The notes beneath the pieces were generated by a model. That model was not told the origin of the DNA. It saw only the letters and a program-made list of their open reading frames with translations, and did not search any database. A stretch of 64,000 nucleotides of DNA from Paludibacteraceae bacterium. GTDB taxonomy: Bacteria; Bacteroidota; Bacteroidia; Bacteroidales; Paludibacteraceae. Numbering within the stretch: position 1 is the first letter of the stretch; each line of letters opens with the position of its first letter. The position numbers and the translations under genes were made by a program. The stretch covers positions 1-64,000 of the forward strand of contig JAGBEJ010000011.1 in the NCBI GenBank assembly GCA_017937025.1, given 5' to 3'. Shown piece after piece: positions 1 to 64,000 of the stretch.

Positions 1-86
<86 letters not shown>

Positions 87-95
87 TTTTTTTGA

Positions 96-130
96 GAGCC
101 TGTCTGGAGTTCCGGACAGGCTCTTTTTTT
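96..130 (+). terminator. Intrinsic terminator of the rRNA operon
   Basis: A GC-rich stem (GAGCCTGTCTGG pairing with CCGGACAGGCTC, with wobble) closes a four-base loop and is followed by seven T. It lies about 10 bp after the 5S gene and points the same way. Confidence 0.9.
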
Positions 131-307
131 ATGCGCGTGCGTGACACCTACTCTCTTAAGGACTCAGGCATCACAGATATGCTGGCGGCTGGCGTGTCGC
201 CGGCGTTTGTTCAGGGACAAGCGGATCATTCGGACTTGTCGATTACGGCCGTCTATGCCCACACCCGGACTAAGGCAGCATATAACGAACTGAGACAACT
301 TAAATAA
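131..307 (+). pseudogene. Tyrosine recombinase/integrase, C-terminal remnant
   Basis: About 58 codons encode only the last part of a tyrosine-recombinase catalytic domain. The pieces visible are YSLKDSGITDMLAAGVSP (box II helix, in the Bacteroidota variant without the usual HxxR), the ADHSDLSIT segment that carries the H/W position, and VYAH with the presumed nucleophilic tyrosine. The N-terminal arm, core-binding domain and first catalytic Arg are absent. The open frame begins inside the rRNA terminator, so there is no room for the rest of the gene. I infer a decayed integrase left by an integration or deletion next to the rRNA operon. An internal ATG at 131 exists, but a functional protein is unlikely. 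Confidence 0.75.
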
Positions 308-677
308 TCAAATTGCCGTCAAATTAAAAAATAGGCTGTTAATCAATAATTTATAAACCGAAAATGATAAATATTGATTCTCTCAGTCAAATAAAAATTC
401 TTGCCAATCTTTAAAGAATTAGCAAGAATTGTCAAGAAAAAAAATAAGGCACGCCGATTAACCTATAGGTTAATGACGTGCCTTTGCGGACTTTTGTTTT
501 GGACAAGTCCTCTCCGGGCTTATTCTTTGGTCGGTCGCCTTGCCGGGTTTCCGTGGTGAGCTTTGGTAGATTATTTTGTGAATTAAAATGTTATTCGTAT
601 GTTTGCAGTGCTGTTAATCAACCTCTTATATAGCCGGTTCCAAATGTCGGTTACGGAGAGCGGGATTAGCAGCTTTT
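308..677. other. Intergenic region with two hairpins, no gene seen
   Basis: This AT-rich stretch follows the integrase remnant. An inverted repeat, AATTCTTGC at 396-404 and GCAAGAATT at 422-430, lies just before the stronger hairpin at 446-485. From about 490 to 677 I see no convincing coding frame on either strand. It may be decayed mobile-element DNA. Confidence 0.5.
437..485 (-). terminator. Terminator for the phage-like gene pair
   Basis: AAGGCACG at 446-453 pairs with CGTGCCTT at 477-484, and an inner inverted repeat (ATTAACC/GGTTAAT) extends the fold. On the minus strand the stem is followed by a T-rich run (ATTTTTTTTC), as expected for transcripts of the two minus-strand genes upstream. 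Confidence 0.65.
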
Positions 678-1157
678 TTATTTCACTCTCATTGTATATA
701 GGGTTTCTTCCTTGCCGTGCTTTTTTGTCTTTGCTTCTATAGTATATTTCTTATAAACAGTCTCATATACTATAAAAGTTGTGTTTGTATGTTTGCCCGG
801 CTCTTCTCCAGTTTTTCTCATTGTCGGCGCCCACTCTAATACTTTTGTGGCTAACAATGCTTCTAACTCATGAATACCTTTGCTTACACTTTTTGAAAAA
901 ACTTCTTTAAAGAAAGTGTTTCTAATCTTTATCTTTCTTCCGTCAGCTGTTGTTAATCTTATCTGTCTTACTTCTCTGCCTTCCTCATACTCTAAAGGTG
1001 CGTTCTTAAGAAACCAATTCGATATGCTTCTATAGTTTCTTTTCTTGCTCGCCTCTCCTATAGCGCCCACTCTTGGCGCTTCCTTTCCTTTCATCACCAG
1101 TACCGCCGCCAAAGCCAGCAAGCCAAAGCCTAATATCTTAGCGTTGTCGTGTCTCAT
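678..1157 (-). CDS. Small phage-like protein with one N-terminal membrane segment
   Basis: A 159-residue protein with a short N-terminal hydrophobic stretch (residues 8-22, ILGFGLLALAAVLVM) and a basic C-terminal half. Residues 85-159 (KEVFSKSVSKGIHELEALL, then FIVYETVYKKYTIEAKTK) have the helix-plus-strands pattern of small polyvalent-protein/nuclease-like domains found in phage and mobile-element proteins of Bacteroidota. I place it there only by overall look. Its ATG overlaps the stop codon of the preceding gene (ATGA), so the two are probably translationally coupled. Together with the integrase remnant nearby it suggests a prophage or conjugative-element relic. The function is not known. 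Confidence 0.55.
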   Translation of the reverse strand: MRHDNAKILGFGLLALAAVLVMKGKEAPRVGAIGEASKKRNYRSISNWFLKNAPLEYEEGREVRQIRLTTADGRKIKIRNTFFKEVFSKSVSKGIHELEALLATKVLEWAPTMRKTGEEPGKHTNTTFIVYETVYKKYTIEAKTKKHGKEETLYTMRVK

Positions 1158-1450
1158 CTTTTTATTCTGAGTATTATAACCGCCACGAACATAAGCGCTG
1201 CCACTATATCAAGCAGCAGCAGCCACCAAGCCCAGTGCGGCGTTACTTTCTTTTCCTTCTCCACGACAACCGGCTTTTCAGTGTTGACGTTTATTGTGTC
1301 GTGCTTTATGCTTATGCGCTCACGCTCCAGCGTGTTGTAATGATTGACAAAGACTGTATCGCCCTTCATTAATATAAATACGCTGTCACGCTGATAGTGC
1401 CTGAGCGTGTCGATTTGGCGCTGTGTGATTATGGAGTCGTGCCGCTCCAC
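1154..1450 (-). CDS. Small membrane protein, phage-type, possibly spanin-like
   Basis: A 98-residue protein: a polar, probably helical N-terminal region (residues 1-67, rich in charged residues and with the segment LMKGDTVFVNHYN), then a PHWAWW aromatic belt and one C-terminal transmembrane helix (about 74-94) ending in basic residues. Small proteins with a TVF/TVY repeat-like head and a PRWAWW-type tail occur in Bacteroidota prophages next to lysis genes, and a lysis-accessory role is possible. No lysozyme or holin is visible beside it. It overlaps the next gene by four bases (ATGA). It lies between the terminator at 1501-1529 and the terminator at 437-485, and so looks like a two-gene unit. 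Confidence 0.5.
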   Translation of the reverse strand: MERHDSIITQRQIDTLRHYQRDSVFILMKGDTVFVNHYNTLERERISIKHDTINVNTEKPVVVEKEKKVTPHWAWWLLLLDIVAALMFVAVIILRIKR

Positions 1451-1500
1451 TACTGTAATAGTTTTACGGTTTGCAGTCTGTTAAGCAGCATTGACAACAA

Positions 1501-1529
1501 AAAAAAGACGGATTTAGTCCGTCTTTTTT
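1501..1529 (-). terminator. Terminator after the DegP-type protease gene
   Basis: GACGGA at 1507-1512 pairs with TCCGTC at 1518-1523 around a five-base loop. It is flanked by A6 and T6, so it can act in both directions. It lies just past the stop codon of the protease gene. Confidence 0.85.
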
Positions 1530-1549
1530 GATTTCTATGATTTTAGTTT

Positions 1550-2947
1550 TTATTTCTTGCTCAAATCTATGGCGTAATAGCCAGCTTCACCAGTGGTGTA
1601 GATTCCAGATATGAATAGGGCGTTGTCTCTGTTGCTGCCGTTGCTCACTTCGGACAGCGCATTCTTGATGTCTTTGATATCCTTTATAGGCTTATTGTTG
1701 ATGCGTATTATCACGAAATCCTTCTTGATGCCGGCTTGCTGGAACTTGCCGTCTTTGCTGACGCTTGCGACTAAGACTCCATTGCTGATTTTGAACTTTT
1801 GCAGTTTTTCGTTGCTGAGTTCCTGGAACGAAGCGCCAAGCTCATCAAGCGTATTGGCTGTCATCACATCCAAGTTGCCCCTTTTATTCTTCAGTTCTAC
1901 GGTGAATGTCTTTTCGCTGTCATTTCTCAGCACAGTGACCGACACGTTGTCGCCTGGTGCTTTGCGTGCTATCTGCTCTTGCAATTCAGCCACCGATTTT
2001 ACTTTCTTGTCGTTTATCTTGGTTATGATGTCGCCTTCCTTTATGCCAGCGGCTTTGGCAGCAGAGCCTTCGCTGACGGAATGAACGTATGCGCCTTCCA
2101 TCACGCTGATTTTCTTTTCTTTTGCTAACTCATCGCTGATGTCGGAAATAGAGACTCCGAGTATGGCTCTCTGCACCTCGCCGTACTTCTTCAGGTCATC
2201 AACGACTTTTTGTACAAGGCTGCTTGGGATGGCGAAAGAGTATCCTGAGTAGCTGCCGGTCTGTGTGGCAATGGCTGTGTTTATGCCTACGAGCTCGCCT
2301 TTGAGGTTTACCAGCGCGCCTCCGCTGTTACCAGGATTGACGGCAGCGTCGGTCTGTATGAAAGCCTCTATCTTCATGTCGGAGCTAAGTATGTTTATGT
2401 TTCTGGCCTTTGCGCTGACGATGCCGGCAGTGACAGTTGATGTCAAGTTGAACGGATTGCCTATGGCCAGCACCCATTCGCCGATTTTCAAGTCATCGGA
2501 GTTGCCGAACGGTATGGTGTGCAGTTTGTTGGCGTCGATTTTCAGCAGCGCGATGTCGGTGTTAGGATCGGTGCCTACGACTTGAGCGGTGTAGGTCTTT
2601 TTGTCGTTGAGCACGACTTCTATCTCGTCTGCGTCGGCTATGACGTGGTTGTTGGTTACGATGTATCCGTCTTCAGTGATTATGACTCCAGAACCGGACG
2701 CCATGACAGGTTTAGGTTTCTGCTGTTGCTGCATACGTGGCTGTCCGAAAAAGAACTGGAAGAACGGGTCGTCGTCGAATCCCATCATACTTCGCTGCTT
2801 GATTTCAGTCTTGGTCTTGACGTGCACTACAGCGTTTATCGATTTTTCCGCAGCCGATGTGAAGTCGGGTACTTGCGCATTGAGACTGAATGATGCTGTC
2901 AATATGACAGACAACAGAATGAAATGTTTCTTGAGTGATGTTTTCAT
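1550..2947 (-). CDS. degQ: Periplasmic serine protease, DegP/DegQ (HtrA) family
   Basis: A 465-residue HtrA protease. A Sec signal peptide occupies residues 1-24 (cleavage near NAQ/VPD). The trypsin-like domain has the complete triad: His101 in TNNHVI, Asp131 in NTDIALLK and Ser208 in NPGNSGGAL. A PDZ domain follows at about 260-350, and a second, shorter PDZ-like region at about 375-460. HtrA proteases degrade or chaperone misfolded envelope proteins in the periplasm. The Met/Gln-rich loop at 53-80 resembles the LA-loop region of the family. The gene stands alone, with its own terminator and a 144-bp upstream gap in which no consensus promoter was found. Whether it is DegP-like or DegQ-like cannot be settled here. 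Confidence 0.93.
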   Translation of the reverse strand: MKTSLKKHFILLSVILTASFSLNAQVPDFTSAAEKSINAVVHVKTKTEIKQRSMMGFDDDPFFQFFFGQPRMQQQQKPKPVMASGSGVIITEDGYIVTNNHVIADADEIEVVLNDKKTYTAQVVGTDPNTDIALLKIDANKLHTIPFGNSDDLKIGEWVLAIGNPFNLTSTVTAGIVSAKARNINILSSDMKIEAFIQTDAAVNPGNSGGALVNLKGELVGINTAIATQTGSYSGYSFAIPSSLVQKVVDDLKKYGEVQRAILGVSISDISDELAKEKKISVMEGAYVHSVSEGSAAKAAGIKEGDIITKINDKKVKSVAELQEQIARKAPGDNVSVTVLRNDSEKTFTVELKNKRGNLDVMTANTLDELGASFQELSNEKLQKFKISNGVLVASVSKDGKFQQAGIKKDFVIIRINNKPIKDIKDIKNALSEVSNGSNRDNALFISGIYTTGEAGYYAIDLSKK

Positions 2948-3091
2948 GGCTTAAAATATGAAAGTATTTTACAAGGAATAACCCTATCAAATATCTTGCA
3001 ACAACGTCTTGTCAGGCGTGTTTTTTAATACGAATTAACCGACTAATACTCCGTTAAACAAAAGGCAGCCGTTGTGTTAACCCTGTTTATA

Positions 3092-3985
3092 CTATCTGTT
3101 TGATGTGTTGTTCTTGCCGGCAATTTTTCCGAACCTCATTCCTGAATATCTGGCAGCCATATCCGGTAGCCATCTGAGGATTGCCGGTATGTCTAAATGC
3201 TTCACAGCTTGACATAGAACATATAGCGCGAGTTTAAAACCCGTGTTTGCTGATTTGTATGTGTCAAATAGCCCGACTTCTGAATAGAACAGTCCTACTT
3301 CATAATATCTCTTATATACCTGCTTTAGTGTATATTTATGAGAATGCTCAACAATAGCATCGGCGCAGTATTTTTTCTTGTATCCCGCATCTAATAATAT
3401 TTTTGAGTATAACTGGTCCTCATTCATCATTACATTGTATCCTCTGTATCCTCCTAGATGAATGAACGTGTCTCTATCGTATGCAGAGCACGCATCGGAT
3501 GCGAAAAATGCCATTATCTGCATTTTCTCGATGTCGTCTTTTGACACTATATATGACGTGTCAGGGTAGTTCCTTTCCCTTATGTATTTTTCAATTGAGT
3601 TGTTGGTGCAGATTTGCTTTGCGTAATTGTATGCCGTTTCTCCTGTGTGAATATCTTTGACCAGATTGTAAAAGACCATGTCGTCTGCCAATTTGATGTC
3701 TTGAGACAGCATGACCACAATAGGCGACTCGCAATGCTCAATGATTGCCTTTTGTCTTGTAAGGCTATGTGAGAATTCGTTCTTTTTTACCTCAAAGCTT
3801 TCAATGTTGTTCTTCTTTACAAATTCCCTGATTAGCGGCATTTTCTCATCTTCGGAATCTGTGATTGGGAAGACTATTTTATTTATTGTTACATTCTTTT
3901 GTGTCAAAAATGAATTATATAATGGCTTGAGATAGTCATAGCCTTTATATACTGGGCATACAATATCAATAGCGATTTCATTCAT
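3092..3985 (-). CDS. Family 2 glycosyltransferase, rhamnosyltransferase-like
   Basis: A 297-residue GT2 enzyme. The N-terminal strand IDIVCPVYKGYDYL starts the GT-A fold. SQDIKLADD (94-102) sits where the DxD metal/nucleotide-sugar motif is expected, and MNED (187-190) supplies the likely catalytic acidic pair. The segment VEHSHKYTL (212-220) followed by KRYYEVGLF is typical of rhamnosyltransferases of cell-surface polysaccharide synthesis. It is cytosolic or membrane-associated and probably adds a sugar to a lipid-linked glycan; the sugar is inferred. It starts 6 bp after the histidine-kinase gene stop, so it is cotranscribed with it. By eye its codons are more AT-rich than those of its neighbours, which may mean recent acquisition. 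Confidence 0.82.
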   Translation of the reverse strand: MNEIAIDIVCPVYKGYDYLKPLYNSFLTQKNVTINKIVFPITDSEDEKMPLIREFVKKNNIESFEVKKNEFSHSLTRQKAIIEHCESPIVVMLSQDIKLADDMVFYNLVKDIHTGETAYNYAKQICTNNSIEKYIRERNYPDTSYIVSKDDIEKMQIMAFFASDACSAYDRDTFIHLGGYRGYNVMMNEDQLYSKILLDAGYKKKYCADAIVEHSHKYTLKQVYKRYYEVGLFYSEVGLFDTYKSANTGFKLALYVLCQAVKHLDIPAILRWLPDMAARYSGMRFGKIAGKNNTSNR

Positions 3986-3991
3986 TTTGTC

Positions 3992-6900
3992 CTACTTTAT
4001 CACTGGGAATCTAACAAAGAACGTGGTGCCTTTGCCTTCCTCCGAGTTGAACCATATGTCTCCGTCGTTGTTGTTCACAATGTTTTTCACAATGGCGAGC
4101 CCAAGTCCCATTCCTGAATTTTTGGTCGTGAAGTTCGGAGTGAAAATTCGCTCTTTAATGTCGGCTGGTATTCCGGAACCATTGTCTTTTATTTCTATGG
4201 TTATCTGTTTGTCATCGGTCTTTGCGCTGATGCTCACCTCGCCGTCGTTTCTGCTCTGAGGTATTGACTGTATTGCGTTTTTAATAATATTGCTGAATAC
4301 CTGCTTGAGCTGCGTCTTGTCGGCGAGGATGAATATATTGCTGTTGCAAATATCGCAATTGACAGCCACGTTCTCGTCATTGTGGCGGAAAAGTTCTGCC
4401 ACGGACATGACGCTGTCGCAGATGTTGAGTCTTTCCTTTTGCGCTTCTGGCATCTTGGCGAAGTTGCTGAACGCTGTGGCTATGGCCGATAGCGATTCTA
4501 TCTGCTCAATCAGCACTTTTGACGACTTGTCGAAGAATTCGTCGAAGCGCTCGCTGTCGTTCTCCTTCTTCATCCTTTGCATCATCTGTATAGACAGTTT
4601 CATTGGAGTCAGCGGGTTCTTTATTTCGTGTGTGACTTGTCTCGCCATTTGTTTCCATGCCGCCTCGCGCTCGGATTGTGCGAGTTTCTCTGCCGAATCG
4701 TTGAGCTCGTCCACCATTATGTTGTACTGCTCGACTAATTTGCCAATCTCGTCGTCTTTGTCATATTGCAGTTTCTCGTTTCTGCCTTTCAACTGGAATG
4801 CGGCGAGTTTGTTTTTAATCTGGTCGAGCGGTCTGGAGAATTGTTTGCTGACGATTATTGAAATCCATGTTGAGATGAGTATTATGACTAAGTAGATGCT
4901 TATGGTTATGGCGAGCAGGTTGAACACCTCGTTTCTCAGTCTTTCGTATGAGAAGAACGACGGCACGCAGACATAGCCCAGAAGTTTGTTCGACGAGTTG
5001 AGCACAGGCGCGTATGATGCGAAATACTGCAGTTTGCCTATGTGCTCGGTCTGTATCTCCGCATTGTCCGGCGATGTCAGCAGTATTGGGTTTGCATATG
5101 GCGCGGAGATGTAGTGGCTGAATAGCGCGGGCTGCGATGTGGCCACGAGTCTGCCGTTTTCATCGTATAGGTGAGTGTCGGTCTCGTAAGTGTTGGCGAG
5201 GTCCTGCAGGAAGAAGTTAAGGTCTTCGTTTGCCACGTCGTTGAGCGACTTCTTTTTCTTGAATGTGTCCTGTATGTGCTTCTGTATGTAGTGGGTCTTG
5301 TTCAGAAGCGCGGTGTTCTGTCTTTTTGTGTACTGGTTGATGAGGTAGAAGGATGTCACTACGCCGACAATTATGAAACTTGCCACAACCATCAGCATGA
5401 ACGTGAGTTGTATCTTCCTTACGAATCCTTTGCTTGGCTTCATGTCGGAGCGCGATTTTCTGAATGCCAGGAAGAATGCCATTGACAGTAGCAGCAGTAT
5501 AGAGCTGATGATGAATGTGTAAATCCAGAAGAAAAGCGCTGAGTTCAGGTTGTCGAATCTTTTCTGAGAAATGACAATCTCGTCGCCGTTCTGACCTACG
5601 TAAACGTAATGGGAGAAGAACTCCGTGTTCACCGTGAATGTTCTGTTGTCGTTGCCGTGCGACATGGTTTTCGTTGTGTGCAGCCATCTATTGTTGGCAG
5701 GGTAGTGGTATCTGCCTTTTTGCGCTATGCAGATGCCGTTTCTGTATCTGGCTACGGACGTGTTCTCGGTGATGTCAGGAGTATCGTCGGCAGAGAAAAG
5801 CGAAACCGGATAGCTGTAGCTGTTCACGCGTGTGTTGGACTTGAATTCTATGAAAAATATTCTGTCCGATGTAGTGAATCTCGCGATGTATTCCGATGTG
5901 GTGTATTGGTCGTTGCACAGATAGAAATGCGTGTCTTTTATTCTCTCTGCGTTGGACACGGCTCTGTTCAAGTATCTGTACTTCGAGGAGTTTTCCGCAG
6001 TGGTGGAAAGCGCGAATTGCGAAATCGTTATGTCGTAGTTGTTCCAGAATCCTCGGAAGTACGTCTTGTTCATGTAGTCGCAGAACGCTTCTTGCGATAT
6101 GGCGCTTATTGTGTCGTTGCTCAGGCTGTCGCTTTTGGCTGGGATGGTGTCGTTCACAGACACTTTCAGTTCGTTGGTTTCGGTGTCCTGCTTGTCTGGC
6201 ACGACATCAATGTACTTGTCAAGTGCTATCTGGTGCTCAAGGTCCTCGAACATCATCTCGGTGAAGATGTTGCTGTCCAGCAGCTCGCTGTTGTCCAGGT
6301 TTTCAGCCATGGTCTTGTAGAAAGCTTGCTGCTTCTCTCTGAGGTTTGATATTGAGAAAAAGACGATAAACGTGACAAAGGCAGTGGACAGCAGCATAAG
6401 GTTTGTCACGCTATAAAAATTGTCCTTTGATATTCTCGAGGTGAAATCTATGGAACTGATTATTAAAAAATAGGACAGTGCTATCAATGGGCTCGACAGG
6501 ACTGTCACATGCAGCAGCAACAATAATGCGCTGAAGATCACGTTGGAGATGAGCAATGCTTTGTTTACGGTCCGTCTGGCGAGTGTCGATATGCATTTAT
6601 GCCTTATGACAAGGAACGATGTCATAAGCATAAACACAATAATTATGAATATGACATTCGGCCACGACAACCGGCTCGAATCCGACATCACAACCGAGAA
6701 TGTCGAGTTGTATATCAGGTTCTTGAAAATCTCGTAGATGAGTGTGAATATCAGCAGCGATGCCGTTTGCAGCAGTATCAGCGACAGAGTCTTGTTTTTC
6801 TCCTTCCTTAATGATGCGAGCCATGTGCCGTCCACAGTGCCGTATCTGGCGAAGAATACAAGCTCTATTGTGACAAGTGCTGTGAAGAAAAGCAGGTGTC

Positions 6901-7777
6901 CGAGCGACGAGAATATGTTTCCCGAAGCATAGTGTATTGGTGAGAACAGCTCCATCTGGAACAGTTCCTTAGGCCAGTTAAGGTAGAAACACAGTTCCAG
7001 CGCCAGCATTGTTATGAACAGCGAGCACACAAAGGCAGTCAGCGACATTCGTCTTTTGCCAAACAGCCATTTGTAGCTGTTGTTTATGGCGAACAGCAGC
7101 ATGAAGAATATCAAGGCTATGGCTATGGTGAACAGGTACGAGAATACCTTGTAGCTGTACATTATGCTCTTGTCTGTCTTCAGGCTGAAAATGTACTCTC
7201 CTTTGTGCGAGAACACGGCGTATTCGTCGGTCTTGTCGCCGTTGATCAGGCTGACTGTCTTGTCGATGTCGAAATCCTTGTGAAATCCTGATGACAGATA
7301 CTCGTTGTCGGTCTTGTACTCGTTCTTTATTTTTATCAGTCCGACAATGGTGTAATCCTTCGCCTCTCTTGTGAACGCCAGCGCGTATGAGTTGGGCAGT
7401 TGCAGCAGCGGTTTGCTTATGTCTATGTCTTTCAGCAACAAAGGCATGCCCGTGGTGTTGTCGGTCCAAAAGACGATTCGGCCCTTGTTGTAGATGAAGT
7501 AGCTGATGCCGTCGTCGCTGTTCTGTGGCAGCGAGAATACGTTGCTGTTGGACAGATCATTGCTGTCGGAAGTCTCTATGGCGTTTTGTATTGTGTCCAG
7601 CTCGCTATCGACAGCCTTGCTCTTTATGTTTATCGTATTTTGAAACGACTTGATGTCAAGGTCTGGATTTGATGTCGATATGTACGCCTGTCTGAATGCG
7701 TATGCCAAGATTATCAGAGCAACGAAGGCTATGACGCTGAACTTATTCTTTTTTATTATGTCTTTTATGCTGACCAT
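3992..7777 (-). CDS. Very large multi-pass membrane histidine kinase, NtrY-like
   Basis: A 1261-residue sensor kinase. In order: a transmembrane helix (about 12-28), an extracytoplasmic region to about 210, a cluster of about eight hydrophobic helices (about 210-480), a second extracytoplasmic region (about 480-755), further helices near 760-820, a third short sensor region, a helix near 950-970 leading into a HAMP linker, and then the kinase core. The phospho-acceptor is His1050 in QVTHEIKNPLTPM, the NtrY-type H-box. The N-box is NIIKNAI and the G-boxes are DNGSGIP and GMGLGLAI. It should autophosphorylate and pass phosphate to a response regulator, but none is encoded nearby. It begins 39 bp after rlmH and ends 6 bp before the glycosyltransferase gene, forming one operon. 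The extra membrane domain between sensor regions is unusual. The signal sensed is unknown. Confidence 0.88.
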   Translation of the reverse strand: MVSIKDIIKKNKFSVIAFVALIILAYAFRQAYISTSNPDLDIKSFQNTINIKSKAVDSELDTIQNAIETSDSNDLSNSNVFSLPQNSDDGISYFIYNKGRIVFWTDNTTGMPLLLKDIDISKPLLQLPNSYALAFTREAKDYTIVGLIKIKNEYKTDNEYLSSGFHKDFDIDKTVSLINGDKTDEYAVFSHKGEYIFSLKTDKSIMYSYKVFSYLFTIAIALIFFMLLFAINNSYKWLFGKRRMSLTAFVCSLFITMLALELCFYLNWPKELFQMELFSPIHYASGNIFSSLGHLLFFTALVTIELVFFARYGTVDGTWLASLRKEKNKTLSLILLQTASLLIFTLIYEIFKNLIYNSTFSVVMSDSSRLSWPNVIFIIIVFMLMTSFLVIRHKCISTLARRTVNKALLISNVIFSALLLLLHVTVLSSPLIALSYFLIISSIDFTSRISKDNFYSVTNLMLLSTAFVTFIVFFSISNLREKQQAFYKTMAENLDNSELLDSNIFTEMMFEDLEHQIALDKYIDVVPDKQDTETNELKVSVNDTIPAKSDSLSNDTISAISQEAFCDYMNKTYFRGFWNNYDITISQFALSTTAENSSKYRYLNRAVSNAERIKDTHFYLCNDQYTTSEYIARFTTSDRIFFIEFKSNTRVNSYSYPVSLFSADDTPDITENTSVARYRNGICIAQKGRYHYPANNRWLHTTKTMSHGNDNRTFTVNTEFFSHYVYVGQNGDEIVISQKRFDNLNSALFFWIYTFIISSILLLLSMAFFLAFRKSRSDMKPSKGFVRKIQLTFMLMVVASFIIVGVVTSFYLINQYTKRQNTALLNKTHYIQKHIQDTFKKKKSLNDVANEDLNFFLQDLANTYETDTHLYDENGRLVATSQPALFSHYISAPYANPILLTSPDNAEIQTEHIGKLQYFASYAPVLNSSNKLLGYVCVPSFFSYERLRNEVFNLLAITISIYLVIILISTWISIIVSKQFSRPLDQIKNKLAAFQLKGRNEKLQYDKDDEIGKLVEQYNIMVDELNDSAEKLAQSEREAAWKQMARQVTHEIKNPLTPMKLSIQMMQRMKKENDSERFDEFFDKSSKVLIEQIESLSAIATAFSNFAKMPEAQKERLNICDSVMSVAELFRHNDENVAVNCDICNSNIFILADKTQLKQVFSNIIKNAIQSIPQSRNDGEVSISAKTDDKQITIEIKDNGSGIPADIKERIFTPNFTTKNSGMGLGLAIVKNIVNNNDGDIWFNSEEGKGTTFFVRFPVIK

Positions 7778-7816
7778 GTTTCCTTTTTCTATTTCTTCTG
7801 TTCGGCGGCATTATTC

Positions 7817-8290
7817 TTATTCATGGTGGTAATGCTCGCCTTTGATTATTGTGAAGGCGCGATACAGCTGCTCCACGAAGAGGAGTCTTATCATCTGGTG
7901 TGAGAATGTCATCCTCGATATAGAAATTTTGCCGTGAGCCATGTCGTATATCTTCTGCGAGAATCCGAACGGACCTCCGATTACGAAGACAATCCTTTTC
8001 CTCGTCGAAGTCATCTTCTTTTCCATATAGCCGGCGAATTCTGTAGATGTGAACTCTTTGCCTTTCTCGTCGAGGAGTATTATCTCGTCGTTAGGCTCCA
8101 GGCTTTTCAGTATGGTTTCCGTGTCTTTCTCCTTCTGTTGCTCGATGCTTAGGCTTTTGGCGTTTTTCAGTTCAGGGAGAGTGGTCACTGAGAAGTCTGC
8201 GTAATGCGTCAGTCGTCCGACGTAGTTGCTTATTCCCTCCTCGAGGTATTTCTCGTTGGTCTTTCCAACTTGTATGAGTGTTATCTTCAT
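7817..8290 (-). CDS. rlmH: 23S rRNA (pseudouridine1915-N3)-methyltransferase
   Basis: RlmH is a SPOUT-fold methyltransferase that modifies pseudouridine 1915 in helix 69 of 23S rRNA on assembled 70S ribosomes. The protein begins MKITLIQVGKT and shows the SAM-binding knot FVIGGPFGFS and the C-terminal KISISRMTFSHQMIRLLFVEQLYRA and YHH residues of the family. The chosen ATG (8288-8290) gives 157 residues, the usual family length. A nine-codon longer reading exists but adds nothing conserved. It is the first gene of the rlmH - histidine kinase - glycosyltransferase unit. Confidence 0.95.
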   Translation of the reverse strand: MKITLIQVGKTNEKYLEEGISNYVGRLTHYADFSVTTLPELKNAKSLSIEQQKEKDTETILKSLEPNDEIILLDEKGKEFTSTEFAGYMEKKMTSTRKRIVFVIGGPFGFSQKIYDMAHGKISISRMTFSHQMIRLLFVEQLYRAFTIIKGEHYHHE

Positions 8291-8314
8291 AAAGTAAAAG
8301 CCTGATTCCGTATG

Positions 8315-8322
8315 CAAAAATA
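8315..8322 (-). promoter_or_regulatory. Bacteroidota -7 box for rlmH operon
   Basis: Read on the minus strand this is TATTTTTG, matching TAnnTTTG, 25 bp before the rlmH start codon. The upstream TTG has poor spacing, so only the -7 element is supported. Confidence 0.45.
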
Positions 8323-8372
8323 ATAATCTTTAAATCAAGCTTGAAAAGTTCTTTTTATATATTGTCTTGTGA

Positions 8373-8404
8373 TTTGCAATAACTCATATTTGGTATTATT
8401 TTTG
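8373..8404 (+). promoter_or_regulatory. Promoter for the DUF4783-nadC genes
   Basis: TTTG at 8373-8376 and TATTTTTG at 8397-8404, spaced by 20 nt, match the Bacteroidota housekeeping consensus. The start codon follows about 54 nt downstream. Confidence 0.7.
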
Positions 8405-8457
8405 CATCTCAAAGCAATAGACAAAAAGCATACGCTTTCCAACATCTATTGAATGCT

Positions 8458-8862
8458 ATGAGACATACAATATTATTGACAATCGCAATTACGTTCTTAT
8501 CTGCATTATCTGCATTTTCACAGGATAAAGTCCAGTTGTTCGACGCTTTCAAGAATGCTGATGCAAATGCCATATCAACGTATTTCAATGATAATATAGA
8601 AATGACCTTGCCAAATGCCCAGAACTTTTTCACCAAGAGTCAGGCAAGAGGCATACTTGCGGATTTCTTCAAGAAAAACCAGGTGTCGGATTTCACGGTC
8701 CTGCATACTGGCAACAAAGAAAACTCCGCATTCACAATAGGCAATCTTAAGACGGCGAATGGAATTTACAGAGTGTCGTTCTTCGCTCGCAAAGTGCCTA
8801 ATGCGACTAAAAAGCAGATTTACCTTTTAAGAATAGAGAAATCTTTAGAATCGGAAAAATAA
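8458..8862 (+). CDS. Secreted DUF4783 protein upstream of nadC
   Basis: A 134-residue exported protein. A signal peptide (residues 1-21, RHTILLTIAITFLSALSAFS) precedes a compact alpha/beta domain (KVQLFDAFKNADANAISTYF, then a C-terminal YRVSFFARKV and YLLRIEK). The pattern matches the DUF4783 family, a Bacteroidota family with an NTF2-like look whose members often precede nadC. Its role is not known. The ATG at 8458 is preferred to an upstream TTG because it begins directly with the signal peptide. It lies 10 bp before nadC and shares its promoter. Confidence 0.8.
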   Translation: MRHTILLTIAITFLSALSAFSQDKVQLFDAFKNADANAISTYFNDNIEMTLPNAQNFFTKSQARGILADFFKKNQVSDFTVLHTGNKENSAFTIGNLKTANGIYRVSFFARKVPNATKKQIYLLRIEKSLESEK

Positions 8863-8872
8863 TAAAAGCACA

Positions 8873-9718
8873 ATGGAGGAATTGTCTTATTTGAACCAGA
8901 TAAAATATTGGTTCGCGGAAGATATAGGTGACGGAGACCATACATCATTATCATGCATACCTAACGACGCAATGGGCAAACAGCAGCTCATCGTCAAGGA
9001 AGACGGAATATTGGCAGGCGTGGAAGTCGCAAAGCAGATATTCCATTATTTTGATCCAGAGATAAAAGTCGAGACATTTATAGAAGACGGCGCCGAAGTC
9101 CATGTCGGCGATGTCGCTTTTGTCGCGTCCGGCAAGGTCGTGTCGCTCCTGCAGGTAGAGCGTCTTATGCTCAATATCATGCAGAGGATGAGCGGCGTGG
9201 CTACAACTACGCATAAATATGTAGAATTGCTCAAGGGCACTAAGACAAGAGTTCTTGACACAAGAAAAACCACGCCAGGTCTTAGAATGCTGGAGAAAGA
9301 GGCTGTGCGCATCGGCGGCGGCACAAATCATCGCATAGGTCTTTTCGACATGATACTTATTAAGGACAATCATGTGGATTTCGCAGGAGGCATAACAGCT
9401 GCGATTACTCGCGCCAAGGAGTATTGCAAGGCTAAGGGCAAGGACTTGAAGATAGAAATAGAAGTCCGCAACTTCGATGAACTGCAAGAAGCTTTGGACT
9501 GCGGATTGATGCAGAGAATCATGCTTGACAACTTTTCTGTCGAGGACACCAGGAAGGCTGTGGAGATAATCGCAGGAAGATATGAGGTCGAGTCTTCTGG
9601 TGGAATTACTAAGGAAACATTAAGGAGTTATGCCGAGTGCGGTGTTGACTTTATATCCGTCGGAGCACTGACTCATTCCGTTAAGTCGCTGGATTTGAGC
9701 TTTAAAGCAGTTAAGTGA
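8873..9718 (+). CDS. nadC: Nicotinate-nucleotide pyrophosphorylase (carboxylating)
   Basis: NadC (quinolinate phosphoribosyltransferase) converts quinolinate and PRPP to nicotinate mononucleotide, CO2 and pyrophosphate, the third step of de novo NAD synthesis in the cytosol. The 281-residue protein has the full family length. It carries LDTRKTTPGLR (128-138), GGGTNHRIGLFDMILIKDNH (148-167) and the C-terminal ESSGGI phosphate-binding strand. It is probably cotranscribed with the preceding DUF4783 gene. No nadA or nadB is present in the window. Confidence 0.97.
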   Translation: MEELSYLNQIKYWFAEDIGDGDHTSLSCIPNDAMGKQQLIVKEDGILAGVEVAKQIFHYFDPEIKVETFIEDGAEVHVGDVAFVASGKVVSLLQVERLMLNIMQRMSGVATTTHKYVELLKGTKTRVLDTRKTTPGLRMLEKEAVRIGGGTNHRIGLFDMILIKDNHVDFAGGITAAITRAKEYCKAKGKDLKIEIEVRNFDELQEALDCGLMQRIMLDNFSVEDTRKAVEIIAGRYEVESSGGITKETLRSYAECGVDFISVGALTHSVKSLDLSFKAVK

Positions 9719-9772
9719 TGTTCTGTGCAAAAGGCCAGTTGTGTTAAAAATTATAGATTTTTAGAAATTCAG

Positions 9773-9802
9773 TTTGAGATAAAGAAAAAATATCTAATTT
9801 CG
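9773..9802 (+). promoter_or_regulatory. Putative promoter for the BspA-like protein gene
   Basis: TTTG at 9773-9776 and TAATTTCG at 9795-9802, 18 nt apart. The -7 box differs from consensus at one position (TTCG for TTTG). The start codon is 46 nt downstream. Confidence 0.4.
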
Positions 9803-9847
9803 CGTCCAATATAAAAGGGTAATTAGATATTTTTCACATTACGACCA

Positions 9848-11923
9848 ATGAAACGATTTTTTGTACTTCTTGTTATGACGATATGTGCTTGTGTATGTGC
9901 ATATTCTGTCCAGATAGAAGGCCTTTATTACACGCTCAATGCTGTTGACCAGACGGCATCGGTTGTTGCTTCGCCTAAAAAAGATTATGTGGGTGAAATT
10001 GTAATTCCTGAAAGTGTTATATATAAAGAGAAGGAATATTCTGTCACATCTATTGGCAAGAATGCGTTCAGATCTAACGCAGGAGTGACAAAGGTTGTGA
10101 TTCCTGCCTCTGTCGATTCTATTGCTTCTAGTGCTTTCTATTCAGCAACAGGGCTTGAGGAGGTTGTTATGCAGAACTCGGTGAGAGTTATTTGCGACAA
10201 TGCATTCGGTTATTGCTCGAAGCTGCAAAAAATAAATATGTCAAGCGCTTTGCAGAGTGTTGGAAATTCAGCGTTTCTTGGTTGCTCTGCGCTTACTAAC
10301 GTAGAGTTCTCGAACTCAGTGAAGGAACTTGGAACTTCGGTTTTCTACGGTTGTTCTGCATTGAAGTCTGTAGTGTTGCCAAGCAGCATTACTAGCATTC
10401 CTAAAAACACATTCTACAAGTGTTTGGCATTGGAAATGGCTGAGATTCCTGCTTCGGTAGAGGTTATTGGAGAAGGTGCATTCTCAGCATGCAAGGTGTT
10501 GAACGGACTTAATCTTCCTTCTTCGCTTAGAAAGATTGGAGCGAGAGCCTTCTCTGGCTGCAAGGCCATTACCCATGTGGAGTTTCCTGATAATGTTGAT
10601 ACAATACAAGCAAATGCATTCCAGGCATGTTCTTCTTTGACAAGTGTTGATTTCAACAATGTAGTATGCATAAGTGACTACGCTTTTTCTCCTTGTCCAA
10701 TTAAGAATCTTGATTTCAATTCTGGACTGGATAGTATCGGAAAGGGCGCATTTCAGGGGAATCTCGCAGTCGAGGCTCTAGTGTTGCCAGAGTCGTTAAA
10801 AGCAACAGGTGCTCTTGCTTTTGCGGACTGTAAGAATCTTAAGACAGCGGATTTGAAGAATCTGACATATCTGAACAATAAGATTTTGACAGCTTGCTTT
10901 AATCTGGAGGATATAACTCTGTCTTCAAATGTTGAGTATGTGGCTAATGATGCTTTTGACAGAGATTCGTTATTGCGTTATGTTTATGTTCATCATGAAG
11001 GACAGGCTCCTTCTGCATTCGCAGATTGCTATTTCGCAGACGAGAATTTGACACATAATGTGACAATATATGTGCAGGATGATTTGGTTGACCAGTTCAA
11101 GACAGAGTTGACAAACTTCAATGGTTCAATAAGAGGTTTTGAAGAGTCAACCCCAGTGTTCGTGAAATATGTGAAGAGCATCAATGCGAAGAAACTTGTG
11201 CCTGTGTCAGTGAAGATTATCTCTAATATTGCATGTGAATGGTCGATAGATGGCGTTTTGCCAGATGGTTTGACAGGTACGGTTAGCGAGGATGGTTTTG
11301 TGTATACAATAAGCGGAACTCCAACAGCGGTATTCGATGAGACAGAGTATCGTGTGACGGCTAAGTCGCATGGATTCTCTGTATCGGATAATTTTACAAT
11401 TAGAGTGGATGCGGTAAGTCCATATATAGAAATTCCTGATAATGTAAACCAGTCGTTGACAACAGACGATCTTGAAATAGAGGATATCGTTTTCACAACA
11501 AATGACCCAGATGCAGTGTTTGAGGTGGATGATCTTCCAGAAGGCTTGTCTGCAGTGCAGGACGGCGCGACATTCACAATAAGCGGTTCTGTGTCTTCCG
11601 ATGAGGAGGTCTATGAGTTCGTGGTGAGGGCTATTGCTGACGGCATGGAGTCTGAGGCATATTGCGTGATAGAAGTGACTCAGGAAGAAGAGGAGGACCC
11701 TTCAGATGATTTGAATATCGCTTGGACACAGGACAAGAGCTCTGTATCTGTATCTAATGTAGAGGTTGAGCGCATGGTGCTTTATACAGCATCAGGTGTT
11801 CAGGTTAGAACTAGTAGTACTAATAAAATATCAACAGCTTCTATAAAGAAAGGCGATGTGTTCATGGTCTCAGTCCAGATTGCAGGTTTAGATCGTTGGG
11901 TGACAAAGAAGTTCATCAAGTAA
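9848..11923 (+). CDS. Secreted BspA-like leucine-rich-repeat protein with T9SS-type tail
   Basis: A 691-residue surface protein. A signal peptide (1-19) is followed by about 15 LRR_5/BspA-type repeats (about 50-400) built on patterns such as IGKNAFRSNAGVTKVVIPASV and IPKNTFYKCLALEMAEIPAS. Two Ig/cadherin-like modules follow at about 430-610, each with the ...YTISGTP or FTISGS strand. An acidic linker (EEEEDPSDD) leads to a C-terminal roughly 65-residue domain ending GLDRWVTKKFIK, which looks like a degenerate type A T9SS sorting domain. BspA-like proteins bind host or community surfaces, and the ligand here is unknown. It is a single-gene unit with its own promoter and terminator. Confidence 0.85.
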   Translation: MKRFFVLLVMTICACVCAYSVQIEGLYYTLNAVDQTASVVASPKKDYVGEIVIPESVIYKEKEYSVTSIGKNAFRSNAGVTKVVIPASVDSIASSAFYSATGLEEVVMQNSVRVICDNAFGYCSKLQKINMSSALQSVGNSAFLGCSALTNVEFSNSVKELGTSVFYGCSALKSVVLPSSITSIPKNTFYKCLALEMAEIPASVEVIGEGAFSACKVLNGLNLPSSLRKIGARAFSGCKAITHVEFPDNVDTIQANAFQACSSLTSVDFNNVVCISDYAFSPCPIKNLDFNSGLDSIGKGAFQGNLAVEALVLPESLKATGALAFADCKNLKTADLKNLTYLNNKILTACFNLEDITLSSNVEYVANDAFDRDSLLRYVYVHHEGQAPSAFADCYFADENLTHNVTIYVQDDLVDQFKTELTNFNGSIRGFEESTPVFVKYVKSINAKKLVPVSVKIISNIACEWSIDGVLPDGLTGTVSEDGFVYTISGTPTAVFDETEYRVTAKSHGFSVSDNFTIRVDAVSPYIEIPDNVNQSLTTDDLEIEDIVFTTNDPDAVFEVDDLPEGLSAVQDGATFTISGSVSSDEEVYEFVVRAIADGMESEAYCVIEVTQEEEEDPSDDLNIAWTQDKSSVSVSNVEVERMVLYTASGVQVRTSSTNKISTASIKKGDVFMVSVQIAGLDRWVTKKFIK

Positions 11924-11947
11924 GAACATAACAACAGATATAGAAGG

Positions 11948-11975
11948 AGTCCAGGCATTTTGCTTGGACTTTTTC
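11948..11975 (+). terminator. Terminator after the BspA-like gene
   Basis: AGTCCA at 11948-11953 pairs with TGGACT at 11965-11970, with an inner GC/GC pair, followed by a run of T. Confidence 0.75.
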
Positions 11976-12028
11976 GCTTTTATGGGATATGGTGGGCGTA
12001 ATGCGGACTACATATCAATGAAATTGAG

Positions 12029-12036
12029 TATATTTG
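12029..12036 (+). promoter_or_regulatory. -7 box for the lysS operon
   Basis: TATATTTG matches TAnnTTTG exactly and lies 33 nt before the lysS ATG. No good TTG is found at the -33 distance. Confidence 0.5.
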
Positions 12037-12069
12037 CACTTTACGATACAAAAAACAATCAAAAACTTT

Positions 12070-13782
12070 ATGAGTACAGAACTTAGCGAGCAGGAGTTGC
12101 AGCGCAGACAGAGTCTGGAGTCGCTGCGTGCGATGGGAATAAATCCGTATCCAGCAGAAGAGTATAAGGTAACAGCATATTCACAAAACATAAAAGACGA
12201 GTTCAAGGACGGCGAGAACCCAGAAATATCGATTGCCGGACGTATAATGAGCCGTCGAATAATGGGTAAGGCTTCGTTTGTGGAGCTTCAGGACTCAAAG
12301 GGCAGAATACAGGTGTATGTAAGCCGTGATGACATAAACACAGAGGCTTGCCCGGACATGTACAATGTAGTGTTTAAGAAACTGCTTGATATTGGTGATT
12401 TTGTCGGCATAAAGGGATTTGTGTTCAGAACACAGACTGGCGAGATTTCTGTTCATGCAAAGGAACTGAAAGTCCTCAGCAAGTCATTGCGTCCACTGCC
12501 AATCGTGAAGTACAAGGATGGCGTGGCATACGACAAGTTTGACGACCCAGAACTTCGTTATCGTCAGAGATATGTTGACTTGGTTGTGAATGACGGTGTT
12601 AGAGACACTTTCCTTCAGCGTGCGACTGTCGTGCGTACACTGCGTAAGGTGCTTGATGAGGCAGGTTACACCGAAGTGGAAACTCCAACGCTGCAGATGA
12701 TTGCAGGTGGAGCGTCGGCACGTCCGTTTATCACACATTTCAATGCTCTTGATCAGGATATGTACATGCGTATCGCTACAGAACTTTATCTGAAGCGACT
12801 CATTGTTGGCGGTTTCGAAGGCGTTTACGAGATAGGCAAGAATTTCCGTAACGAAGGAATGGACCGTAACCATAATCCAGAGTTCACTTGCATGGAGCTT
12901 TATGTGCAGTACAAGGACTACAACTGGATGATGTCATTCACAGAGAAACTGCTGGAAACAATATGTATAGCGGTGAACGGCAAGCCAGAGCGCGAGATTG
13001 ACGGCAATGTCGTGTCGTTCAAGGCTCCTTACCGTCGCTTGCCTATCCTTGAGGCCATTCAGGAGAAGACAGGATTTGACTGCAACGGCAAGACAGAGGA
13101 GGAGATACGCGACTTCTGCAAATCCAAAGGCATGGACGTGGACGAGACAATGGGCAAAGGTAAGCTCATCGACGAACTCTTCGGCGAGTTCTGCGAGGGT
13201 ACATTCATCCAGCCTACATTCATAACAGACTATCCAGTAGAGATGTCGCCACTGACAAAGATGCACCGTTCTAAGCCAGGACTGACAGAGCGTTTCGAGC
13301 TGATGGTTAACGGCAAGGAGCTGGCTAACGCATACTCGGAGCTTAACGACCCAATCGACCAGGAGGAGCGCTTTATAGAGCAGATGAAGCTCGCTGACAA
13401 GGGCGACGACGAGGCTATGATTATCGACCAGGACTTCCTGCGTGCTTTACAGTATGGAATGCCTCCAACATCAGGTATCGGAATCGGCATCGACCGTCTG
13501 ACAATGCTCATGACCGGCAAGACATTCATTCAGGAGGTGATTCTGTTCCCTCAGATGAAGCCAGAGAAGAAGCCAGTAAAGGACTCTGCAGACAAATACA
13601 CAGAAATAGGAATCGCAGAAGAGTGGGTAGAACCACTGCAGAAAATGGGTTTCGACCAGGTGGCAAAGCTTAAGGGATTGAATCCTAACAAGTTGTTTCA
13701 GGATATGTGCGGATACAACAAGAAGAACAAGCTCGGTCTTCAGAATCCAGCGAAGGAAGACATTGAGAATTGGGTGAAGTAA
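12070..13782 (+). CDS. lysS: Lysyl-tRNA synthetase, class II
   Basis: LysS charges tRNA-Lys with lysine in the cytosol. It has an N-terminal OB-fold anticodon-binding domain (about 50-145, [20 protein letters not shown]), class II motif 2 ([20 protein letters not shown]) and motif 3 ([15 protein letters not shown]). The last 70 residues or so form the C-terminal extension common in Bacteroidota LysS ([18 protein letters not shown]). I chose the ATG at 12070, giving [13 protein letters not shown], because the 12 codons upstream are not conserved in character and lie next to the promoter. It is first in an operon with gpsA and pgi. Confidence 0.97.
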
Positions 13783-13807
13783 CGGAGTGTAAACTAAAAA
13801 CAAGAAT

Positions 13808-14803
13808 ATGGAATTTCCAGGAACAGTAGCTGTGATGGGCGGAGGAAGCTGGGCGACAGCCATTGCCAAGATGGTGTTGTCAACTCAGCCTGAGATTATG
13901 TGGTATATGCGTCGTCAGGAGCAGATTGACGACTTCAAGCAGCAGAGCCGCAACCCTTCATACCTTACAGGCGTGAAATTCGATACGTCTCGAATTCATT
14001 TCACATCAAAGATAAACGAGGTGGCAACAAAGGCAGACACGCTGATATTTGCCATGCCGTCGCCATTCCTCAAAAACCACCTTAAGAAACTCAGAAAGCC
14101 GATAAAGGACAAGTTTGTCATATCAGCCATAAAAGGTATCGTTCCGGACGAGAATATGATTATGACCGATTTCTTCCACCAGTGCTATGGCGTGCCGGAG
14201 GAGAATCTGGCGGTACTCGCAGGTCCAAGCCACGCCGAGGAGGTGGCTATGGAGCGTCTGAGCTATCTGACATTCGGATGCAAGGATAGAGAGAAAGGCA
14301 AGGAAGTGTGCAAGCTATTCAACTCGCACTATATAATCTGCAACACGACCGACGATGTGCAGGGCATAGAGATAGGCTCGGTGATGAAGAACATAATGGC
14401 GATAGCCGCAGGAATATGCCACGGATTGAAGTACGGCGACAACTTCCAGGCAGTGCTTATATCTAACGCCATAGCTGAGATAAAGCGTTTCTGCAACGCC
14501 GTTTACCCTCAGCAGAGAAACATCGATGACTCCGCTTATCTTGGCGACCTGCTCGTGACGTCATACTCGAAATTCTCGAGAAACCGACTTTTCGGAACCA
14601 TGATAGGCAAGGGATATTCGGTTAAGGCCGCTCAGATAGAGATGGAGATGATAGCCGAGGGATATTACGCAGCCAAGTGTATCAGGGAGATGAACGACAA
14701 TTACCACGTCGTGATGCCTATAACCGACGCTGTGTACAACATCCTCTACAACCACATATCTCCAGCCATCGAGATAAGAGAATTGGCTATTAAGCTACGA
14801 TAA
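13808..14803 (+). CDS. gpsA: Glycerol-3-phosphate dehydrogenase [NAD(P)+]
   Basis: GpsA reduces dihydroxyacetone phosphate to sn-glycerol 3-phosphate for phospholipid synthesis. The 331-residue protein starts with the Rossmann motif [12 protein letters not shown] (GxGxxA type), then has the FAMPSPFL strand, the ISAIKGI substrate loop, the [10 protein letters not shown] signature, and the C-terminal domain with [14 protein letters not shown] (catalytic Lys) and SRNRLFG. It begins 25 bp after lysS and ends 25 bp before pgi, and is read from the lysS promoter. Confidence 0.96.
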
Positions 14804-14828
14804 ATGTCAAACCTTAAAATATAACACT

Positions 14829-16178
14829 ATGAAGAATATTACACTTTCAGTAGAAAAGGTTTTGGGTTTCATACCTCAGGAGAAAATTAACTCATGCGCC
14901 GACGCTGTGGCTAAGGCTCAGGCTGCGCTTGAGGATGGAACAGGAAAGGGAAACGACTTCCTCGGATGGCTGCATCTGCCATCTTCTATCACTGACGCTG
15001 ACCTCAAGGACTTGGAAGACACAGCCAAAGGTCTGAGAGAAAGCTGCGAGGCTGTCGTAGTGGCAGGAATCGGAGGAAGCTATCTTGGCGCAAAGGCTGT
15101 GATAGAGGCTCTGCAGAGTTCATTCCAATGGCTCAAGGAGAAGAAAGGTCCGGTTATTCTGTTCGCAGGAAACAACATTTCGGAGGATTACTTGGCTGAG
15201 CTGCTCGACCTGCTCAAAGGCAAGAAGTTCGGCATTATAAACATATCAAAGTCGGGAACAACAACAGAGACCGCTCTGACATTCCGTCTTCTTAAGACTC
15301 TGCTCGAGCAGCAGGTGGGCAAGGACGAGGCAAGAAAGAGAATCGTGGCTATAACCGACTCAAGCAAGGGCGCTCTGCGCAAGCTCTCTACACAGGAAGG
15401 CTACAAGACATTCGTCATCCCGGACAACGTGGGCGGACGTTTCTCTGTGCTCACTCCAGTAGGATTGCTGCCAATCGCAGTCGCAGGATTTGACATCCGC
15501 GCTTTGGTGGCTGGCGCTGTGGAGATGGAGAACAAGTGCGCAAACAGCGTGAAGTTCGAGGAGAACCCAGCGGCTGTTTATGCGGCTACACGAAACCTCC
15601 TTTACAAGGACGGCAAGAAGATAGAGATACTCGTGAATTACCATCCTAAGCTCCACTTCCTCGCAGAGTGGTGGAAGCAGCTCTACGGCGAGAGCGAGGG
15701 CAAGGACAAGAAGGGTTTGTTCCCTGCATCTGTTGATTTCACAACCGACCTGCACTCTATGGGACAGTGGATTCAGGACGGCGAGAGAATAATCTACGAG
15801 ACTGTGATTTCTGTGGAGACTCCAGCGCAAAAACTTGAGTTCCCAAGCGACGCCGAGAACCTCGACGGACTGAACTTCCTCGCAGGAAAGAGAATCGACG
15901 AAGTGAACAAGATGGCTGAGCTCGGAACACAGATAGCTCACGTGGACGGCGGTGTGCCAAACATCCACATCTCTGTGCCAGAACTGACTGAGGCTTACAT
16001 CGGTCAGCTGATTTACTTCTTCGAGAAGGCTTGCGGCATAAGCGGTTATCTGCTTGGCGTCAACCCATTCGACCAGCCGGGCGTTGAGGCTTACAAGAAG
16101 AACATGTTCGCGCTGCTTGAGAAGCCAGGCTATGAGGCTGAGACAGCAGCCATGAAGGCAAGACTCGGAAAGAAATAA
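14829..16178 (+). CDS. pgi: Glucose-6-phosphate isomerase
   Basis: Pgi interconverts glucose 6-phosphate and fructose 6-phosphate in glycolysis and gluconeogenesis. The 449-residue length is that of the shorter bacterial Pgi type. Visible motifs are [11 protein letters not shown] (sugar-phosphate binding), [12 protein letters not shown] (phosphate loop), [11 protein letters not shown], and the late [12 protein letters not shown] segment with the catalytic region. It is the last gene of lysS-gpsA-pgi and is followed by a terminator. Confidence 0.97.
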
Positions 16179-16201
16179 TATTCAGAATTAAGATAAAAGC
16201 G

Positions 16202-16237
16202 AGCGCTGCGGAGAAATCTGCGGCGCTTGTTTTTTTA
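16202..16237 (+). terminator. Terminator of the lysS-gpsA-pgi operon
   Basis: AGCGCTGCGGA at 16202-16212 pairs with TCTGCGGCGCT at 16217-16227 (two wobble pairs, GAAA-type loop), followed by T-rich sequence. Confidence 0.85.
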
Positions 16238-16271
16238 TATGGGCTATGTGGTGCATTATTTCATCATTTGT

Positions 16272-16279
16272 TATATTTG
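16272..16279 (+). promoter_or_regulatory. -7 box of the FISUMP array transcript
   Basis: TATATTTG is a perfect TAnnTTTG box just after the pgi terminator. It shares an 11-base string (TATATTTGCAC) with the lysS -7 region. No clear TTG lies at -33. Transcription from here would give a leader of about 340 nt before the first FISUMP ATG. Confidence 0.5.
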
Positions 16280-16390
16280 CACATATATGGAATAAGAAAC
16301 AAACAACGAATCATATAAAGAAACAGAAAACAGTAAGATAGAAAAGACATATTGATAAAGCGTTTTAAGCTAAAATCTTGAGTTTGACTG

Positions 16391-16600
16391 AAATCTCGAC
16401 AATTTTAGTAACCACACCAAGAACAAAGCCAAAGACGCTCACGCTTCTCAGCGTGGGCTTTTGTTCGTATATATTTGGTGTGGTAAGGTAGTCGAGAACC
16501 TCAGTTACTCAAATAGAAGCGAGAAAGTTCCACGCTTTTCTTTTGTCTATAAACCAGCCAGCACAGGAACTTGCGGAGGCATCTGAAAATCCGTGAAAAG
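16391..16600 (+). ncRNA. Candidate structured leader RNA of the FISUMP array
   Basis: Three nested helices can be read directly: TCTCGAC (16394-16400) with GTCGAGA (16491-16497), CCACACCAA (16412-16420) with TTGGTGTGG (16475-16483), and GCTCACGCT (16437-16445) with AGCGTGGGC (16450-16458, one wobble). Downstream, AAGTTCC (16525-16531) can pair with GGAACTT (16566-16572) while CTTTTC (16535-16540) can pair with GAAAAG (16595-16600). These two would interleave as an H-type pseudoknot. The first FISUMP ATG follows 29 nt later. The fold and any control role are inferred; I cannot match it to a named RNA family. Confidence 0.55.
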
Positions 16601-16628
16601 AGTAGGGAAAAGAAAACTTTTAAGCGAT

Positions 16629-17477
16629 ATGAAAAAATTAGTCTATTTACTTATGTCACTTTCGTTTGTGGCATTTGTGTCATGCAATGACGACAAAGAA
16701 AATGAGCAGTCGGGATCTGGAAATGTCCCAGAAAACAGTTCTTCGGTTCTTTCTTCTTCTGGCAAGGAAAGAGGACATTCTTATGTTGACCTCGGATTGC
16801 CGTCAGGAACTCTTTGGGCAACTTGCAATGTTGGAGCAGCCACACCGCAAGATTATGGTAACCATTATGCTTGGGGCGAGGTAACCACAAAGGAAACCTA
16901 CGATTGGAGCACCTACAAGTATGGTAGCACAAGCAAACAACTGACCAAGTACTGCGATAATAGTGAGTATGGTAAAGATGGTTTCACTGATAACAAAATA
17001 ACTCTTGAACTTTCTGACGATGCGGCTTATGTGAACTGGGGCGGTAAGTGGCGCATGCCAACTCAAGCTCAGTTGTTAGAACTATGTGATGAATGCTACT
17101 GTGTATGGACTGAAAATTACAACAACTCAAACGTGAAGGGGTGCATTGTCTATAAAGCAAAAAAATCGAGCGACAAGGGAGAATCTGTAAACAAGAGTGA
17201 GACACCATCTCCATCTTACTCTTTGGCAGACACCCATATTTTTTTGCCTATTGCGGGCGTGTATGGTTTTCCACAGAGTTTAGAAGTTTACACTAACGTA
17301 AATGGCGGCGTATGGTCTTCTACGTTATCACTATCTAACGACATACAAGGTCCTTTCAGTGCGAAGTCTATGGGCTTTAATCACGTTGTTATGCCGCCGG
17401 TGGTGACAGGTCCGTACTTCGGCACCGACCGCTACTTCGGTCTATCGGTGCGTGCGGTGATTCCGGGAAATAAGTAA
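16629..17477 (+). CDS. FISUMP-domain surface lipoprotein, array copy 1
   Basis: A 282-residue lipoprotein. The signal peptide ends in the lipobox FVSC with Cys19, followed by NDDKEN, an acidic start like the Bacteroidota lipoprotein export signal, so surface exposure is likely. A Ser/Asn linker leads to one FISUMP (Fibrobacter succinogenes major paralogous) domain, residues 49-280: GHSYVDLGLPSGTLWATCNVGA, YAWGE, KDGFTDN, DDAAYVNWGGKWRMPT, then SVRAVIPG at the end. The family has a C-type-lectin/FGE-like look and no established function. The ATG at 16629 is chosen because it aligns with the starts of the paralogs; the 12 codons upstream lie in the leader. The segment 17259-17444 before SVRAVI differs strongly from the other copies, and its last 65 bp are more GC-rich than the gene body. 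Confidence 0.85.
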   Translation: MKKLVYLLMSLSFVAFVSCNDDKENEQSGSGNVPENSSSVLSSSGKERGHSYVDLGLPSGTLWATCNVGAATPQDYGNHYAWGEVTTKETYDWSTYKYGSTSKQLTKYCDNSEYGKDGFTDNKITLELSDDAAYVNWGGKWRMPTQAQLLELCDECYCVWTENYNNSNVKGCIVYKAKKSSDKGESVNKSETPSPSYSLADTHIFLPIAGVYGFPQSLEVYTNVNGGVWSSTLSLSNDIQGPFSAKSMGFNHVVMPPVVTGPYFGTDRYFGLSVRAVIPGNK

Positions 17478-17496
17478 AATTTAAAAACTGAATACT

Positions 17497-18315
17497 ATGA
17501 AAAAGATTATCTATTTACTTATGTCACTATCGTTTGTGGCATTTGTGTCGTGCAGTGACGACAAAGAAAATGAGCAGTCTGGATCTGGAAATGTCCCAGA
17601 AAACAGTTCTTCAGTTCTTTCTTCTTCTGGCAAGGAAAGAGGACATTCTTATGTTGACCTCGGCTTGCCATCAGGTACTCTTTGGGCGACTTGTAACGTT
17701 GGCGCAGCCACTCCGCAGGATTATGGCAACTACTACGCTTGGGGCGAGACCACAACAAAGGAAATAAACGATTGGGAATCTTACAAGTACGGCGCAGGTA
17801 CAAATTGGACAGAACCTCAAATCACAAAGTATTGTAGCTATAGCAAAGCAGGCAAGGATGGTTTCACGGATAATAAAACCATTCTCGACCCATCGGATGA
17901 TGCTGCATACATTAATTGGGGGGGCAAGTGGCGAGTGCCAAACAAAGCTCAGCAAGATGAACTTCGCAATGAATGTTACTGGGTTTGGACATCAGATTAC
18001 AATGGCTCAAAAGTGAGTGGTTACATAGTTTATCAGGCAAGAAATTCAAATCACAAGGGGATGAAAACATATGAGGATGGGACCCCATTCCCATCTTACA
18101 CTCTCGCTGATGCTCACATATTCTTGCCTGCTGCTGGTGGTACAGACCATGATGGTGTTGTTTGTTGGGTTGGTACTTCTGGTAACTATTGGGCAAATGA
18201 GACGGATGGTAGTTCTTGGGCTTTGGACATAACATTCACTGATGATGGCGTGACAACTATTGGTGGCATCCGTGGTGCAGCTCAGTCTGTGCGTGCTGTG
18301 ATTCCAGGTAAATGA
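17497..18315 (+). CDS. FISUMP-domain surface lipoprotein, array copy 2
   Basis: A 272-residue lipoprotein with lipobox FVSC at Cys19, then SDDKEN. Its first 70 residues are nearly identical to copy 1, and over 107 bp (17557-17663) only two bases differ from copy 1 (16689-16795), so the two 5' ends are a recent duplication or gene conversion. The FISUMP domain (49-270) keeps the scaffold motifs YVDLGLPSGTLWATCNVG, YAWGE, GGKWRVPNKAQQDELRNECYWVW and HIFLPAAG. The 49-residue segment between HIFLPAAG and SVRAVIPGK (18139-18285) has little similarity to copy 1. It lies 19 bp after copy 1 and is presumably on the same transcript. Confidence 0.85.
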   Translation: MKKIIYLLMSLSFVAFVSCSDDKENEQSGSGNVPENSSSVLSSSGKERGHSYVDLGLPSGTLWATCNVGAATPQDYGNYYAWGETTTKEINDWESYKYGAGTNWTEPQITKYCSYSKAGKDGFTDNKTILDPSDDAAYINWGGKWRVPNKAQQDELRNECYWVWTSDYNGSKVSGYIVYQARNSNHKGMKTYEDGTPFPSYTLADAHIFLPAAGGTDHDGVVCWVGTSGNYWANETDGSSWALDITFTDDGVTTIGGIRGAAQSVRAVIPGK

Positions 18316-18347
18316 AACCGTAACTATTAACTTCAAAAATAGATTCT

Positions 18348-19238
18348 ATGAAAAGGATATATTTTCTCGCAGTGTATTGTTTGGCTCTTGGCTTTGTGTC
18401 ATGCAATGACGACAAGGACAATCCTGTTGCTAATGAGAATACGCAAACCAATAATAGTGTGAATACAGAAGGCAATGTGGACGGCTTTAAGATTACAGAT
18501 GGAAGTATTTCTGCAGTTTCACTTTATAAAGACGGAACGATGGATGGACATGACTATGTTGATTTAGGATTGCCTTCTGGTACTCTTTGGGCTACTGCAA
18601 ATATTGGTGCTTCGGCTCCTTATATCTATGGCAATTACTATGCTTGGGGCGAGGTGACTCCACAGTCATATGAATATTATTGGGATACTTATAAATATGG
18701 TTATGGCTCAGGTGGTCGTGATTATTTGAAATATAAAAAATATTGCATTGAAAATTCAGACGGAATAGTTGACAACAAGACTATTCTTGATCCAGAAGAT
18801 GATGCAGCTCATGTGAATTGGGGCGGAAGATGGAAAATGCCGACCACAGAGCAACAGAAAGAACTTTGTGAACAATGCTATTGGGTGTGGACAGAAAATT
18901 ATAATAACTCTTATACTGGCGGCTATATTATATATAAGGTGAAGAATAGCGCAGACAAAGGAGAAGTAATAAGTAAATATAAAATAGGAAAAGGTGTTAT
19001 GCCTTCATCAGTTTATTCTCTTTCTGACGTACATATTTTCTTACCAGCAACAGGCTATGTTGGTGCGGGCAGTTTCTGTGATGTAGAGAGATATGGTTAT
19101 TACTGGTCTTCTTCATTGCATGTAAGTTATTCAAGTAAGGCGCAATGCTTGGTGGGCGATTCTTATTTAGGGTTATCTGCAACTGGTGGAAGCGCTCGTT
19201 ATGTTGGTTTGTCAGTTCGTGCCGTTATTTCAGAATAG
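18348..19238 (+). CDS. FISUMP-domain surface lipoprotein, array copy 3
   Basis: A 296-residue lipoprotein with lipobox FVSC (Cys19) followed by NDDKDN, again an acidic post-Cys segment. A longer Asn/Thr-rich spacer (about 20-60) precedes the FISUMP domain, which starts GHDYVDLGLPSGTLWATANIGA and ends SVRAVISE. This is the most AT-rich and most diverged member, with TCNVGA changed to TANIGA. The variable segment 19056-19211 contains GYYWSSSLHVSYSSKAQ. It is placed 32 bp after copy 2. Confidence 0.83.
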   Translation: MKRIYFLAVYCLALGFVSCNDDKDNPVANENTQTNNSVNTEGNVDGFKITDGSISAVSLYKDGTMDGHDYVDLGLPSGTLWATANIGASAPYIYGNYYAWGEVTPQSYEYYWDTYKYGYGSGGRDYLKYKKYCIENSDGIVDNKTILDPEDDAAHVNWGGRWKMPTTEQQKELCEQCYWVWTENYNNSYTGGYIIYKVKNSADKGEVISKYKIGKGVMPSSVYSLSDVHIFLPATGYVGAGSFCDVERYGYYWSSSLHVSYSSKAQCLVGDSYLGLSATGGSARYVGLSVRAVISE

Positions 19239-19259
19239 AAAACATAAAATTTAGGAACT

Positions 19260-20813
19260 ATGAAAAAAATAATCTATTTACTTGTGTCACTTTTGTTTGT
19301 GACATTAGTGGCGTGTGAAGATAAGGAAAGTTCTTCATCAAATGGAGGCTTTCCAGTTTATACATCAGGCACAGAGAATGGTCACGACTATGTTGACCTT
19401 GGTTTGCCATCTGGTACGTTATGGGCAACTTGCAACGTGGGTGCAGCTGCTCCGCAGGATTATGGTAACTACTACGCTTGGGGCGAGACAACGACAAAGG
19501 ATTCTTACGAATGGGGCAACTACAAATTTGGTAGTCGTAACGATGGTAATACTCTGTTAACAAAATATTGCTTTGACAGTGAATATGGCAAAGATGGTTT
19601 CTGTGACAACAAAACCGTTCTTGACCTTGAAGATGATGCTGCCAACGTGAATTGGGGTGGAAGATGGACAATGCCAACAAAGGCTCAGCAAGATGAACTT
19701 CGCGCTCACTGCTATTGGGTGTGGACAGAGAACTACAATAATTCAAAAGTTGCAGGTTTTATTGTTTACAAAGCTAAAGCATCCCGTGATAAGGGCATAT
19801 ATAATGGGCAGACTCCATCAGCATCCTATTCTCTCGAAGATGCTCATATATTCTTACCAGCTGCTGGCGTTCATAGTGGACATGATTTCTATATGAGAGG
19901 AACTTATGGTCTTTATTCATCTTCGTCTCTACTGACTGAATATTATTCAAATATAGCGTGGTATATGGCATTTTATCAAGTTTATGTTGGATATGAAATA
20001 GCAATTGGTGGTTTCCGTTCAGATGGTCAGTCTGTGCGCGCAGTGATTAGCAAAAATGGTGGTGGCAGTGACTCAAATGGCAACAATAGTGGTGATAATG
20101 GCAGCAACGATTCTGATGTAAGTCAGCTTGTCGGTGGTACAGAGGTTGGCTATGATTATGTTGACCTTGGCTTGACTTCTGGTACAATGTGGGCTACATG
20201 TAATGTTGGAGCGTCGAAGCCTGAGGAATATGGTAACTATTATGCTTGGGGTGAGACTATAACAAAAGGATATTACGATTGGAGTACCTACAAGTACGGC
20301 AGTGTATCCAACCAGTTGACCAAGTATTGCAGCAGATCTGATTACGGCAAAGACGGCTTCACCGACAGTAAGACCACTCTCGACCTCCCAGACGACGCTG
20401 CCTACGTCAACTGGAGTGGCAAGTGGAGAATGCCGACCAAGGCACAGCAAGATGAACTTCGCAACGAGTGCTATTGGGTGTGGACAGAAAACTACAATAG
20501 CTCAGGTGTAAAAGGTTACATCATCTATAAGGCAAAGAGCTCAAGCGACATGGGAAAGCATGTATATAAAGGACAAACTCCGTCCTTGTCTTATACCATC
20601 TCTGACGCCCACATTTTTCTGCCTGCTGCGGGCGATCGCTACTGTGGTAATCTCTACAACGCCGGAGCTTGGGGCTATTATTGGTCCTCGTCGCTGGATG
20701 CCACCGCTCAGATTGGCGCGTTGCTCGTCAACTTTCGTTCAGACGATGTGGGCTGCTACTTTGACACCCGCTGTAATGGTAAATCTGTTCGCGCGGTAAT
20801 TCCCGGAAATTAA
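19260..20813 (+). CDS. Two-domain FISUMP surface lipoprotein, array copy 4
   Basis: A 517-residue lipoprotein (lipobox LVAC at Cys19, then EDKES) with two tandem FISUMP domains. Domain A spans about residues 38-262, from GHDYVDLGLPSGTLW to SVRAVISK. Domain B spans about 297-516, from GYDYVDLGLTSGTMW to SVRAVIPGN. They are joined by a Gly/Ser/Asn/Asp linker of about 30 residues (264-292). It looks like a fusion of two array units. Domain B is closer to copy 5 than to domain A: 81 of 84 bases match between 20331-20414 here and 21721-21804 there. The variable end of domain B, 20634-20783, is GC-rich relative to the gene body. It begins 21 bp after copy 3. Confidence 0.84.
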   Translation: MKKIIYLLVSLLFVTLVACEDKESSSSNGGFPVYTSGTENGHDYVDLGLPSGTLWATCNVGAAAPQDYGNYYAWGETTTKDSYEWGNYKFGSRNDGNTLLTKYCFDSEYGKDGFCDNKTVLDLEDDAANVNWGGRWTMPTKAQQDELRAHCYWVWTENYNNSKVAGFIVYKAKASRDKGIYNGQTPSASYSLEDAHIFLPAAGVHSGHDFYMRGTYGLYSSSSLLTEYYSNIAWYMAFYQVYVGYEIAIGGFRSDGQSVRAVISKNGGGSDSNGNNSGDNGSNDSDVSQLVGGTEVGYDYVDLGLTSGTMWATCNVGASKPEEYGNYYAWGETITKGYYDWSTYKYGSVSNQLTKYCSRSDYGKDGFTDSKTTLDLPDDAAYVNWSGKWRMPTKAQQDELRNECYWVWTENYNSSGVKGYIIYKAKSSSDMGKHVYKGQTPSLSYTISDAHIFLPAAGDRYCGNLYNAGAWGYYWSSSLDATAQIGALLVNFRSDDVGCYFDTRCNGKSVRAVIPGN

Positions 20814-20859
20814 ATGAACGTTTTTGATGTTGTATAACTTATCATAAATAGGAATAGCT

Positions 20860-21330
20860 ATGAAAAGGCTCTTTTATTTAGTGTCATTACTTGCAATGCA
20901 ATTTGTATTTACATCAAGTATTATAGTTGAGGCTTTGGATGGTACATCGCAAGTCTATGATATGGAGAATGTAAATAAACTCGACTTTACAAATTATGGA
21001 AATTTGAAGGTGGTAAAAACCGACGGCACATCCGACACCAAAGCCATAAGCGCGACACGCAAGGTCGTGTTCTCGGATGAGGATGCACCATCTACTGCCA
21101 TAGCGGAATCATCATCGGCATCTTCGCTCAAGGTTTATCCAAACCCGGCGAAGAATGAGATAATAGTAGAAGGTGCAAATAGTGATATATTCATTTTCTC
21201 GGCAAATGGAAATCTTATTTCAAGAATCAATGCAGAAGATAAGGTTGTCGTAAATGTATCTTCGTTTACTGATGGTGTTTATATTCTTCGTAGCGGTGAT
21301 TCTGCTGTGCGTATTATCAAATCCAAGTAA
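20860..21330 (+). CDS. Small secreted protein with T9SS type A sorting domain
   Basis: A 156-residue protein. A signal peptide (about 1-20) is followed by a short module with the pattern QVYDMENVNKLDF, then a C-terminal type A T9SS sorting domain of about 70 residues, from SLKVYPNPAKNEIIVEG to GVYILRSGDSAVRIIKSK. VYPNPA and the closing Lys-rich strand are classic for the family. Such domains direct passage through the T9SS outer-membrane channel and surface attachment. There is almost no cargo, so the mature product would be little more than the sorting domain and a small head. Copy 5 has a similar head (VVYKIDDGIADSITF). It sits inside the FISUMP array with 46 and 21 bp gaps. Confidence 0.8.
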   Translation: MKRLFYLVSLLAMQFVFTSSIIVEALDGTSQVYDMENVNKLDFTNYGNLKVVKTDGTSDTKAISATRKVVFSDEDAPSTAIAESSSASSLKVYPNPAKNEIIVEGANSDIFIFSANGNLISRINAEDKVVVNVSSFTDGVYILRSGDSAVRIIKSK

Positions 21331-21351
21331 CAAATTAAAAATCTATAGATT

Positions 21352-22209
21352 ATGAAAAAAATATTATTTACACTCGCGGCAACACTTACAAGTATTTGGG
21401 CAATGTCGCAGTTTTATGTTTGCAAAAACGGCGCAGTCGTTTATAAAATAGATGACGGTATTGCAGACTCAATAACATTTGCAAAACCAAGTTTTAGTGA
21501 AGAAATAGTAGATGTTTATTATGACGGTGTTGAGAATGGACATTATTATGTTGACCTCGGCTTAACTTCTGGCACAAAGTGGGCGACTTGCAACGTTGGT
21601 GCATCAAAGCCAGAGAAATATGGCGATTACTATGCTTGGGGTGAGACTTCCACAAAGGTAACCTACAGCTGGAGAACCTATAAGTATGGCAGCGGTGATC
21701 ACGAACTGATCAAGTACTGCAGCAGATCTGATTGCGGCAAAGACGGCTTCACCGACAGCAAGACCACTCTCGACCTCTCAGACGACGCTGCCTACGTCAA
21801 CTGGGGCGGCGCGTGGCGTATGCCAACTAAGGCTCAGCAAGACGAACTCTTAGGCGAATGCTACTGGGTGTGGACAGAAAATTATAATAACTCAAAGGTA
21901 AAGGGATGTATAGTCTATAAAGCAAAGAACTCAAGCGACAAGGGAGTGAAGATATACTATGAGGGGACTCCATCCTCATCCTACAAACTCTCTGATGCCC
22001 ATATTTTTCTGCCTGCTGCGGGCGAACGCTATGGTGGCGGCCTCGACGGCGGCGTCGGAGCTGACGGGCGTTATTTGTCCTCGTCGATTTATGTCGGCTA
22101 TCCGGGCCTCGTGTGGATTGTCCAATGCAATTCAGACTATATGGATAGCAACTACGGCGGCAACCGCGACAGCGGTCTGTCGGTGCGTGCGGTGATTCCG
22201 GGGGAGTAA
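21352..22209 (+). CDS. FISUMP-domain secreted protein, array copy 5
   Basis: A 285-residue exported protein. Unlike copies 1-4, its signal peptide (ILFTLAATLTSIWAMSQ) has no lipobox, so it is probably soluble or held in another way. A head module of about 40 residues resembles that of the preceding T9SS protein. The FISUMP domain runs from GHYYVDLGLTSGTKWATCNVGA to SVRAVIPGE. The variable segment 22024-22179 is very GC-rich (many GGC and GAC codons), with a sharp change at the HIFLPAAG motif. It ends 26 bp before the metallo-beta-lactamase gene, with no terminator between, so the two are probably cotranscribed. Confidence 0.83.
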   Translation: MKKILFTLAATLTSIWAMSQFYVCKNGAVVYKIDDGIADSITFAKPSFSEEIVDVYYDGVENGHYYVDLGLTSGTKWATCNVGASKPEKYGDYYAWGETSTKVTYSWRTYKYGSGDHELIKYCSRSDCGKDGFTDSKTTLDLSDDAAYVNWGGAWRMPTKAQQDELLGECYWVWTENYNNSKVKGCIVYKAKNSSDKGVKIYYEGTPSSSYKLSDAHIFLPAAGERYGGGLDGGVGADGRYLSSSIYVGYPGLVWIVQCNSDYMDSNYGGNRDSGLSVRAVIPGE

Positions 22210-22235
22210 AAAAGCGAAAATAAATCGTTTGATAT

Positions 22236-23408
22236 ATGAAAATGAAAGTAACGAGAACTTTGCACTCGATAGGTCAGGGCGCTTTTTATACGGAGAAATT
22301 TGAATATGAAGGTCAACAGTGCAATGTGGTGTTTGATTGTGGAGGAACGTCTTCTGTTATAAAAGGAAGAGTAAAAAAATATTGTAGTGATAAAGGAGCA
22401 GAAAAGCCAACAATAGATGCAGTATTCATCTCTCATTTTGATAATGATCATGTGAATGGACTTGAGACTTTGTTTCGTCATGCAGAAGTAAAGCGTATTT
22501 TCTTGCCTTTATTGGATGATGATGAGGTTTATGCTCTTTCATTGTCTTTTGTTGAAAAACTTGGTGAACCCATATATCGTGGACTTGTTGACTCTGCTGT
22601 TAATGGAGAACCTTTAAAAGTGGGCAACGAGATGCCAGAAATTGATGTCGTTAGAATAGACAAGTATAAAAGTGGCGGAAATTCAGCTGAGCAGCCATAT
22701 TTTTTGCATACTGGGCAGGATGAACAAACTAATTCTCGAAAAGAAATTCATAGTGGAACATCTGTAAAGCTGAATAATTCCACTCCTTGGATTTTTAAGA
22801 CATTCAATTTCGAAAATGCAGAAGGGAAAAGGGAAAAACAACTGAAAAAAGCGTTGGAGAAAAAAAGGATTACTTCTTTGACAATAACGGAACTTATTGG
22901 TAGATGGAATGAACAACAATTTCGTGATGATATTCTTGAGTGTTATAAATCAGTATCTGGCAGTTTGAATACTAATTCGATGGTTACTTATTCAGGTCCA
23001 GAAAAAGGAACAATTAAGGTATTTCATAATAATAGTTGGTTGTCACGTTCTTTGGAGTGGAGGAATCTTTGCCGTTATGTTTTTGTGAACAATTTGGCTG
23101 GCTGTATGTACTTTGGAGATTATGAGGCTAAAGGTGGTCTTAAGTGGAAACAATATAAAGATAGCTTTAAATCTTTGATTTCGTTGTTGCACGTTCAACA
23201 AGTTCCTCATCATGGTGCAGCATCTAATTATAATGTTCAGTTGAATAAGCCTCCAAAATTGAATTTTATTTCGGCTGGAATTAGTAATACGTATAGACAT
23301 CCAAGTTTGTGGACTCTCTATGTATTGAATAGTTATCGTGTTCCATGGATATGGATATCAGAAGATTCAGAACGTGTTGTTTTTGAGTATGATGTAAGTG
23401 AGAGTTGA
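22236..23408 (+). CDS. ComEC-like metallo-beta-lactamase-fold hydrolase
   Basis: A 390-residue cytosolic protein with no signal peptide. The metal-binding motif is HFDNDH at 67-72, the HxDxDH form seen in ComEC/Rec2-type MBL domains. It is preceded by VVFDCGG and the strand DAVFIS, and followed by FGDYE and VPHHGA near residue 318. About 130 residues are inserted between the first metal motif and the GDYE part. Proteins of this group hydrolyse phosphodiester or similar bonds, often on nucleic acid. The substrate here is unknown, and the membrane part of ComEC is absent. Codons are AT-rich compared with flanking core genes, in keeping with an accessory gene. Two nearby ATG codons (22236, 22242) are possible starts. 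Confidence 0.75.
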   Translation: MKMKVTRTLHSIGQGAFYTEKFEYEGQQCNVVFDCGGTSSVIKGRVKKYCSDKGAEKPTIDAVFISHFDNDHVNGLETLFRHAEVKRIFLPLLDDDEVYALSLSFVEKLGEPIYRGLVDSAVNGEPLKVGNEMPEIDVVRIDKYKSGGNSAEQPYFLHTGQDEQTNSRKEIHSGTSVKLNNSTPWIFKTFNFENAEGKREKQLKKALEKKRITSLTITELIGRWNEQQFRDDILECYKSVSGSLNTNSMVTYSGPEKGTIKVFHNNSWLSRSLEWRNLCRYVFVNNLAGCMYFGDYEAKGGLKWKQYKDSFKSLISLLHVQQVPHHGAASNYNVQLNKPPKLNFISAGISNTYRHPSLWTLYVLNSYRVPWIWISEDSERVVFEYDVSES

Positions 23409-24042
23409 GTTTTGGTTCGGTCAATGCGGTTCGACAGACTTATCAACCAAGCGGAGTTGAAGCACTGGTGTATAAAATAGGAATGCCGCATTTCGGCTGT
23501 CGCTCAATAACCGGCATGATTTATATATTCTGCACGCTGTGGTTCGGCAGGCTCACCAACCAAGCGCAATGTAATGAGAATATATTTGGTGTGTCGTAGG
23601 GGCGAATAATTATTCGCCCCTACATAATATGTAAGGAATTTGTTGATCCTATGTGGTTTAGGCGGAGCATGCTCCGTCTCTACGGTTTTTATTGATTCCG
23701 GCGCTTTGGCTTGGTTCGGCTACGCTCACCAACCAACGCTCAGCGACCGAAATGCTCAGTGACCGGATGAGAGTCGCTTCGCGAGAAATAGGACAAATAA
23801 CAACAAATCCAACAGAATATTATTTGAAAGATTTGATTCCTATAATGGGAATCGAAGAAATATTCATGGGTGTGTGTAGGGGCGAATAATTATTCGCCCC
23901 TACATAATATGTGGAATTTGTTGATTCTGTGGGTGTTAGACGGAGCGTGCTCCGTCTCTACGGTTTTTATTGATTCCGGCTTTGGCTTGGTTCGGCTACG
24001 CTCACCAACCAACGCTCAGCGACCAAATACTCAGCGACCGGT
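23409..24042. repeat. REP-like palindromic repeat block
   Basis: No gene is seen in this 630-bp stretch. Two direct copies of a unit of roughly 165 bp lie at about 23596-23764 and 23876-24040. Each begins with a perfect 28-bp palindrome (23596-23623 and 23876-23903, core GGGGCGAATAATTATTCGCC). A second palindrome follows (23661-23678 and 23939-23956, GACGGAGC/GCTCCGTC type), then the shared string CTCTACGGTTTTTATTGATT, and then GGTTCGGCTACGCTCACCAA followed by CTCAGCGACC. Degenerate versions of the last motif occur near 23410-23465 and 23539-23575. The layout is that of REP/BIME-type or miniature mobile repeats rather than CRISPR. Confidence 0.75.
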
Positions 24043-24044
24043 TA

Positions 24045-24076
24045 AACAAAAGGCTGTCTTTTGGACAGCCTTTATT
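24045..24076 (-). terminator. Terminator of the bactofilin-to-HAD operon
   Basis: AAGGCTGTC at 24050-24058 pairs with GACAGCCTT at 24064-24072. On the minus strand the stem is followed by TTTTGTTT. Confidence 0.8.
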
Positions 24077-24083
24077 TGTTTTT

Positions 24084-24809
24084 CTAATCAATCAACTCAT
24101 CGAATGCGTTTTTGAGCTCGATGAGGTCTTTAAAGACGATGTCGGCTCCGGCTTGTCGGAGGTCGTCATCGGTGAGTATGCCTGTGTTGACAGCTACGGT
24201 GAAGATGCCGGCGTTCTTGGCTGCCATGACGCCGAGCGGCGCGTTCTCCACCACCATGGAGTAGTGCGCAGGCATGTTCAGTTTCTCCAGCCCCTTGAGG
24301 TAGCACTCGGGATTTGGCTTGCCCTTCTTGGTGTCGTAGGCTGTGACGATGTCCTTAGGCGCGAAAGCGTTCGGGAAGGTCGTTTGCAGCTTCTTGATGG
24401 TAGATTTCTCGCCAGAGCCGGTCACGACAGTTCTTTTCACGCCTCGGTGCATCAGTGCGGACACCATCTCCTTGGCTCCCGGCATGACTGGCGGTTCGCC
24501 TAAGCTCTCGAAAATCCTGCTTTTCTCCTTGTAAATCTGCGCTTCCTCTTCCTCAGGGCAGGTGTGTCCGAACTGTCTTGTGTAGGCGGTCTGCACGGTC
24601 TCGCTGCCGCGGCTGCCCTCATTCAGATACACGTCCCTCTCGGTGAAGTTCAGTCCGATGGCGTTCAGCGCATCGACCCATGCTTTGGCGTGGAAAGGCA
24701 TGCTGTCGAACAGCACACCGTCCATATCGAAAAGTACGGCGTTAATCCTAAGTGAAGGGTATTTGTGCGTTTCCACGAAGCGCTTTTTGATTGCAGTTAT
24801 GTCTTGCAT
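24084..24809 (-). CDS. HAD-family phosphatase/beta-phosphoglucomutase-like
   Basis: A 241-residue haloacid-dehalogenase-superfamily enzyme. Motif I is LFDMDGVLFDS (nucleophile Asp28, acid/base Asp30), motif II is VVTGSG, the Lys region is KKGKPNPECY, and motif IV is VVENAPLGVMAAKNAG. The cap helices between motif I and II (about 38-95) are of the C1 type found in beta-phosphoglucomutase and sugar-phosphatase relatives. The exact substrate cannot be read from sequence. It begins 18 bp after ung and is the last gene of the operon. Confidence 0.85.
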   Translation of the reverse strand: MQDITAIKKRFVETHKYPSLRINAVLFDMDGVLFDSMPFHAKAWVDALNAIGLNFTERDVYLNEGSRGSETVQTAYTRQFGHTCPEEEEAQIYKEKSRIFESLGEPPVMPGAKEMVSALMHRGVKRTVVTGSGEKSTIKKLQTTFPNAFAPKDIVTAYDTKKGKPNPECYLKGLEKLNMPAHYSMVVENAPLGVMAAKNAGIFTVAVNTGILTDDDLRQAGADIVFKDLIELKNAFDELID

Positions 24810-24827
24810 GTTTATGATGTGATGTTA

Positions 24828-25490
24828 TTACCAAACGATTTCCTCTTTTCCGCACTTTCTCAAGTAATTGTTCGCCAAGATGAAGTGGTTGCAGCCGAAA
24901 AAGCCTCTGTAGGCTGACAGTGGAGAAGGGTGGGCGGCTTTCAGCACGCAGTGCTTGCTCTTGTCGATGTACGCTTCCTTTTTCTGCGCGTATGAGCCCC
25001 ACAGCAGGAACACGACGTTCTGGCATCTGTCGTTCACTTCCTTTATGACGTTGTCGGTGAACGTTTCCCAGCCTTTGCCCTGGTGCGATGCCGCCAAGTG
25101 CGCTCTGACGGTGAGTGTGGCGTTGAGCAGCAGCACTCCTTGCTCCGCCCATCTTGTCAGGTTTCCGCTTTGTGGCATAGGCTGGTTGTATTCCGACGCT
25201 ATCTCTTTGTAAATGTTCTGCAGCGAAGGAGGGAACTTGACTCCGTCGTTCACCGAGAAGCACAGTCCGTGCGCCTGTCCTGGCTCGTGGTAAGGGTCCT
25301 GACCGATTATCACGACCTTAATCTTGTCCATCGGGCACAAGTTGAACGCGTTGAAGATGAGGCTTGCCGGCGGATATATGGTGCTGGTTTTGTATTCCTG
25401 TCTGACAAAGTCGCACAACGACGCGAAGTACGGTTTCTCGAACTCGTTCTTCAGCGCCTCCTTCCAGCTGTTTTCGATTTTTACGTCCAT
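24828..25490 (-). CDS. ung: Uracil-DNA glycosylase, family 1
   Basis: Ung removes uracil from DNA as the first step of base-excision repair. The 220-residue protein carries the water-activating motif [13 protein letters not shown] with Asp65, the uracil-binding LLLNATLTV segment, [10 protein letters not shown], and the minor-groove loop [13 protein letters not shown]. Length and motifs are normal. It lies 3 bp from the upstream phosphatase-like gene. Confidence 0.97.
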
Positions 25491-25493
25491 TCC

Positions 25494-27128
25494 TTATTTA
25501 TAAATGTCGTATATAGGTTTGCCACCGTTGCCGTTGGTCATAGGCAGCAGCATGACGTCAGCCACAGTGGATGCGATGTCCAAAATAGACACCGGCTCTT
25601 TGATTTTCTTAGATTTGATGTTCCATCCGTACATTATCAGCGGAACGTATGCGTTGACTCTGCTGCTGAGTCCGGCTTTTTCCTCCTCGCGCTCCACGTC
25701 CACCCATCCCGGCTGGAGATAGATGATGATGTCGCCCGATTTGGAGAAGCAGAATGTGTTTTTAGCCTTCGCCACCTCGGTGTTGTTGTATCCCGAAGCG
25801 GTCTCCAGGTCCTCGGCTCTGAATGCCATGCTCACACCCTCGAAGCGTCTCATGAACGCCGTCACCATGTTGGCTACGGAGTCGAAGTCCAGCCCTTTTT
25901 GCTCGATTTCCATCTTGTCGAGGAATATCTGCCTGTGGTAATATCCGGCTATGAAGTCGCCTTGTCCGAACTTCGCCATAAGGTAAGTCGAGAGCAGGCT
26001 TATGGACCTGTCACTCACGAAATATCCGCTCGGTATGCCGTAAGCCTTGAGCCTCTCCGGTGACACGTATTCCTCTTGCGGAGCGGTTATCACATACAGA
26101 ACCTCGTCGGTGCCGCACAATTCGTCGATGTCGTTTATCAGGTCGTTGAGGTCAAGATCCAGGCGGTAGTACATGTCCTGCACTTCGGCAGTCATCTGTC
26201 CGCCAGCAGTGGCTTGCTCCGCGCCTCTGACAGTGAACTGCACGTTCAGCATGTCTGGTTCGAGGTCAACGCCGAGGTATTCGTCCTTTACGGCTTGCAC
26301 AGCCATCTCCTTGACTATGGTGTTGGCGTAAGGCGAGTGCTTGAACTTGTGGATTCTTATCGCCGGGTCCATGTTCATGAAGTCGTATGAGAAAAAGTTG
26401 GAGCTTGGCTTCTGTGCCGAGTGCTCTTTGTAGTAGGCTACGGAGAAGAGGTTCGACCAGTTTCTGTCCAAGTAGTTGCCTATCTGGTTCTCGCCGTTGG
26501 CTCTGACAGCCCAGAACGGCAGCAGTTGCGAGAAGTACGATGTCGTAGCCCACTTGCCGTCGGCGTCGCTCAGCCATACGGTCTTGTTGTTGAGCGTGCT
26601 GGACGAGTGTCCTGCCATGATGGCTGTCTGCTCGGCATCGATGCCTATGCTTACGATTTTGCCTTTGCCGCGAGTGTTGAGCCTGAGTTCGTCGGTTATG
26701 GTGCTTGCGAGAAGTTCCTTGCTGGAGATTTTCTTGTCGGTGCCAATGCCGTTGCTTTTCTCGTCGTGCAGACACGATAGCGGCTTCCTCGTGGCTCTGT
26801 CTAAGTACGAGTCGGCGCAGATGCCGTGTGTCGTAGGCAGCGTGCCGGTGAAGATGGTTGCGTAGTCGGCGGCTCTGCCCACGTTCAGGTAAGGGAAGCT
26901 GACGCTTCTGGCATAAGCTCCGTTGATTATAACTTTTCTGAATCCGCCGTCGCTCAAGTCGTCCCAGAGCTGCTCTATATAGTCGGCTCGGAGCCCGTCC
27001 ACGACGATGTTCACTACCATCTTAGGCCTGTCGCCTATCGGGTCGTTGCCATTCTTGGATGTGGTTTGTGCGCTGGCGTTCACGCATAATGCCACAATCA
27101 AGGCACTCGCAATGTTTCTCAATCTCAT
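25494..27128 (-). CDS. Alkaline phosphatase superfamily protein, PafA-related
   Basis: A 544-residue exported protein. A signal peptide (1-20, cleavage near ASA/QTT) is followed by a type I phosphodiesterase/alkaline-phosphatase fold: VVNIVVDGLRADYIEQLW (first metal Asp), the FTGTLPTTHGI strand after the nucleophile loop, SIGIDAEQTAI, and a later LIMYGWNI/ILDIASTVADVM end. In active PafA-type enzymes the nucleophile Thr sits in a TGxGH-like stretch before A-(S/T)-I-x-TG. Here that stretch reads VGRAADYATIFTG, and a Thr at the expected place is not evident, so catalysis may be altered or lost. Its ATG overlaps the stop of the upstream DUF4105 gene (ATGA). Confidence 0.8.
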   Translation of the reverse strand: MRLRNIASALIVALCVNASAQTTSKNGNDPIGDRPKMVVNIVVDGLRADYIEQLWDDLSDGGFRKVIINGAYARSVSFPYLNVGRAADYATIFTGTLPTTHGICADSYLDRATRKPLSCLHDEKSNGIGTDKKISSKELLASTITDELRLNTRGKGKIVSIGIDAEQTAIMAGHSSSTLNNKTVWLSDADGKWATTSYFSQLLPFWAVRANGENQIGNYLDRNWSNLFSVAYYKEHSAQKPSSNFFSYDFMNMDPAIRIHKFKHSPYANTIVKEMAVQAVKDEYLGVDLEPDMLNVQFTVRGAEQATAGGQMTAEVQDMYYRLDLDLNDLINDIDELCGTDEVLYVITAPQEEYVSPERLKAYGIPSGYFVSDRSISLLSTYLMAKFGQGDFIAGYYHRQIFLDKMEIEQKGLDFDSVANMVTAFMRRFEGVSMAFRAEDLETASGYNNTEVAKAKNTFCFSKSGDIIIYLQPGWVDVEREEEKAGLSSRVNAYVPLIMYGWNIKSKKIKEPVSILDIASTVADVMLLPMTNGNGGKPIYDIYK

Positions 27129-28279
27129 TTCTGTCTAAGTGTTTTAATTGCGGAGAGTGCTCTTACAACTATGATTGCCATGAAAGGCAGGAACGCTATG
27201 TTGAATTCCTGTGGCAGATATATGTAGCCCGATATGGCAACGGCTGTCGCCAAGGCTATGAGAATGTATGTGCCCATCAGGATTTTTCTCGCTTTCTTGA
27301 TGAATATTGTCAATGGTATAATCAGATGTATTGGATTGAGCCACAATAGATTGTAGTTTTCTCCCACAAGCGGATGCAGCGAGAAGAAGCACAGGAATGT
27401 TATCACGACGCCGAGCAGTCCTGTGGCTAAGAACAAGATGAAGTCCAGAGCCTTGAGCTTTCTTGGGAACAGCAGCGATGCTATGCTTATGATGGTCATA
27501 GCTATGACAGCGACAGCCAGCGGAGTGACACCGTTGTCCTCGTCGTCGTCTTCGTCTTTATCCTGCGAGACGATTTCCTTAGTCTCGGTTACGAGTCTTT
27601 CGCCGTTGTCTCTTCTGGCTGTGGCGAATGCGTTCATCAGTTCGTCAGGCAGAAAGAGTCTGTCGAAGAAGCTGGCTGTCTTGTCGGCTTCGGCGCCTAT
27701 GAGTATGTCGATGCCGAACTTTATCCAGCTGTCCTCGCCCACATACTTCTCTATGAGCTTTCTGTAGGACTCGTTCTCTTCCTTGACGTCGTATTTGATT
27801 GCGCCTTTGAGGCATTCCTCTATCTTGACTCTTGGTCTTGTGGCGCAGTTGTCGAACACGAAGTTGTATCTGTAGGTCTTGTTCTCTGGTCTTGTGTTCT
27901 CTATCAGCGCATTAAACAGGGCTGCTTTCTCCTCGTTTGTGAGATTAAGCTTCTGCTCTATTACGCTTCTGTTGCGCCTTTCATACTGCCTCTCGAATCC
28001 GTCCATCATCTCCACGCCGAGCTCGTAGTCTGTCTGTCCCGACACGAATTTGATGTAGAATCCTTCGGTGTTGAAGTTGAACATGCCATAGTTGAATACC
28101 ATGTCGTTCACTCTTATGGCTGTGTGTCCGAATGCAGAATACAGCTCGTCGCCTGGCGAGCATGTCAGAAGTGAAATCTCAAGGTTTGAATAAATGTCGT
28201 CTTCTCTCTCGGATGGCTGCTGTGCGAAAGCAGTGATTGTGAGCAAGAAGGAAAGTATGAGTGTGAATGTCGCTTTCAT
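27125..28279 (-). CDS. DUF4105 membrane protein
   Basis: A 384-residue protein. A signal peptide (1-19) is followed by a DUF4105 domain (about 30-215) with LLTCSPGDELYSAFGHTAIRV, in which Cys and His are arranged like a papain/NlpC-like active site, and FVFDNCATRPRVKIEE. After an acidic linker (DKDEDDDEDN) come four or five transmembrane helices (about 250-375). The architecture is that of Bacteroidota envelope DUF4105 proteins. Hydrolase activity is suspected but unproven. It is cotranscribed with the bactofilin gene upstream (36 bp) and coupled to the phosphatase-like gene downstream (4-bp overlap). Confidence 0.82.
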   Translation of the reverse strand: MKATFTLILSFLLTITAFAQQPSEREDDIYSNLEISLLTCSPGDELYSAFGHTAIRVNDMVFNYGMFNFNTEGFYIKFVSGQTDYELGVEMMDGFERQYERRNRSVIEQKLNLTNEEKAALFNALIENTRPENKTYRYNFVFDNCATRPRVKIEECLKGAIKYDVKEENESYRKLIEKYVGEDSWIKFGIDILIGAEADKTASFFDRLFLPDELMNAFATARRDNGERLVTETKEIVSQDKDEDDDEDNGVTPLAVAVIAMTIISIASLLFPRKLKALDFILFLATGLLGVVITFLCFFSLHPLVGENYNLLWLNPIHLIIPLTIFIKKARKILMGTYILIALATAVAISGYIYLPQEFNIAFLPFMAIIVVRALSAIKTLRQK

Positions 28280-28315
28280 GTCTGTCTTACGGGGCTTGTT
28301 TTCAAGACTTGCGTC

Positions 28316-28723
28316 TTATTTCTCGGCCTTTTTCTCAGCCTCTTTCTTTTCGTTCTCTACCTTAGGCTCGTTTTTCATAGAGCATGTGCCTGTGAATTTT
28401 GCTCCCGGCTCTATCACAAGCACCGATGTCTTCACATCGCCGTTGAGGCTGGCGGTCGATTTCAGCGACAGTGTCTCGTCCACTGTTATGTTGCCCTGCA
28501 GAGTGCCCATTATCTCGGCGCTTTGGCATTTGATGTTGCCGTTGGTCTGGCCGTTAGGTCCTATCACGACTCTGCCTTTGCACTCTACGTTTCCGTTTAT
28601 GTTTCCGTCTATTCTTATGTCAGAAGCAGCATCGATATCGCCTGTGATAATAGTGCCAGATGCTATGACGTTGTGGTTTACTCCTGTGTTGTTTTGTGAA
28701 TCTTTATTGTTGATAAGTCCCAT
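28316..28723 (-). CDS. Bactofilin
   Basis: A 135-residue bactofilin (DUF583/PF04519 type). A short polar N-terminus is followed by a right-handed beta-helix core (about 20-112) with repeated six-residue turns such as ASGTIITGDIDAASDIRIDGN and SAEIMGTLQGNITVDETL. The tail is charged (Lys/Glu rich, 115-135). Bactofilins polymerise without nucleotide and scaffold cell-wall or envelope proteins. It is the first gene of the bactofilin - DUF4105 - phosphatase-like - ung - HAD operon. Confidence 0.92.
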   Translation of the reverse strand: MGLINNKDSQNNTGVNHNVIASGTIITGDIDAASDIRIDGNINGNVECKGRVVIGPNGQTNGNIKCQSAEIMGTLQGNITVDETLSLKSTASLNGDVKTSVLVIEPGAKFTGTCSMKNEPKVENEKKEAEKKAEK

Positions 28724-28751
28724 TTTTTAAGTTCATTTTGTTGTTATCTAA

Positions 28752-28782
28752 CAAAAGTACCTCGTTTGGCACTAAATAGCAA
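28752..28782 (-). promoter_or_regulatory. Promoter of the bactofilin operon
   Basis: Read on the minus strand: TTG (28780-28782), a 20-nt spacer, and TACTTTTG (28752-28759), a full match to the Bacteroidota consensus. The bactofilin ATG is 29 bp downstream. Confidence 0.75.
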
Positions 28783-28803
28783 GAAAAATATTCACAAATG
28801 ACA

Positions 28804-28852
28804 GAAAACACGAGAGCCGCAGGCAAAATGTCTTGTCTGCGGCTCTTGTGTT
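28804..28852 (-). terminator. Terminator after the T9SS/LRR protein gene
   Basis: A long stem (ACACGAGAGCCGCAG pairing with CTGCGGCTCTTGTGT) closes a loop of about 14 bases. On the minus strand it is followed by TTTT. Confidence 0.85.
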
Positions 28853-28868
28853 ATTATTTGTATCGTTT

Positions 28869-31124
28869 TTATTGTTTCAGTATTATCGTCTCGGTCTTGC
28901 TGCCGTTTGTTGTCATCACTTTTACTATGACTACCTGATTAGGCGCTCCGCCTAACGTTTTCTCGTACTTGGTTGTGCCCAGTCCGTTGTCGCTTGAGAG
29001 CATTTTGCCGGACATGTCGTATATCATTACGCTGGTTATCTCATCGTGGCTGCCAGTCACAACATTGACCTTGCCTGCGTGAGCGTAGATATTGATGCTC
29101 TCGGTGTCGTTCTGAGCCACCTCGGCGCTGGTCGTTATCTGCTCGCTCTCTCTGAATACGATGTACAGGTTGCCTGTGGCGTTGGTCGAGTCAAAGACGT
29201 AAGTGTAGCTGCTTTCGTCCTTCAGGTTAATCTCCTCGCCGGTCTGCCTGTTCACCAGCAGCACGTCCACGTTCTCGAAGCTTTCCGCTCCTTTGAATGT
29301 CAGCGTGATGGTGTCCCCCTGAGCGTCGCCGCCGGTTATTGCGATAGGCGCCTCGTATCCCAGCGTGTTGAACTGGCTGATGTCGGCTGGCTTTCCGTCC
29401 ATCACGGTGTATATCTCGTGGTCGGCGTTCTGGTTGAACACTTTCTCAGCGTCCTCGTTATTAACAAAACCGTTTTGTGCGTTTTTGTTGTACCAGAAAG
29501 ACATGTACGATTTATCTCCGTTCACATCGCCTGTCACATACAGGGTGCCGAATCTGCTGTTCTCGCTCGACTTCAGCTGGTAGCCGCCGCCGTTGTCGGT
29601 GGTGAAGTTAGAGGCGTTGAACGTCACCGAAGTGGCGCTGCTGCCGACTTTCTTCTTTACGAAGAACGCTTGTAGTGGCGCGATTATCGCATCTTCCTCC
29701 ATCGCCGCTACGACGCCTTCGCCAGTGACGATGATGCTGACGTTTGAGTTTTCGCTTGGCAGCAGGATTGTGTTTTCTATCTTGCTGCTGTTGCTGCTCA
29801 CAAAGCTGGCGATGTTCAGGTGCGACATCAGCGGATTGCCGATTAAAGTATAGCATCCAGTGGTCGACAGGTTTACGGTGTGCGATGTCGGCATTGTGCC
29901 GTCCTCGTTCTCCATAGCGAATCTGTACGCCTTCGCTGTCTTGTCCAGTGTGTAGCCCTTGCTCAGCAGTTTGCCGTTCAACGGATTGTACTTGTACACA
30001 GTGGTTATCAAAGCGCCACTCTCGTCAGTTCTTGGAAATACAACCTCTTGACTTTCACCATCCTTGTATGTGTTGTCCCTGCACTTGCTGCTTATCTTGA
30101 ATGCGAAACCCTCGCCGTTGACAAGCGGTTCCTGCAGTCCGATGTACGTCTTTGTCCACTTCTGTGTGTAAGTGTGGCCGTTCTCTTGGTGCGCTTTGTC
30201 GAACTTCATAAGATAAGTGAGCGGCATTCCGCTTAGGTATAAGTCGCCAGAGTACATCTCCTTCAGAGGGTTGGTCATGGCGTACCATCTGTCATAGTTG
30301 AATTCACACTTAATAACAGCACCTCTGTATGTCAGCTTATGCAGTCCTAATACTCCTGCGCCTGGTGCGAATGCGATATTATTGCATGTAGCAGTATTGT
30401 TATATGAAGTAGCGCTGCCGTGTTTCTGTCCTGCTATTATAGGGTAATAGCTTACAGTGACTGTCTTATTTTTGTATGTAACTCTATCGCCCACCTTGTG
30501 TATGACGGCGTTCTTATACTTCGTAGGTACTCCGCTGGTCCAGTTGTTCTTATTGGTCCAGTCGTTGTTCTTGGTGCCTATCCACTCGGTGTCACTGTAA
30601 TCGGTTGTTATATGCTCGATGTATGAGCTCCATCCTGAAGCGCCAGCGTATGCATCCTCGCACCCTTCTGGCACGACAACGGTCATATCGTCACTATCAT
30701 CGAATGCGCCAACTTCCTCTTCAAACCACCTTAAAAAATCCCACCATCTCCTCACTTTCTCTGTCTCGAGTACAGGAGGGGTCTCACCTTCGAACACTAT
30801 GGTTTCCAGATCGCATCCAGCGAATGCTGAAGCGCCGATTGTTGTCACAGTGGCAGGGATGGTGATTTCCTTGATGCCGCTATCTTCAAACGCCTTTTTT
30901 CCAATCCTGGTCACAGTGTATGTTGTGCCAGAATACACTACAGTGGCAGGAATAGTCACCTCGGTTGATGAGCCTGTGTATGATGACACTTCGAGGTTGG
31001 TGCCTGAAATTTTATATTTCAGACCCAGAGACGTGTCTGTTAAAGTGCTGCCACTTTTTGTAATCGCGGCGTTTGCAAAGAAACTGCTGCATAACGCCAA
31101 TAATATTAAAGCAAGCTGTTTCAT
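28869..31124 (-). CDS. Secreted BspA-like protein with T9SS type A sorting domain
   Basis: A 751-residue exported protein. A signal peptide (1-19) precedes a short BspA/LRR_5 region (about 30-150, TRIGKKAFEDSGIKEITIPATVTTIG type), much shorter than in the protein at 9848. A large beta-rich region (about 180-660) of the kind seen in Bacteroidota surface proteins follows. The final 75 residues or so form a T9SS type A tail: INIYAHAGKVNVV, SVMIYDMSGKMLS, then a Lys-containing end strand. A surface or secreted role is inferred from this layout, and the ligand is unknown. It stands alone between two terminators. Confidence 0.85.
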   Translation of the reverse strand: MKQLALILLALCSSFFANAAITKSGSTLTDTSLGLKYKISGTNLEVSSYTGSSTEVTIPATVVYSGTTYTVTRIGKKAFEDSGIKEITIPATVTTIGASAFAGCDLETIVFEGETPPVLETEKVRRWWDFLRWFEEEVGAFDDSDDMTVVVPEGCEDAYAGASGWSSYIEHITTDYSDTEWIGTKNNDWTNKNNWTSGVPTKYKNAVIHKVGDRVTYKNKTVTVSYYPIIAGQKHGSATSYNNTATCNNIAFAPGAGVLGLHKLTYRGAVIKCEFNYDRWYAMTNPLKEMYSGDLYLSGMPLTYLMKFDKAHQENGHTYTQKWTKTYIGLQEPLVNGEGFAFKISSKCRDNTYKDGESQEVVFPRTDESGALITTVYKYNPLNGKLLSKGYTLDKTAKAYRFAMENEDGTMPTSHTVNLSTTGCYTLIGNPLMSHLNIASFVSSNSSKIENTILLPSENSNVSIIVTGEGVVAAMEEDAIIAPLQAFFVKKKVGSSATSVTFNASNFTTDNGGGYQLKSSENSRFGTLYVTGDVNGDKSYMSFWYNKNAQNGFVNNEDAEKVFNQNADHEIYTVMDGKPADISQFNTLGYEAPIAITGGDAQGDTITLTFKGAESFENVDVLLVNRQTGEEINLKDESSYTYVFDSTNATGNLYIVFRESEQITTSAEVAQNDTESINIYAHAGKVNVVTGSHDEITSVMIYDMSGKMLSSDNGLGTTKYEKTLGGAPNQVVIVKVMTTNGSKTETIILKQ

Positions 31125-31330
31125 AGGAGGAAAATTTTAAAAGTTGTTTATAATGATTTTTTGTGTGGGAGAGTTTATATATTTTTATGTCGTTTTAGGG
31201 GATTTTTTTAGGAAATATTACCGTTTTTTTTTTTTTTGATAAATATAAGTTAATTAATGCACAAAGTGCAAGACAAATGTGTATGTTTTACAGCATAAAA
31301 TATGCTTTTAACATTACATTTTGCCGTGAT
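31125..31330. other. AT-rich upstream region with a 14-T tract
   Basis: No gene is seen here. It holds the probable promoter and leader of the minus-strand T9SS protein and a run of 14 T (31224-31237), which may be prone to length change. Confidence 0.5.
31240..31271 (-). promoter_or_regulatory. Putative promoter of the T9SS/LRR protein gene
   Basis: On the minus strand, TTG (31269-31271), a 21-nt spacer and TATATTTA (31240-31247), one base off consensus. This would give a leader of about 110 nt that contains the A/T homopolymer. Confidence 0.35.
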
Positions 31331-31364
31331 AAAAAAGAGCGACCTTTAAAAAAGCCGCTCTTTT
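31331..31364 (-). terminator. Terminator of the antiporter-lysozyme-unknown operon
   Basis: GAGCG at 31337-31341 pairs with CGCTC at 31356-31360, with flanking A/T pairs. On the minus strand a T6 run follows. Confidence 0.75.
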
Positions 31365-31388
31365 CTTGTCTATTTTGTCTTTTATTAA

Positions 31389-32495
31389 CTATGCATTCAG
31401 CATTTGGTAGAAATACCTCGTCAGAGTCATTTTCTCGACCTTGAATTTGCTGCTGGCGAACGCCTTTTGCACATAAAACAGATATGTCTGCCTGCTTTCT
31501 GTGTTGCCCTTTATCTCTTTCTTGTTCTTAGCCCAGTTCTCCCAGTCTATCATATTGTACTTGAAATACTCCCATCCGAGCCTCTGGTTGTCCGGCTCGT
31601 TGAGTATGGTCTGTTTGATGAACTCGAAGATTTTGTCCTTGTCGTATGCCCAGAAGCATTGCAGGCAAATCATGTTGGCGAGAGGGTCTTCCACCCATTT
31701 GTAGAATTCGTCTATCGGTCTGTATGTGGACTGGTCCATCTGCGCATGGGCGAATTCGTAGGTTATGTGCTTGCCTATGAGCCATTTGTATTCGTCGTCG
31801 TTGGCAGCGCTCTCCTTGATTCTCTCTAAGCACAGCAGAACGAAAGGCTGCTTGAGTCCTATGATGGAGTCCTTGTGGCTGGTAAAAGGGTGGCAGTAGC
31901 ATGAGCAGTGGCATTTGTCCGGTCTGAATTCCACTTTCTCTCCGTTGATGCTTATTTTCTGCGGATTGTTGCTTATCAGGTATTGGTCGAGAGTCTCTGG
32001 CGACACCAGGAAGATTGGCATTTTGTGCGCCATGCGGTCGTCTTGTTTCAGAAAGAGTGTCTCGCCTGTCGCCCATAGCTTCTCGGCGAATCTTTTCTGT
32101 TCCACGGTGAGTTTGTCGAATGGCGCTTTGGCGTCGAAGTTATAGATTTGGAAATGCCCGAAGTTTATTCTTCCTGTGTTTTGCGGAAAGCTCAGAGCTC
32201 CGTCCTGGTCTTGGTTATCGTTTATTTTGTTTCCTTCGCAGATGAACACTCCTGCCACTTCCTTGGGGCATCCTCTCAGCGATGTCATCTCGTTGTTGGA
32301 TATGTCGAATGTTCCTTTGATTGTGCCGAACTGTATGTATTCCGGCAGTTTCTTTTTGTTTATTTTCCCTTGAAGATTTACGCTTCCGTCAACGTTTATC
32401 ACGTATGTCTCGCTGTCTTTAGCATTTGCGATAGTGGCATTTTTGATGCCCATGCTTGTAATCCATTCTTCAATCTGCTCTATTGTCTTTTCCAT
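31389..32495 (-). CDS. Unknown protein with Cys/His cluster
   Basis: I do not recognise this 368-residue protein. No signal peptide or membrane helix is seen, so it is probably cytosolic. Residues 30-90 have short hydrophobic steps (VDGSVNLQGK, LPEYIQFGTIKGTFDISNNEMTSLRGCP) that resemble the leucine-rich turns of some phage and mobile-element proteins. A tight cluster, CHCSCYCH at 195-202, with His207 close by, could bind zinc. The C-terminal half is rich in Trp, Tyr and Phe. It is the last gene of the unit that starts at the antiporter, 52 bp after the lysozyme gene. Confidence 0.7.
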   Translation of the reverse strand: MEKTIEQIEEWITSMGIKNATIANAKDSETYVINVDGSVNLQGKINKKKLPEYIQFGTIKGTFDISNNEMTSLRGCPKEVAGVFICEGNKINDNQDQDGALSFPQNTGRINFGHFQIYNFDAKAPFDKLTVEQKRFAEKLWATGETLFLKQDDRMAHKMPIFLVSPETLDQYLISNNPQKISINGEKVEFRPDKCHCSCYCHPFTSHKDSIIGLKQPFVLLCLERIKESAANDDEYKWLIGKHITYEFAHAQMDQSTYRPIDEFYKWVEDPLANMICLQCFWAYDKDKIFEFIKQTILNEPDNQRLGWEYFKYNMIDWENWAKNKKEIKGNTESRQTYLFYVQKAFASSKFKVEKMTLTRYFYQMLNA

Positions 32496-32547
32496 TTTGT
32501 TGATGAGGTAATTGTGTGGTTGTGAGGAGGAAGGGAAAGAGTAGAGT

Positions 32548-33312
32548 TTATTTTCTGTCTGATTTTTCCTTTTTGTTTTTTTCCTTTAAGTCCTTGAATT
32601 CCTTGAGGAATGCTGCCCATTCCTCCTTGTTTCCGTTGAATGTGTTTATGTCTATGTCATGGTTGATTCCGCTGACTCTGCCCATGTGGCTGTGCTGCCA
32701 GAATTGCCACTTGATGGAGAATTCGTCTGGGTCTTTGAAACTGCATATCCACAGTTTCTCTTTAGGAAAATATTCTCTTATGTATTTATTGTAAGTATTT
32801 CTGTTTGAGTATATTATAATATCTTCGTTTCTGTGCTTTCTTACGGTTTTGATGAAAGCTCTTATGTTGGTGATTATTGTTGTCGGGTTCCACTTGCCCT
32901 TGTTTCCCCATTCCTCGATGTCGATGACCAGAGGCAGCTCGAATTCCTTGTTCTTTATGGCGTTCAGGAAGTTCTGCGCCTGCACAGTGCCTCCGTCCTT
33001 GAACTTGAAGAAGTGGTAAACCCCGATAGGCACATTGTGCTTCTTTGCGTCCTTGTAGTAGGTCTCGAACTGCGCGTCGGTGGTTCCTTTTCCGAGCGAG
33101 GCTCTCATGTATATGAAGTCGATGTCGGTCTTCTTGTTGTTGACGACTTTCTTGAAGTCGATTTCGCCGCAGTACTGGCTGACGTCTATTCCGGTTACAG
33201 GATATGTTTTCTTGTTTATGTCTATTCCTCTTGTGGCTGCTGATGTTGCTGTCGCAAGCGTTAAGTAAACGCCGACAGCTAATGCCAATGTTTTAAGCTC
33301 TCTTCTTCTCAT
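32548..33312 (-). CDS. GH25 lysozyme-like muramidase, exported
   Basis: A 254-residue glycoside hydrolase family 25 protein. An N-terminal hydrophobic segment (about 7-25) acts as signal or anchor. The catalytic barrel has GIDVSQYCGEIDF (Asp43), the FIYMRASLG strand, YHFFKF, VIDIEEWG (Asp131 and Glu133, the usual acidic pair) and the end motif WQHSHMGRV...DIDINTFNG. It should cleave beta-1,4 bonds in peptidoglycan. The very basic C-terminus (EKNKKEKSDRK) may contact the cell wall. A cell-wall remodelling role is more likely than phage lysis, as no phage genes surround it. It starts 30 bp after the antiporter gene. Confidence 0.9.
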   Translation of the reverse strand: MRRRELKTLALAVGVYLTLATATSAATRGIDINKKTYPVTGIDVSQYCGEIDFKKVVNNKKTDIDFIYMRASLGKGTTDAQFETYYKDAKKHNVPIGVYHFFKFKDGGTVQAQNFLNAIKNKEFELPLVIDIEEWGNKGKWNPTTIITNIRAFIKTVRKHRNEDIIIYSNRNTYNKYIREYFPKEKLWICSFKDPDEFSIKWQFWQHSHMGRVSGINHDIDINTFNGNKEEWAAFLKEFKDLKEKNKKEKSDRK

Positions 33313-33342
33313 TAATAAATGTTCTGTTTTTCTTCGTTAGTT

Positions 33343-35583
33343 TTATTTCAAATCCATCGCCAGTGTCTCTATCTTGTCTTTCTCGCCCACAAGGCTGAGT
33401 ATGTCTCCTTCCATGAAGCTTACGTTCACACCCGGGTTCACGAGTGTCTCGCCGTCTCTTTCTATTCCCACTATCATGCAGTTGTACTTGTCGCGTAGGT
33501 AGGAGTTTTTTATCGTCTTGCCTATGAGCGCCGAAGTCTCCGAAAGCTGCAACTGCTCGAGTGTCACCTCGCCAGCCTCGTCCTTCTCCGCCATGTATTT
33601 GTGCTTTGATATGGTGTTGTCGAAGTCGTCCAGCTGCTTGTCGGTGCCTACGACTATGATTTTGTCGTATGGGAACAGCTGCTCGTCTCCGCTCGGTATG
33701 TTTATCTGTTTCGTGCCTCGTTTAATGCTCACGATGTTCACGCCGTATTTCTCTCTCATGTGTATATCCTTGAGCGCCAGACCGATGTTCGGACTCTCGG
33801 GCGACACTTCGAACTCGGCGAGGTGCATGTTTCTCGACAGCAGGTCTTGCTCCACGTCGGTCTTTATTGTCCTCGCGTTCTCTTTCAGTTCTTCCTTCTC
33901 GTTCAGGTTGCTTATGAAGTGCTTCTCCATGGCTATCGACTGGCGTTTGAGCGTCTTGCTCAGCATTATGAACGCGATTATGGCTAAGGCTATGAGCGTC
34001 ATTATCACATATCCTGTCTTGAATATGCTGCTGAGCACGAACACGGTGAGCACGACACAGATGAAGATTCTCAGTATGATGAGTCCTACGAGTATGCCCT
34101 TGTTCATGTCCCTCTCGGTCAGCAGCTTCTTTATCGTCTTGTTCTTCTTCACGATTATGGCTCTCATGAACGGCGACATGGCGGCGATTATAATCACAGC
34201 TTCAAGGCTCTTGGCGAGATACTCGTTGGCTATCATGTTATCGAATATCGGCACTATGTAGTTCAGCCCCAAGGCGATGATGAACACTATGATAGTGAGA
34301 TAGAACACAATGACCGATGCGAGCGACTTGAACAGGCTCCCCTTTATTCCAGAGTTGCCCAGCTGCGGATTGAACGACAGCTTCTCGATGTAGCTCATTA
34401 TCCTCGGCGGACATTTCTCGATGAATTTCTTGTACGCCTTAGGCGACGCCTTGATGAGGAACGGCGTGAAGAATGTCGTGATGACAGACACAGCCACGAT
34501 AGTAGGGTAGAGGCTTTCCGAGGTCACTCTGAGGTTTACGCCAAGTTGCGCTATGATGAACGCGAACTCGCCCACCTGCGCCAGCGAGAATCCCGCTTGT
34601 ATGCCGGTCTTGAGCGGCTGACCGCTGAAGAGCATTCCCATCGTGCCGAACAGTATTTGTCCGCCCATCACAGCCAGCGTTATCAATATTATAGGCAGAA
34701 GGTTGCTTGCGAGCGTAGATGGGTTTATCATCATGCCGACCGACACAAAGAATATCGCTCCGAAGAGGTCCTTGAGCGGCTTGGTCACTTTCTCCATTCT
34801 CTCGGACTCAATGGTCTCCGACAGCAGCGAGCCCATGACGAACGCTCCGAGCGCCGATGAGAATCCCGTGTGAGTGGCTATCAGCACCATGGTCAGACAC
34901 AGCGCCACGCTCACTATCAGCAGCGTCTCCTCGTTGAGCCACTTCCTGACTTTCTTGAGCAGCGTAGGCAGTATGTATATTCCGCTGGCGAACCATATCA
35001 GAATAAACATAAACAATCTTAAGATGTTGTATATCAAGTCCTCACCCGAGAAATCGGAACTTATGGCGAGCGTCGATAGCAGCACCATGAGAATAACTGC
35101 GAACAAATCCTCCACGATGAGCATTCCTATCACGAGTCCGGCAAACTGCTGCTTCCTGACGCCGAGGTCCTCGTATGTCTTTATGATAATCGTTGTTGAT
35201 GACATGGACACCATGCCGCCTAAGAAAAGGCTCGTGATGTGGTCCCAGCCGAGGAGCTTGCCGGTGAAGTAGCCTAAGGACATCATTCCCAGAATGACCG
35301 TGAAGGCGGTGATGAACACTGTGCCGCCCATCTTCATCAGCTTCTTGAATGAGAAGTCCAGACCGATGGAGAACAGAAGGAATATCACGCCTATGTCCGC
35401 CCATGTCTTAATGTTCTCGGTGTCAGTTATGTGCAGGAAGTTGAGCGACGGACCGGCTATGATTCCAGCCAGAATGTAGCCAAGGACTACGGGCTGATTG
35501 ATTTTCTTAAAAAGTATGGTGATAATGCCTGCCGCCATAAGAATTATGGCAAGATCTGAAATCAATGAAGGCAGTGCGTCCAT
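33343..35583 (-). CDS. Kef-type cation:proton antiporter with TrkA-C domains
   Basis: A 746-residue CPA2-family membrane protein. About 12 transmembrane helices (about 5-385) include the conserved LGYILAGIIAGP, LLFSIGLDFS, and SLAQVGEFAFII segments. Extra hydrophobic helices follow near 425-545, and then two TrkA-C/RCK-like regulatory domains (about 590-665 and 675-746) with SIKRGTKQINIPSGDEQL and LVGEKDKIETL. Such proteins exchange K+ or Na+ for H+ across the inner membrane. The ion and regulator are inferred. No separate KefF-like subunit is present. It is the first gene of a three-gene unit with the lysozyme and the unknown protein. Confidence 0.9.
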   Translation of the reverse strand: MDALPSLISDLAIILMAAGIITILFKKINQPVVLGYILAGIIAGPSLNFLHITDTENIKTWADIGVIFLLFSIGLDFSFKKLMKMGGTVFITAFTVILGMMSLGYFTGKLLGWDHITSLFLGGMVSMSSTTIIIKTYEDLGVRKQQFAGLVIGMLIVEDLFAVILMVLLSTLAISSDFSGEDLIYNILRLFMFILIWFASGIYILPTLLKKVRKWLNEETLLIVSVALCLTMVLIATHTGFSSALGAFVMGSLLSETIESERMEKVTKPLKDLFGAIFFVSVGMMINPSTLASNLLPIILITLAVMGGQILFGTMGMLFSGQPLKTGIQAGFSLAQVGEFAFIIAQLGVNLRVTSESLYPTIVAVSVITTFFTPFLIKASPKAYKKFIEKCPPRIMSYIEKLSFNPQLGNSGIKGSLFKSLASVIVFYLTIIVFIIALGLNYIVPIFDNMIANEYLAKSLEAVIIIAAMSPFMRAIIVKKNKTIKKLLTERDMNKGILVGLIILRIFICVVLTVFVLSSIFKTGYVIMTLIALAIIAFIMLSKTLKRQSIAMEKHFISNLNEKEELKENARTIKTDVEQDLLSRNMHLAEFEVSPESPNIGLALKDIHMREKYGVNIVSIKRGTKQINIPSGDEQLFPYDKIIVVGTDKQLDDFDNTISKHKYMAEKDEAGEVTLEQLQLSETSALIGKTIKNSYLRDKYNCMIVGIERDGETLVNPGVNVSFMEGDILSLVGEKDKIETLAMDLK

Positions 35584-35624
35584 GTGTCAAAAAAGTGCGT
35601 TTTTTTCTTGATTTTGCGAATTTA

Positions 35625-35660
35625 ACAAAAAAGACGGAAACATTAAAATGCTCCGTCTCT
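35625..35660 (-). terminator. Terminator after the small membrane protein gene
   Basis: GACGGA at 35633-35638 pairs with TCCGTC at 35652-35657. On the minus strand the stem is followed by TTTTTTG. Confidence 0.75.
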
Positions 35661-35703
35661 TTAGGTTAGAAAAATCTGTAAAAAAGTGTGATTTACATAT
35701 TCT

Positions 35704-36117
35704 TTACTTCATTTCGTTCATTTTCTTTTTCCAGACTTCGGCTGTGTGCAGCGCTTCCTTGTTGGTCTGGATGCCGTCGTCGGCTGAGGTGAGCCTTACC
35801 TTTTTGTTCCCTATCCTCAGCGATACGCCCGACGTCTCGTCGCCCTCCACGTCGCATTGGCAGCCCGGCTCTATGTCGATGATGACGGAGTTGATGCTGC
35901 CGCCCTTAATCTCGGCTCTCACGAATTTCCTGTGCTCGCGGTCTATCGCTATAGTGTAGTGATTGACCGTCTCTTTCTCTGAGACTGTGATGTCGTTTTC
36001 ATTGCAGAAGTCGCTGAACGTCTTCTTCTCGTTGCTTTTCTTTATGTGAAGTAAAATGAATGGCACAATGAATGCCGCCAATATTATTATTCCTATGATT
36101 GTGCAATTTATATCCAT
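35704..36117 (-). CDS. Small membrane-anchored hypothetical protein
   Basis: I do not recognise this 137-residue protein. One N-terminal helix (about 6-25, TIIGIIILAAFIVPFILLHI) anchors a soluble domain of about 110 residues with alternating strands (YTIAIDREHRKFVRAEI, SVIIDIEPGCQCDVEG, SLRIGNKKVRLTS) and a helical C-terminus. It lies 114 bp after the small ORF downstream of miaA and is followed by its own terminator. Confidence 0.65.
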   Translation of the reverse strand: MDINCTIIGIIILAAFIVPFILLHIKKSNEKKTFSDFCNENDITVSEKETVNHYTIAIDREHRKFVRAEIKGGSINSVIIDIEPGCQCDVEGDETSGVSLRIGNKKVRLTSADDGIQTNKEALHTAEVWKKKMNEMK

Positions 36118-36231
36118 GATATTGTTTATGTTTTTTTATTAGTTAATGTGTTGTTAATTGTGGTATATGACGGGAGTGGACGCAGTGTTTGCTGTGTCCG
36201 TCAGAGGGTTTTGGATAATTTTTGTGTGGAG

Positions 36232-36630
36232 TTACAAGAAACTGTGGAAAGGGTATAGCATTGTCCTTTTGGCCATCAGCCATTTGATTCTCGGCTTTGG
36301 ATTGCGGATGCTGTCTCTTGTTCTTTGGCTATAAAGGATTTCCGATTTGCATATCGCAGAACTTGTGTTTGCGTATGTAGGCGCGTCCTGCGGCGATATT
36401 CTTACGGGGTTTACTCTCGGTCTTGTTCTGGACTGCAGTTCTTGCGATGGGGCGGAGTAGTCGAACTCCAATCCGTTATTAGTGTGGCTTTCGTAATGCG
36501 ATTGCTCGTGAGCGGCGGATTGTGTGTGTGAGTGAATGACGTTTTCGGAGAAAAGAAAGCACATAGCCACCGACAGCGCCATAGCGCCCAGCGTCAGCAG
36601 TGTCCATAATGTGCGTTCCTTTCTTGTCAT
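36232..36630 (-). CDS. Hypothetical protein with N-terminal membrane segment
   Basis: A possible 132-residue protein with no family I recognise. One hydrophobic helix (about 8-29, LWTLLTLGAMALSVAMCFLF) is followed by a polar region rich in His, Ser and Arg. Its ATG lies 4 bp after the miaA stop codon, a typical operon spacing, which is the main support that it is real. The composition of the C-terminal part is unremarkable, so some doubt remains. Confidence 0.45.
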   Translation of the reverse strand: MTRKERTLWTLLTLGAMALSVAMCFLFSENVIHSHTQSAAHEQSHYESHTNNGLEFDYSAPSQELQSRTRPRVNPVRISPQDAPTYANTSSAICKSEILYSQRTRDSIRNPKPRIKWLMAKRTMLYPFHSFL

Positions 36631-36634
36631 GTTT

Positions 36635-37564
36635 TTATTCTGCCCACATCTTTTTAACCAGACTTATTTTCTCGTCTGTCGGCATTTTCGAGTCTATCCA
36701 TTCTATGTGGCATCCTCTCTTTTCCATGCCTCTGAACCATGTCATTTGCCTTTTCGCGAACTGGTGGATGGCAATCTCCAGCTGCCTTTCCATCTCGTGT
36801 CTTGTCAGTTCGCCAGTGACGTGCAATGTTACGAATTTATATTCCAGTCCGTAGTATATGAGGTCCTCTTTTTTTATGCCTTTGTTAAGCAAACTTTCCA
36901 CTTCCTCAATCAGTCCGTTGTCGAGCCTTTGCTTCAGTCTTCGGGTTATCTTCTCGCGGCGTTCGTCACGGTCGATGTTTATTCCAATCGTGAGGCTGTT
37001 GATGCTTATGGCGTCGGTCTTGCTTACGCTGTGCGTCTTCTGGTATTCCTCTATCTCTATGGCTCTTATGGCTCTCTTGCAGCTGTCCACGTCGGTCGTG
37101 TTGTGCAGTTTCTTGTATGTGCTGAGTATCTGCGTCAGTTCCTCGAGGCTTTTTCCTTCGAGCGCCTGTCTCAGTTCCTTGTTTTCAGGCACTTCCATCA
37201 TCTCGTAACCCTTTATTGCGCTCTCTACATACAGTCCGGTTCCTCCGCACATTATCGGTGTCTTGCCTCGGCTTACGATGTCGTTGTACGCTTTCTTGAA
37301 ATCGCGTTGAAACTCATACAGATTGTATTTTTCGCCTGCGTCAACGATGTCTATCAGGTGATGCCTTATCATAGTTCCGTCTTCGCATCTGTATTCGTCG
37401 AGGTCCTTGCCTGTGCCTATGTCCATGCCTCGGTACACTTGGCGTGAGTCCGCGCTGATTATCTCTCCGTCCATCTCCTTGGCGAGCCGCACGGCAAAAG
37501 CCGTCTTGCCGCACGCGGTCGGTCCGGTTATCGTTATCAGGTTGTATTTGCTTGGAGTTGCCAT
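36635..37564 (-). CDS. miaA: tRNA dimethylallyltransferase
   Basis: MiaA transfers a dimethylallyl group to N6 of A37 in tRNAs that read UNN codons. The 309-residue protein has the P-loop GPTACGKT (14-21), the DSRQVYRGMDIGTGK motif, the HHLID segment, and the late QLEIAIHQFAKRQMTWFRGM signature. The GTGKDLDEY insertion and total length match the form common in Bacteroidota. It starts 2 bp after the MFS gene stop in the helicase - MFS - miaA operon. Confidence 0.96.
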   Translation of the reverse strand: MATPSKYNLITITGPTACGKTAFAVRLAKEMDGEIISADSRQVYRGMDIGTGKDLDEYRCEDGTMIRHHLIDIVDAGEKYNLYEFQRDFKKAYNDIVSRGKTPIMCGGTGLYVESAIKGYEMMEVPENKELRQALEGKSLEELTQILSTYKKLHNTTDVDSCKRAIRAIEIEEYQKTHSVSKTDAISINSLTIGINIDRDERREKITRRLKQRLDNGLIEEVESLLNKGIKKEDLIYYGLEYKFVTLHVTGELTRHEMERQLEIAIHQFAKRQMTWFRGMEKRGCHIEWIDSKMPTDEKISLVKKMWAE

Positions 37565-37566
37565 GG

Positions 37567-38808
37567 TCAGTTAGTGCCTTCGAGTTTATTCTTTATGTAG
37601 TGCTGCTTTGTGTAATACACGAAAAACAGAGCCGACAGCGCATTGCACACAGCGCCTATCAGGAAGACGACGGAGTAATTGCTGATGTCGCCTATGTAGC
37701 CGCCCATGAGCATTCCCAGACCGATGCCCACGTCCCATGTGGTCATGTAGGTCGCGCTGGCTGTGCCTCTCTGGTTGTGCCGTGCGAGGTTGACGAAAAG
37801 CGTGTTCATGCCAGGGAATATGAGTCCGTAACCCAGGCCGGTGAGCAGTGCCGACGCGTTGAAAATCAGCTTGGTCGTCGTGTGGTCGTCGGTGAATAAG
37901 TATGTGCCGGCAAGCATGGCTATTGATACGACGCATATCACGATTCCCGTCTTCACGGTGTCCAGCAGATGGCCTTTGTCCACGCTGCGGCCTCCGAGCA
38001 GTCTGGAGAGTATGATGCCTACAGCCATGCATGTGAAGAACAGTCCTGTGCCTCGTCCCAGCTCCAACTCCTCGGAGTACAGTGCGATGAATGTGGTTAT
38101 CATGCCGTATGGGATGGCGAGCAGAAAAAGGTTGAATCCAGCCGGCAGTCCTTTGATGAGTATGAAACGGTCGAGCGACACGAGGAACTTCTTGTTGTAC
38201 TCGCTTGCCGGCTGTTCGGTCACGGCTTGCGGCACGGCGGCTTTCCTCTTTTTAGTCTTGACGAAGAATCCGCACACCATGGCTATGCAGCTGCTCGCCA
38301 GCGCCATGTTGAACACTTCGCTGTATCCGAACTGCTGCTGAACATAGACGGCAGTCGCCGGACCTATCGCCATGGCGAGGTTGTTCATTATGCCGTAGTA
38401 GCCGATGCCTTCGCCTCTCCTCGACGACGGCGATATGTCTATGACGATGGTGTTGGCTGATACGGCGAGGAAGCCGAGTGCCAGTCCATGAGCCACTCTC
38501 AGCAGCGCAAACAGGGCTATCGTCGAGGCGATGGGGTAGCCTACGAAGATAATCGTGAAGCACACTAATGCTATAATGTAGGTTTTCTTCCTGTCGGCGA
38601 TGTCGAGCAGATGTCCGCAGAATGGTCTTATCAGCAGTGTGCTCACGGCGTAGCATGCCAGCACGAGTCCGACTTCAGTTCTGTCGCTCTTGAACGTGTC
38701 AATCAGATACAGCGCCAGTATTGGAACCAGCGAATACAGCGCGATTTGATAGAAAAAATTTGTGATACAAGCGGCTATGTAGCTGCTTGTGAATAATTTT
38801 TCTTTCAT
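37567..38808 (-). CDS. MFS transporter
   Basis: A 413-residue major facilitator superfamily permease with 12 predicted helices. The first helix is ACITNFFYQIALYSLVPILALYL, the loop 2-3 signature is GHLLDIADRKKTY, and helix 4-5 has RVAHGLALGFLAVSANTIVID. The substrate is not evident; sugar or drug efflux groups are both possible. I chose the ATG at 38806-38808 because it overlaps the stop codon of the helicase gene (ATGA) and begins just before helix 1. A start 19 codons upstream would lie inside the helicase coding end. Confidence 0.88.
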   Translation of the reverse strand: MKEKLFTSSYIAACITNFFYQIALYSLVPILALYLIDTFKSDRTEVGLVLACYAVSTLLIRPFCGHLLDIADRKKTYIIALVCFTIIFVGYPIASTIALFALLRVAHGLALGFLAVSANTIVIDISPSSRRGEGIGYYGIMNNLAMAIGPATAVYVQQQFGYSEVFNMALASSCIAMVCGFFVKTKKRKAAVPQAVTEQPASEYNKKFLVSLDRFILIKGLPAGFNLFLLAIPYGMITTFIALYSEELELGRGTGLFFTCMAVGIILSRLLGGRSVDKGHLLDTVKTGIVICVVSIAMLAGTYLFTDDHTTTKLIFNASALLTGLGYGLIFPGMNTLFVNLARHNQRGTASATYMTTWDVGIGLGMLMGGYIGDISNYSVVFLIGAVCNALSALFFVYYTKQHYIKNKLEGTN

Positions 38809-40544
38809 TTCTTCTTTCTCTTCTTGTCGCGGTCTTTTCTCTCCTTTTCTCTTTTCTTTCTCCAAGAGCTTGGCTCGTCGTTGTCTTTTCTGTTCTTCTT
38901 GCTTCTGCGTTCGCCGCCGCCGTTTCCGTTGCCGCCTTTGCTTCTCGAGCCTTTGGCTTCGCTTATCTCGAGGTCGGTGTCAGCGAATGCGTTCATTATC
39001 TTGCCCTTCTGGTCGTCGAACACATCGAAGAACGTGTATCTCTGTGTTATCTCTATATCGTTGATAGATATGGTCTTGTCGCCCACAGTGTCGTTTATTA
39101 TTCCCAGCAGGCGTTTAGGCGTGATTCTGTCTCTCTCGCCGAGGTTCATCTTCAGGCGTGTCTTGCGGCCGGACTTTTTCTTCTTGCCGCCGTTTCCGTT
39201 GCCGCCCTCCTTAGGAGTCTCCTTCACATTCAGGTCTCTCGCGTCCTTGTAGTATTCCAGGAATCGGTTGAATTCCAGCGATACGAACTTCTTTATAATC
39301 TCCTCTTTGTCAAGATATTCCAGTTTGCTGAATATTTCAGGCAGCAGCGGGTCTATCTGCTCGGAGTTCACCTCGACGTTCTCCATTCTATTTATCAGGT
39401 GGAACAGCTGCTTCTTGCAGATGTCCATTCCGTTAGGCACGTCTTTTCTTATGAACTCTCGCTTTATAATCCTCTCTATGCTCTTGATTCTGTGCTTCTC
39501 CTTGGTGTGGATTATGGCTATGGAAACGCCTTTCTTCTTGGCTCTTCCTGTTCTTCCGCTTCGGTGCGTGTAGCTCTCGATGTCGTCAGGCAGGTTGTAG
39601 TTTATGACGTGTGTCAGGTCGCTCACGTCCAGTCCTCTGGCAGCCACGTCGGTAGCCACGAGTATCTGCAGGTGCTTGATTCTGAACTTCTGCATCACGG
39701 CGTCTCTCTGCGCCTGGCTCAGGTCGCCGTGCAGCGCGTCGGCGTTGTAACCGTCCTTCATCAGCTTCTCTGCCACTTCCTGTGTCTCCTGTCTTGTGCG
39801 GCAGAATATTATGGCGTAGATGTCGGGGTTCATGTCCACGATTCTCTTCAGCGCCAGGTATCTGTCCTTCGCTTGCACCATGTAATAAACGTGCTCGACG
39901 TTCTCGTTGCCGCTGTTCTTCGTGCCTATGGTTATCTGCTCTCGCTCGCCCATGTAGTTGCGCGACATTTCCTCCACGTCCTTCGGCATTGTTGCGGAGA
40001 AGAGGAATGTTCTTCTGCTCTCAGGAGTGCTTTCGAGTATGGTCTCGATGTCCTCCTTGAATCCCATGTTCAGCATCTCGTCGGCCTCGTCCAGCACAAG
40101 GTATCTTATGCCGCTCAGGTCAACCTTCTTTCTTTTCATCAGGTCTATGAGTCGGCCCGGAGTAGCCACGACGATTTGTGGAGTGACGTCCAGCTGTCTG
40201 AGCTGCGTGATGATGTTCTCGCCGCCGTACACAGGGACGATTTTCATGCCCTTGATGTGCTTGCTGAAGTTCTTCAGGTCGTTGCTTATCTGTACGCAGA
40301 GTTCTCTTGTAGGCGCTATCACGAGTGCCTGTGTCGCTCTCAGGTTTTCGTCTATGCTGTCAAGAATCGGAAGTCCGAACGCAGCGGTCTTTCCTGTTCC
40401 TGTCTGTGCCAATGCCACAAGGTCTTTGCTCTCGTTTTTAATGAACGGAATCGATTTCTCTTGTATCGGCATTGCCTCCTCAAATCCAAGTTCGTCAACC
40501 GCTGTTATTATCTCCTCTCTTAATCCTAATTCTCTGAATTTCAT
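38805..40544 (-). CDS. DEAD-box ATP-dependent RNA helicase
   Basis: A 579-residue DEAD-box helicase. It has the Q motif (MPIQEKSIPF), Walker A AQTGTGKT, PTRELC, TPGR, the DEAD box VLDEADEM, SAT, and motif VI HRSGRTGRAKKKG. A DbpA-like RNA-binding domain follows (about 455-530, RITPKRLLGIINDTVGDK). The tail is Gly- and Lys-rich (about 530-579). It probably works in ribosome assembly or RNA turnover, as CsdA/DbpA-type enzymes do. It is the first gene of the operon with MFS and miaA, with 4-bp overlap to the MFS gene. Confidence 0.93.
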   Translation of the reverse strand: MKFRELGLREEIITAVDELGFEEAMPIQEKSIPFIKNESKDLVALAQTGTGKTAAFGLPILDSIDENLRATQALVIAPTRELCVQISNDLKNFSKHIKGMKIVPVYGGENIITQLRQLDVTPQIVVATPGRLIDLMKRKKVDLSGIRYLVLDEADEMLNMGFKEDIETILESTPESRRTFLFSATMPKDVEEMSRNYMGEREQITIGTKNSGNENVEHVYYMVQAKDRYLALKRIVDMNPDIYAIIFCRTRQETQEVAEKLMKDGYNADALHGDLSQAQRDAVMQKFRIKHLQILVATDVAARGLDVSDLTHVINYNLPDDIESYTHRSGRTGRAKKKGVSIAIIHTKEKHRIKSIERIIKREFIRKDVPNGMDICKKQLFHLINRMENVEVNSEQIDPLLPEIFSKLEYLDKEEIIKKFVSLEFNRFLEYYKDARDLNVKETPKEGGNGNGGKKKKSGRKTRLKMNLGERDRITPKRLLGIINDTVGDKTISINDIEITQRYTFFDVFDDQKGKIMNAFADTDLEISEAKGSRSKGGNGNGGGERRSKKNRKDNDEPSSWRKKREKERKDRDKKRKKK

Positions 40545-40582
40545 TTATTTGTTGTTAATATGTTTCTTTTGTTTATTGTGTT

Positions 40583-43063
40583 TTAAAAATTGATTTTCAA
40601 CCTCACGTTGAATTGTCTTCCTGTCAGATAGTTAGGCACGGCGTGCTGTCTTTTGTTCACGTCGGTCACCCAATAGTAGCTTGCCACGTTGCTCAGGTCG
40701 AGCAGATTGAATACTTCCAGCCCGAGGTTTATGTTCTTTACCGCCTTGAATATCTTTGTCTTGTCCAGCCATTTGTAGTCGCCCTCGGCGAATGTTCTCG
40801 ACGCTCCTATGTCCACTCTCCTGTAGGCTTTTCCTATGTTGGTGTTGCTTTTGCTGTGCGTCTCAACGTTCGGCGCCCAGAATGGCAGTCCGTCCTCCCA
40901 GATGAATCTCAGGTGCACTTTGTATTTTGGCAGTCCTGGGATGTAGTCCTGGAAGAACATCGTGAAGTTGTATCTCTGCTCGTTCGGTCTTGCCACCCAT
41001 TTCGCGCCAGGCTCGTTCTTCTTTTCCTTGCTCCTCATCAGTCCCAGCCCAATCCAAGAGTCTGTTCCCGGAACGAACTCGCCGAAGAGTTTGAAGTCCA
41101 CGCCCGCTGTGTATGCTTGGGCGTCGTTGGTGCCGGAGTAGAGTATCTTCAGGTTGTTTATGGTGTAGGTCTCCACTCTGTCCGCCATTTTGTAGTAAAC
41201 TTCTGTCGTGAACTTGAACGGACGGCCTTTGAGTCTGAAGTAGTAGTCGCCGCCGAGCACGAAGTGCAGCGAGCGTTGTGACTTGATGTCGTCGTTGAGC
41301 TTGACGTTGGAATTGCCCGTCTCCGCGTCAGTCTCTATCATGCGGACTTCCTTGTAGAACGGCGACTGGTAGTAAACGCCGGTGGAGAAGCGGAAACCGA
41401 GGTTCTCGTTCTTCTTAGGGAAGTATGACACTGTGGCTCTTGGGCTTATGATAAACTCCTTGTTGAATGTCCAGTAGTTTCCTCTCACGCCAGCCAGCAG
41501 CCCGAATGTTCCTATGCGTGTCTTGAACCTCGACTCGTCCTGCACGAAGAACTGTGTTCTCCAGCTGCTCATTGAGTTGTTGCTCCTGAGGTTGTATGTC
41601 GAAGTCACATATCCCGACGAGTCTCTTGTCTCGAACTCGATGATGTTGTCTTTTATGTCCTCTTTCTGCAGGCTCACTCCCCACGAAATGTTGTTCTTGT
41701 TTATGGTGTAATCGCCTCTGTGCTCGGCTTTTATCACTCTCACTCTCAGCCTGTTTCTCGTGTACTCTTGATACGCTCCCACGCCCAGCGCCGTGCTCTC
41801 GTCAATCTCGCCTATCGAGTTGCCCATGCTTTCGCCTATCCAGTATTCGCCTATCAGGTTGTAGTTCACGCTCTCATGGCTTTCGTAAGCCGAAGCTATC
41901 AGTTTGAGGTTGAGGCTGTTGATAGGGGAGTATCTCAACGTCAGCGCACCGAACTCGGTTTGGAAAATGTCCTTCTCCTGCCCGTCGAAGTACATGCGGA
42001 ATGTCCTCACGTCGCTTATCGTTCCGTACGTTGTGGTGCGGCTTTCGGGTATGTTGTTGTAGATGTTTCTGGAGAAGTTGCCTAGGAAGTCAATCTCCCA
42101 TTTCTTGGCGAAGTTGAATGTGAGGTAAGTCTGGTAGTCGAGGAACTTCTGGTCGTACGTTCCCTTGGTGTCCAGAGTGTTGAACATGTAGTCGCTGCTC
42201 TTGTATCTTATGCCGTGCAGCTGCGTAAACTTGCCGTTTTTGGTGCTGTGGCCTATGTGTCCTTGCGCGCCGAGCAGGCTTCCGGCTACCGAAGCCTCGA
42301 ATCTCTTCGGCTTCTTGTACTTTATGTCGAGCACCGATGACATCTTGTCGCCGTACGTCGCGCCGTAGCCGCCTGCCGAAAATTCCACGGCCTCCACCAT
42401 GTCCGGGTTGATGAAGCTCAGACCTTCCTGCTCGCCGGTCCTTATGAGCAATGGGCGATACACCTCGATGTCGTTCACATAGACGCTGTTCTCGTCGTAG
42501 TTGCCGCCTCGCACGCTGTACTGGCTGGACAGCTCGTTCCTGTTGGACACTCCGGCGTACGTGCTTATCAGTCCCTCGATTCCGCCGTTGATGCTCGGCA
42601 TCACATCCATCTTGCTCACGTCTATCTTGTTCATGGATGTGCTCTGCTTGGCGAAGTCTGTCACCTCGACGTCCTTCATCACTATGGCGTCGTCCTCGAG
42701 ATAAACCATTTTCTGGATGGATTTTCTCGTCTTTGGTGTTACTCTGTAAATGTATGGTTTGCAGCCGAGTATGTAGAACTTGATGTTGGCGCTGTCTGTC
42801 GCGCTGAACTTCAGCTCGTAGTATCCGTCCTCTTTGGCTGTCGTTCCTGTGGTAGTGCCTTCTACTGTGATTGTGGTGAAGCTCGCCGGCTCTCTGTCAG
42901 GCAGATAGACGTAGCCGTATATCTTGTAGTCGTCGGCGTGTGTGTGAACAATCGGCGCCAGTGCTAAAAATATCATAGATAGTCTTAACAAGGCGCTATT
43001 CAACAGCTTGACTTTAGGGGTATTATGTTTTATGAGATTTCCGTTCACGTCTAAAAATGACAA
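40583..43063 (-). CDS. TonB-dependent outer-membrane receptor
   Basis: An 826-residue TonB-dependent receptor. After a hydrophobic export segment (about 25-43) comes a CarboxypepD_reg/DUF4480-like beta domain (about 46-125, YKIYGYVYLPDREPASFTTITV), then a plug (about 130-260) with QYSVRGGNYDENSVYVNDIEVYRP, and a beta-barrel to the end with a terminal Phe (RLKINF). It imports or senses a ligand across the outer membrane. The ligand is unknown, and no SusD partner is beside it. The start is uncertain: the first ATG gives an unusually long N-terminus before the signal segment. It begins 2 bp after the radical SAM gene. Confidence 0.88.
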   Translation of the reverse strand: MSFLDVNGNLIKHNTPKVKLLNSALLRLSMIFLALAPIVHTHADDYKIYGYVYLPDREPASFTTITVEGTTTGTTAKEDGYYELKFSATDSANIKFYILGCKPYIYRVTPKTRKSIQKMVYLEDDAIVMKDVEVTDFAKQSTSMNKIDVSKMDVMPSINGGIEGLISTYAGVSNRNELSSQYSVRGGNYDENSVYVNDIEVYRPLLIRTGEQEGLSFINPDMVEAVEFSAGGYGATYGDKMSSVLDIKYKKPKRFEASVAGSLLGAQGHIGHSTKNGKFTQLHGIRYKSSDYMFNTLDTKGTYDQKFLDYQTYLTFNFAKKWEIDFLGNFSRNIYNNIPESRTTTYGTISDVRTFRMYFDGQEKDIFQTEFGALTLRYSPINSLNLKLIASAYESHESVNYNLIGEYWIGESMGNSIGEIDESTALGVGAYQEYTRNRLRVRVIKAEHRGDYTINKNNISWGVSLQKEDIKDNIIEFETRDSSGYVTSTYNLRSNNSMSSWRTQFFVQDESRFKTRIGTFGLLAGVRGNYWTFNKEFIISPRATVSYFPKKNENLGFRFSTGVYYQSPFYKEVRMIETDAETGNSNVKLNDDIKSQRSLHFVLGGDYYFRLKGRPFKFTTEVYYKMADRVETYTINNLKILYSGTNDAQAYTAGVDFKLFGEFVPGTDSWIGLGLMRSKEKKNEPGAKWVARPNEQRYNFTMFFQDYIPGLPKYKVHLRFIWEDGLPFWAPNVETHSKSNTNIGKAYRRVDIGASRTFAEGDYKWLDKTKIFKAVKNINLGLEVFNLLDLSNVASYYWVTDVNKRQHAVPNYLTGRQFNVRLKINF

Positions 43064-43065
43064 AT

Positions 43066-43983
43066 TTACAGCATTTTTCCCTGATATGCACCAAGTTCCG
43101 TCATGCGCTTCTCTATTTTTGCCGTAAATTCAAAATTCTTAAGTCCCCACTGCGGCGCGATTAACAAATCTTTCGGCGAACTGGATACGAACCTTTCGAT
43201 TCCGATGTCCCATTTCAGCCTCTCCACGAACTCTATGGCCAGTTCAATGTACTCGTCCAGCTCCATGATGTGGAAATCGTCCTTGCGCGCCTCGTAGTCC
43301 GCGCCCATACGCGTTCCTCTGATTATCTGCAGCTGGTGCATCTTCAGCGAGTTCAGCGGCAGCTCGTTCAGCCTCTTCGCCGTCTCCATCATCATCTCTT
43401 TCGTCTCGCCTGGCAGTCCCATTATTATGTGTCCTCCGGTCTCTATTCCTCTTGCGGCGGTCTCGTTTATGGCTCTCACTGAGCATTCGTAGTCGTGTCC
43501 TCTGTTTATGGCTTTCAGCGTTGTGTCGTGTGTCGATTCTATGCCGTATTCCACGCAGACGAACGTTCTTTTGTTCAGTTCGGCGAGGTAGTCGAGCAGC
43601 TCGCTGTTCACGCAGTCCGGTCTTGTGCCTATCACCACGCCTTTCACTCCGTCCACGTCCAGCGCCTCCTCATACAGTTCCTTCAGTTTGTCTATGCGGC
43701 CGTAGGTGTTTGTGTAGCTCTGGAAGTAAACGAGGTATTTCTGTGTCTTGTACTTGTGTCTGAAAAAGTCGATGCCCTCTGCCACTTGCTGCTTTATGCT
43801 CTTTGTGTTCTCGCAGTATTCCGGCACGAATGTCTGATTGTTGCAGAATGTGCATCCGCCAGTGCCCACTTTGCCGTCTCTGTTGGGGCATGTGAATCCG
43901 CCGTTCACGCTTATTTTCTGGACTCTCTCTCCGTCTCCGATTCTTTCTCTTAGCTGTTTAGAGTAGTTGTTGTATAATTCCAT
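43066..43983 (-). CDS. Radical SAM protein, TIGR01212/YtqA-like
   Basis: A 305-residue radical SAM enzyme with the [4Fe-4S] cysteines Cys32, Cys44 and Cys47 in TCPNRDGKVGTGGCTFC, spacing typical of the TIGR01212/Elp3-like group rather than CxxxCxxC. Other family marks are YFQSYTNTYGRID, GTRPDCV, CVEYGIES and GHIIMGLPGETKEMMM. It should make a 5'-deoxyadenosyl radical; the substrate is not known with certainty, though RNA modification is plausible. It lies between panB (upstream, 79 bp and a terminator) and the TonB receptor. Confidence 0.9.
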   Translation of the reverse strand: MELYNNYSKQLRERIGDGERVQKISVNGGFTCPNRDGKVGTGGCTFCNNQTFVPEYCENTKSIKQQVAEGIDFFRHKYKTQKYLVYFQSYTNTYGRIDKLKELYEEALDVDGVKGVVIGTRPDCVNSELLDYLAELNKRTFVCVEYGIESTHDTTLKAINRGHDYECSVRAINETAARGIETGGHIIMGLPGETKEMMMETAKRLNELPLNSLKMHQLQIIRGTRMGADYEARKDDFHIMELDEYIELAIEFVERLKWDIGIERFVSSSPKDLLIAPQWGLKNFEFTAKIEKRMTELGAYQGKML

Positions 43984-44008
43984 GGCGCGGATGCTGGGCT
44001 TTTTACAT

Positions 44009-44042
44009 AAAAAGACGGAACCGTGTGTCAGTCCCGTCTTTG
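44009..44042 (-). terminator. Terminator after panB
   Basis: AAGACGG at 44012-44018 pairs with CCGTCTT at 44034-44040. On the minus strand a T5 run follows. Confidence 0.7.
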
Positions 44043-44062
44043 GCGTTGTTTATGCTTTTATG

Positions 44063-44893
44063 TTAATATGCTTCGGTCTCGTTGTTAGGGAAGTCGCCGG
44101 ACTTCACGTCCGATATGTAGTTCTGTACGGCTTCTGTGACAACTTCCTGCAGGTTGGCGTACTTTCTCACGAATCTTGGCTGCTTGAATTCCGCAGTGTC
44201 CATGCCTAGCATGTCGTTCACCACAAGCACCTGGCCGTCGGTGTCGTTTCCAGCGCCTATGCCTATTATCGGGCACTTCACCTTCTTAGCCACCTCTTTG
44301 GCGAGTTTGGCTGGCACTTTTTCTATCACTATGGCGAAGCAGCCTGCTTCGCAAAGCAGCTGGGCGTCTTTCTTCAGCTTGTCGGCTTCCTCTTTTTCCT
44401 GAGCGCGCACCACGTAGCTGCCGAACTTGTTTATTGACTGTGGTGTCAGTCCCAAGTGTCCGCATATAGGAATGCCGGCGCTGAGTATTTTCTTAACCGA
44501 AGGTAGTATCTCCTCGCCTCCCTCGAGTTTCAGAGCGTCGGCGCCGCTTTCTTTCATTATTCTCACAGCCGACTCTAATGCCAAATCCGCATTTCCCTGA
44601 TAAGTTCCGAATGGCATGTCCACTACCACGAGGGCTCTCTTCACTGCTCTCACAACGCTGCTTGCGTGGTATATCATCTGGTCGAGTGTCATCGGCAGGG
44701 TAGTGCTGTATCCAGCCATCACATTCGCGGCGGAGTCGCCCACGAGTATCGAGTCTATTCCGGCGGCGTCAACAATGCTCGCTGTCGTGTAGTCGTAACT
44801 GGTGAGCATGCTTATCTTCTCGCCCTTTTGCTTCATCTCAAGGAAACGCTTTGTCGTTACTTTCCTTGCGTCTGTGATTGTGTATTTAGACAT
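44063..44893 (-). CDS. panB: 3-methyl-2-oxobutanoate hydroxymethyltransferase
   Basis: PanB adds a hydroxymethyl group from 5,10-methylene-THF to alpha-ketoisovalerate, the first committed step of pantothenate synthesis. The 276-residue protein shows [26 protein letters not shown], the metal- and substrate-binding segments [10 protein letters not shown] and [18 protein letters not shown]-type sequence ([12 protein letters not shown]), and [18 protein letters not shown]. All expected residues are present. No panC or panD is in the window. It is a single-gene unit. Confidence 0.97.
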
Positions 44894-44936
44894 TTTTCGT
44901 TCTTATCGTTTTAATTGTTCTTTGTTTCCTGTTTTG

Positions 44937-47711
44937 TTACTTTGTCTTCTGCACCTTGTCCACGCTTATGCTTCCGTTGCTGAATCTTGTTATTCTTATC
45001 ACCGGAGTCTCTGTCATCGTGTTATTGCCAATCTTCTTTCCGTCGAAGGTGTAATACTCTGTGCTGATGACCTCCTTGTTGTTGTCAGACTCAGTGGTCT
45101 CGGTGGCGATTTCTGTAGTGATGTTCATCGATGTTATCTTGATGAAGCCTATCACAGAGGTTCCTGTACCGATATTGTCGATAGTGATGAAGTGTACGCC
45201 AGGAAGATTTACATCCACGTTTATCTCTGCCTTGGCGAGCGACTTGACTTTCGTTGTCGAGATCATCGTGCCGTCGATGTATGCCTTGAACTCACGTCCT
45301 CCGGTCGATGACATGCCCACAGTCACAGTGCTTGGGTCCTTCACCATGATGGTCAGGCTGGCGTTTGCGCTTATTCTCAGCACGCTGGCTGTGCCTTCTG
45401 CCTCGCCGCTCTGTGTCCATAGCGCAGCGTCTTCCTTGGCGTATGCCGGCATATATGTCAGTGTTCCGTTGCGGCTGTATATCGCTTCTGGCTTGTAGTA
45501 TTCCAGACCGACTCCTATCGAATCCAGGTATGGTGTTTCAAGCGCAGCGTCTATCAGTTCCACAACAACGGTGTATGTCGTTGTGTAGTTGTGGTCTTCG
45601 CTTGTCACAGTGTAGTGCACCTCTTTCTCGTTGCTGAAGTCCATTGCCACTCCGTCATTTGTTATTGTGGCGTTGTCGGATATCACTATGTTTGGTATCA
45701 CATGTGTGAGCTCGCTTGTCTCAGTGGTGTCGGCAAGCAGTCGGACGTAGATGTATTCGCCGTCGAAGACTCCGGTCGCGCCATTGAGAGTGAGACTCTT
45801 TATCTCCGCTTCCTTGCTTCTTTCTGTCGTGGTCCACAACTCGTTGTTGTTCAAAAGGTAGTCGCATGCGTTCTTTATGAGTTTACGGCCGTCGGTTGTC
45901 AGATTCTCTTCTATGGCTTTCTCAGGGTTGTCGGAGCCGATGGCTACCATAAGGTATTTGTTGCTTCCGGTGCTTCCGTTGTTCTCCTCTATTATGGATG
46001 TGTTTCCAGCGGAATTTGATGCTATTGAGTAGATGACAGACTCTTTCTTGCCTGGCAGGTACACGCCTCTGATGTTTCCGCTTATGTCTATTGTGCCGTA
46101 TTCTGTGTCGATGCCGTTGAAGATTATGTGGTTCCTGTAGATGTCGCTGATGTTGGCGTAGCCGTCTCCTTCGTCAGTGACGTTTGCGCCCATCATAGGC
46201 CAGTTGTCTTTGCCGTACATGTGCGCCTTTGTGTTGAGCACCGGCTTGTTGCCAATCCATGTGCCCACGTTCAGCGCTCCGGAGCTTGAACTGTTGGCAG
46301 ACTCGTGCAGCACAATCAGGTCGTATGGCGCGAGTTTCTCGGCGTCGTATTCTCCGATTTCCTCGCTCGGTATGGCTGTCACGTTGTAGTTGGTGTTCAC
46401 CACGTTGTATACTTTGCCTATGGCATCCAGTTCGTCGATGTTGTCGTTTGTGTACACGAAAGCCACTTTTGGCGCAGTAGGCGATATTGCTGTTATCGTT
46501 CCGTGGTATGGGATTATCTCTCCGTTGTAGTCGTCGAGCGGAGTAGGTGTTATCGTGTAGTTGTACACTTTAGGGTATTCGCTCTGCTCACCCATCAGTC
46601 CGGTTATGGTTACGGTGCCGTTGTTGTCGTTGTAGCAGAATCCTTCGGGAAGTCCTGTCACGCTCACGCTTTTCGCGTAGCTGTAGGATACGGCGAAGTT
46701 GGCTTCTTCGCCAGGCAGATAACTATGGTTCAGTTCTTTGGTGCTGAACAGTGGGGCAGGGTCGTCGTGCTTGTCCACCTTCAGGCTGCAGTTTATAGTG
46801 TTGCCTCCGGCTATGCTGATTTCATATTTCAGGGTATCGGCAGTCTCGCATGAGTTGTTCTCCGGCGTGCCGCTTATTGTGATTGTCTTTTTGCTGCCGT
46901 CCATCACCACGCTCATCCATCCCGGCTGGCTTCCGCTTGTCCAGTTTATTGTTGGAACTTCGGTGTTGCCGTTCGGGTTAGTCCATTTTATCACGATTGG
47001 CTCCATGGCGTTTCTGGCAGTCACAATGGTCTTCACGTCGCCTCTTTCGAGTCTAAGTGTTGGAGTGTTGGCGGCATACAGCTTCACTGCGTACAAGTAT
47101 GAGTATGATGAGGCTGTGCCGTATCCGCGCACGGTGAGTATGTAATTGTCTTTAGGATCCAGCTCCTTCATGTCCAGCACGAAGTCCATCTCCTTGTTGG
47201 TGCTGTTTGAGGTTATCTGGGTTTCTTCTGTTCGTCCGCTTTGAGTCAAATCCTGAGTCTCGGATGTTATCTCGCTAACTTTGTTCGCGTGTATTCTTGC
47301 GCCTCGGTTGTTGTTGTCTATCACCATGTACACTCTGGCAGTCCTGACATTGCTGACGTTCATGTGCAGGATGGACGATGTGCTGTAAGGGTAAATCTTG
47401 GTTTTTGTACCGCCAGCTGCGACACCTTCGCATTTTCTCTTTCCTTGGGTTACACCCATATCCTCGCTGCTGTACGTTTTATCTTTAAAGTAATGCTGAG
47501 GCACGCACACCCAGTTCGCAGTGTCACCGGCAGTGAGTGTTGTTATAGATTCGTTTGCGTAGATTACGGTGTCTTTTTCTATCAGCAGGGTGCGCGTAGG
47601 CAGCATGCTTGGCCTTTGCGCAAAAGACGACATGGCAGCGGCGCATAGTGCAAATGCCGTTACTATTGCGGATTTAGTATAGTTAATAGTGTTGGTAAAG
47701 AGGCTCATCAA
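44937..47711 (-). CDS. Large secreted multi-domain protein with Ig-like modules
   Basis: A 924-residue exported protein with no single family I can name. A signal segment (about 10-31, ending SSFAQ) is followed by a beta-rich N-terminal region, then Ig-like modules (about 235-410) with KKTITISGTPENN and YNYTITPTPLDD strands. A ThuA/glutamine-amidotransferase-like alpha/beta region (about 425-640) carries PKVAFVYTND and YDLIVLHESANSS. Further beta domains lead to a short C-terminal tail (EYYTFDGKKIG ... ITRFSNGSISVDKV) that resembles the end of the next protein (47906-49945). This may be a sorting or processing tail, or a Bacteroidota short-tail variant. Function is unknown. Confidence 0.7.
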   Translation of the reverse strand: MMSLFTNTINYTKSAIVTAFALCAAAMSSFAQRPSMLPTRTLLIEKDTVIYANESITTLTAGDTANWVCVPQHYFKDKTYSSEDMGVTQGKRKCEGVAAGGTKTKIYPYSTSSILHMNVSNVRTARVYMVIDNNNRGARIHANKVSEITSETQDLTQSGRTEETQITSNSTNKEMDFVLDMKELDPKDNYILTVRGYGTASSYSYLYAVKLYAANTPTLRLERGDVKTIVTARNAMEPIVIKWTNPNGNTEVPTINWTSGSQPGWMSVVMDGSKKTITISGTPENNSCETADTLKYEISIAGGNTINCSLKVDKHDDPAPLFSTKELNHSYLPGEEANFAVSYSYAKSVSVTGLPEGFCYNDNNGTVTITGLMGEQSEYPKVYNYTITPTPLDDYNGEIIPYHGTITAISPTAPKVAFVYTNDNIDELDAIGKVYNVVNTNYNVTAIPSEEIGEYDAEKLAPYDLIVLHESANSSSSGALNVGTWIGNKPVLNTKAHMYGKDNWPMMGANVTDEGDGYANISDIYRNHIIFNGIDTEYGTIDISGNIRGVYLPGKKESVIYSIASNSAGNTSIIEENNGSTGSNKYLMVAIGSDNPEKAIEENLTTDGRKLIKNACDYLLNNNELWTTTERSKEAEIKSLTLNGATGVFDGEYIYVRLLADTTETSELTHVIPNIVISDNATITNDGVAMDFSNEKEVHYTVTSEDHNYTTTYTVVVELIDAALETPYLDSIGVGLEYYKPEAIYSRNGTLTYMPAYAKEDAALWTQSGEAEGTASVLRISANASLTIMVKDPSTVTVGMSSTGGREFKAYIDGTMISTTKVKSLAKAEINVDVNLPGVHFITIDNIGTGTSVIGFIKITSMNITTEIATETTESDNNKEVISTEYYTFDGKKIGNNTMTETPVIRITRFSNGSISVDKVQKTK

Positions 47712-47770
47712 ATAAATATAGATTCTATGTCATCAGTTCATTGTTGAACTTCACTTCTTATAACATCATA

Positions 47771-47778
47771 CAAACTTA
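47771..47778 (-). promoter_or_regulatory. -7 box for the 44937-47711 gene
   Basis: On the minus strand this reads TAAGTTTG, an exact TAnnTTTG match 60 bp before the start codon. No well-spaced TTG is present. Confidence 0.45.
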
Positions 47779-47844
47779 CTGAGTTTTTATGTTATATCAC
47801 AGTGTCAAGGCGATTTTTCCTATATGTTATTGAGCATAAAAATA

Positions 47845-47883
47845 CAAAAAAGAAAAGGATGGAAACTTGTTCCATCCCTTTCT
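47845..47883 (-). terminator. Terminator after the repeat-containing secreted protein gene
   Basis: GGATGGAA at 47857-47864 pairs with TTCCATCC at 47870-47877. On the minus strand a T-rich run (TTTTCTTTTTTG) follows. Confidence 0.85.
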
Positions 47884-47905
47884 CTTATTGTTGTTGGATT
47901 ATTGC

Positions 47906-49945
47906 TTAATCCTCAATCATGATCTTGCTTGTCTTGATTGTGCCGTTGCTCAGCTCCTCAACCTTGATGAGTGGCAATCCCTTGACTGCTGCGTTGTAAG
48001 TCTTGCCATCAGCGCTGATGTAGTAAGTGTTTACAACCTCAGCCTCTGCCTCCTCAACGCCTGTTGCAGGGTCTGATGTAGCTGACAATGTGATTGCAGA
48101 GAAACCGCCGTCACCACCTGTCTGGTTTGACTCAACCATTACTAATGATGCCTCTGTGCCAGCTAAGTCAAATGTGTATGAATCTGCAGCGTCAAAATTA
48201 GTTGTTGTTCCATCTGCTGTGATCTTTATGTTACGCTTGTTTCCTACAGAAGTCAATTCTACATGGGTCACACCTGCTGGGATTGCGAACACGATTCTTG
48301 TCTTTCCTTCTGCGTCACGCATGTTGTTTGTGTCGTTTGTGGTCTTCGCGAACTTCAATCCTTTAGATGCGTCATATCCATATACGCTATATATCCAGCT
48401 GCCAATCTCGCTTCCATCAAATGTGTGAGTGTATGGAGTTGTCAGGTCGTCTATAGTCACTGGAGTCAACTGTACGAAATTCAAAGCATACTCTTGAGAA
48501 GAACCGTCAACAGATGAAGTCAGTGTGACTGTATTTGCGGCAACTTCTGCTGATGTTGTTCCTTCTTTCGTTGTCGCTGCTCCTGCTGTTGGTGTAGTAG
48601 TGCCAATGTAAGGTACATAGATTGTATGTGCTGTGTAATTTGGATCAGATGGCGTCGCGTTATAGATGTATCCCTTAACGCCATTGTCGAATGGCAGTGC
48701 CAACAATGTCTTAGGAGCTGCTGCGATAGAGAACTGTACATTATAGGTATGCTCTGTTGTTCCGTCCTGAGCTGTTACAACAATTGATGCTGCGCCAGTT
48801 GCGCTTGTCGCATCCGTTACAACGGCAGAAGCAGTCTCGTCGTTTAACTCATAACTCAATGCAGGTGCCTCTGTTGTACCAGCTGGCAGTTCTACATCAT
48901 AATCATATTGACCATCAGCCAAAGCTACAGTTATGCTGCCTGCCTTCAATGACTTCAAAGTAGCGTCAGTGCTTGCAGTTGCTTTTACTGTGAAGTTTAC
49001 AGTATAAGTAAGCTCTGTTGTTCCGTCCTGAGCTGTTACAACAACTGTTGCTGTGCCAGGGAGTGCAGACGCCTGAGTTGGTACTGCTGTTGCTGTCTCG
49101 TCATTTATCTCGTAAGCAACTGTAGGAATTGCTGAAGTTCCGTATGGCAACTCAACATCGTACGAGTAAGTTCCTTCAGCCAACTCTATTGCTGTTCCAT
49201 TATAAGACAATGACTTCAAAGTCGCATCTGTCTTTGCTGCTGCGTAAGTGATAGTCAATACATACTCCTTTGGAGTTGTTCCGTCAGTAACTGTTATTGT
49301 GTGTGTTGCGGCATCATAGGTTGTTGGCTCTGTTGCAGCAGAGTTTACTGTACAAGCAGCCAATATTTCCGCGTCAGATGGCTCTGTAGATCCGTATGGA
49401 AGCTCTATTGTTACTGTTCCTGCGGTCTGATCGATTGTTCCGTTTATTCCATTTAATGTGAATGCATTTAATGCTGGAGCTTTTATAGGACGTTCAATAA
49501 CCAAACTTTGCAGATACATTGTAGTTCCAGAACCTCTGGCTATTACAATTTTGTCCTTTCCGTCAAATGTTGCAGTCAATTCTCCAGAACCATTTGATGT
49601 TTTAAGTGGAGCTTTGCCGTAGTCATACTTTGTTGCTTCTTCGTCATACAAGAATATGCCAATTTGATGACTCGTGTTCTGCATAGTTACAGTAATAACA
49701 TCGCCGACTTCGAACATTCCGCTAGATAATGTTAATACAGCGAAAGCAGAAGTGCTTCCCAATTTTGCTCCAAGTTTACTGTTGTCCCAGGTGACACCAG
49801 TTACTGCAACAGAGCCTCCTGTAGCAGCAGTTACATTTGATGATGTTGGAGTCCAACTGAAAATTTCAGTTGAAGCAGCCGACACTCCCACAGAAGTGAG
49901 CAATCCCAAAGCAAGGATTGATAACTTTAGTAATGTTTTTTTCAT
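47906..49945 (-). CDS. Secreted protein with four tandem beta-sandwich repeats
   Basis: A 679-residue exported protein. A signal peptide (1-23) precedes a beta domain (24-155). Four repeats of about 82-87 residues follow (about 157-237, 239-324, 326-411, 412-493) that share TDATLKSL, YDVELPYGT, and TVVVTAQDGTTELTYTVNF-type strands, like Cadherin-like/DUF5018-type bacterial Ig modules. The C-terminal domain (about 500-630) looks carbohydrate-binding-like. The final tail (TYYISADGKTYN ... LIKVEELSNGTIKTSK) resembles that of the neighbouring 924-residue protein. The middle two repeats are the closest pair and also match at DNA level. Function is probably adhesive or matrix; this is inferred. Confidence 0.75.
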   Translation of the reverse strand: MKKTLLKLSILALGLLTSVGVSAASTEIFSWTPTSSNVTAATGGSVAVTGVTWDNSKLGAKLGSTSAFAVLTLSSGMFEVGDVITVTMQNTSHQIGIFLYDEEATKYDYGKAPLKTSNGSGELTATFDGKDKIVIARGSGTTMYLQSLVIERPIKAPALNAFTLNGINGTIDQTAGTVTIELPYGSTEPSDAEILAACTVNSAATEPTTYDAATHTITVTDGTTPKEYVLTITYAAAKTDATLKSLSYNGTAIELAEGTYSYDVELPYGTSAIPTVAYEINDETATAVPTQASALPGTATVVVTAQDGTTELTYTVNFTVKATASTDATLKSLKAGSITVALADGQYDYDVELPAGTTEAPALSYELNDETASAVVTDATSATGAASIVVTAQDGTTEHTYNVQFSIAAAPKTLLALPFDNGVKGYIYNATPSDPNYTAHTIYVPYIGTTTPTAGAATTKEGTTSAEVAANTVTLTSSVDGSSQEYALNFVQLTPVTIDDLTTPYTHTFDGSEIGSWIYSVYGYDASKGLKFAKTTNDTNNMRDAEGKTRIVFAIPAGVTHVELTSVGNKRNIKITADGTTTNFDAADSYTFDLAGTEASLVMVESNQTGGDGGFSAITLSATSDPATGVEEAEAEVVNTYYISADGKTYNAAVKGLPLIKVEELSNGTIKTSKIMIED

Positions 49946-50028
49946 AAGCGTAAAATTTATTTTGTTGATAATTAATTTGTTAAATTCTCTCTTTGTTTAT
50001 GCCATATTCATTTTCGGAATAGGTTTAA

Positions 50029-50036
50029 CAAAGTTA
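50029..50036 (-). promoter_or_regulatory. -7 box for the repeat protein gene
   Basis: On the minus strand this reads TAACTTTG, an exact match, giving a leader of about 80 nt. An inverted repeat (GTTATAC 50054-50060, GTATAAC 50076-50082) lies where the -33 element would be and could be an operator. Confidence 0.45.
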
Positions 50037-50126
50037 AATGAGTTTTTTTACTTGTTATACATTTTCGTGTATGTTGTATAACATGTTTTGAAAAAGCGAT
50101 ATGTTTTCTCGTGGCGTTGTGGCAAA

Positions 50127-50160
50127 AGAAAAAGGTGCTGAAAAAATCCAGCACCTTCTT
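50127..50160 (-). terminator. Terminator after the TonB receptor gene at 50179
   Basis: AAGGTGCTG at 50132-50140 pairs with CAGCACCTT at 50149-50157. On the minus strand TTTTTCTTTT follows. Confidence 0.85.
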
Positions 50161-50178
50161 CTTGATGTTAAAATATTG

Positions 50179-52392
50179 TTACAGTTCTTTCTTCAGTGTC
50201 ACTCCGTAAGAGACAGGCATTGCCTTCTGCACGAAGCTCTTGCCCATTGACTCGAAGTAAAATGTGTTCTGCTCGCCGTCCAGTGCTATGTTGGTCACCC
50301 ACATTGTCAGCGAGTATTTGTCCTTTATCAGTCCGACGCTTGCATTCAGTTGACCTTTGTAGTCCTGCATATGCTCGTTCTCGTCATCCCAGTATATTCT
50401 GCCGAGCGCTCTGTATTCGGCTGACAGTCTGACTTTCTCGAGATACTTTGCGTTGGTTGGTATGTCGTACTGGCACTTCGCGCTTATGGTGCTTTCAGGC
50501 GAGAACGGCAGTGTGTTGCCCTTGAAGTCTACACCGTCCACAGTGTATTTCCTGAACTCGGCGTGTGTGTAGCCATAGCTTGCGCTCAGTGTCAGGTTCT
50601 TTATCGGCAGGTATCTCACGCTTGCCTCTGCGCCGTAGCTGTGCACTCTCTTGGCGTTGGTTATTTTTCTTGTTCCGTTGCTTGCGCTTCTGACGAGCTG
50701 CTGGTCGCGGTCGTCGATGAAGAATACTGCCGCATCCACAAACAGTTTGTCGTCCACTGGCTGTGCGTGCATTCCTATCTCGTAGTTCCAGAGGTACTCA
50801 GGCTTGTAGTAGAGCGTGCTGTTTACATCGCCTACGGATTTGTGCTGCATCATGTCCTGCATCAGGTTGGCCGTGATGGCAGTGTTATATCCTCCAGCCT
50901 TGAAACCCTTTGCGGCAGTGGCGTAGATGTTCCACTGGTCGTTGAACTTGTATCTGAGCGACAATTTAGGCAGGAACTCCCAATACTCCTTGTGTGCGTT
51001 GCCGTTCAGATTGTGATGCTCTACAGAATCGATTGCAGGTGCATACGGCGAGTTTGGCTTTATTGTCATGTCCACTACGGATGAGTTGTCGTACTTTATC
51101 TCTGTTCTATTGTATTCAGCTCTGAGTCCTGCGGTGAGTGTCAGTTTCTTGAAGAACGTGAACATTGATTGATGGTAAAGCGCGGCTCCGTAGTTCGTCG
51201 AAAGGAAATCACCGCTGACGTTTATTTTGTCAGTGTCGATAGTTATTGTCGGCATAGCGGGAACTCTTTCTTTCGCTTGTTTGAATATGTTCTCAAAGAA
51301 GCTTTTGTCTATGTCAACCGGCGACTTCATGTCGTTCTTTGTGTGGAATCCGAACAGTCCTGTCACTTGCTGATACCACTTCAGCTTGCTCATGAACGAG
51401 ATTTCCTCAGTGAACGTGTGTTGTCTCTGTTTGTCGGACATCGTGAAGTATGGGCTTGCCGTGTAGTCCATGTCCAGCAGCATGTTGTCGTCCAGATACT
51501 GGTATCCGGTTGCTGACGTTATCTTGTGTTTGCCTATCTTCTTGTCGATAGTCAGTCCGGACATAACGAAGTCTCGTCTGTAGTACCCGTCGCCGTCGTA
51601 GCTTATCTTTCCGGTCGTGTAGTCGGCGTAAGGGTAGGCGTTCTGCGCGGAGTGGTCGAATGTTCCGTTCAGCTTTATCTTCCAGTCGTAAGGCAGGTTC
51701 CAGAACAGATTCAGTCTTCCTCCGGCCGACTCGCTTTTGTTCATCTCGCCGTTGTACTCGTTTTCGAAATATCCGTCACTCTTGTCGTAGTGTCCGCTAG
51801 CCGATACTCCGAACGTCTTGTCGCCGCCTTGTATGGTGAGGCGCTCCTTGAAAGTGTTGTAGCTGCCGTATCCGGTTGTAAAGCTGCTTTTTATGCTTCC
51901 GTCGAACGTGCTTTCGTCTATCGTGTTTATGTCGATGATTCCGCTTATGGAGTTTCTTCCGTACAGCGTTCCTTGTGGTCCGAGCGCCACGTCGATGTTG
52001 GCTATGTTGAACAGCTCGAAGTCGTAGAGGCTCTTATTCATCACAGGTATGCCGTCAACATACAGTCCGACCGACGGCTCGTTCATTCTTGTGCTTATTC
52101 CTCTGGAATAGATTGATGATGTGGTCTTTGAACCGTAGTCCGGGATGTAGAAGTTAGGCACAGTGAGCGATATGTCCTTTACGGCGTTGATGCGCTCGTT
52201 GTTTAGTTCTTTGTTAGTTAGTATAGTTGTGGAACCGGCGTAATTGTTAGTCTTTATCTTTCTGTCGCTCTCGTCTTGAGCAGTAAGCACAAATTCCTTC
52301 AGGAAAATGTTCTTTATGCTGTCGTTGCCTTGTGCAACAGCGTTCAGTCCGCACAGCAGTAAAACCGCTGCGGACATTAGATGTCTTTTCAT
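50179..52392 (-). CDS. TonB-dependent outer-membrane receptor
   Basis: A 737-residue receptor without an N-terminal CarboxypepD domain. A signal peptide (1-20) is followed by a plug (about 35-165) with IYSRGISTRMNEPSVGLYVDGIPV and LGPQGTLYGRNSISGIIDI, typical of the FecA/siderophore-type group, and then a 22-stranded-type barrel with WNIYATAAKGFKAGGYN. The C-terminus ends KKEL and lacks the usual terminal aromatic residue. Ligand unknown; an iron or vitamin chelate is possible. No SusD-like partner is adjacent. It lies 72 bp after the small orphan gene and may be cotranscribed with it, as no promoter was found between them. Confidence 0.88.
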   Translation of the reverse strand: MKRHLMSAAVLLLCGLNAVAQGNDSIKNIFLKEFVLTAQDESDRKIKTNNYAGSTTILTNKELNNERINAVKDISLTVPNFYIPDYGSKTTSSIYSRGISTRMNEPSVGLYVDGIPVMNKSLYDFELFNIANIDVALGPQGTLYGRNSISGIIDINTIDESTFDGSIKSSFTTGYGSYNTFKERLTIQGGDKTFGVSASGHYDKSDGYFENEYNGEMNKSESAGGRLNLFWNLPYDWKIKLNGTFDHSAQNAYPYADYTTGKISYDGDGYYRRDFVMSGLTIDKKIGKHKITSATGYQYLDDNMLLDMDYTASPYFTMSDKQRQHTFTEEISFMSKLKWYQQVTGLFGFHTKNDMKSPVDIDKSFFENIFKQAKERVPAMPTITIDTDKINVSGDFLSTNYGAALYHQSMFTFFKKLTLTAGLRAEYNRTEIKYDNSSVVDMTIKPNSPYAPAIDSVEHHNLNGNAHKEYWEFLPKLSLRYKFNDQWNIYATAAKGFKAGGYNTAITANLMQDMMQHKSVGDVNSTLYYKPEYLWNYEIGMHAQPVDDKLFVDAAVFFIDDRDQQLVRSASNGTRKITNAKRVHSYGAEASVRYLPIKNLTLSASYGYTHAEFRKYTVDGVDFKGNTLPFSPESTISAKCQYDIPTNAKYLEKVRLSAEYRALGRIYWDDENEHMQDYKGQLNASVGLIKDKYSLTMWVTNIALDGEQNTFYFESMGKSFVQKAMPVSYGVTLKKEL

Positions 52393-52430
52393 TATTGTTT
52401 TTGTATGGTTTGGTTAATAAGAAATCAGTT

Positions 52431-52454
52431 AGCCGAAGCTTGAAAGCTTTGGCT
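52431..52454 (-). other. Hairpin in the leader of the TonB receptor gene
   Basis: AGCCGAAGCT pairs with AGCTTTGGCT (one wobble) around a TGAA loop, between the small gene and the TonB receptor. No T run follows, so it is not a simple terminator. A processing or attenuation site is possible. Confidence 0.4.
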
Positions 52455-52464
52455 GTCAACAATT

Positions 52465-52869
52465 TTACGAAAGGGCAGGTGGCGGTCTGTTGAATATGCT
52501 GTTTCTTATTCCTTCCTCCAGGCTCGGAGTACGGTCGTTTTTCTCGGCTATCGAGGTCATGCCGTTTGTGTAGGCGGACAAAGTCTCGATTTCCTCAGTA
52601 CATATTTTATATATGAACTTTGATTTTATGTCATTAAAAAATGAGCAGACTTCATTTTGCAGCAGGCTTATGCAGCTTCGTGTCTGTCTCTTGCAGTCTA
52701 TTATATATGTGCAGCCGTATGTTGATGCTCCGTAGGTGTATATGCTTTCTATGGAGTTCCTTCTCTTGTAGAAGTATTCTCCGATGCAGCTGGTGGCTTG
52801 CAATAGTGCGAATGCACCTACTATCAAGTAAACCAGGGTGTTATATGTCAGAAAGCCTAATGTCAGCAT
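52465..52869 (-). CDS. Small orphan membrane protein
   Basis: I do not recognise this 134-residue protein. One N-terminal helix (about 5-27, GFLTYNTLVYLIVGAFALLQA) is followed by a Cys-containing soluble part (SCIGEYFYKRR, YGCTYIIDCKRQTRSC). I chose the ATG at 52867-52869 because a consensus promoter (52888-52918) places the transcript start just before it, which excludes the ATG 13 codons upstream. The well-formed promoter supports a real gene. It may share a transcript with the TonB receptor downstream. Confidence 0.55.
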   Translation of the reverse strand: MLTLGFLTYNTLVYLIVGAFALLQATSCIGEYFYKRRNSIESIYTYGASTYGCTYIIDCKRQTRSCISLLQNEVCSFFNDIKSKFIYKICTEEIETLSAYTNGMTSIAEKNDRTPSLEEGIRNSIFNRPPPALS

Positions 52870-52887
52870 CTCGTTTTTTTGAGACTG

Positions 52888-52918
52888 CAAAGGTACTCCC
52901 TTGCCCATATAAAAGCAA
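52888..52918 (-). promoter_or_regulatory. Promoter of the small gene - TonB receptor unit
   Basis: On the minus strand: TTG (52916-52918), a 20-nt spacer, TACCTTTG (52888-52895). This is a full consensus. The -33 end touches the terminator of uxaA. Confidence 0.7.
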
Positions 52919-52946
52919 GAAAGGCCGCGAAGTTTTTCGCAGCCTT
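52917..52946 (-). terminator. Terminator after uxaA
   Basis: AAGGCCGCGAA at 52921-52931 pairs with TTCGCAGCCTT at 52936-52946 (one mismatch) around a GTTT loop. On the minus strand TTTCTTGCTTTT follows. Confidence 0.75.
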
Positions 52947-52968
52947 GTCTTCTTTTTATGTTTTGTTA

Positions 52969-54465
52969 TTAAAGAGTTACGCCTCTCTTGAATATCGCCA
53001 TCGCCTTAGAGTTGTGCTTCTCGTGGTTGACGAATTCGCCGTTGGCAACACTTATCACGTACTTGATGAACTGTTGCTTAACCTCCTCCATGGTCTTGCC
53101 TTGAACAAGCTGTCCGGCGTTAAAGTCGATCCAGTTCTTCTTGTTCTCGTAGAGTGGGGTGTTGGTAGAAACCTTCATCGTAGGCACGAAGCTTCCGAAT
53201 GGGGTTCCACGTCCTGTAGTGAAGAGCACCATCTGGCAGCCAGCGGCTCCGAGAGCGGTCGCTGCTACGAGGTCGTTTCCTGGCGCGCTCAGCAGGTTCA
53301 GTCCCTTTGTCTTTATTCTGTCGCCGTACATCAGCACGTCCTTAACGTACGACTTTCCGCACTTCTGAGTGCAGCCGAGCGCTTTGTCCTCGAGAGTTGA
53401 TATACCTCCAGCCTTGTTTCCTGGTGAAGGGTTCTCGCCTACAGGCTCGCCGTGCGACAGGAAGTACTCCTTGAAGTCGTTTATCAAATGCACAGTCTTG
53501 TCGAACAGGTCCTTGTTCTCGCATCTGCTCATCAGGATTGTCTCTGCGCCGAACATTTCAGGAACCTCTGTCAGGACAGTTGTTCCGCCCTGAGAAACGA
53601 GCCAGTCTGAGAATACTCCGAGCAGTGGGTTTGCTGTGATTCCAGAGAATCCGTCAGAACCGCCGCACTTCAAGCCGACTTTCAGCTCGCTCAGTGGAAT
53701 CTCAGTTCTCTTGTCCTGTGCTGCCTGATTGTACAGCTCTGTAAGAATCTTGACACCCTCTGCGACCTCGTCATTCACTTTCTGGGTCACAAGGAATTTG
53801 ATTCTGCTCTTGTCGTAGTCACCGAGGAACTCTTCGAATACGTCAGGCTGGTTGTTCTCGCATCCGAGTCCGAGCACCAGCACACCGCCTGCGTTTGGAT
53901 GCAGTGTGATGTCTCTCAGAATCTTCTTTGTTGCTTCGTGGTCGTCGCCCAGCTGTGAGCATCCGTAGTTGTGCTTGTATGCTTCGATTGCGTCAACTTT
54001 CAATGGAGCGCCGCCCAGAGTTTTCTTGAACTCAGTTATGATGTTGTCTGCTATTCCGTTTACGCATCCAACTGTAGGCACGATCCATATCTCGTTTCTG
54101 ATGCCGACTTCGCCGTTCTTTCTTCTGTATCCGTTGAATGTCAGCTTTTCGTCTTTATCTGTCAGAGTTACAGAGATTGGCTTGTACTCATACTCCAATG
54201 TGCCGGCAAGGTTGGTCTTGATGTTCTTGTCATAAGCCCATCTTCCTTGCTTGAGTTCCTCTTTTGCATGTCCGATAGGGAAACCGTACTTGATTACGTT
54301 CTCGCCTTCTTTTATGTCTTTCAGTGTGAATTTATGTCCTGCAGGAACATCCTCGAGGAGAGTCACTTCGGTGCCTTCCACGTTAAGTTGCTCGCCTTTT
54401 GAGAGATTGCTTATCGCTACAGCTACATTGTCATCTGGGTTGATTTTTAGAAACTTTGTTGTCAT
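52969..54465 (-). CDS. uxaA: Altronate dehydratase
   Basis: UxaA dehydrates D-altronate to 2-keto-3-deoxygluconate (KDG) in the galacturonate branch of hexuronate catabolism. The 498-residue protein has an N-terminal SAF domain (about 5-80, NLSKGEQLNVEG, AGHKFTLKDI) and the large GD_AH catalytic part with NGYRRKNGEVGIRNEIWIVPTVGCVN, HNYGCSQLGDDHEA, GLGCENNQ, LKCGGSDGFSGITANP and TTGRGTPFGSFVPTMKV. Cys residues likely bind an Fe-S or Fe centre, as in the family. It is read from its own -7 box, 33 bp upstream, after the uxaB terminator. Confidence 0.95.
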   Translation of the reverse strand: MTTKFLKINPDDNVAVAISNLSKGEQLNVEGTEVTLLEDVPAGHKFTLKDIKEGENVIKYGFPIGHAKEELKQGRWAYDKNIKTNLAGTLEYEYKPISVTLTDKDEKLTFNGYRRKNGEVGIRNEIWIVPTVGCVNGIADNIITEFKKTLGGAPLKVDAIEAYKHNYGCSQLGDDHEATKKILRDITLHPNAGGVLVLGLGCENNQPDVFEEFLGDYDKSRIKFLVTQKVNDEVAEGVKILTELYNQAAQDKRTEIPLSELKVGLKCGGSDGFSGITANPLLGVFSDWLVSQGGTTVLTEVPEMFGAETILMSRCENKDLFDKTVHLINDFKEYFLSHGEPVGENPSPGNKAGGISTLEDKALGCTQKCGKSYVKDVLMYGDRIKTKGLNLLSAPGNDLVAATALGAAGCQMVLFTTGRGTPFGSFVPTMKVSTNTPLYENKKNWIDFNAGQLVQGKTMEEVKQQFIKYVISVANGEFVNHEKHNSKAMAIFKRGVTL

Positions 54466-54497
54466 AGTTTGATTTTATGTTTCGGTTACAATTTCTT

Positions 54498-54505
54498 CAA
54501 AGATA
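54498..54505 (-). promoter_or_regulatory. -7 box for uxaA
   Basis: On the minus strand this reads TATCTTTG, an exact TAnnTTTG match, between the uxaB terminator and the uxaA start. No TTG lies at the usual distance. Confidence 0.45.
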
Positions 54506-54514
54506 AGAAGAAAT

Positions 54515-54556
54515 AATCAAAAAAAGAGCATTCTCTCAAAGAATGCTCTTTTTTAT
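54515..54556 (-). terminator. Terminator after uxaB
   Basis: AAAAAGAGCATTCT at 54521-54534 pairs with AGAATGCTCTTTTT at 54540-54553 around a five-base loop. It is strong and can act in both directions. Confidence 0.9.
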
Positions 54557-54588
54557 ATTCACCCAAGCTTTTCGCTGGGCTCCTTATA

Positions 54589-56067
54589 TTAAAGGATAGT
54601 CTTTACTGCCTCAAGCATACCCTTCTTCTGGATGAGGTTCAGGAAGTCTGTAACCATGTCAGTCATGCCAGGTATGTCGTTAAGGTTGCCTTGCTCTTTC
54701 CAGATAAGGTCTTTTGCGCCAAGAACGCCTTCTGCCACCTTGCGAGTGTCGCCTGTAGCCCAAAGCTTCTTGAGCAGATCCATGATCTCCTGTGCGTCGT
54801 TTGGCTCGATAGGAGCGCCGTCAGCACGCTTGCCGCCCTTGTAGTAAGTGATGATTGCAGCAAGTCCGAATACAAGACCCTTTGGCAACTCGCCCTTGCG
54901 CTCAAGATATACCTTAACGCCAGGAAGGTCACGAGTCTGGTACTTAGGGAATGAGTTGAGCATGATTGAAGTTACCTGGTGGTCAACGTATGGGTTGTCG
55001 AAACGCTCCAAAACGTCGCTTGCGAACTTCTTCAGCTCGTCCATTGGCAAGTTCAATGTCTCCATGAGCTCTTCGAACTGTACCTTGTGGATGTACTTGC
55101 TGATGACGGGGTGGTGGCATGCGTCACGCACGATGTTCACACCGCTCAAATATGAAACTGGAGAAAGAACTGTGTGAGGTCCGTTCAGCAGAGTAACCTT
55201 TCTTTCGTGATATGGCTTCTCGCTCTCTGCGATCAATACGTGCAGACCAGCCTTCTCTGCTGGGAACTCCTTGCGGAGTGCAGAAATAGACATATTTGTA
55301 GGCTTCTCGATAACCCAGAGGTGGAAGATCTCAGCCTGTACCATCAAGTTGTCTGCGTATCCAGCACGCTTCTGCAGCTTAGCGATGTCCTTGCGTGGGA
55401 ATCCAGGAACGATACGGTCAACGAGAGTTGCGCAAACGTAGTTGTACTTCTCGAACCAGTTCTTGAATTTCTCGTAATCCTTGCCGAAGTCGTTCTTCCA
55501 AAGCTCGATGTATTGCTCGATACACTCCTTCAGGTGGTGTCCGTTCAAGAAAATCAACTCACATGGCATGATGATGAGACCCTTCTTAGGGTTGCCGTTG
55601 AATGTCTTGAAACGACGGTAAAGAAGCTGAGTCAACTTACCTGGGTAAGAAGAAGCAGGAGCGTCAGTGAACTTGCAAGATGGGTCGAATGCGATACCAG
55701 CCTCAGTTGTGTTTGAGATTACGAAGCGAATCTCAGGTTGGTCAGCAAGTGCCATGAATGCCTGGTTCTGTGAGTATGGGTTCAACGCGCGGCTGATAAC
55801 GTCGATGCGGTCAAGCTGATCAACAGGCTTGCCGTTCTGGCGTCCCTGAAGGTTTACGTGGTACAGGCAATCCTGTCCGTTCAACCAGTCAACCATACCT
55901 CTTTCGATAGGTTGAACGACAACAACAGATGCGTTGAAATCAGTCTTCTGGTTCATGTTCCAGATAATCCAGTCTACGAAAGCACGGAGGAAATTACCCT
56001 CTCCGAATTGAATGATCTTCTCTGGAGCTACTGCTTTAGGAGCAGTCCTTTTGTTTAGTTCTTTCAT
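54589..56067 (-). CDS. uxaB: Tagaturonate reductase (altronate oxidoreductase)
   Basis: UxaB uses NADH to reduce D-tagaturonate to D-altronate. The 492-residue protein belongs to the mannitol dehydrogenase family. It has the N-terminal GEGNFLRAFVDWIIWNMN nucleotide-binding motif, FVISNTTEAGI, LIIMPCELIFLNG, TLVDRIVPGFPR, and the helical C-terminal domain with MLNSFPKYQTRDLPG, which carries the catalytic Lys region. Lys is coded almost only by AAG and the codon choice is strongly biased, suggesting high expression. It is divergent from uxaC, with overlapping promoters between them. Confidence 0.95.
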   Translation of the reverse strand: MKELNKRTAPKAVAPEKIIQFGEGNFLRAFVDWIIWNMNQKTDFNASVVVVQPIERGMVDWLNGQDCLYHVNLQGRQNGKPVDQLDRIDVISRALNPYSQNQAFMALADQPEIRFVISNTTEAGIAFDPSCKFTDAPASSYPGKLTQLLYRRFKTFNGNPKKGLIIMPCELIFLNGHHLKECIEQYIELWKNDFGKDYEKFKNWFEKYNYVCATLVDRIVPGFPRKDIAKLQKRAGYADNLMVQAEIFHLWVIEKPTNMSISALRKEFPAEKAGLHVLIAESEKPYHERKVTLLNGPHTVLSPVSYLSGVNIVRDACHHPVISKYIHKVQFEELMETLNLPMDELKKFASDVLERFDNPYVDHQVTSIMLNSFPKYQTRDLPGVKVYLERKGELPKGLVFGLAAIITYYKGGKRADGAPIEPNDAQEIMDLLKKLWATGDTRKVAEGVLGAKDLIWKEQGNLNDIPGMTDMVTDFLNLIQKKGMLEAVKTIL

Positions 56068-56139
56068 GTTATTAGATTATTAAAATGATATTTCCGAAAT
56101 CGTTGTGGATAACTAATTGTCGTTTACGATTAACGCAGA

Positions 56140-56168
56140 CAAAATTACCTAATTCTTTTGAAAAACAA
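56140..56168 (-). promoter_or_regulatory. uxaB promoter (divergent)
   Basis: On the minus strand: TTG (56166-56168), an 18-nt spacer, TAATTTTG (56140-56147), an exact -7 match. It overlaps the uxaC promoter in the -33 region. Confidence 0.65.
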
Positions 56169-56186
56169 AAATAAATCGTAATTTTG
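56157..56186 (+). promoter_or_regulatory. uxaC promoter (divergent)
   Basis: TTTG at 56157-56160, an 18-nt spacer, TAATTTTG at 56179-56186, an exact -7 match. The transcript would have a leader of about 120 nt before uxaC. Confidence 0.65.
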
Positions 56187-56311
56187 TAAGCGTTATGCCT
56201 GAGCGAAGAGCGTAACTTGTATGCCAAGGGCTTCTGCGCAAGTCTGCGGCTGTCTTTCCGAAGATTTGTAAATTCTTAATAAATATCTAATTCATAAAAC
56301 CTTAATTGACT

Positions 56312-57727
56312 ATGAAAAAATTCATGGATGAAAACTTCTTGTTGCAGACAGAGACAGCACAGGAACTTTATCACGAGCACGCAAAGAAGATGCCTATCAT
56401 TGACTACCACTGCCACCTTATTCCACAGATGGTAGCCGAGAACAAGCGCTTCGAGTCTATCGCTCAGATTTGGCTTATGGGTGACCACTACAAGTGGCGT
56501 GCTATGCGTTCTAACGGTGTTGACGAGAGATTCTGCACAGGCAAGGATACTACTGACTGGGAGAAGTTTGAAAAGTGGGCTGAGACTGTGCCTTACACAT
56601 TCCGCAACCCTCTTTACCACTGGACTCACCTCGAGCTGAAGACCGCATTCGGCATCAACGAGACTTTGAATCCAACTAACGCAAAGGCTATATATGACAA
56701 GTGTAATGACCTTATCGCTAACGACCCTAAGTTCACTCCACAAGGCCTTATGAACTTTTATAATGTAGAGGTTGTTTGTACTACTGACGATCCTGTTGAC
56801 ACTCTCGAGTGGCACGACATGGTAGCAGCAGACAAGAACGCTAAGACTCGCATGATTCCAGCATGGCGTCCAGACGCAGCTATGAATATCGAGGCTGCAA
56901 CTTGGAAGGCTTACATTGAGAAGCTTTCTAAGGTTTCCGATACAAACATCGCTACATTCGCTGACCTCATCGCTGCATTGCAGAAGCGCCACGACTTCTT
57001 CGCATCTAAGGGATGTAAGTTGTCTGACCACGGAATCGAGGAGTTCTACGATGAGCCATATACAAATGCAGAGATCGACGCTATCCTTGGCAAGGCTCTC
57101 TCTGGACAGACTCCTTCTGTTCTTGAGCAGCGCAAGTTCAAGCACGCGTTCCTCAAGGAGATGGCAATCATGGATTACAACGCAGGATGGACTCAGCAGT
57201 ACCACTACGGCGCAATCCGTAACAACAACACAAAGATGTTCAACAAGCTCGGCGCTGACACCGGTTTCGACTCAATCGGCGAGTTCACTACAGCTAAGGC
57301 TTGCTCACACTTCCTCGATGAACTTAATGTTGAGAACAAGTTGACTAAGACTATCCTTTACAACTTGAACCCATGCGCTAACGAGGTGATCGCAACAATG
57401 CTCGGTAACTTCCAGGACGGTTCTTGCCCAGGCAAGATTCAGTTCGGTTCAGGATGGTGGTTCCTCGATCAGAAGGACGGTATGGAGAAGCAGATGAACG
57501 CTCTTTCATTGCTCGGTCTTCTCAGCCGCTTCGTAGGTATGTTGACAGACTCTCGTTCGTTCCTCTCTTACCCACGTCACGAGTATTTCCGTCGTACGTT
57601 GTGTAACCTCGTAGGAAATGACGTTGAGAACGGTCTTATCCCTTACACTGGATATGAGAAGGAAAGAGTTCAGCAGATGATTGAGGATATTTGCTACAAC
57701 AACGCAAAGGGTTTCTTCAACTTCTAA
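56312..57727 (+). CDS. uxaC: Uronate (glucuronate/galacturonate) isomerase
   Basis: UxaC isomerises D-galacturonate to D-tagaturonate and D-glucuronate to D-fructuronate. The 471-residue protein is an amidohydrolase-fold enzyme with the metal-binding DYHCHL (31-36), the early YKWRAMRSNGVDE loop, TTDDPVDTLEWH, RMIPAWRPDAAM, QYHYGAIRNNNTKMF and the late GMLTDSRSFLSYPRHEYFRR motif. The ATG at 56312 replaces a TTG two codons upstream. Strong codon bias (AAG, CGC, GCT, TTC) suggests high expression. A terminator follows. Confidence 0.96.
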   Translation: MKKFMDENFLLQTETAQELYHEHAKKMPIIDYHCHLIPQMVAENKRFESIAQIWLMGDHYKWRAMRSNGVDERFCTGKDTTDWEKFEKWAETVPYTFRNPLYHWTHLELKTAFGINETLNPTNAKAIYDKCNDLIANDPKFTPQGLMNFYNVEVVCTTDDPVDTLEWHDMVAADKNAKTRMIPAWRPDAAMNIEAATWKAYIEKLSKVSDTNIATFADLIAALQKRHDFFASKGCKLSDHGIEEFYDEPYTNAEIDAILGKALSGQTPSVLEQRKFKHAFLKEMAIMDYNAGWTQQYHYGAIRNNNTKMFNKLGADTGFDSIGEFTTAKACSHFLDELNVENKLTKTILYNLNPCANEVIATMLGNFQDGSCPGKIQFGSGWWFLDQKDGMEKQMNALSLLGLLSRFVGMLTDSRSFLSYPRHEYFRRTLCNLVGNDVENGLIPYTGYEKERVQQMIEDICYNNAKGFFNF

Positions 57728-57754
57728 TAGACTGAAATCTCACTGATATTATGG

Positions 57755-57787
57755 CAAAGGCTCGCATGGTTGCGGGCCTTTGTTATT
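57755..57787 (+). terminator. Terminator after uxaC
   Basis: AAAGGCTCGCA at 57756-57766 pairs with TGCGGGCCTTT at 57771-57781 (one wobble) around a TGGT loop. The T run is short. Confidence 0.6.
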
Positions 57788-57821
57788 ATAGGGCGTCTTT
57801 AACTTAATTTGGCAAAAACTC

Positions 57822-57852
57822 TTGTTTCACTGAGTAGTTAATGTTATATTTG
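57822..57852 (+). promoter_or_regulatory. Promoter of kdgK-eda-exuT
   Basis: TTG at 57822-57824, a 20-nt spacer, TATATTTG at 57845-57852. This is a full Bacteroidota consensus, about 45 bp before the kdgK ATG. Confidence 0.75.
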
Positions 57853-57896
57853 CCCTCTGAAATCATTTTTATCATACAATAAACATTTTTAAAAAC

Positions 57897-58919
57897 ATGG
57901 CAAAAGTTGTAACATTGGGTGAAATCATGTTGAGATTGTCACCAGAGGCAAACAGAAGATTCGTTCAGGCTGAGAAGTTTGAGGTAATCTACGGTGGTGG
58001 TGAGGCTAACGTTGCTGTTAGTGCTGCTAACTACGGACACGAGGCTTATTTCGTAACAAAACTTCCTAAGCATGAGATCGGTCAGAGCGCTGTTAACGCA
58101 CTCAGAAAGTATGGCGTTAAGACAGACTACATCGCTCGCGGTGGCGACCGTGTAGGTATCTACTATGCTGAGACTGGTGCTTCTATGCGTCCTTCAAAGG
58201 TTATCTACGACCGCGCAAACTCTGCAATCGCTGAGGCTGATGCAACAGATTTCGATTTCGACGCAATCATGAAGGGAGCTTCTTGGTTCCACTGGTCAGG
58301 TATCACTCCTGCAATCTCTGACAAGGCTGCTGAGCTGACTAAGCTTGCTTGCGAGGCTGCAAAGCGCAACGGTGTTACAGTTTCTGTTGACCTGAACTTC
58401 CGTAAGAAGCTCTGGACTTCAGAGAAGGCTCAGTCTATCATGAAGCCTCTTATGAAGTATGTTGACGTTTGCATCGGCAACGAGGAGGACGCAGAGCTTT
58501 GCCTTGGTTTCAAGCCAGACGCTGACGTTGAGGGTGGTAACACTGACGCTAAGGGTTACGAAGGCATCTTCAAGGGCATGATGCAGGAGTTCGGATTCAA
58601 GTATGTTGTTTCTACACTCCGTGAGTCTCTTTCTGCAACTCACAACGGCTGGAAGGCTATGATCTACAACGGCAAGGAGTTCTACGTTTCTAAGCGTTAT
58701 GACATCATGCCTATCATCGACCGTGTAGGTGGTGGTGACTCATTCTCAGGTGGTCTTATCCACGGTCTGCTCACTAAGGGCAACCAGGGTGACGCTCTCG
58801 AGTTCGCTGTAGCAGCTTCTGCATTGAAGCACACTATCAACGGTGACTTCAACCTCGTATCTGTAGAGGAGGTTGAGAACCTTGCTGGTGGTTCTGCAAA
58901 CGGACGTATCCAAAGATAA
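57897..58919 (+). CDS. kdgK: 2-dehydro-3-deoxygluconokinase
   Basis: KdgK phosphorylates 2-keto-3-deoxygluconate to KDPG with ATP. The 340-residue PfkB-family (ribokinase-like) kinase starts VVTLGEIMLRLSP. It has the substrate-binding GGGEANVAVSAANYG (33-47), VDLNFRKKLW, and the anion-hole/catalytic motif DRVGGGDSFSGGL (275-287) with Asp281 as base. Codon use is highly biased. A strong terminator hairpin lies only 5 bp after its stop, yet eda starts 28 bp beyond the T run. Confidence 0.95.
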   Translation: MAKVVTLGEIMLRLSPEANRRFVQAEKFEVIYGGGEANVAVSAANYGHEAYFVTKLPKHEIGQSAVNALRKYGVKTDYIARGGDRVGIYYAETGASMRPSKVIYDRANSAIAEADATDFDFDAIMKGASWFHWSGITPAISDKAAELTKLACEAAKRNGVTVSVDLNFRKKLWTSEKAQSIMKPLMKYVDVCIGNEEDAELCLGFKPDADVEGGNTDAKGYEGIFKGMMQEFGFKYVVSTLRESLSATHNGWKAMIYNGKEFYVSKRYDIMPIIDRVGGGDSFSGGLIHGLLTKGNQGDALEFAVAASALKHTINGDFNLVSVEEVENLAGGSANGRIQR

Positions 58920-58923
58920 TTTT

Positions 58924-58961
58924 GCTGGTCGGCTGAATTCCTTCAGCCGACCGCTTTTTTA
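58924..58961 (+). terminator. Hairpin between kdgK and eda
   Basis: GGTCGGCTGAA at 58927-58937 pairs perfectly with TTCAGCCGACC at 58942-58952, followed by T6. The eda ATG is 28 nt downstream, with no evident promoter in the gap. Confidence 0.85.
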
Positions 58962-58988
58962 TAAAAACATTCATTTTCAAATAATAAA

Positions 58989-59657
58989 ATGGCAAAGTTT
59001 GATAAGTTCCAGGTGATGGCTAAGATAGCAGCTGCACCTATGGTTCCTGTTTTCTATAGCAAGGACGTTGACGTTTGCAAGAACGTTGTGAAGGCTTGTT
59101 ACGATGGCGGTGTTCGCGCATTCGAGTTCACAAACCGTGGCGATTTCGCACATGAGGTTTTCGCAGAGTTGAGCAAGTGGGCTAGCAAAGAGTGCCCTGA
59201 TTTGGCTCTCGGTATCGGTTCTGTAGTTGACGCTCCAACAGCTGCTCTTTACATCCAGCTTGGCGCTAACTTCATCGTTGGTCCATTGTTCAACCCAGAT
59301 GTAGCAGTAGTCTGCAACCGTCGTTGCGTTACTTACTGCCCAGGCTGCTTGACTCCATCGGAGATCGGCAAGGCTCAGGAGGTTGGATGCGACTTCACTA
59401 AGGTATTCCCAGGTGATGTTGTTGGTCCTAACTTGGTTAAGGGTCTTATGGCTCCAATGCCATGGTCTAAGATCATGGTTACAGGTGGCGTAGCTCCAGA
59501 GAAGGATAACCTCGAAAAGTGGTTCGCTGCTGGCGTGTTCTGCGTAGGAATGGGTTCTAAGCTCTTCCCTAAGGACAAGGTGGCAGCTCAGGATTGGGCA
59601 TACGTTACTAACAAGTGCAAGGAGTGCTTTGATGTTATCAGCGCAATCCGCAAATAA
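58989..59657 (+). CDS. eda: KDPG/KHG aldolase
   Basis: Eda splits 2-keto-3-deoxy-6-phosphogluconate into pyruvate and glyceraldehyde 3-phosphate, the last step of the Entner-Doudoroff/uronate route. The 222-residue class I aldolase shows MVPVFYSKDVDVC, the catalytic Glu46 in RAFEFTNRG, GIGSVVDA, the substrate loop NPDVAVVCN, and the Schiff-base Lys138 in CDFTKVFPGDVVGP. Codon bias is strong. It lies between two terminator-like hairpins, and presumably is expressed by read-through from the kdgK promoter. Confidence 0.95.
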   Translation: MAKFDKFQVMAKIAAAPMVPVFYSKDVDVCKNVVKACYDGGVRAFEFTNRGDFAHEVFAELSKWASKECPDLALGIGSVVDAPTAALYIQLGANFIVGPLFNPDVAVVCNRRCVTYCPGCLTPSEIGKAQEVGCDFTKVFPGDVVGPNLVKGLMAPMPWSKIMVTGGVAPEKDNLEKWFAAGVFCVGMGSKLFPKDKVAAQDWAYVTNKCKECFDVISAIRK

Positions 59658-59671
59658 TATTTGAATATTCG

Positions 59672-59720
59672 GGCGAGTTACAGTTTGTCTAAAACGGCAT
59701 GACGGTAACTCGTCTTTTTT
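59672..59720 (+). terminator. Hairpin between eda and exuT
   Basis: GGCGAGTTAC at 59672-59681 pairs with GTAACTCGTC at 59705-59714 (one wobble), followed by T6. The loop is 23 nt. The exuT ATG starts 22 nt after the T run. Confidence 0.75.
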
Positions 59721-59742
59721 AATAACCTTAATTCTTTAATTT

Positions 59743-61143
59743 ATGGCAGATGTAAAAACTGTAACAGAGAAAATCGGCAAATACCGCTGGACCTTTGCGG
59801 CACTCCTGCTTTTCTCTACTACAATCAACTACATGGACCGAAACGTTATCGGTTTCTTGAAGGATTATATGTGTTCACCAGAAGGCTTTGGCTGGAGCTC
59901 ACAGGATTTCTCCTACCTGACTTCTATTTTCACATTATTCTATGCAGGCTTCACACTTGTAGCAGGCTGGATAATCGACAAGGTGGGAACTAAGATTGGT
60001 CTTGCGGCTTCTCTGATTCTCTGGTCTGTAGCTGGTATTCTCAGCGCATTCATGGGCAAGTCTCTTGTTGCTCACTGTGTTGCTCGTTCTTTGTTCGGCG
60101 CAGGTGAGGCAGGTAACTTCCCTTCATCTATCAAGGCTGTGGCAGAGTGGTTCCCTAAGAAGGAGCGTGCTTTGGCTACAGGTATCTTCAATTCAGGATC
60201 TAACATCGGTGCAATGATATGCGCTATCTTCGTGCCTTGGTGCTTGCTCACTTGGGGCGATGGCAATGAGGCATTCGGCGTTTTCCACGGATGGCAGATG
60301 GCATTTATCATCACTGGTCTTCTCGGCTTCATCTGGCTTATCTTCTGGGGCAAGATTTACAAGTCTCCAAAGCAGAAGTTGGCTGAGGGTGTAATCACTC
60401 AGGCTGAGTTCGACTACATCAACAGCGATGCAGACGACAAGGCTGCAGCAGAGAGCGGTGACGACCAGGGCTCAGTTTCATGGGGCAAGATGCTTACTTA
60501 CAAGCAGACATGGAGCTTCGCAGTAGGTAAGTTCCTTACTGACGGTATATGGTGGTTCCTCCTCTTCTGGTTGCCAACTTACGTTAAGCAGCAGTTCTGC
60601 GGTGACATGTCGGCTGACGATACAGCATACACTGTGATGATCACTAACTTTATTGTATTCGGTGTTGCTATCGTAGGTTCAGTTTACGGCGGTTCTATTC
60701 CGTTGACTCTTATGAACAAGGGTTGGGAAACTTACAAGGCAAGAATGACTTCGCTTCTTATGATTGCGGTTCTTCCTTTGTTGCTTCTTCTCACACAGAC
60801 AGCTGCTGGCGTAGGAGGCGTAGGAAGTATGACAGGACTTGTTCTTGCTATCACAATCATCTCGCTCGCAGGTGCTGCTCACCAGGCTTGGTCTGCAAAC
60901 TTGTTCTCAACAGTTTCTGACATGTTCCCTAAGAAGGCTGTAGGTACAGTTACTGGTATCGGTACTGCTATGGGAGGTCTTGGAGGCGTTCTCGTTCAGC
61001 TTCTCGCTGGATACTGCGACGGTAAGCTCGGAACACAGCTCGGTTATACCGTTATGTTCTCAGTTTGCGCATTCGCATATCTCCTGGCATGGGGTGGCAT
61101 GAAGTTGCTCGTTCCTAAGTTCCAGAAGATAACAGATCTTTAA
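59743..61143 (+). CDS. exuT: Hexuronate transporter, MFS (ACS family)
   Basis: A 466-residue MFS permease with 12 helices. The first carries INYMDRNVIGFLKDYM, the DRNVIG segment typical of the anion:cation symporter family. Others include GEAGNFPSSIKAVAEWFPKKERALATGIFNSGSNIGAM (loop 4-5) and AHQAWSANLFSTVSDMFPKKAVGTVTGIG. Position after kdgK-eda points to uptake of galacturonate and glucuronate. It is the last gene of that unit and is followed by a terminator. Confidence 0.92.
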   Translation: MADVKTVTEKIGKYRWTFAALLLFSTTINYMDRNVIGFLKDYMCSPEGFGWSSQDFSYLTSIFTLFYAGFTLVAGWIIDKVGTKIGLAASLILWSVAGILSAFMGKSLVAHCVARSLFGAGEAGNFPSSIKAVAEWFPKKERALATGIFNSGSNIGAMICAIFVPWCLLTWGDGNEAFGVFHGWQMAFIITGLLGFIWLIFWGKIYKSPKQKLAEGVITQAEFDYINSDADDKAAAESGDDQGSVSWGKMLTYKQTWSFAVGKFLTDGIWWFLLFWLPTYVKQQFCGDMSADDTAYTVMITNFIVFGVAIVGSVYGGSIPLTLMNKGWETYKARMTSLLMIAVLPLLLLLTQTAAGVGGVGSMTGLVLAITIISLAGAAHQAWSANLFSTVSDMFPKKAVGTVTGIGTAMGGLGGVLVQLLAGYCDGKLGTQLGYTVMFSVCAFAYLLAWGGMKLLVPKFQKITDL

Positions 61144-61170
61144 TTCTGTATAAGAATATTATAAAAATGA

Positions 61171-61206
61171 AAAGTGCCAAGATTTAGTGTCTTGGCACTT
61201 TTTATT
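61171..61206 (+). terminator. Terminator after exuT
   Basis: AAAGTGCCAAGA at 61171-61182 pairs perfectly with TCTTGGCACTTT at 61190-61201, followed by more T. Confidence 0.9.
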
Positions 61207-61264
61207 TTGTGAAAAATGTAGGATTTTTGGGCAATCATTCAAAACAATTAAAACACCGATAAAA

Positions 61265-63565
61265 ATGCAGAAGTCTCCAATAGCATACATGTATGTTTTC
61301 TTGGCTTTTGCATTGTTTTTACCATGCTCGGCTATTGCAGCGAGACTGAGCGGAACTGTGTATGATTCACAGGGCGAAAGTCTTGTCGGGGCGTTAGTGA
61401 AAGTTGACGACGGGAAATCTGTTGCGCTGACAGGACCGGACGGCAGTTTTAGCTTTGACCTAACTGATGGCGCGCATAGCATCTCGGCGGAGTTCATGGG
61501 GTGCGAAAAGTATGACAAGCGTTTGAACTTGTCATCTGACAAGCACATAAAAATAACCCTTCATGAGATGGCGACCGACCTTGACGAAGTGGTCGTGAGC
61601 GCGACTGCGACCCGTGAGAAACTGAAGGAGGTGCAGATAGGCGTGGAGAAGGTCGCGATAGCGGAGCTGGCAAAGACACCTTCGTTTTTAGGCGAGAACG
61701 ACATAATGAAGAGCATTCAGACATTGCCTGGTGTAAATGCTGAAAGTGAGGGCGCGAGCGGATTTCAGGTGAGGGGAGGCACATCGGCTCAGAATCTTGT
61801 GCTTCTGGACAACGCCACAATCTACAATGCCGGACATCTGCTCGGATTCTTCTCGGCGTTCAACGACAACATACTTGCGAACGCCAATCTCTACAAAGGC
61901 CTAATCCCGGCGTATTTCGGTGGTGCGACATCGTCGGTTCTTGATATTTATACAAGAATCCCGAACATGCATCGTTATCACGGTTCGGTGAGTGTCGGCC
62001 TTCTTTCAGCGAAGGCTTCGGTAGAAGGTCCTATCGTCAAGGACAAACTGTCGTTCGGTGTGGCGGCGCGTCGAAGCTATTTGGATTTGTTCTTGAAAAT
62101 GACCGACGACTACAAGAACAATGTGCTGAATTTCTATGACATAAACGCTCGTGTGGACTGGAAAGCGTCTTCAAAGGACAGAGTGTCGCTGTCGTTCATT
62201 TATACGCGCGACAATATGGGACTTGTCGATTTGATGGACTTGGAGTGCAGCAATCTGGCTTGGACGCTGGACTGGCGCAGGACTATAAACGAGCATTGGC
62301 GTAATGCACTGACTGCGAGCATGACATATTATGACAGCAACACGGGAGCAAAGATTTTCGACAATAAATATGACATGGGCAGTTTCATTCACGAGTATAA
62401 ACTGCGTGAATCGGCTGTTCTTCAGACATCGCATCACACAGCTCGTGCAGGCGCAGAAATAAAACTGTATGGTGTGGAGTCGGCAGACTGGACTATAAAC
62501 TTGCTGAAGCAGCGTGAAAAAAGAAACGCTTTCGAGGCGTCCGCCTGGCTGGCTGACGATTGGAGTCTGGCGAAAAAGCTCGATTTGTCGGCGGGACTGC
62601 GTTTTGTGGTGTTCGGCGTTCTCGGCGGCAGTCCTTATTACGACTTGGATGAGGATATGAACATCCTGAAAACATATAATCCGTCGTTGACAGAGCTTGT
62701 GGAGACGTATTTCTCGGTAGAGCCGCGTGTCAGTCTTAATTACAAGGTTTTGGATAATCTGAGTCTGAAGGCTGGCTATAGCCTCACGACACAGAACCTG
62801 CAGGCGATACGCAACGCTGGAACGACAATGCCTATCGACCGTTATGTGATGACGAGCAACATCGTAGAGCCGCAGAAAGCGCATCAGGTGAGCGCCGGAG
62901 GCATCCTTTCGCTCAAGGATGGCGGCTGGGAAATTTCGGCAGAAGGGTATTACAAGGAGATAGAAAATGTGTACGATTATGTGGACGGCAAGTTCTTCTT
63001 CAGCGAGATAGAAATGGAGCGCATAATCAGGGGCGGTCGTGGACGCTCCTACGGCATGGAACTGCTGCTGAAGAAGTCCTATGGCAAACTGACGGGCTGG
63101 CTTGGCTATACACTGTCGTGGTCGCAGAACAAGATAAACGGAATAAATAACGGAAAGTGGTATAATGCGAGCAACGACCGTCGCCACGACGTGTCCATCG
63201 TGCTGATGTACGACTTGCCACGTCACTGGGACATTTCGGCGCTGTGGATGTTCAACACAGGTCAAGCGTATTCGGCGCCAAGTGCCAAGTACACCATCGG
63301 TGGCGAGACTTTTTATTATTACTCCGAGAGGAATGGATATAGGATGAATGATTACCATAGACTCGACATCAGTGTGTCGCACCGCAAGCGGACGAAGCAT
63401 TTCGTGGAGCGTGTCTGGAGCTTCGGCTTTTACAATATATACGCTAGATATAACCCGTATATGATAACTTTTGAAGACGACAAAAATTCGCCTACAGGAA
63501 CCAAAGCGACGCAAGTCTCTTTGTTCACAATTGTGCCTTCTGTGTCATTCAGCATAAAATTCTGA
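61265..63565 (+). CDS. TonB-dependent receptor with CarboxypepD_reg domain
   Basis: A 766-residue outer-membrane receptor. A signal peptide (about 1-25, MQKSPIAYMYVFLAFALFLPCSAIA) is followed by a CarboxypepD_reg-like domain (about 27-110, LSGTVYDSQGESLVGALVKV), a plug (about 115-240) with FQVRGGTSAQNLVLLDNATIY, and a barrel ending in Phe (SFSIKF). I chose the ATG at 61265 because the 26 codons upstream overlap the exuT terminator and do not look like a signal sequence. The next gene encodes a DUF4249 lipoprotein, the usual partner of this receptor type. The ligand is not known, and no consensus promoter was found. Confidence 0.9.
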   Translation: MQKSPIAYMYVFLAFALFLPCSAIAARLSGTVYDSQGESLVGALVKVDDGKSVALTGPDGSFSFDLTDGAHSISAEFMGCEKYDKRLNLSSDKHIKITLHEMATDLDEVVVSATATREKLKEVQIGVEKVAIAELAKTPSFLGENDIMKSIQTLPGVNAESEGASGFQVRGGTSAQNLVLLDNATIYNAGHLLGFFSAFNDNILANANLYKGLIPAYFGGATSSVLDIYTRIPNMHRYHGSVSVGLLSAKASVEGPIVKDKLSFGVAARRSYLDLFLKMTDDYKNNVLNFYDINARVDWKASSKDRVSLSFIYTRDNMGLVDLMDLECSNLAWTLDWRRTINEHWRNALTASMTYYDSNTGAKIFDNKYDMGSFIHEYKLRESAVLQTSHHTARAGAEIKLYGVESADWTINLLKQREKRNAFEASAWLADDWSLAKKLDLSAGLRFVVFGVLGGSPYYDLDEDMNILKTYNPSLTELVETYFSVEPRVSLNYKVLDNLSLKAGYSLTTQNLQAIRNAGTTMPIDRYVMTSNIVEPQKAHQVSAGGILSLKDGGWEISAEGYYKEIENVYDYVDGKFFFSEIEMERIIRGGRGRSYGMELLLKKSYGKLTGWLGYTLSWSQNKINGINNGKWYNASNDRRHDVSIVLMYDLPRHWDISALWMFNTGQAYSAPSAKYTIGGETFYYYSERNGYRMNDYHRLDISVSHRKRTKHFVERVWSFGFYNIYARYNPYMITFEDDKNSPTGTKATQVSLFTIVPSVSFSIKF

Positions 63566-63567
63566 CA

Positions 63568-64000
63568 ATGAAGAGAACGTTGACATACACATCCTTAACC
63601 TCTATTGCTATTCTGGTGGCGATGCTTTCATCATGCACTCATCAGATTGAAATTGACTACAAGAGTGTGGAGAAGCAATGGGTAGTGGAAGCGAACCTTT
63701 CCGATGAAGGCACGCTGGTGAGGGTGTCCAAGACTGTGGATATGAATGACACGGTGCGGCAGCTCACTCCCGAGCAACTGCAAGATGTGCAGGTCAGCGT
63801 GTATGACGATGGGGGAGCGTCTGAGACGTTGCTTTTCGATGAGAAAGACGGAATGTTTCACGGAACGGCAATAAAAGCGGCGGAGGGCAGAACGTACAGA
63901 GTCGTATTCACGGAGGAAAGCGAGCATTCTGCAACGTCAAATGTCATGGCGGCGACGGAGCTCGTGAATGCGAAATGGCAGTGGATTAAAATGTTCAATA
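63568..64000 (+). CDS. DUF4249 lipoprotein, partial (cut by window end)
   Basis: The first 144 codons of a lipoprotein with lipobox LSSC (Cys23). The segment IEIDYKSVEKQWVVEANLSDEG and the run SVYDDGGASETLLFDEKDGMFHG match the start of DUF4249 proteins, which are encoded directly after CarboxypepD-type TonB receptors in Bacteroidota. It starts 2 bp after the receptor stop codon, so translation is probably linked. The role is thought to be that of a surface accessory of the receptor, but this is unproven. The 3' end lies outside the window. Confidence 0.85.
   Translation, partial: MKRTLTYTSLTSIAILVAMLSSCTHQIEIDYKSVEKQWVVEANLSDEGTLVRVSKTVDMNDTVRQLTPEQLQDVQVSVYDDGGASETLLFDEKDGMFHGTAIKAAEGRTYRVVFTEESEHSATSNVMAATELVNAKWQWIKMFN

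Follow-up and report, generated by a model that had tools for sequence, protein, structure and literature searches.

The window analyzed here comprises the 64,000 nucleotides at positions 1 to 64,000 of contig JAGBEJ010000011.1, which belongs to the genome of a Paludibacteraceae bacterium (GCA_017937025.1, hereafter G000). On its plus strand, positions 16629 to 23408 hold five genes carrying six copies of one domain, together with a gene for a protein with a T9SS sorting tail and a gene for an MBL-fold hydrolase, and the intergenic gaps within this array all measure 19 to 46 bp (Table 1). The same layout, with the T9SS-tail gene lying between domain copies and the MBL gene following the last of them, had been described in an earlier note on this DNA and was found in full, the sorting tail of the 156-aa protein (P0005) being matched above the cutoff (Por_Secre_tail, 1.2e-9). 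This sorting domain occurs in P0005 only and is absent from the array domain proteins. As read from the sequence, genes 1 to 4 carry lipoprotein signals and gene 5 carries an ordinary signal peptide without a lipobox, which agrees with the surface repertoire that the earlier note had proposed.

The single upstream -7 box and the lack of an internal terminator that had been claimed were also borne out. The box, of the Bacteroidetes type, is the sole candidate start noted for the array and is kept in the congener G004 despite only ~65% identity of the flanking DNA there, while terminator-like sites within the array stretch occur at chance level. The array is probably transcribed as one unit from one promoter. 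A sigma-70 promoter scan gave scores just modestly over the shuffled mean and concerned the wrong promoter type. For gene 1, ATG 16629 is the more likely start than the open frame from 16593, since the latter overlaps the Rfam RNA (16573 to 16608). On the 3′ side of the MBL gene, a 29-nt perfect inverted repeat (23596 to 23903, with 250 nt between the arms) lies amid repeated intergenic sequence.

TABLE 1 Features of the array and its leader in the window
Feature	Positions	Strand	Evidence or remark
-7 box, Bacteroidetes type, TATATTTGC	16272..16280	+	Sequence
Structured 5′ leader of array, about 290 nt	16340..16628	+	Fold z-score -4.8; 11 genome copies (DNA search)
Long-hairpin arm of leader, model R1, absent from Rfam	16373..16516	+	144.7 bits
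DUF805b cis-regulatory RNA motif (RF02914), 3′ side of leader	16573..16608	+	40.1 bits (gathering cutoff, 35.6)
Gene 1, lipoprotein, one Lcl_C/FISUMP-superfamily domain	16629..17477	+	Variable end 17235-17459, drifted type
Gene 2, lipoprotein, one domain	17497..18315	+	Variable end 18115-18300, drifted type
Gene 3, lipoprotein, one domain	18348..19238	+	Variable end 19032-19226, drifted type
Gene 4, lipoprotein, two domains	19260..20813	+	First variable end 19845-20045, drifted type
Gene 4, end of domain 2, variable-repeat type	20610..20798	+	Carries anchor TATTGGTCCTCGTCGCTG
156-aa protein, T9SS type A sorting tail	20860..21330	+	Upstream member of recurrent two-gene unit
Gene 5, exported domain protein without lipobox	21352..22209	+	Downstream member of two-gene unit
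Gene 5 end, variable-repeat type	22000..22194	+	End comparison
MBL-fold hydrolase, ComEC-type motifs (HFDNDH, PHHGA)	22236..23408	+	Codirectional neighbor

In both G000 and G004, the array lies directly downstream of lysS-gpsA-pgi. Another gene follows pgi in the congener G001 (pgi protein 98% identical), and a HAD gene does so in G002 and G005, indicating gain or loss of the array within a conserved neighborhood. The array of G004 comprises three family genes (four domains), without a T9SS-tail gene, followed by an MBL gene that is truncated where the contig ends. Congeners differ in the array and in how many copies it holds, and the fixed order FISUMP(n)-T9SS tail-FISUMP-MBL was not found conserved in the genomes searched. 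The T9SS-tail gene, once taken as part of the array, instead forms a two-gene unit with a following family gene, the latter mostly with an FYVYKNG-type start; this unit occurs at four places in G000 (the window, C13, C11, and C10), three of them away from the array, and G004 and G001 have it as well. In a genome of another genus (G033; L177:5597-11591), the corresponding place after lysS-gpsA and a pgi-like gene is occupied by a family gene to which a T9SS-like tail is fused.

The domains had been labeled FISUMP (Fibrobacter succinogenes major paralogous domain). The five same-strand genes and six domains of that claim stand, but no window protein is recognized by the curated models: PF09603 (FISUMP, Pfam) and TIGR02145 (NCBIfam) gave zero matches in P0001-P0006 up to an E value of 1, and a PF09603 profile search of G000 likewise gave 0 matches. 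Among the 63 aligned relatives, collected from 80 loci, TIGR02145 was matched by 20 (best, 6e-6) and Lcl_C/DUF1566 (PF07603) by 47 (best, 3.6e-10). The full window proteins had no match to Lcl_C, and 7 of the 20 genomic family members matched it weakly (best, 7e-4). These profile matches tie the family to Lcl_C and, more weakly, to FISUMP, a name best used as a superfamily-level label only. With FISUMP, the family shares paralogous expansion and the YWSSS and SVR motifs; with the Lcl C-terminal domain of Legionella, it shares distant sequence similarity, via relatives, and an exported, adhesin-type domain, whereas the window proteins have no collagen stalk and fall below the Lcl_C model. The characterized Lcl_C member, Lcl-CTD, has been described as C-type-lectin-like and glycosaminoglycan-binding (PMC11162425), and ligand binding by the proteins described here is a prediction. 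Genome-wide, the family has 22 matches in G000, spread over many contigs, and its copy number in other Bacteroidales ranges from none to 63. Tandem copies as such are common, since tandem genes or multidomain proteins were present at 42 of the 80 loci. One divergent member (L176:1313-2305, G000 C8) is extended at its C terminus by a long segment resembling a SPOR domain.

The AlphaFold2 model of gene 5 is confident (mean pLDDT, 86.3), and its variable end consists of ordered beta-strands (pLDDT of about 86 to 97) in which variable and invariant positions alternate; the disorder that had been raised as a possible objection is not seen. Among viral models, the best structural match was a phage FISUMP protein (E value, 1.8e-3). 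The best PDB structural match, 4EPS, was not significant (E value, 0.33), and C-type lectins had E values of 2 or worse; a PDB search by sequence yielded nothing useful. The 4EPS structure has been reported as similar to TvpA (PMC4159848). The domain probably adopts a C-type-lectin-like fold and binds its ligands through the C-terminal 50 to 60 residues.

Between the -7 box and gene 1 lies a structured leader, of which a DNA search detected 11 copies in G000 and a model search 17. Its arm of about 140 nt forms one long hairpin in 11/11 sequences checked. Across 72 distinct arm sequences, 95.8% of cells pair, and both sides changed in 33 of the 37 pairs. Covariation scored 0.666 (shuffles, 0.213; slid controls, about 0.1). 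These figures lean toward the model, to which the arm alignment was fitted. The leader was present in 36 of 61 Bacteroidales genomes, with up to 30 copies per genome. About 60 of the 72 leaders precede a gene with a crude signal-peptide/lipobox call, and 10 precede family genes. A randomly inserted repeat is disfavored, considering that among leaders with flanks on both sides exported open reading frames occurred downstream in 23/29 cases and on the mirrored side in 9/29. In other genomes, four leaders (L293, L295, L297, and L301) stand before genes that read as short, nonexported LytTR-type proteins. The leader resembles the DUF805b RNA (RF02914) in a 35-nt match over the cutoff directly upstream of gene 1, and it differs in that Rfam 15 holds this 3′ part only, the preceding 140-nt hairpin arm being absent. 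It would act as a cis-regulatory RNA.

As the earlier note had stated, the scaffold motifs are kept and the end between HIFLP and SVRAVI is the most variable part of the domain, with a mean column entropy over 20 copies of 2.28 bits in the end versus 1.30 in the core. The divergence of these ends is far beyond the genome background, as judged by comparing the array locus with that of one congener, G004. The DNA of lysS, gpsA, and pgi is 94 to 96% identical between the two genomes (pgi, 95.6%), and that of the leader is 93 to 100% identical in most 60-bp windows, while the identity of array gene 1 is 75% in the core, falls to 43.5% in the end, and returns to 80% at SVRAVI. Such strong end divergence is not general to the family, because three dispersed orthologous copies retain 87 to 97% identity in the core and 95 to 98% in the end. 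A surface repertoire with truly diversified ends is supported.

Nine copies in G000 have a recognizable end type, two of them in the array (the second domain of gene 4 and the domain of gene 5) and the other seven dispersed. Among them, median dN and dS (NG86) were 0.41 and 0.47 in the end versus 0.25 and 1.46 in the core, where values are near saturation, and dN exceeded dS in 15 of 36 pairs for the end and in 0 pairs for the core; eight other, drifted copies showed ordinary dN/dS ratios. The ends thus appear younger than the cores at silent sites yet more divergent as proteins, as would be expected from template copying combined with adenine mutagenesis. The differences in variable-type ends mainly affect the first two positions of NNC/NNT codons. 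At positions 1 and 2 in 18 variable-type copies, 50 of 60 A-containing columns vary versus 5 of 66 others, a test that is partly circular in that variable columns are likelier to contain A. Third codon positions in the same copies vary at 17/63 sites in the end versus 108/150 in the core. The drifted copies vary at 44 of 45 template-A sites, yet at 38 of 77 other sites too, so tolerated surface positions explain part of the adenine signal.

The same segment is the target of intact diversity-generating retroelements (DGRs) elsewhere. Family members are DGR targets in two viral contigs from IMG/VR (L401 and L404) and two Bacteroidales MAG contigs (L075 and L138); the four templates span exactly FLP to SVR, i.e., the variable end of the family, and 86 to 96% of the mismatches lie at template adenines (24 of 25 in L401). 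A reverse transcriptase (RT) gene follows in L401 (RVT_1, 7.5e-14), L075, and L138, and in L404 it is visible in part only. Before these homologous DGRs were found, a template had been inferred from the family in the window, HIFLPAAGNRNNGNLNNAGSNGNYWSSSLNTNNPNNAWNINFNS..RNNGQSVRAV (also written HIFLPAAGNRNNGNLNNAG..NNGQSVRAV), and it closely resembles the templates later found in L138 and L075. A profile scan of viral contigs for the family returned 79 loci, and a single-sequence scan returned nothing. On another IMG/VR contig (L380:12518-16594), an RT accompanies two template/variable repeat pairs in which every mismatch (17 in one, 26 in the other) is at a template adenine, and a family gene on this contig is the target of neither pair. 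In a roe-deer rumen MAG (L075:3256-7702), the target of an apparently complete DGR is a protein kinase fused to the family domain; further kinase-like and phosphatase-like genes adjoin it, resembling published DGR-diversified sensor systems.

DUF1566 (Lcl_C) and Fib_succ_major domains are published DGR targets, and variable proteins with these domains occur in Bacteroides phages and human microbiomes (PMC4159848, PMC6642488, PMC8143477). The proteins described here resemble them in domain superfamily, in the C-terminal variable segment, in being lipoproteins in some cases, and, for the nine copies, in the adenine-type substitution pattern. They differ in that the genome and five congeners hold no RT or template and in that the targets comprise, besides dispersed copies, a tandem array that follows a leader RNA. 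Searches with RVT_1 and the L401 RT query detected no reverse transcriptase in G000 (99.96% complete) or four congeners, and a cis-encoded DGR in G000 was rejected on this result. One weak match in the fifth congener (L364) reads as another kind of RT rather than a DGR enzyme. The RT search was positive in more distant relatives, several RTs having A-biased, DGR-like repeat pairs. No free-standing template was found in G000 or the five congeners, the anchor occurring inside family genes only; the adenine-directed signature, strong in the nine copies, is therefore indirect.

We consider it fairly probable that the array is a tandem surface-protein family behind a structured leader RNA, the ends of which were made by a DGR now lost or lying outside the assemblies. 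The genes would be read from one promoter behind a regulatory leader, and each protein would present a ligand-binding C-terminal end; reverse transcription of the template RNA would have put random bases at adenines, and the product would have replaced the gene end. The footprint would survive in the nine copies named above, of which two belong to the array; the other four array ends would be older and drifted, and the remaining diversity would stem from duplication and exchange between copies. A lost element, or an external one (e.g., on a phage or plasmid), is proposed because RT and template are missing from G000 and the five congeners. Neither the leader nor the DGR-type nature of the ends figured in the earlier note. 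A wider proposal, in which an off-chromosome DGR still rewrites a dispersed lectin-like repertoire in the genus and the array also belongs to a Bacteroidales-wide set of surface genes controlled by the leader RNA, is possible but doubtful.

That no retroelement was ever involved, with duplication, gene conversion at conserved flanking motifs, and diversifying selection on exposed residues having shaped the ends, seems to us rather unlikely. The lack of RT and template in the six genomes agrees with it, as do the differences in the array and its copy number between congeners and a mosaicism in which exact tracts are common to copies, e.g., 139/140 bp between gene 2 and the first copy of the congener. 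Gene conversion plus strong selection could moreover yield the same dS/dN pattern, and the A-column test alone does not separate it from a DGR since template adenines fall on tolerant surface positions. Against it stand an end dS one third of the core dS with higher dN and kept third positions, the homologous proteins that are demonstrable DGR targets over exactly the same segment, and the inferred template, which predicted real ones.

A DGR active at present in trans, on a phage, plasmid, or unassembled element, and rewriting all template-matching copies, two of them in the array, is in our view unlikely. At one locus with the same flanks in G000 and G004 (C6/C160), the end dN of 0.27 exceeds the dS of 0.10, which would mean that rewriting continued after the species split, and multitarget DGRs have been published (PMC6642488). 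However, the anchor pattern had three matches in IMG/VR, none apparently in a family gene and none with a matching template, and no congener assembly contains a DGR-type RT.

It is improbable that the array and the MBL gene form a conflict or defense cassette in which variable lectins sense and the hydrolase is the effector. The MBL protein matches Lactamase_B (5.9e-7) and, in addition, LmuA (3e-10) and other defense-type MBL models. Its description as a ComEC-like hydrolase was correct in that it resembles the hydrolase part of ComEC/Rec2 (1.3e-7), but at 30 bits against a cutoff of 190 this 390-aa single-domain protein is not the membrane competence protein; it is a stand-alone MBL protein nearer the defense-type models, with ComEC-type motifs. 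The MBL gene also follows the array in G004, a family domain is fused to a kinase in L075, and DGR-diversified sensor systems have been published (PMC10907252). Nevertheless, MBL homologues occur in 7 of 101 genomes searched (G000 included), mostly away from the family in unrelated surroundings, and the array proteins are exported while the MBL protein lacks a signal peptide. Occurrence side by side in just two genomes does not suffice for a functional claim, and the proposed role as array partner is not upheld. Elsewhere, an MBL homologue is clustered with phosphoesterase-like and Hsp90-like ATPase genes in what looks like a defense island (G012; L144:1-9000), and in G029 (C13; L289 and L146) a leader RNA, a small HTH gene, a truncated window-like MBL gene, and a family-end fragment stand in a row.

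Functionally neutral, merely drifting ends are very improbable: four array ends do resemble ordinary divergence, but the dispersed orthologues keep their ends at near identity in the same two genomes, variable and invariant positions alternate in ordered beta-structure, and the 15 of 36 pairs with end dN above dS already disfavor this view.

The leader, with its strong covariation and a main arm new to Rfam, is a candidate for a cis-regulatory RNA class among Bacteroidales from the gut and rumen. Moreover, with past or external DGR action as the proposed cause, the variable ends of FISUMP/Lcl_C-like paralogous families are given a mechanism that can be tested, and DGR-type footprints without the machinery raise the question of whether rewriting has ended, comes from outside, or has given way to recombination.
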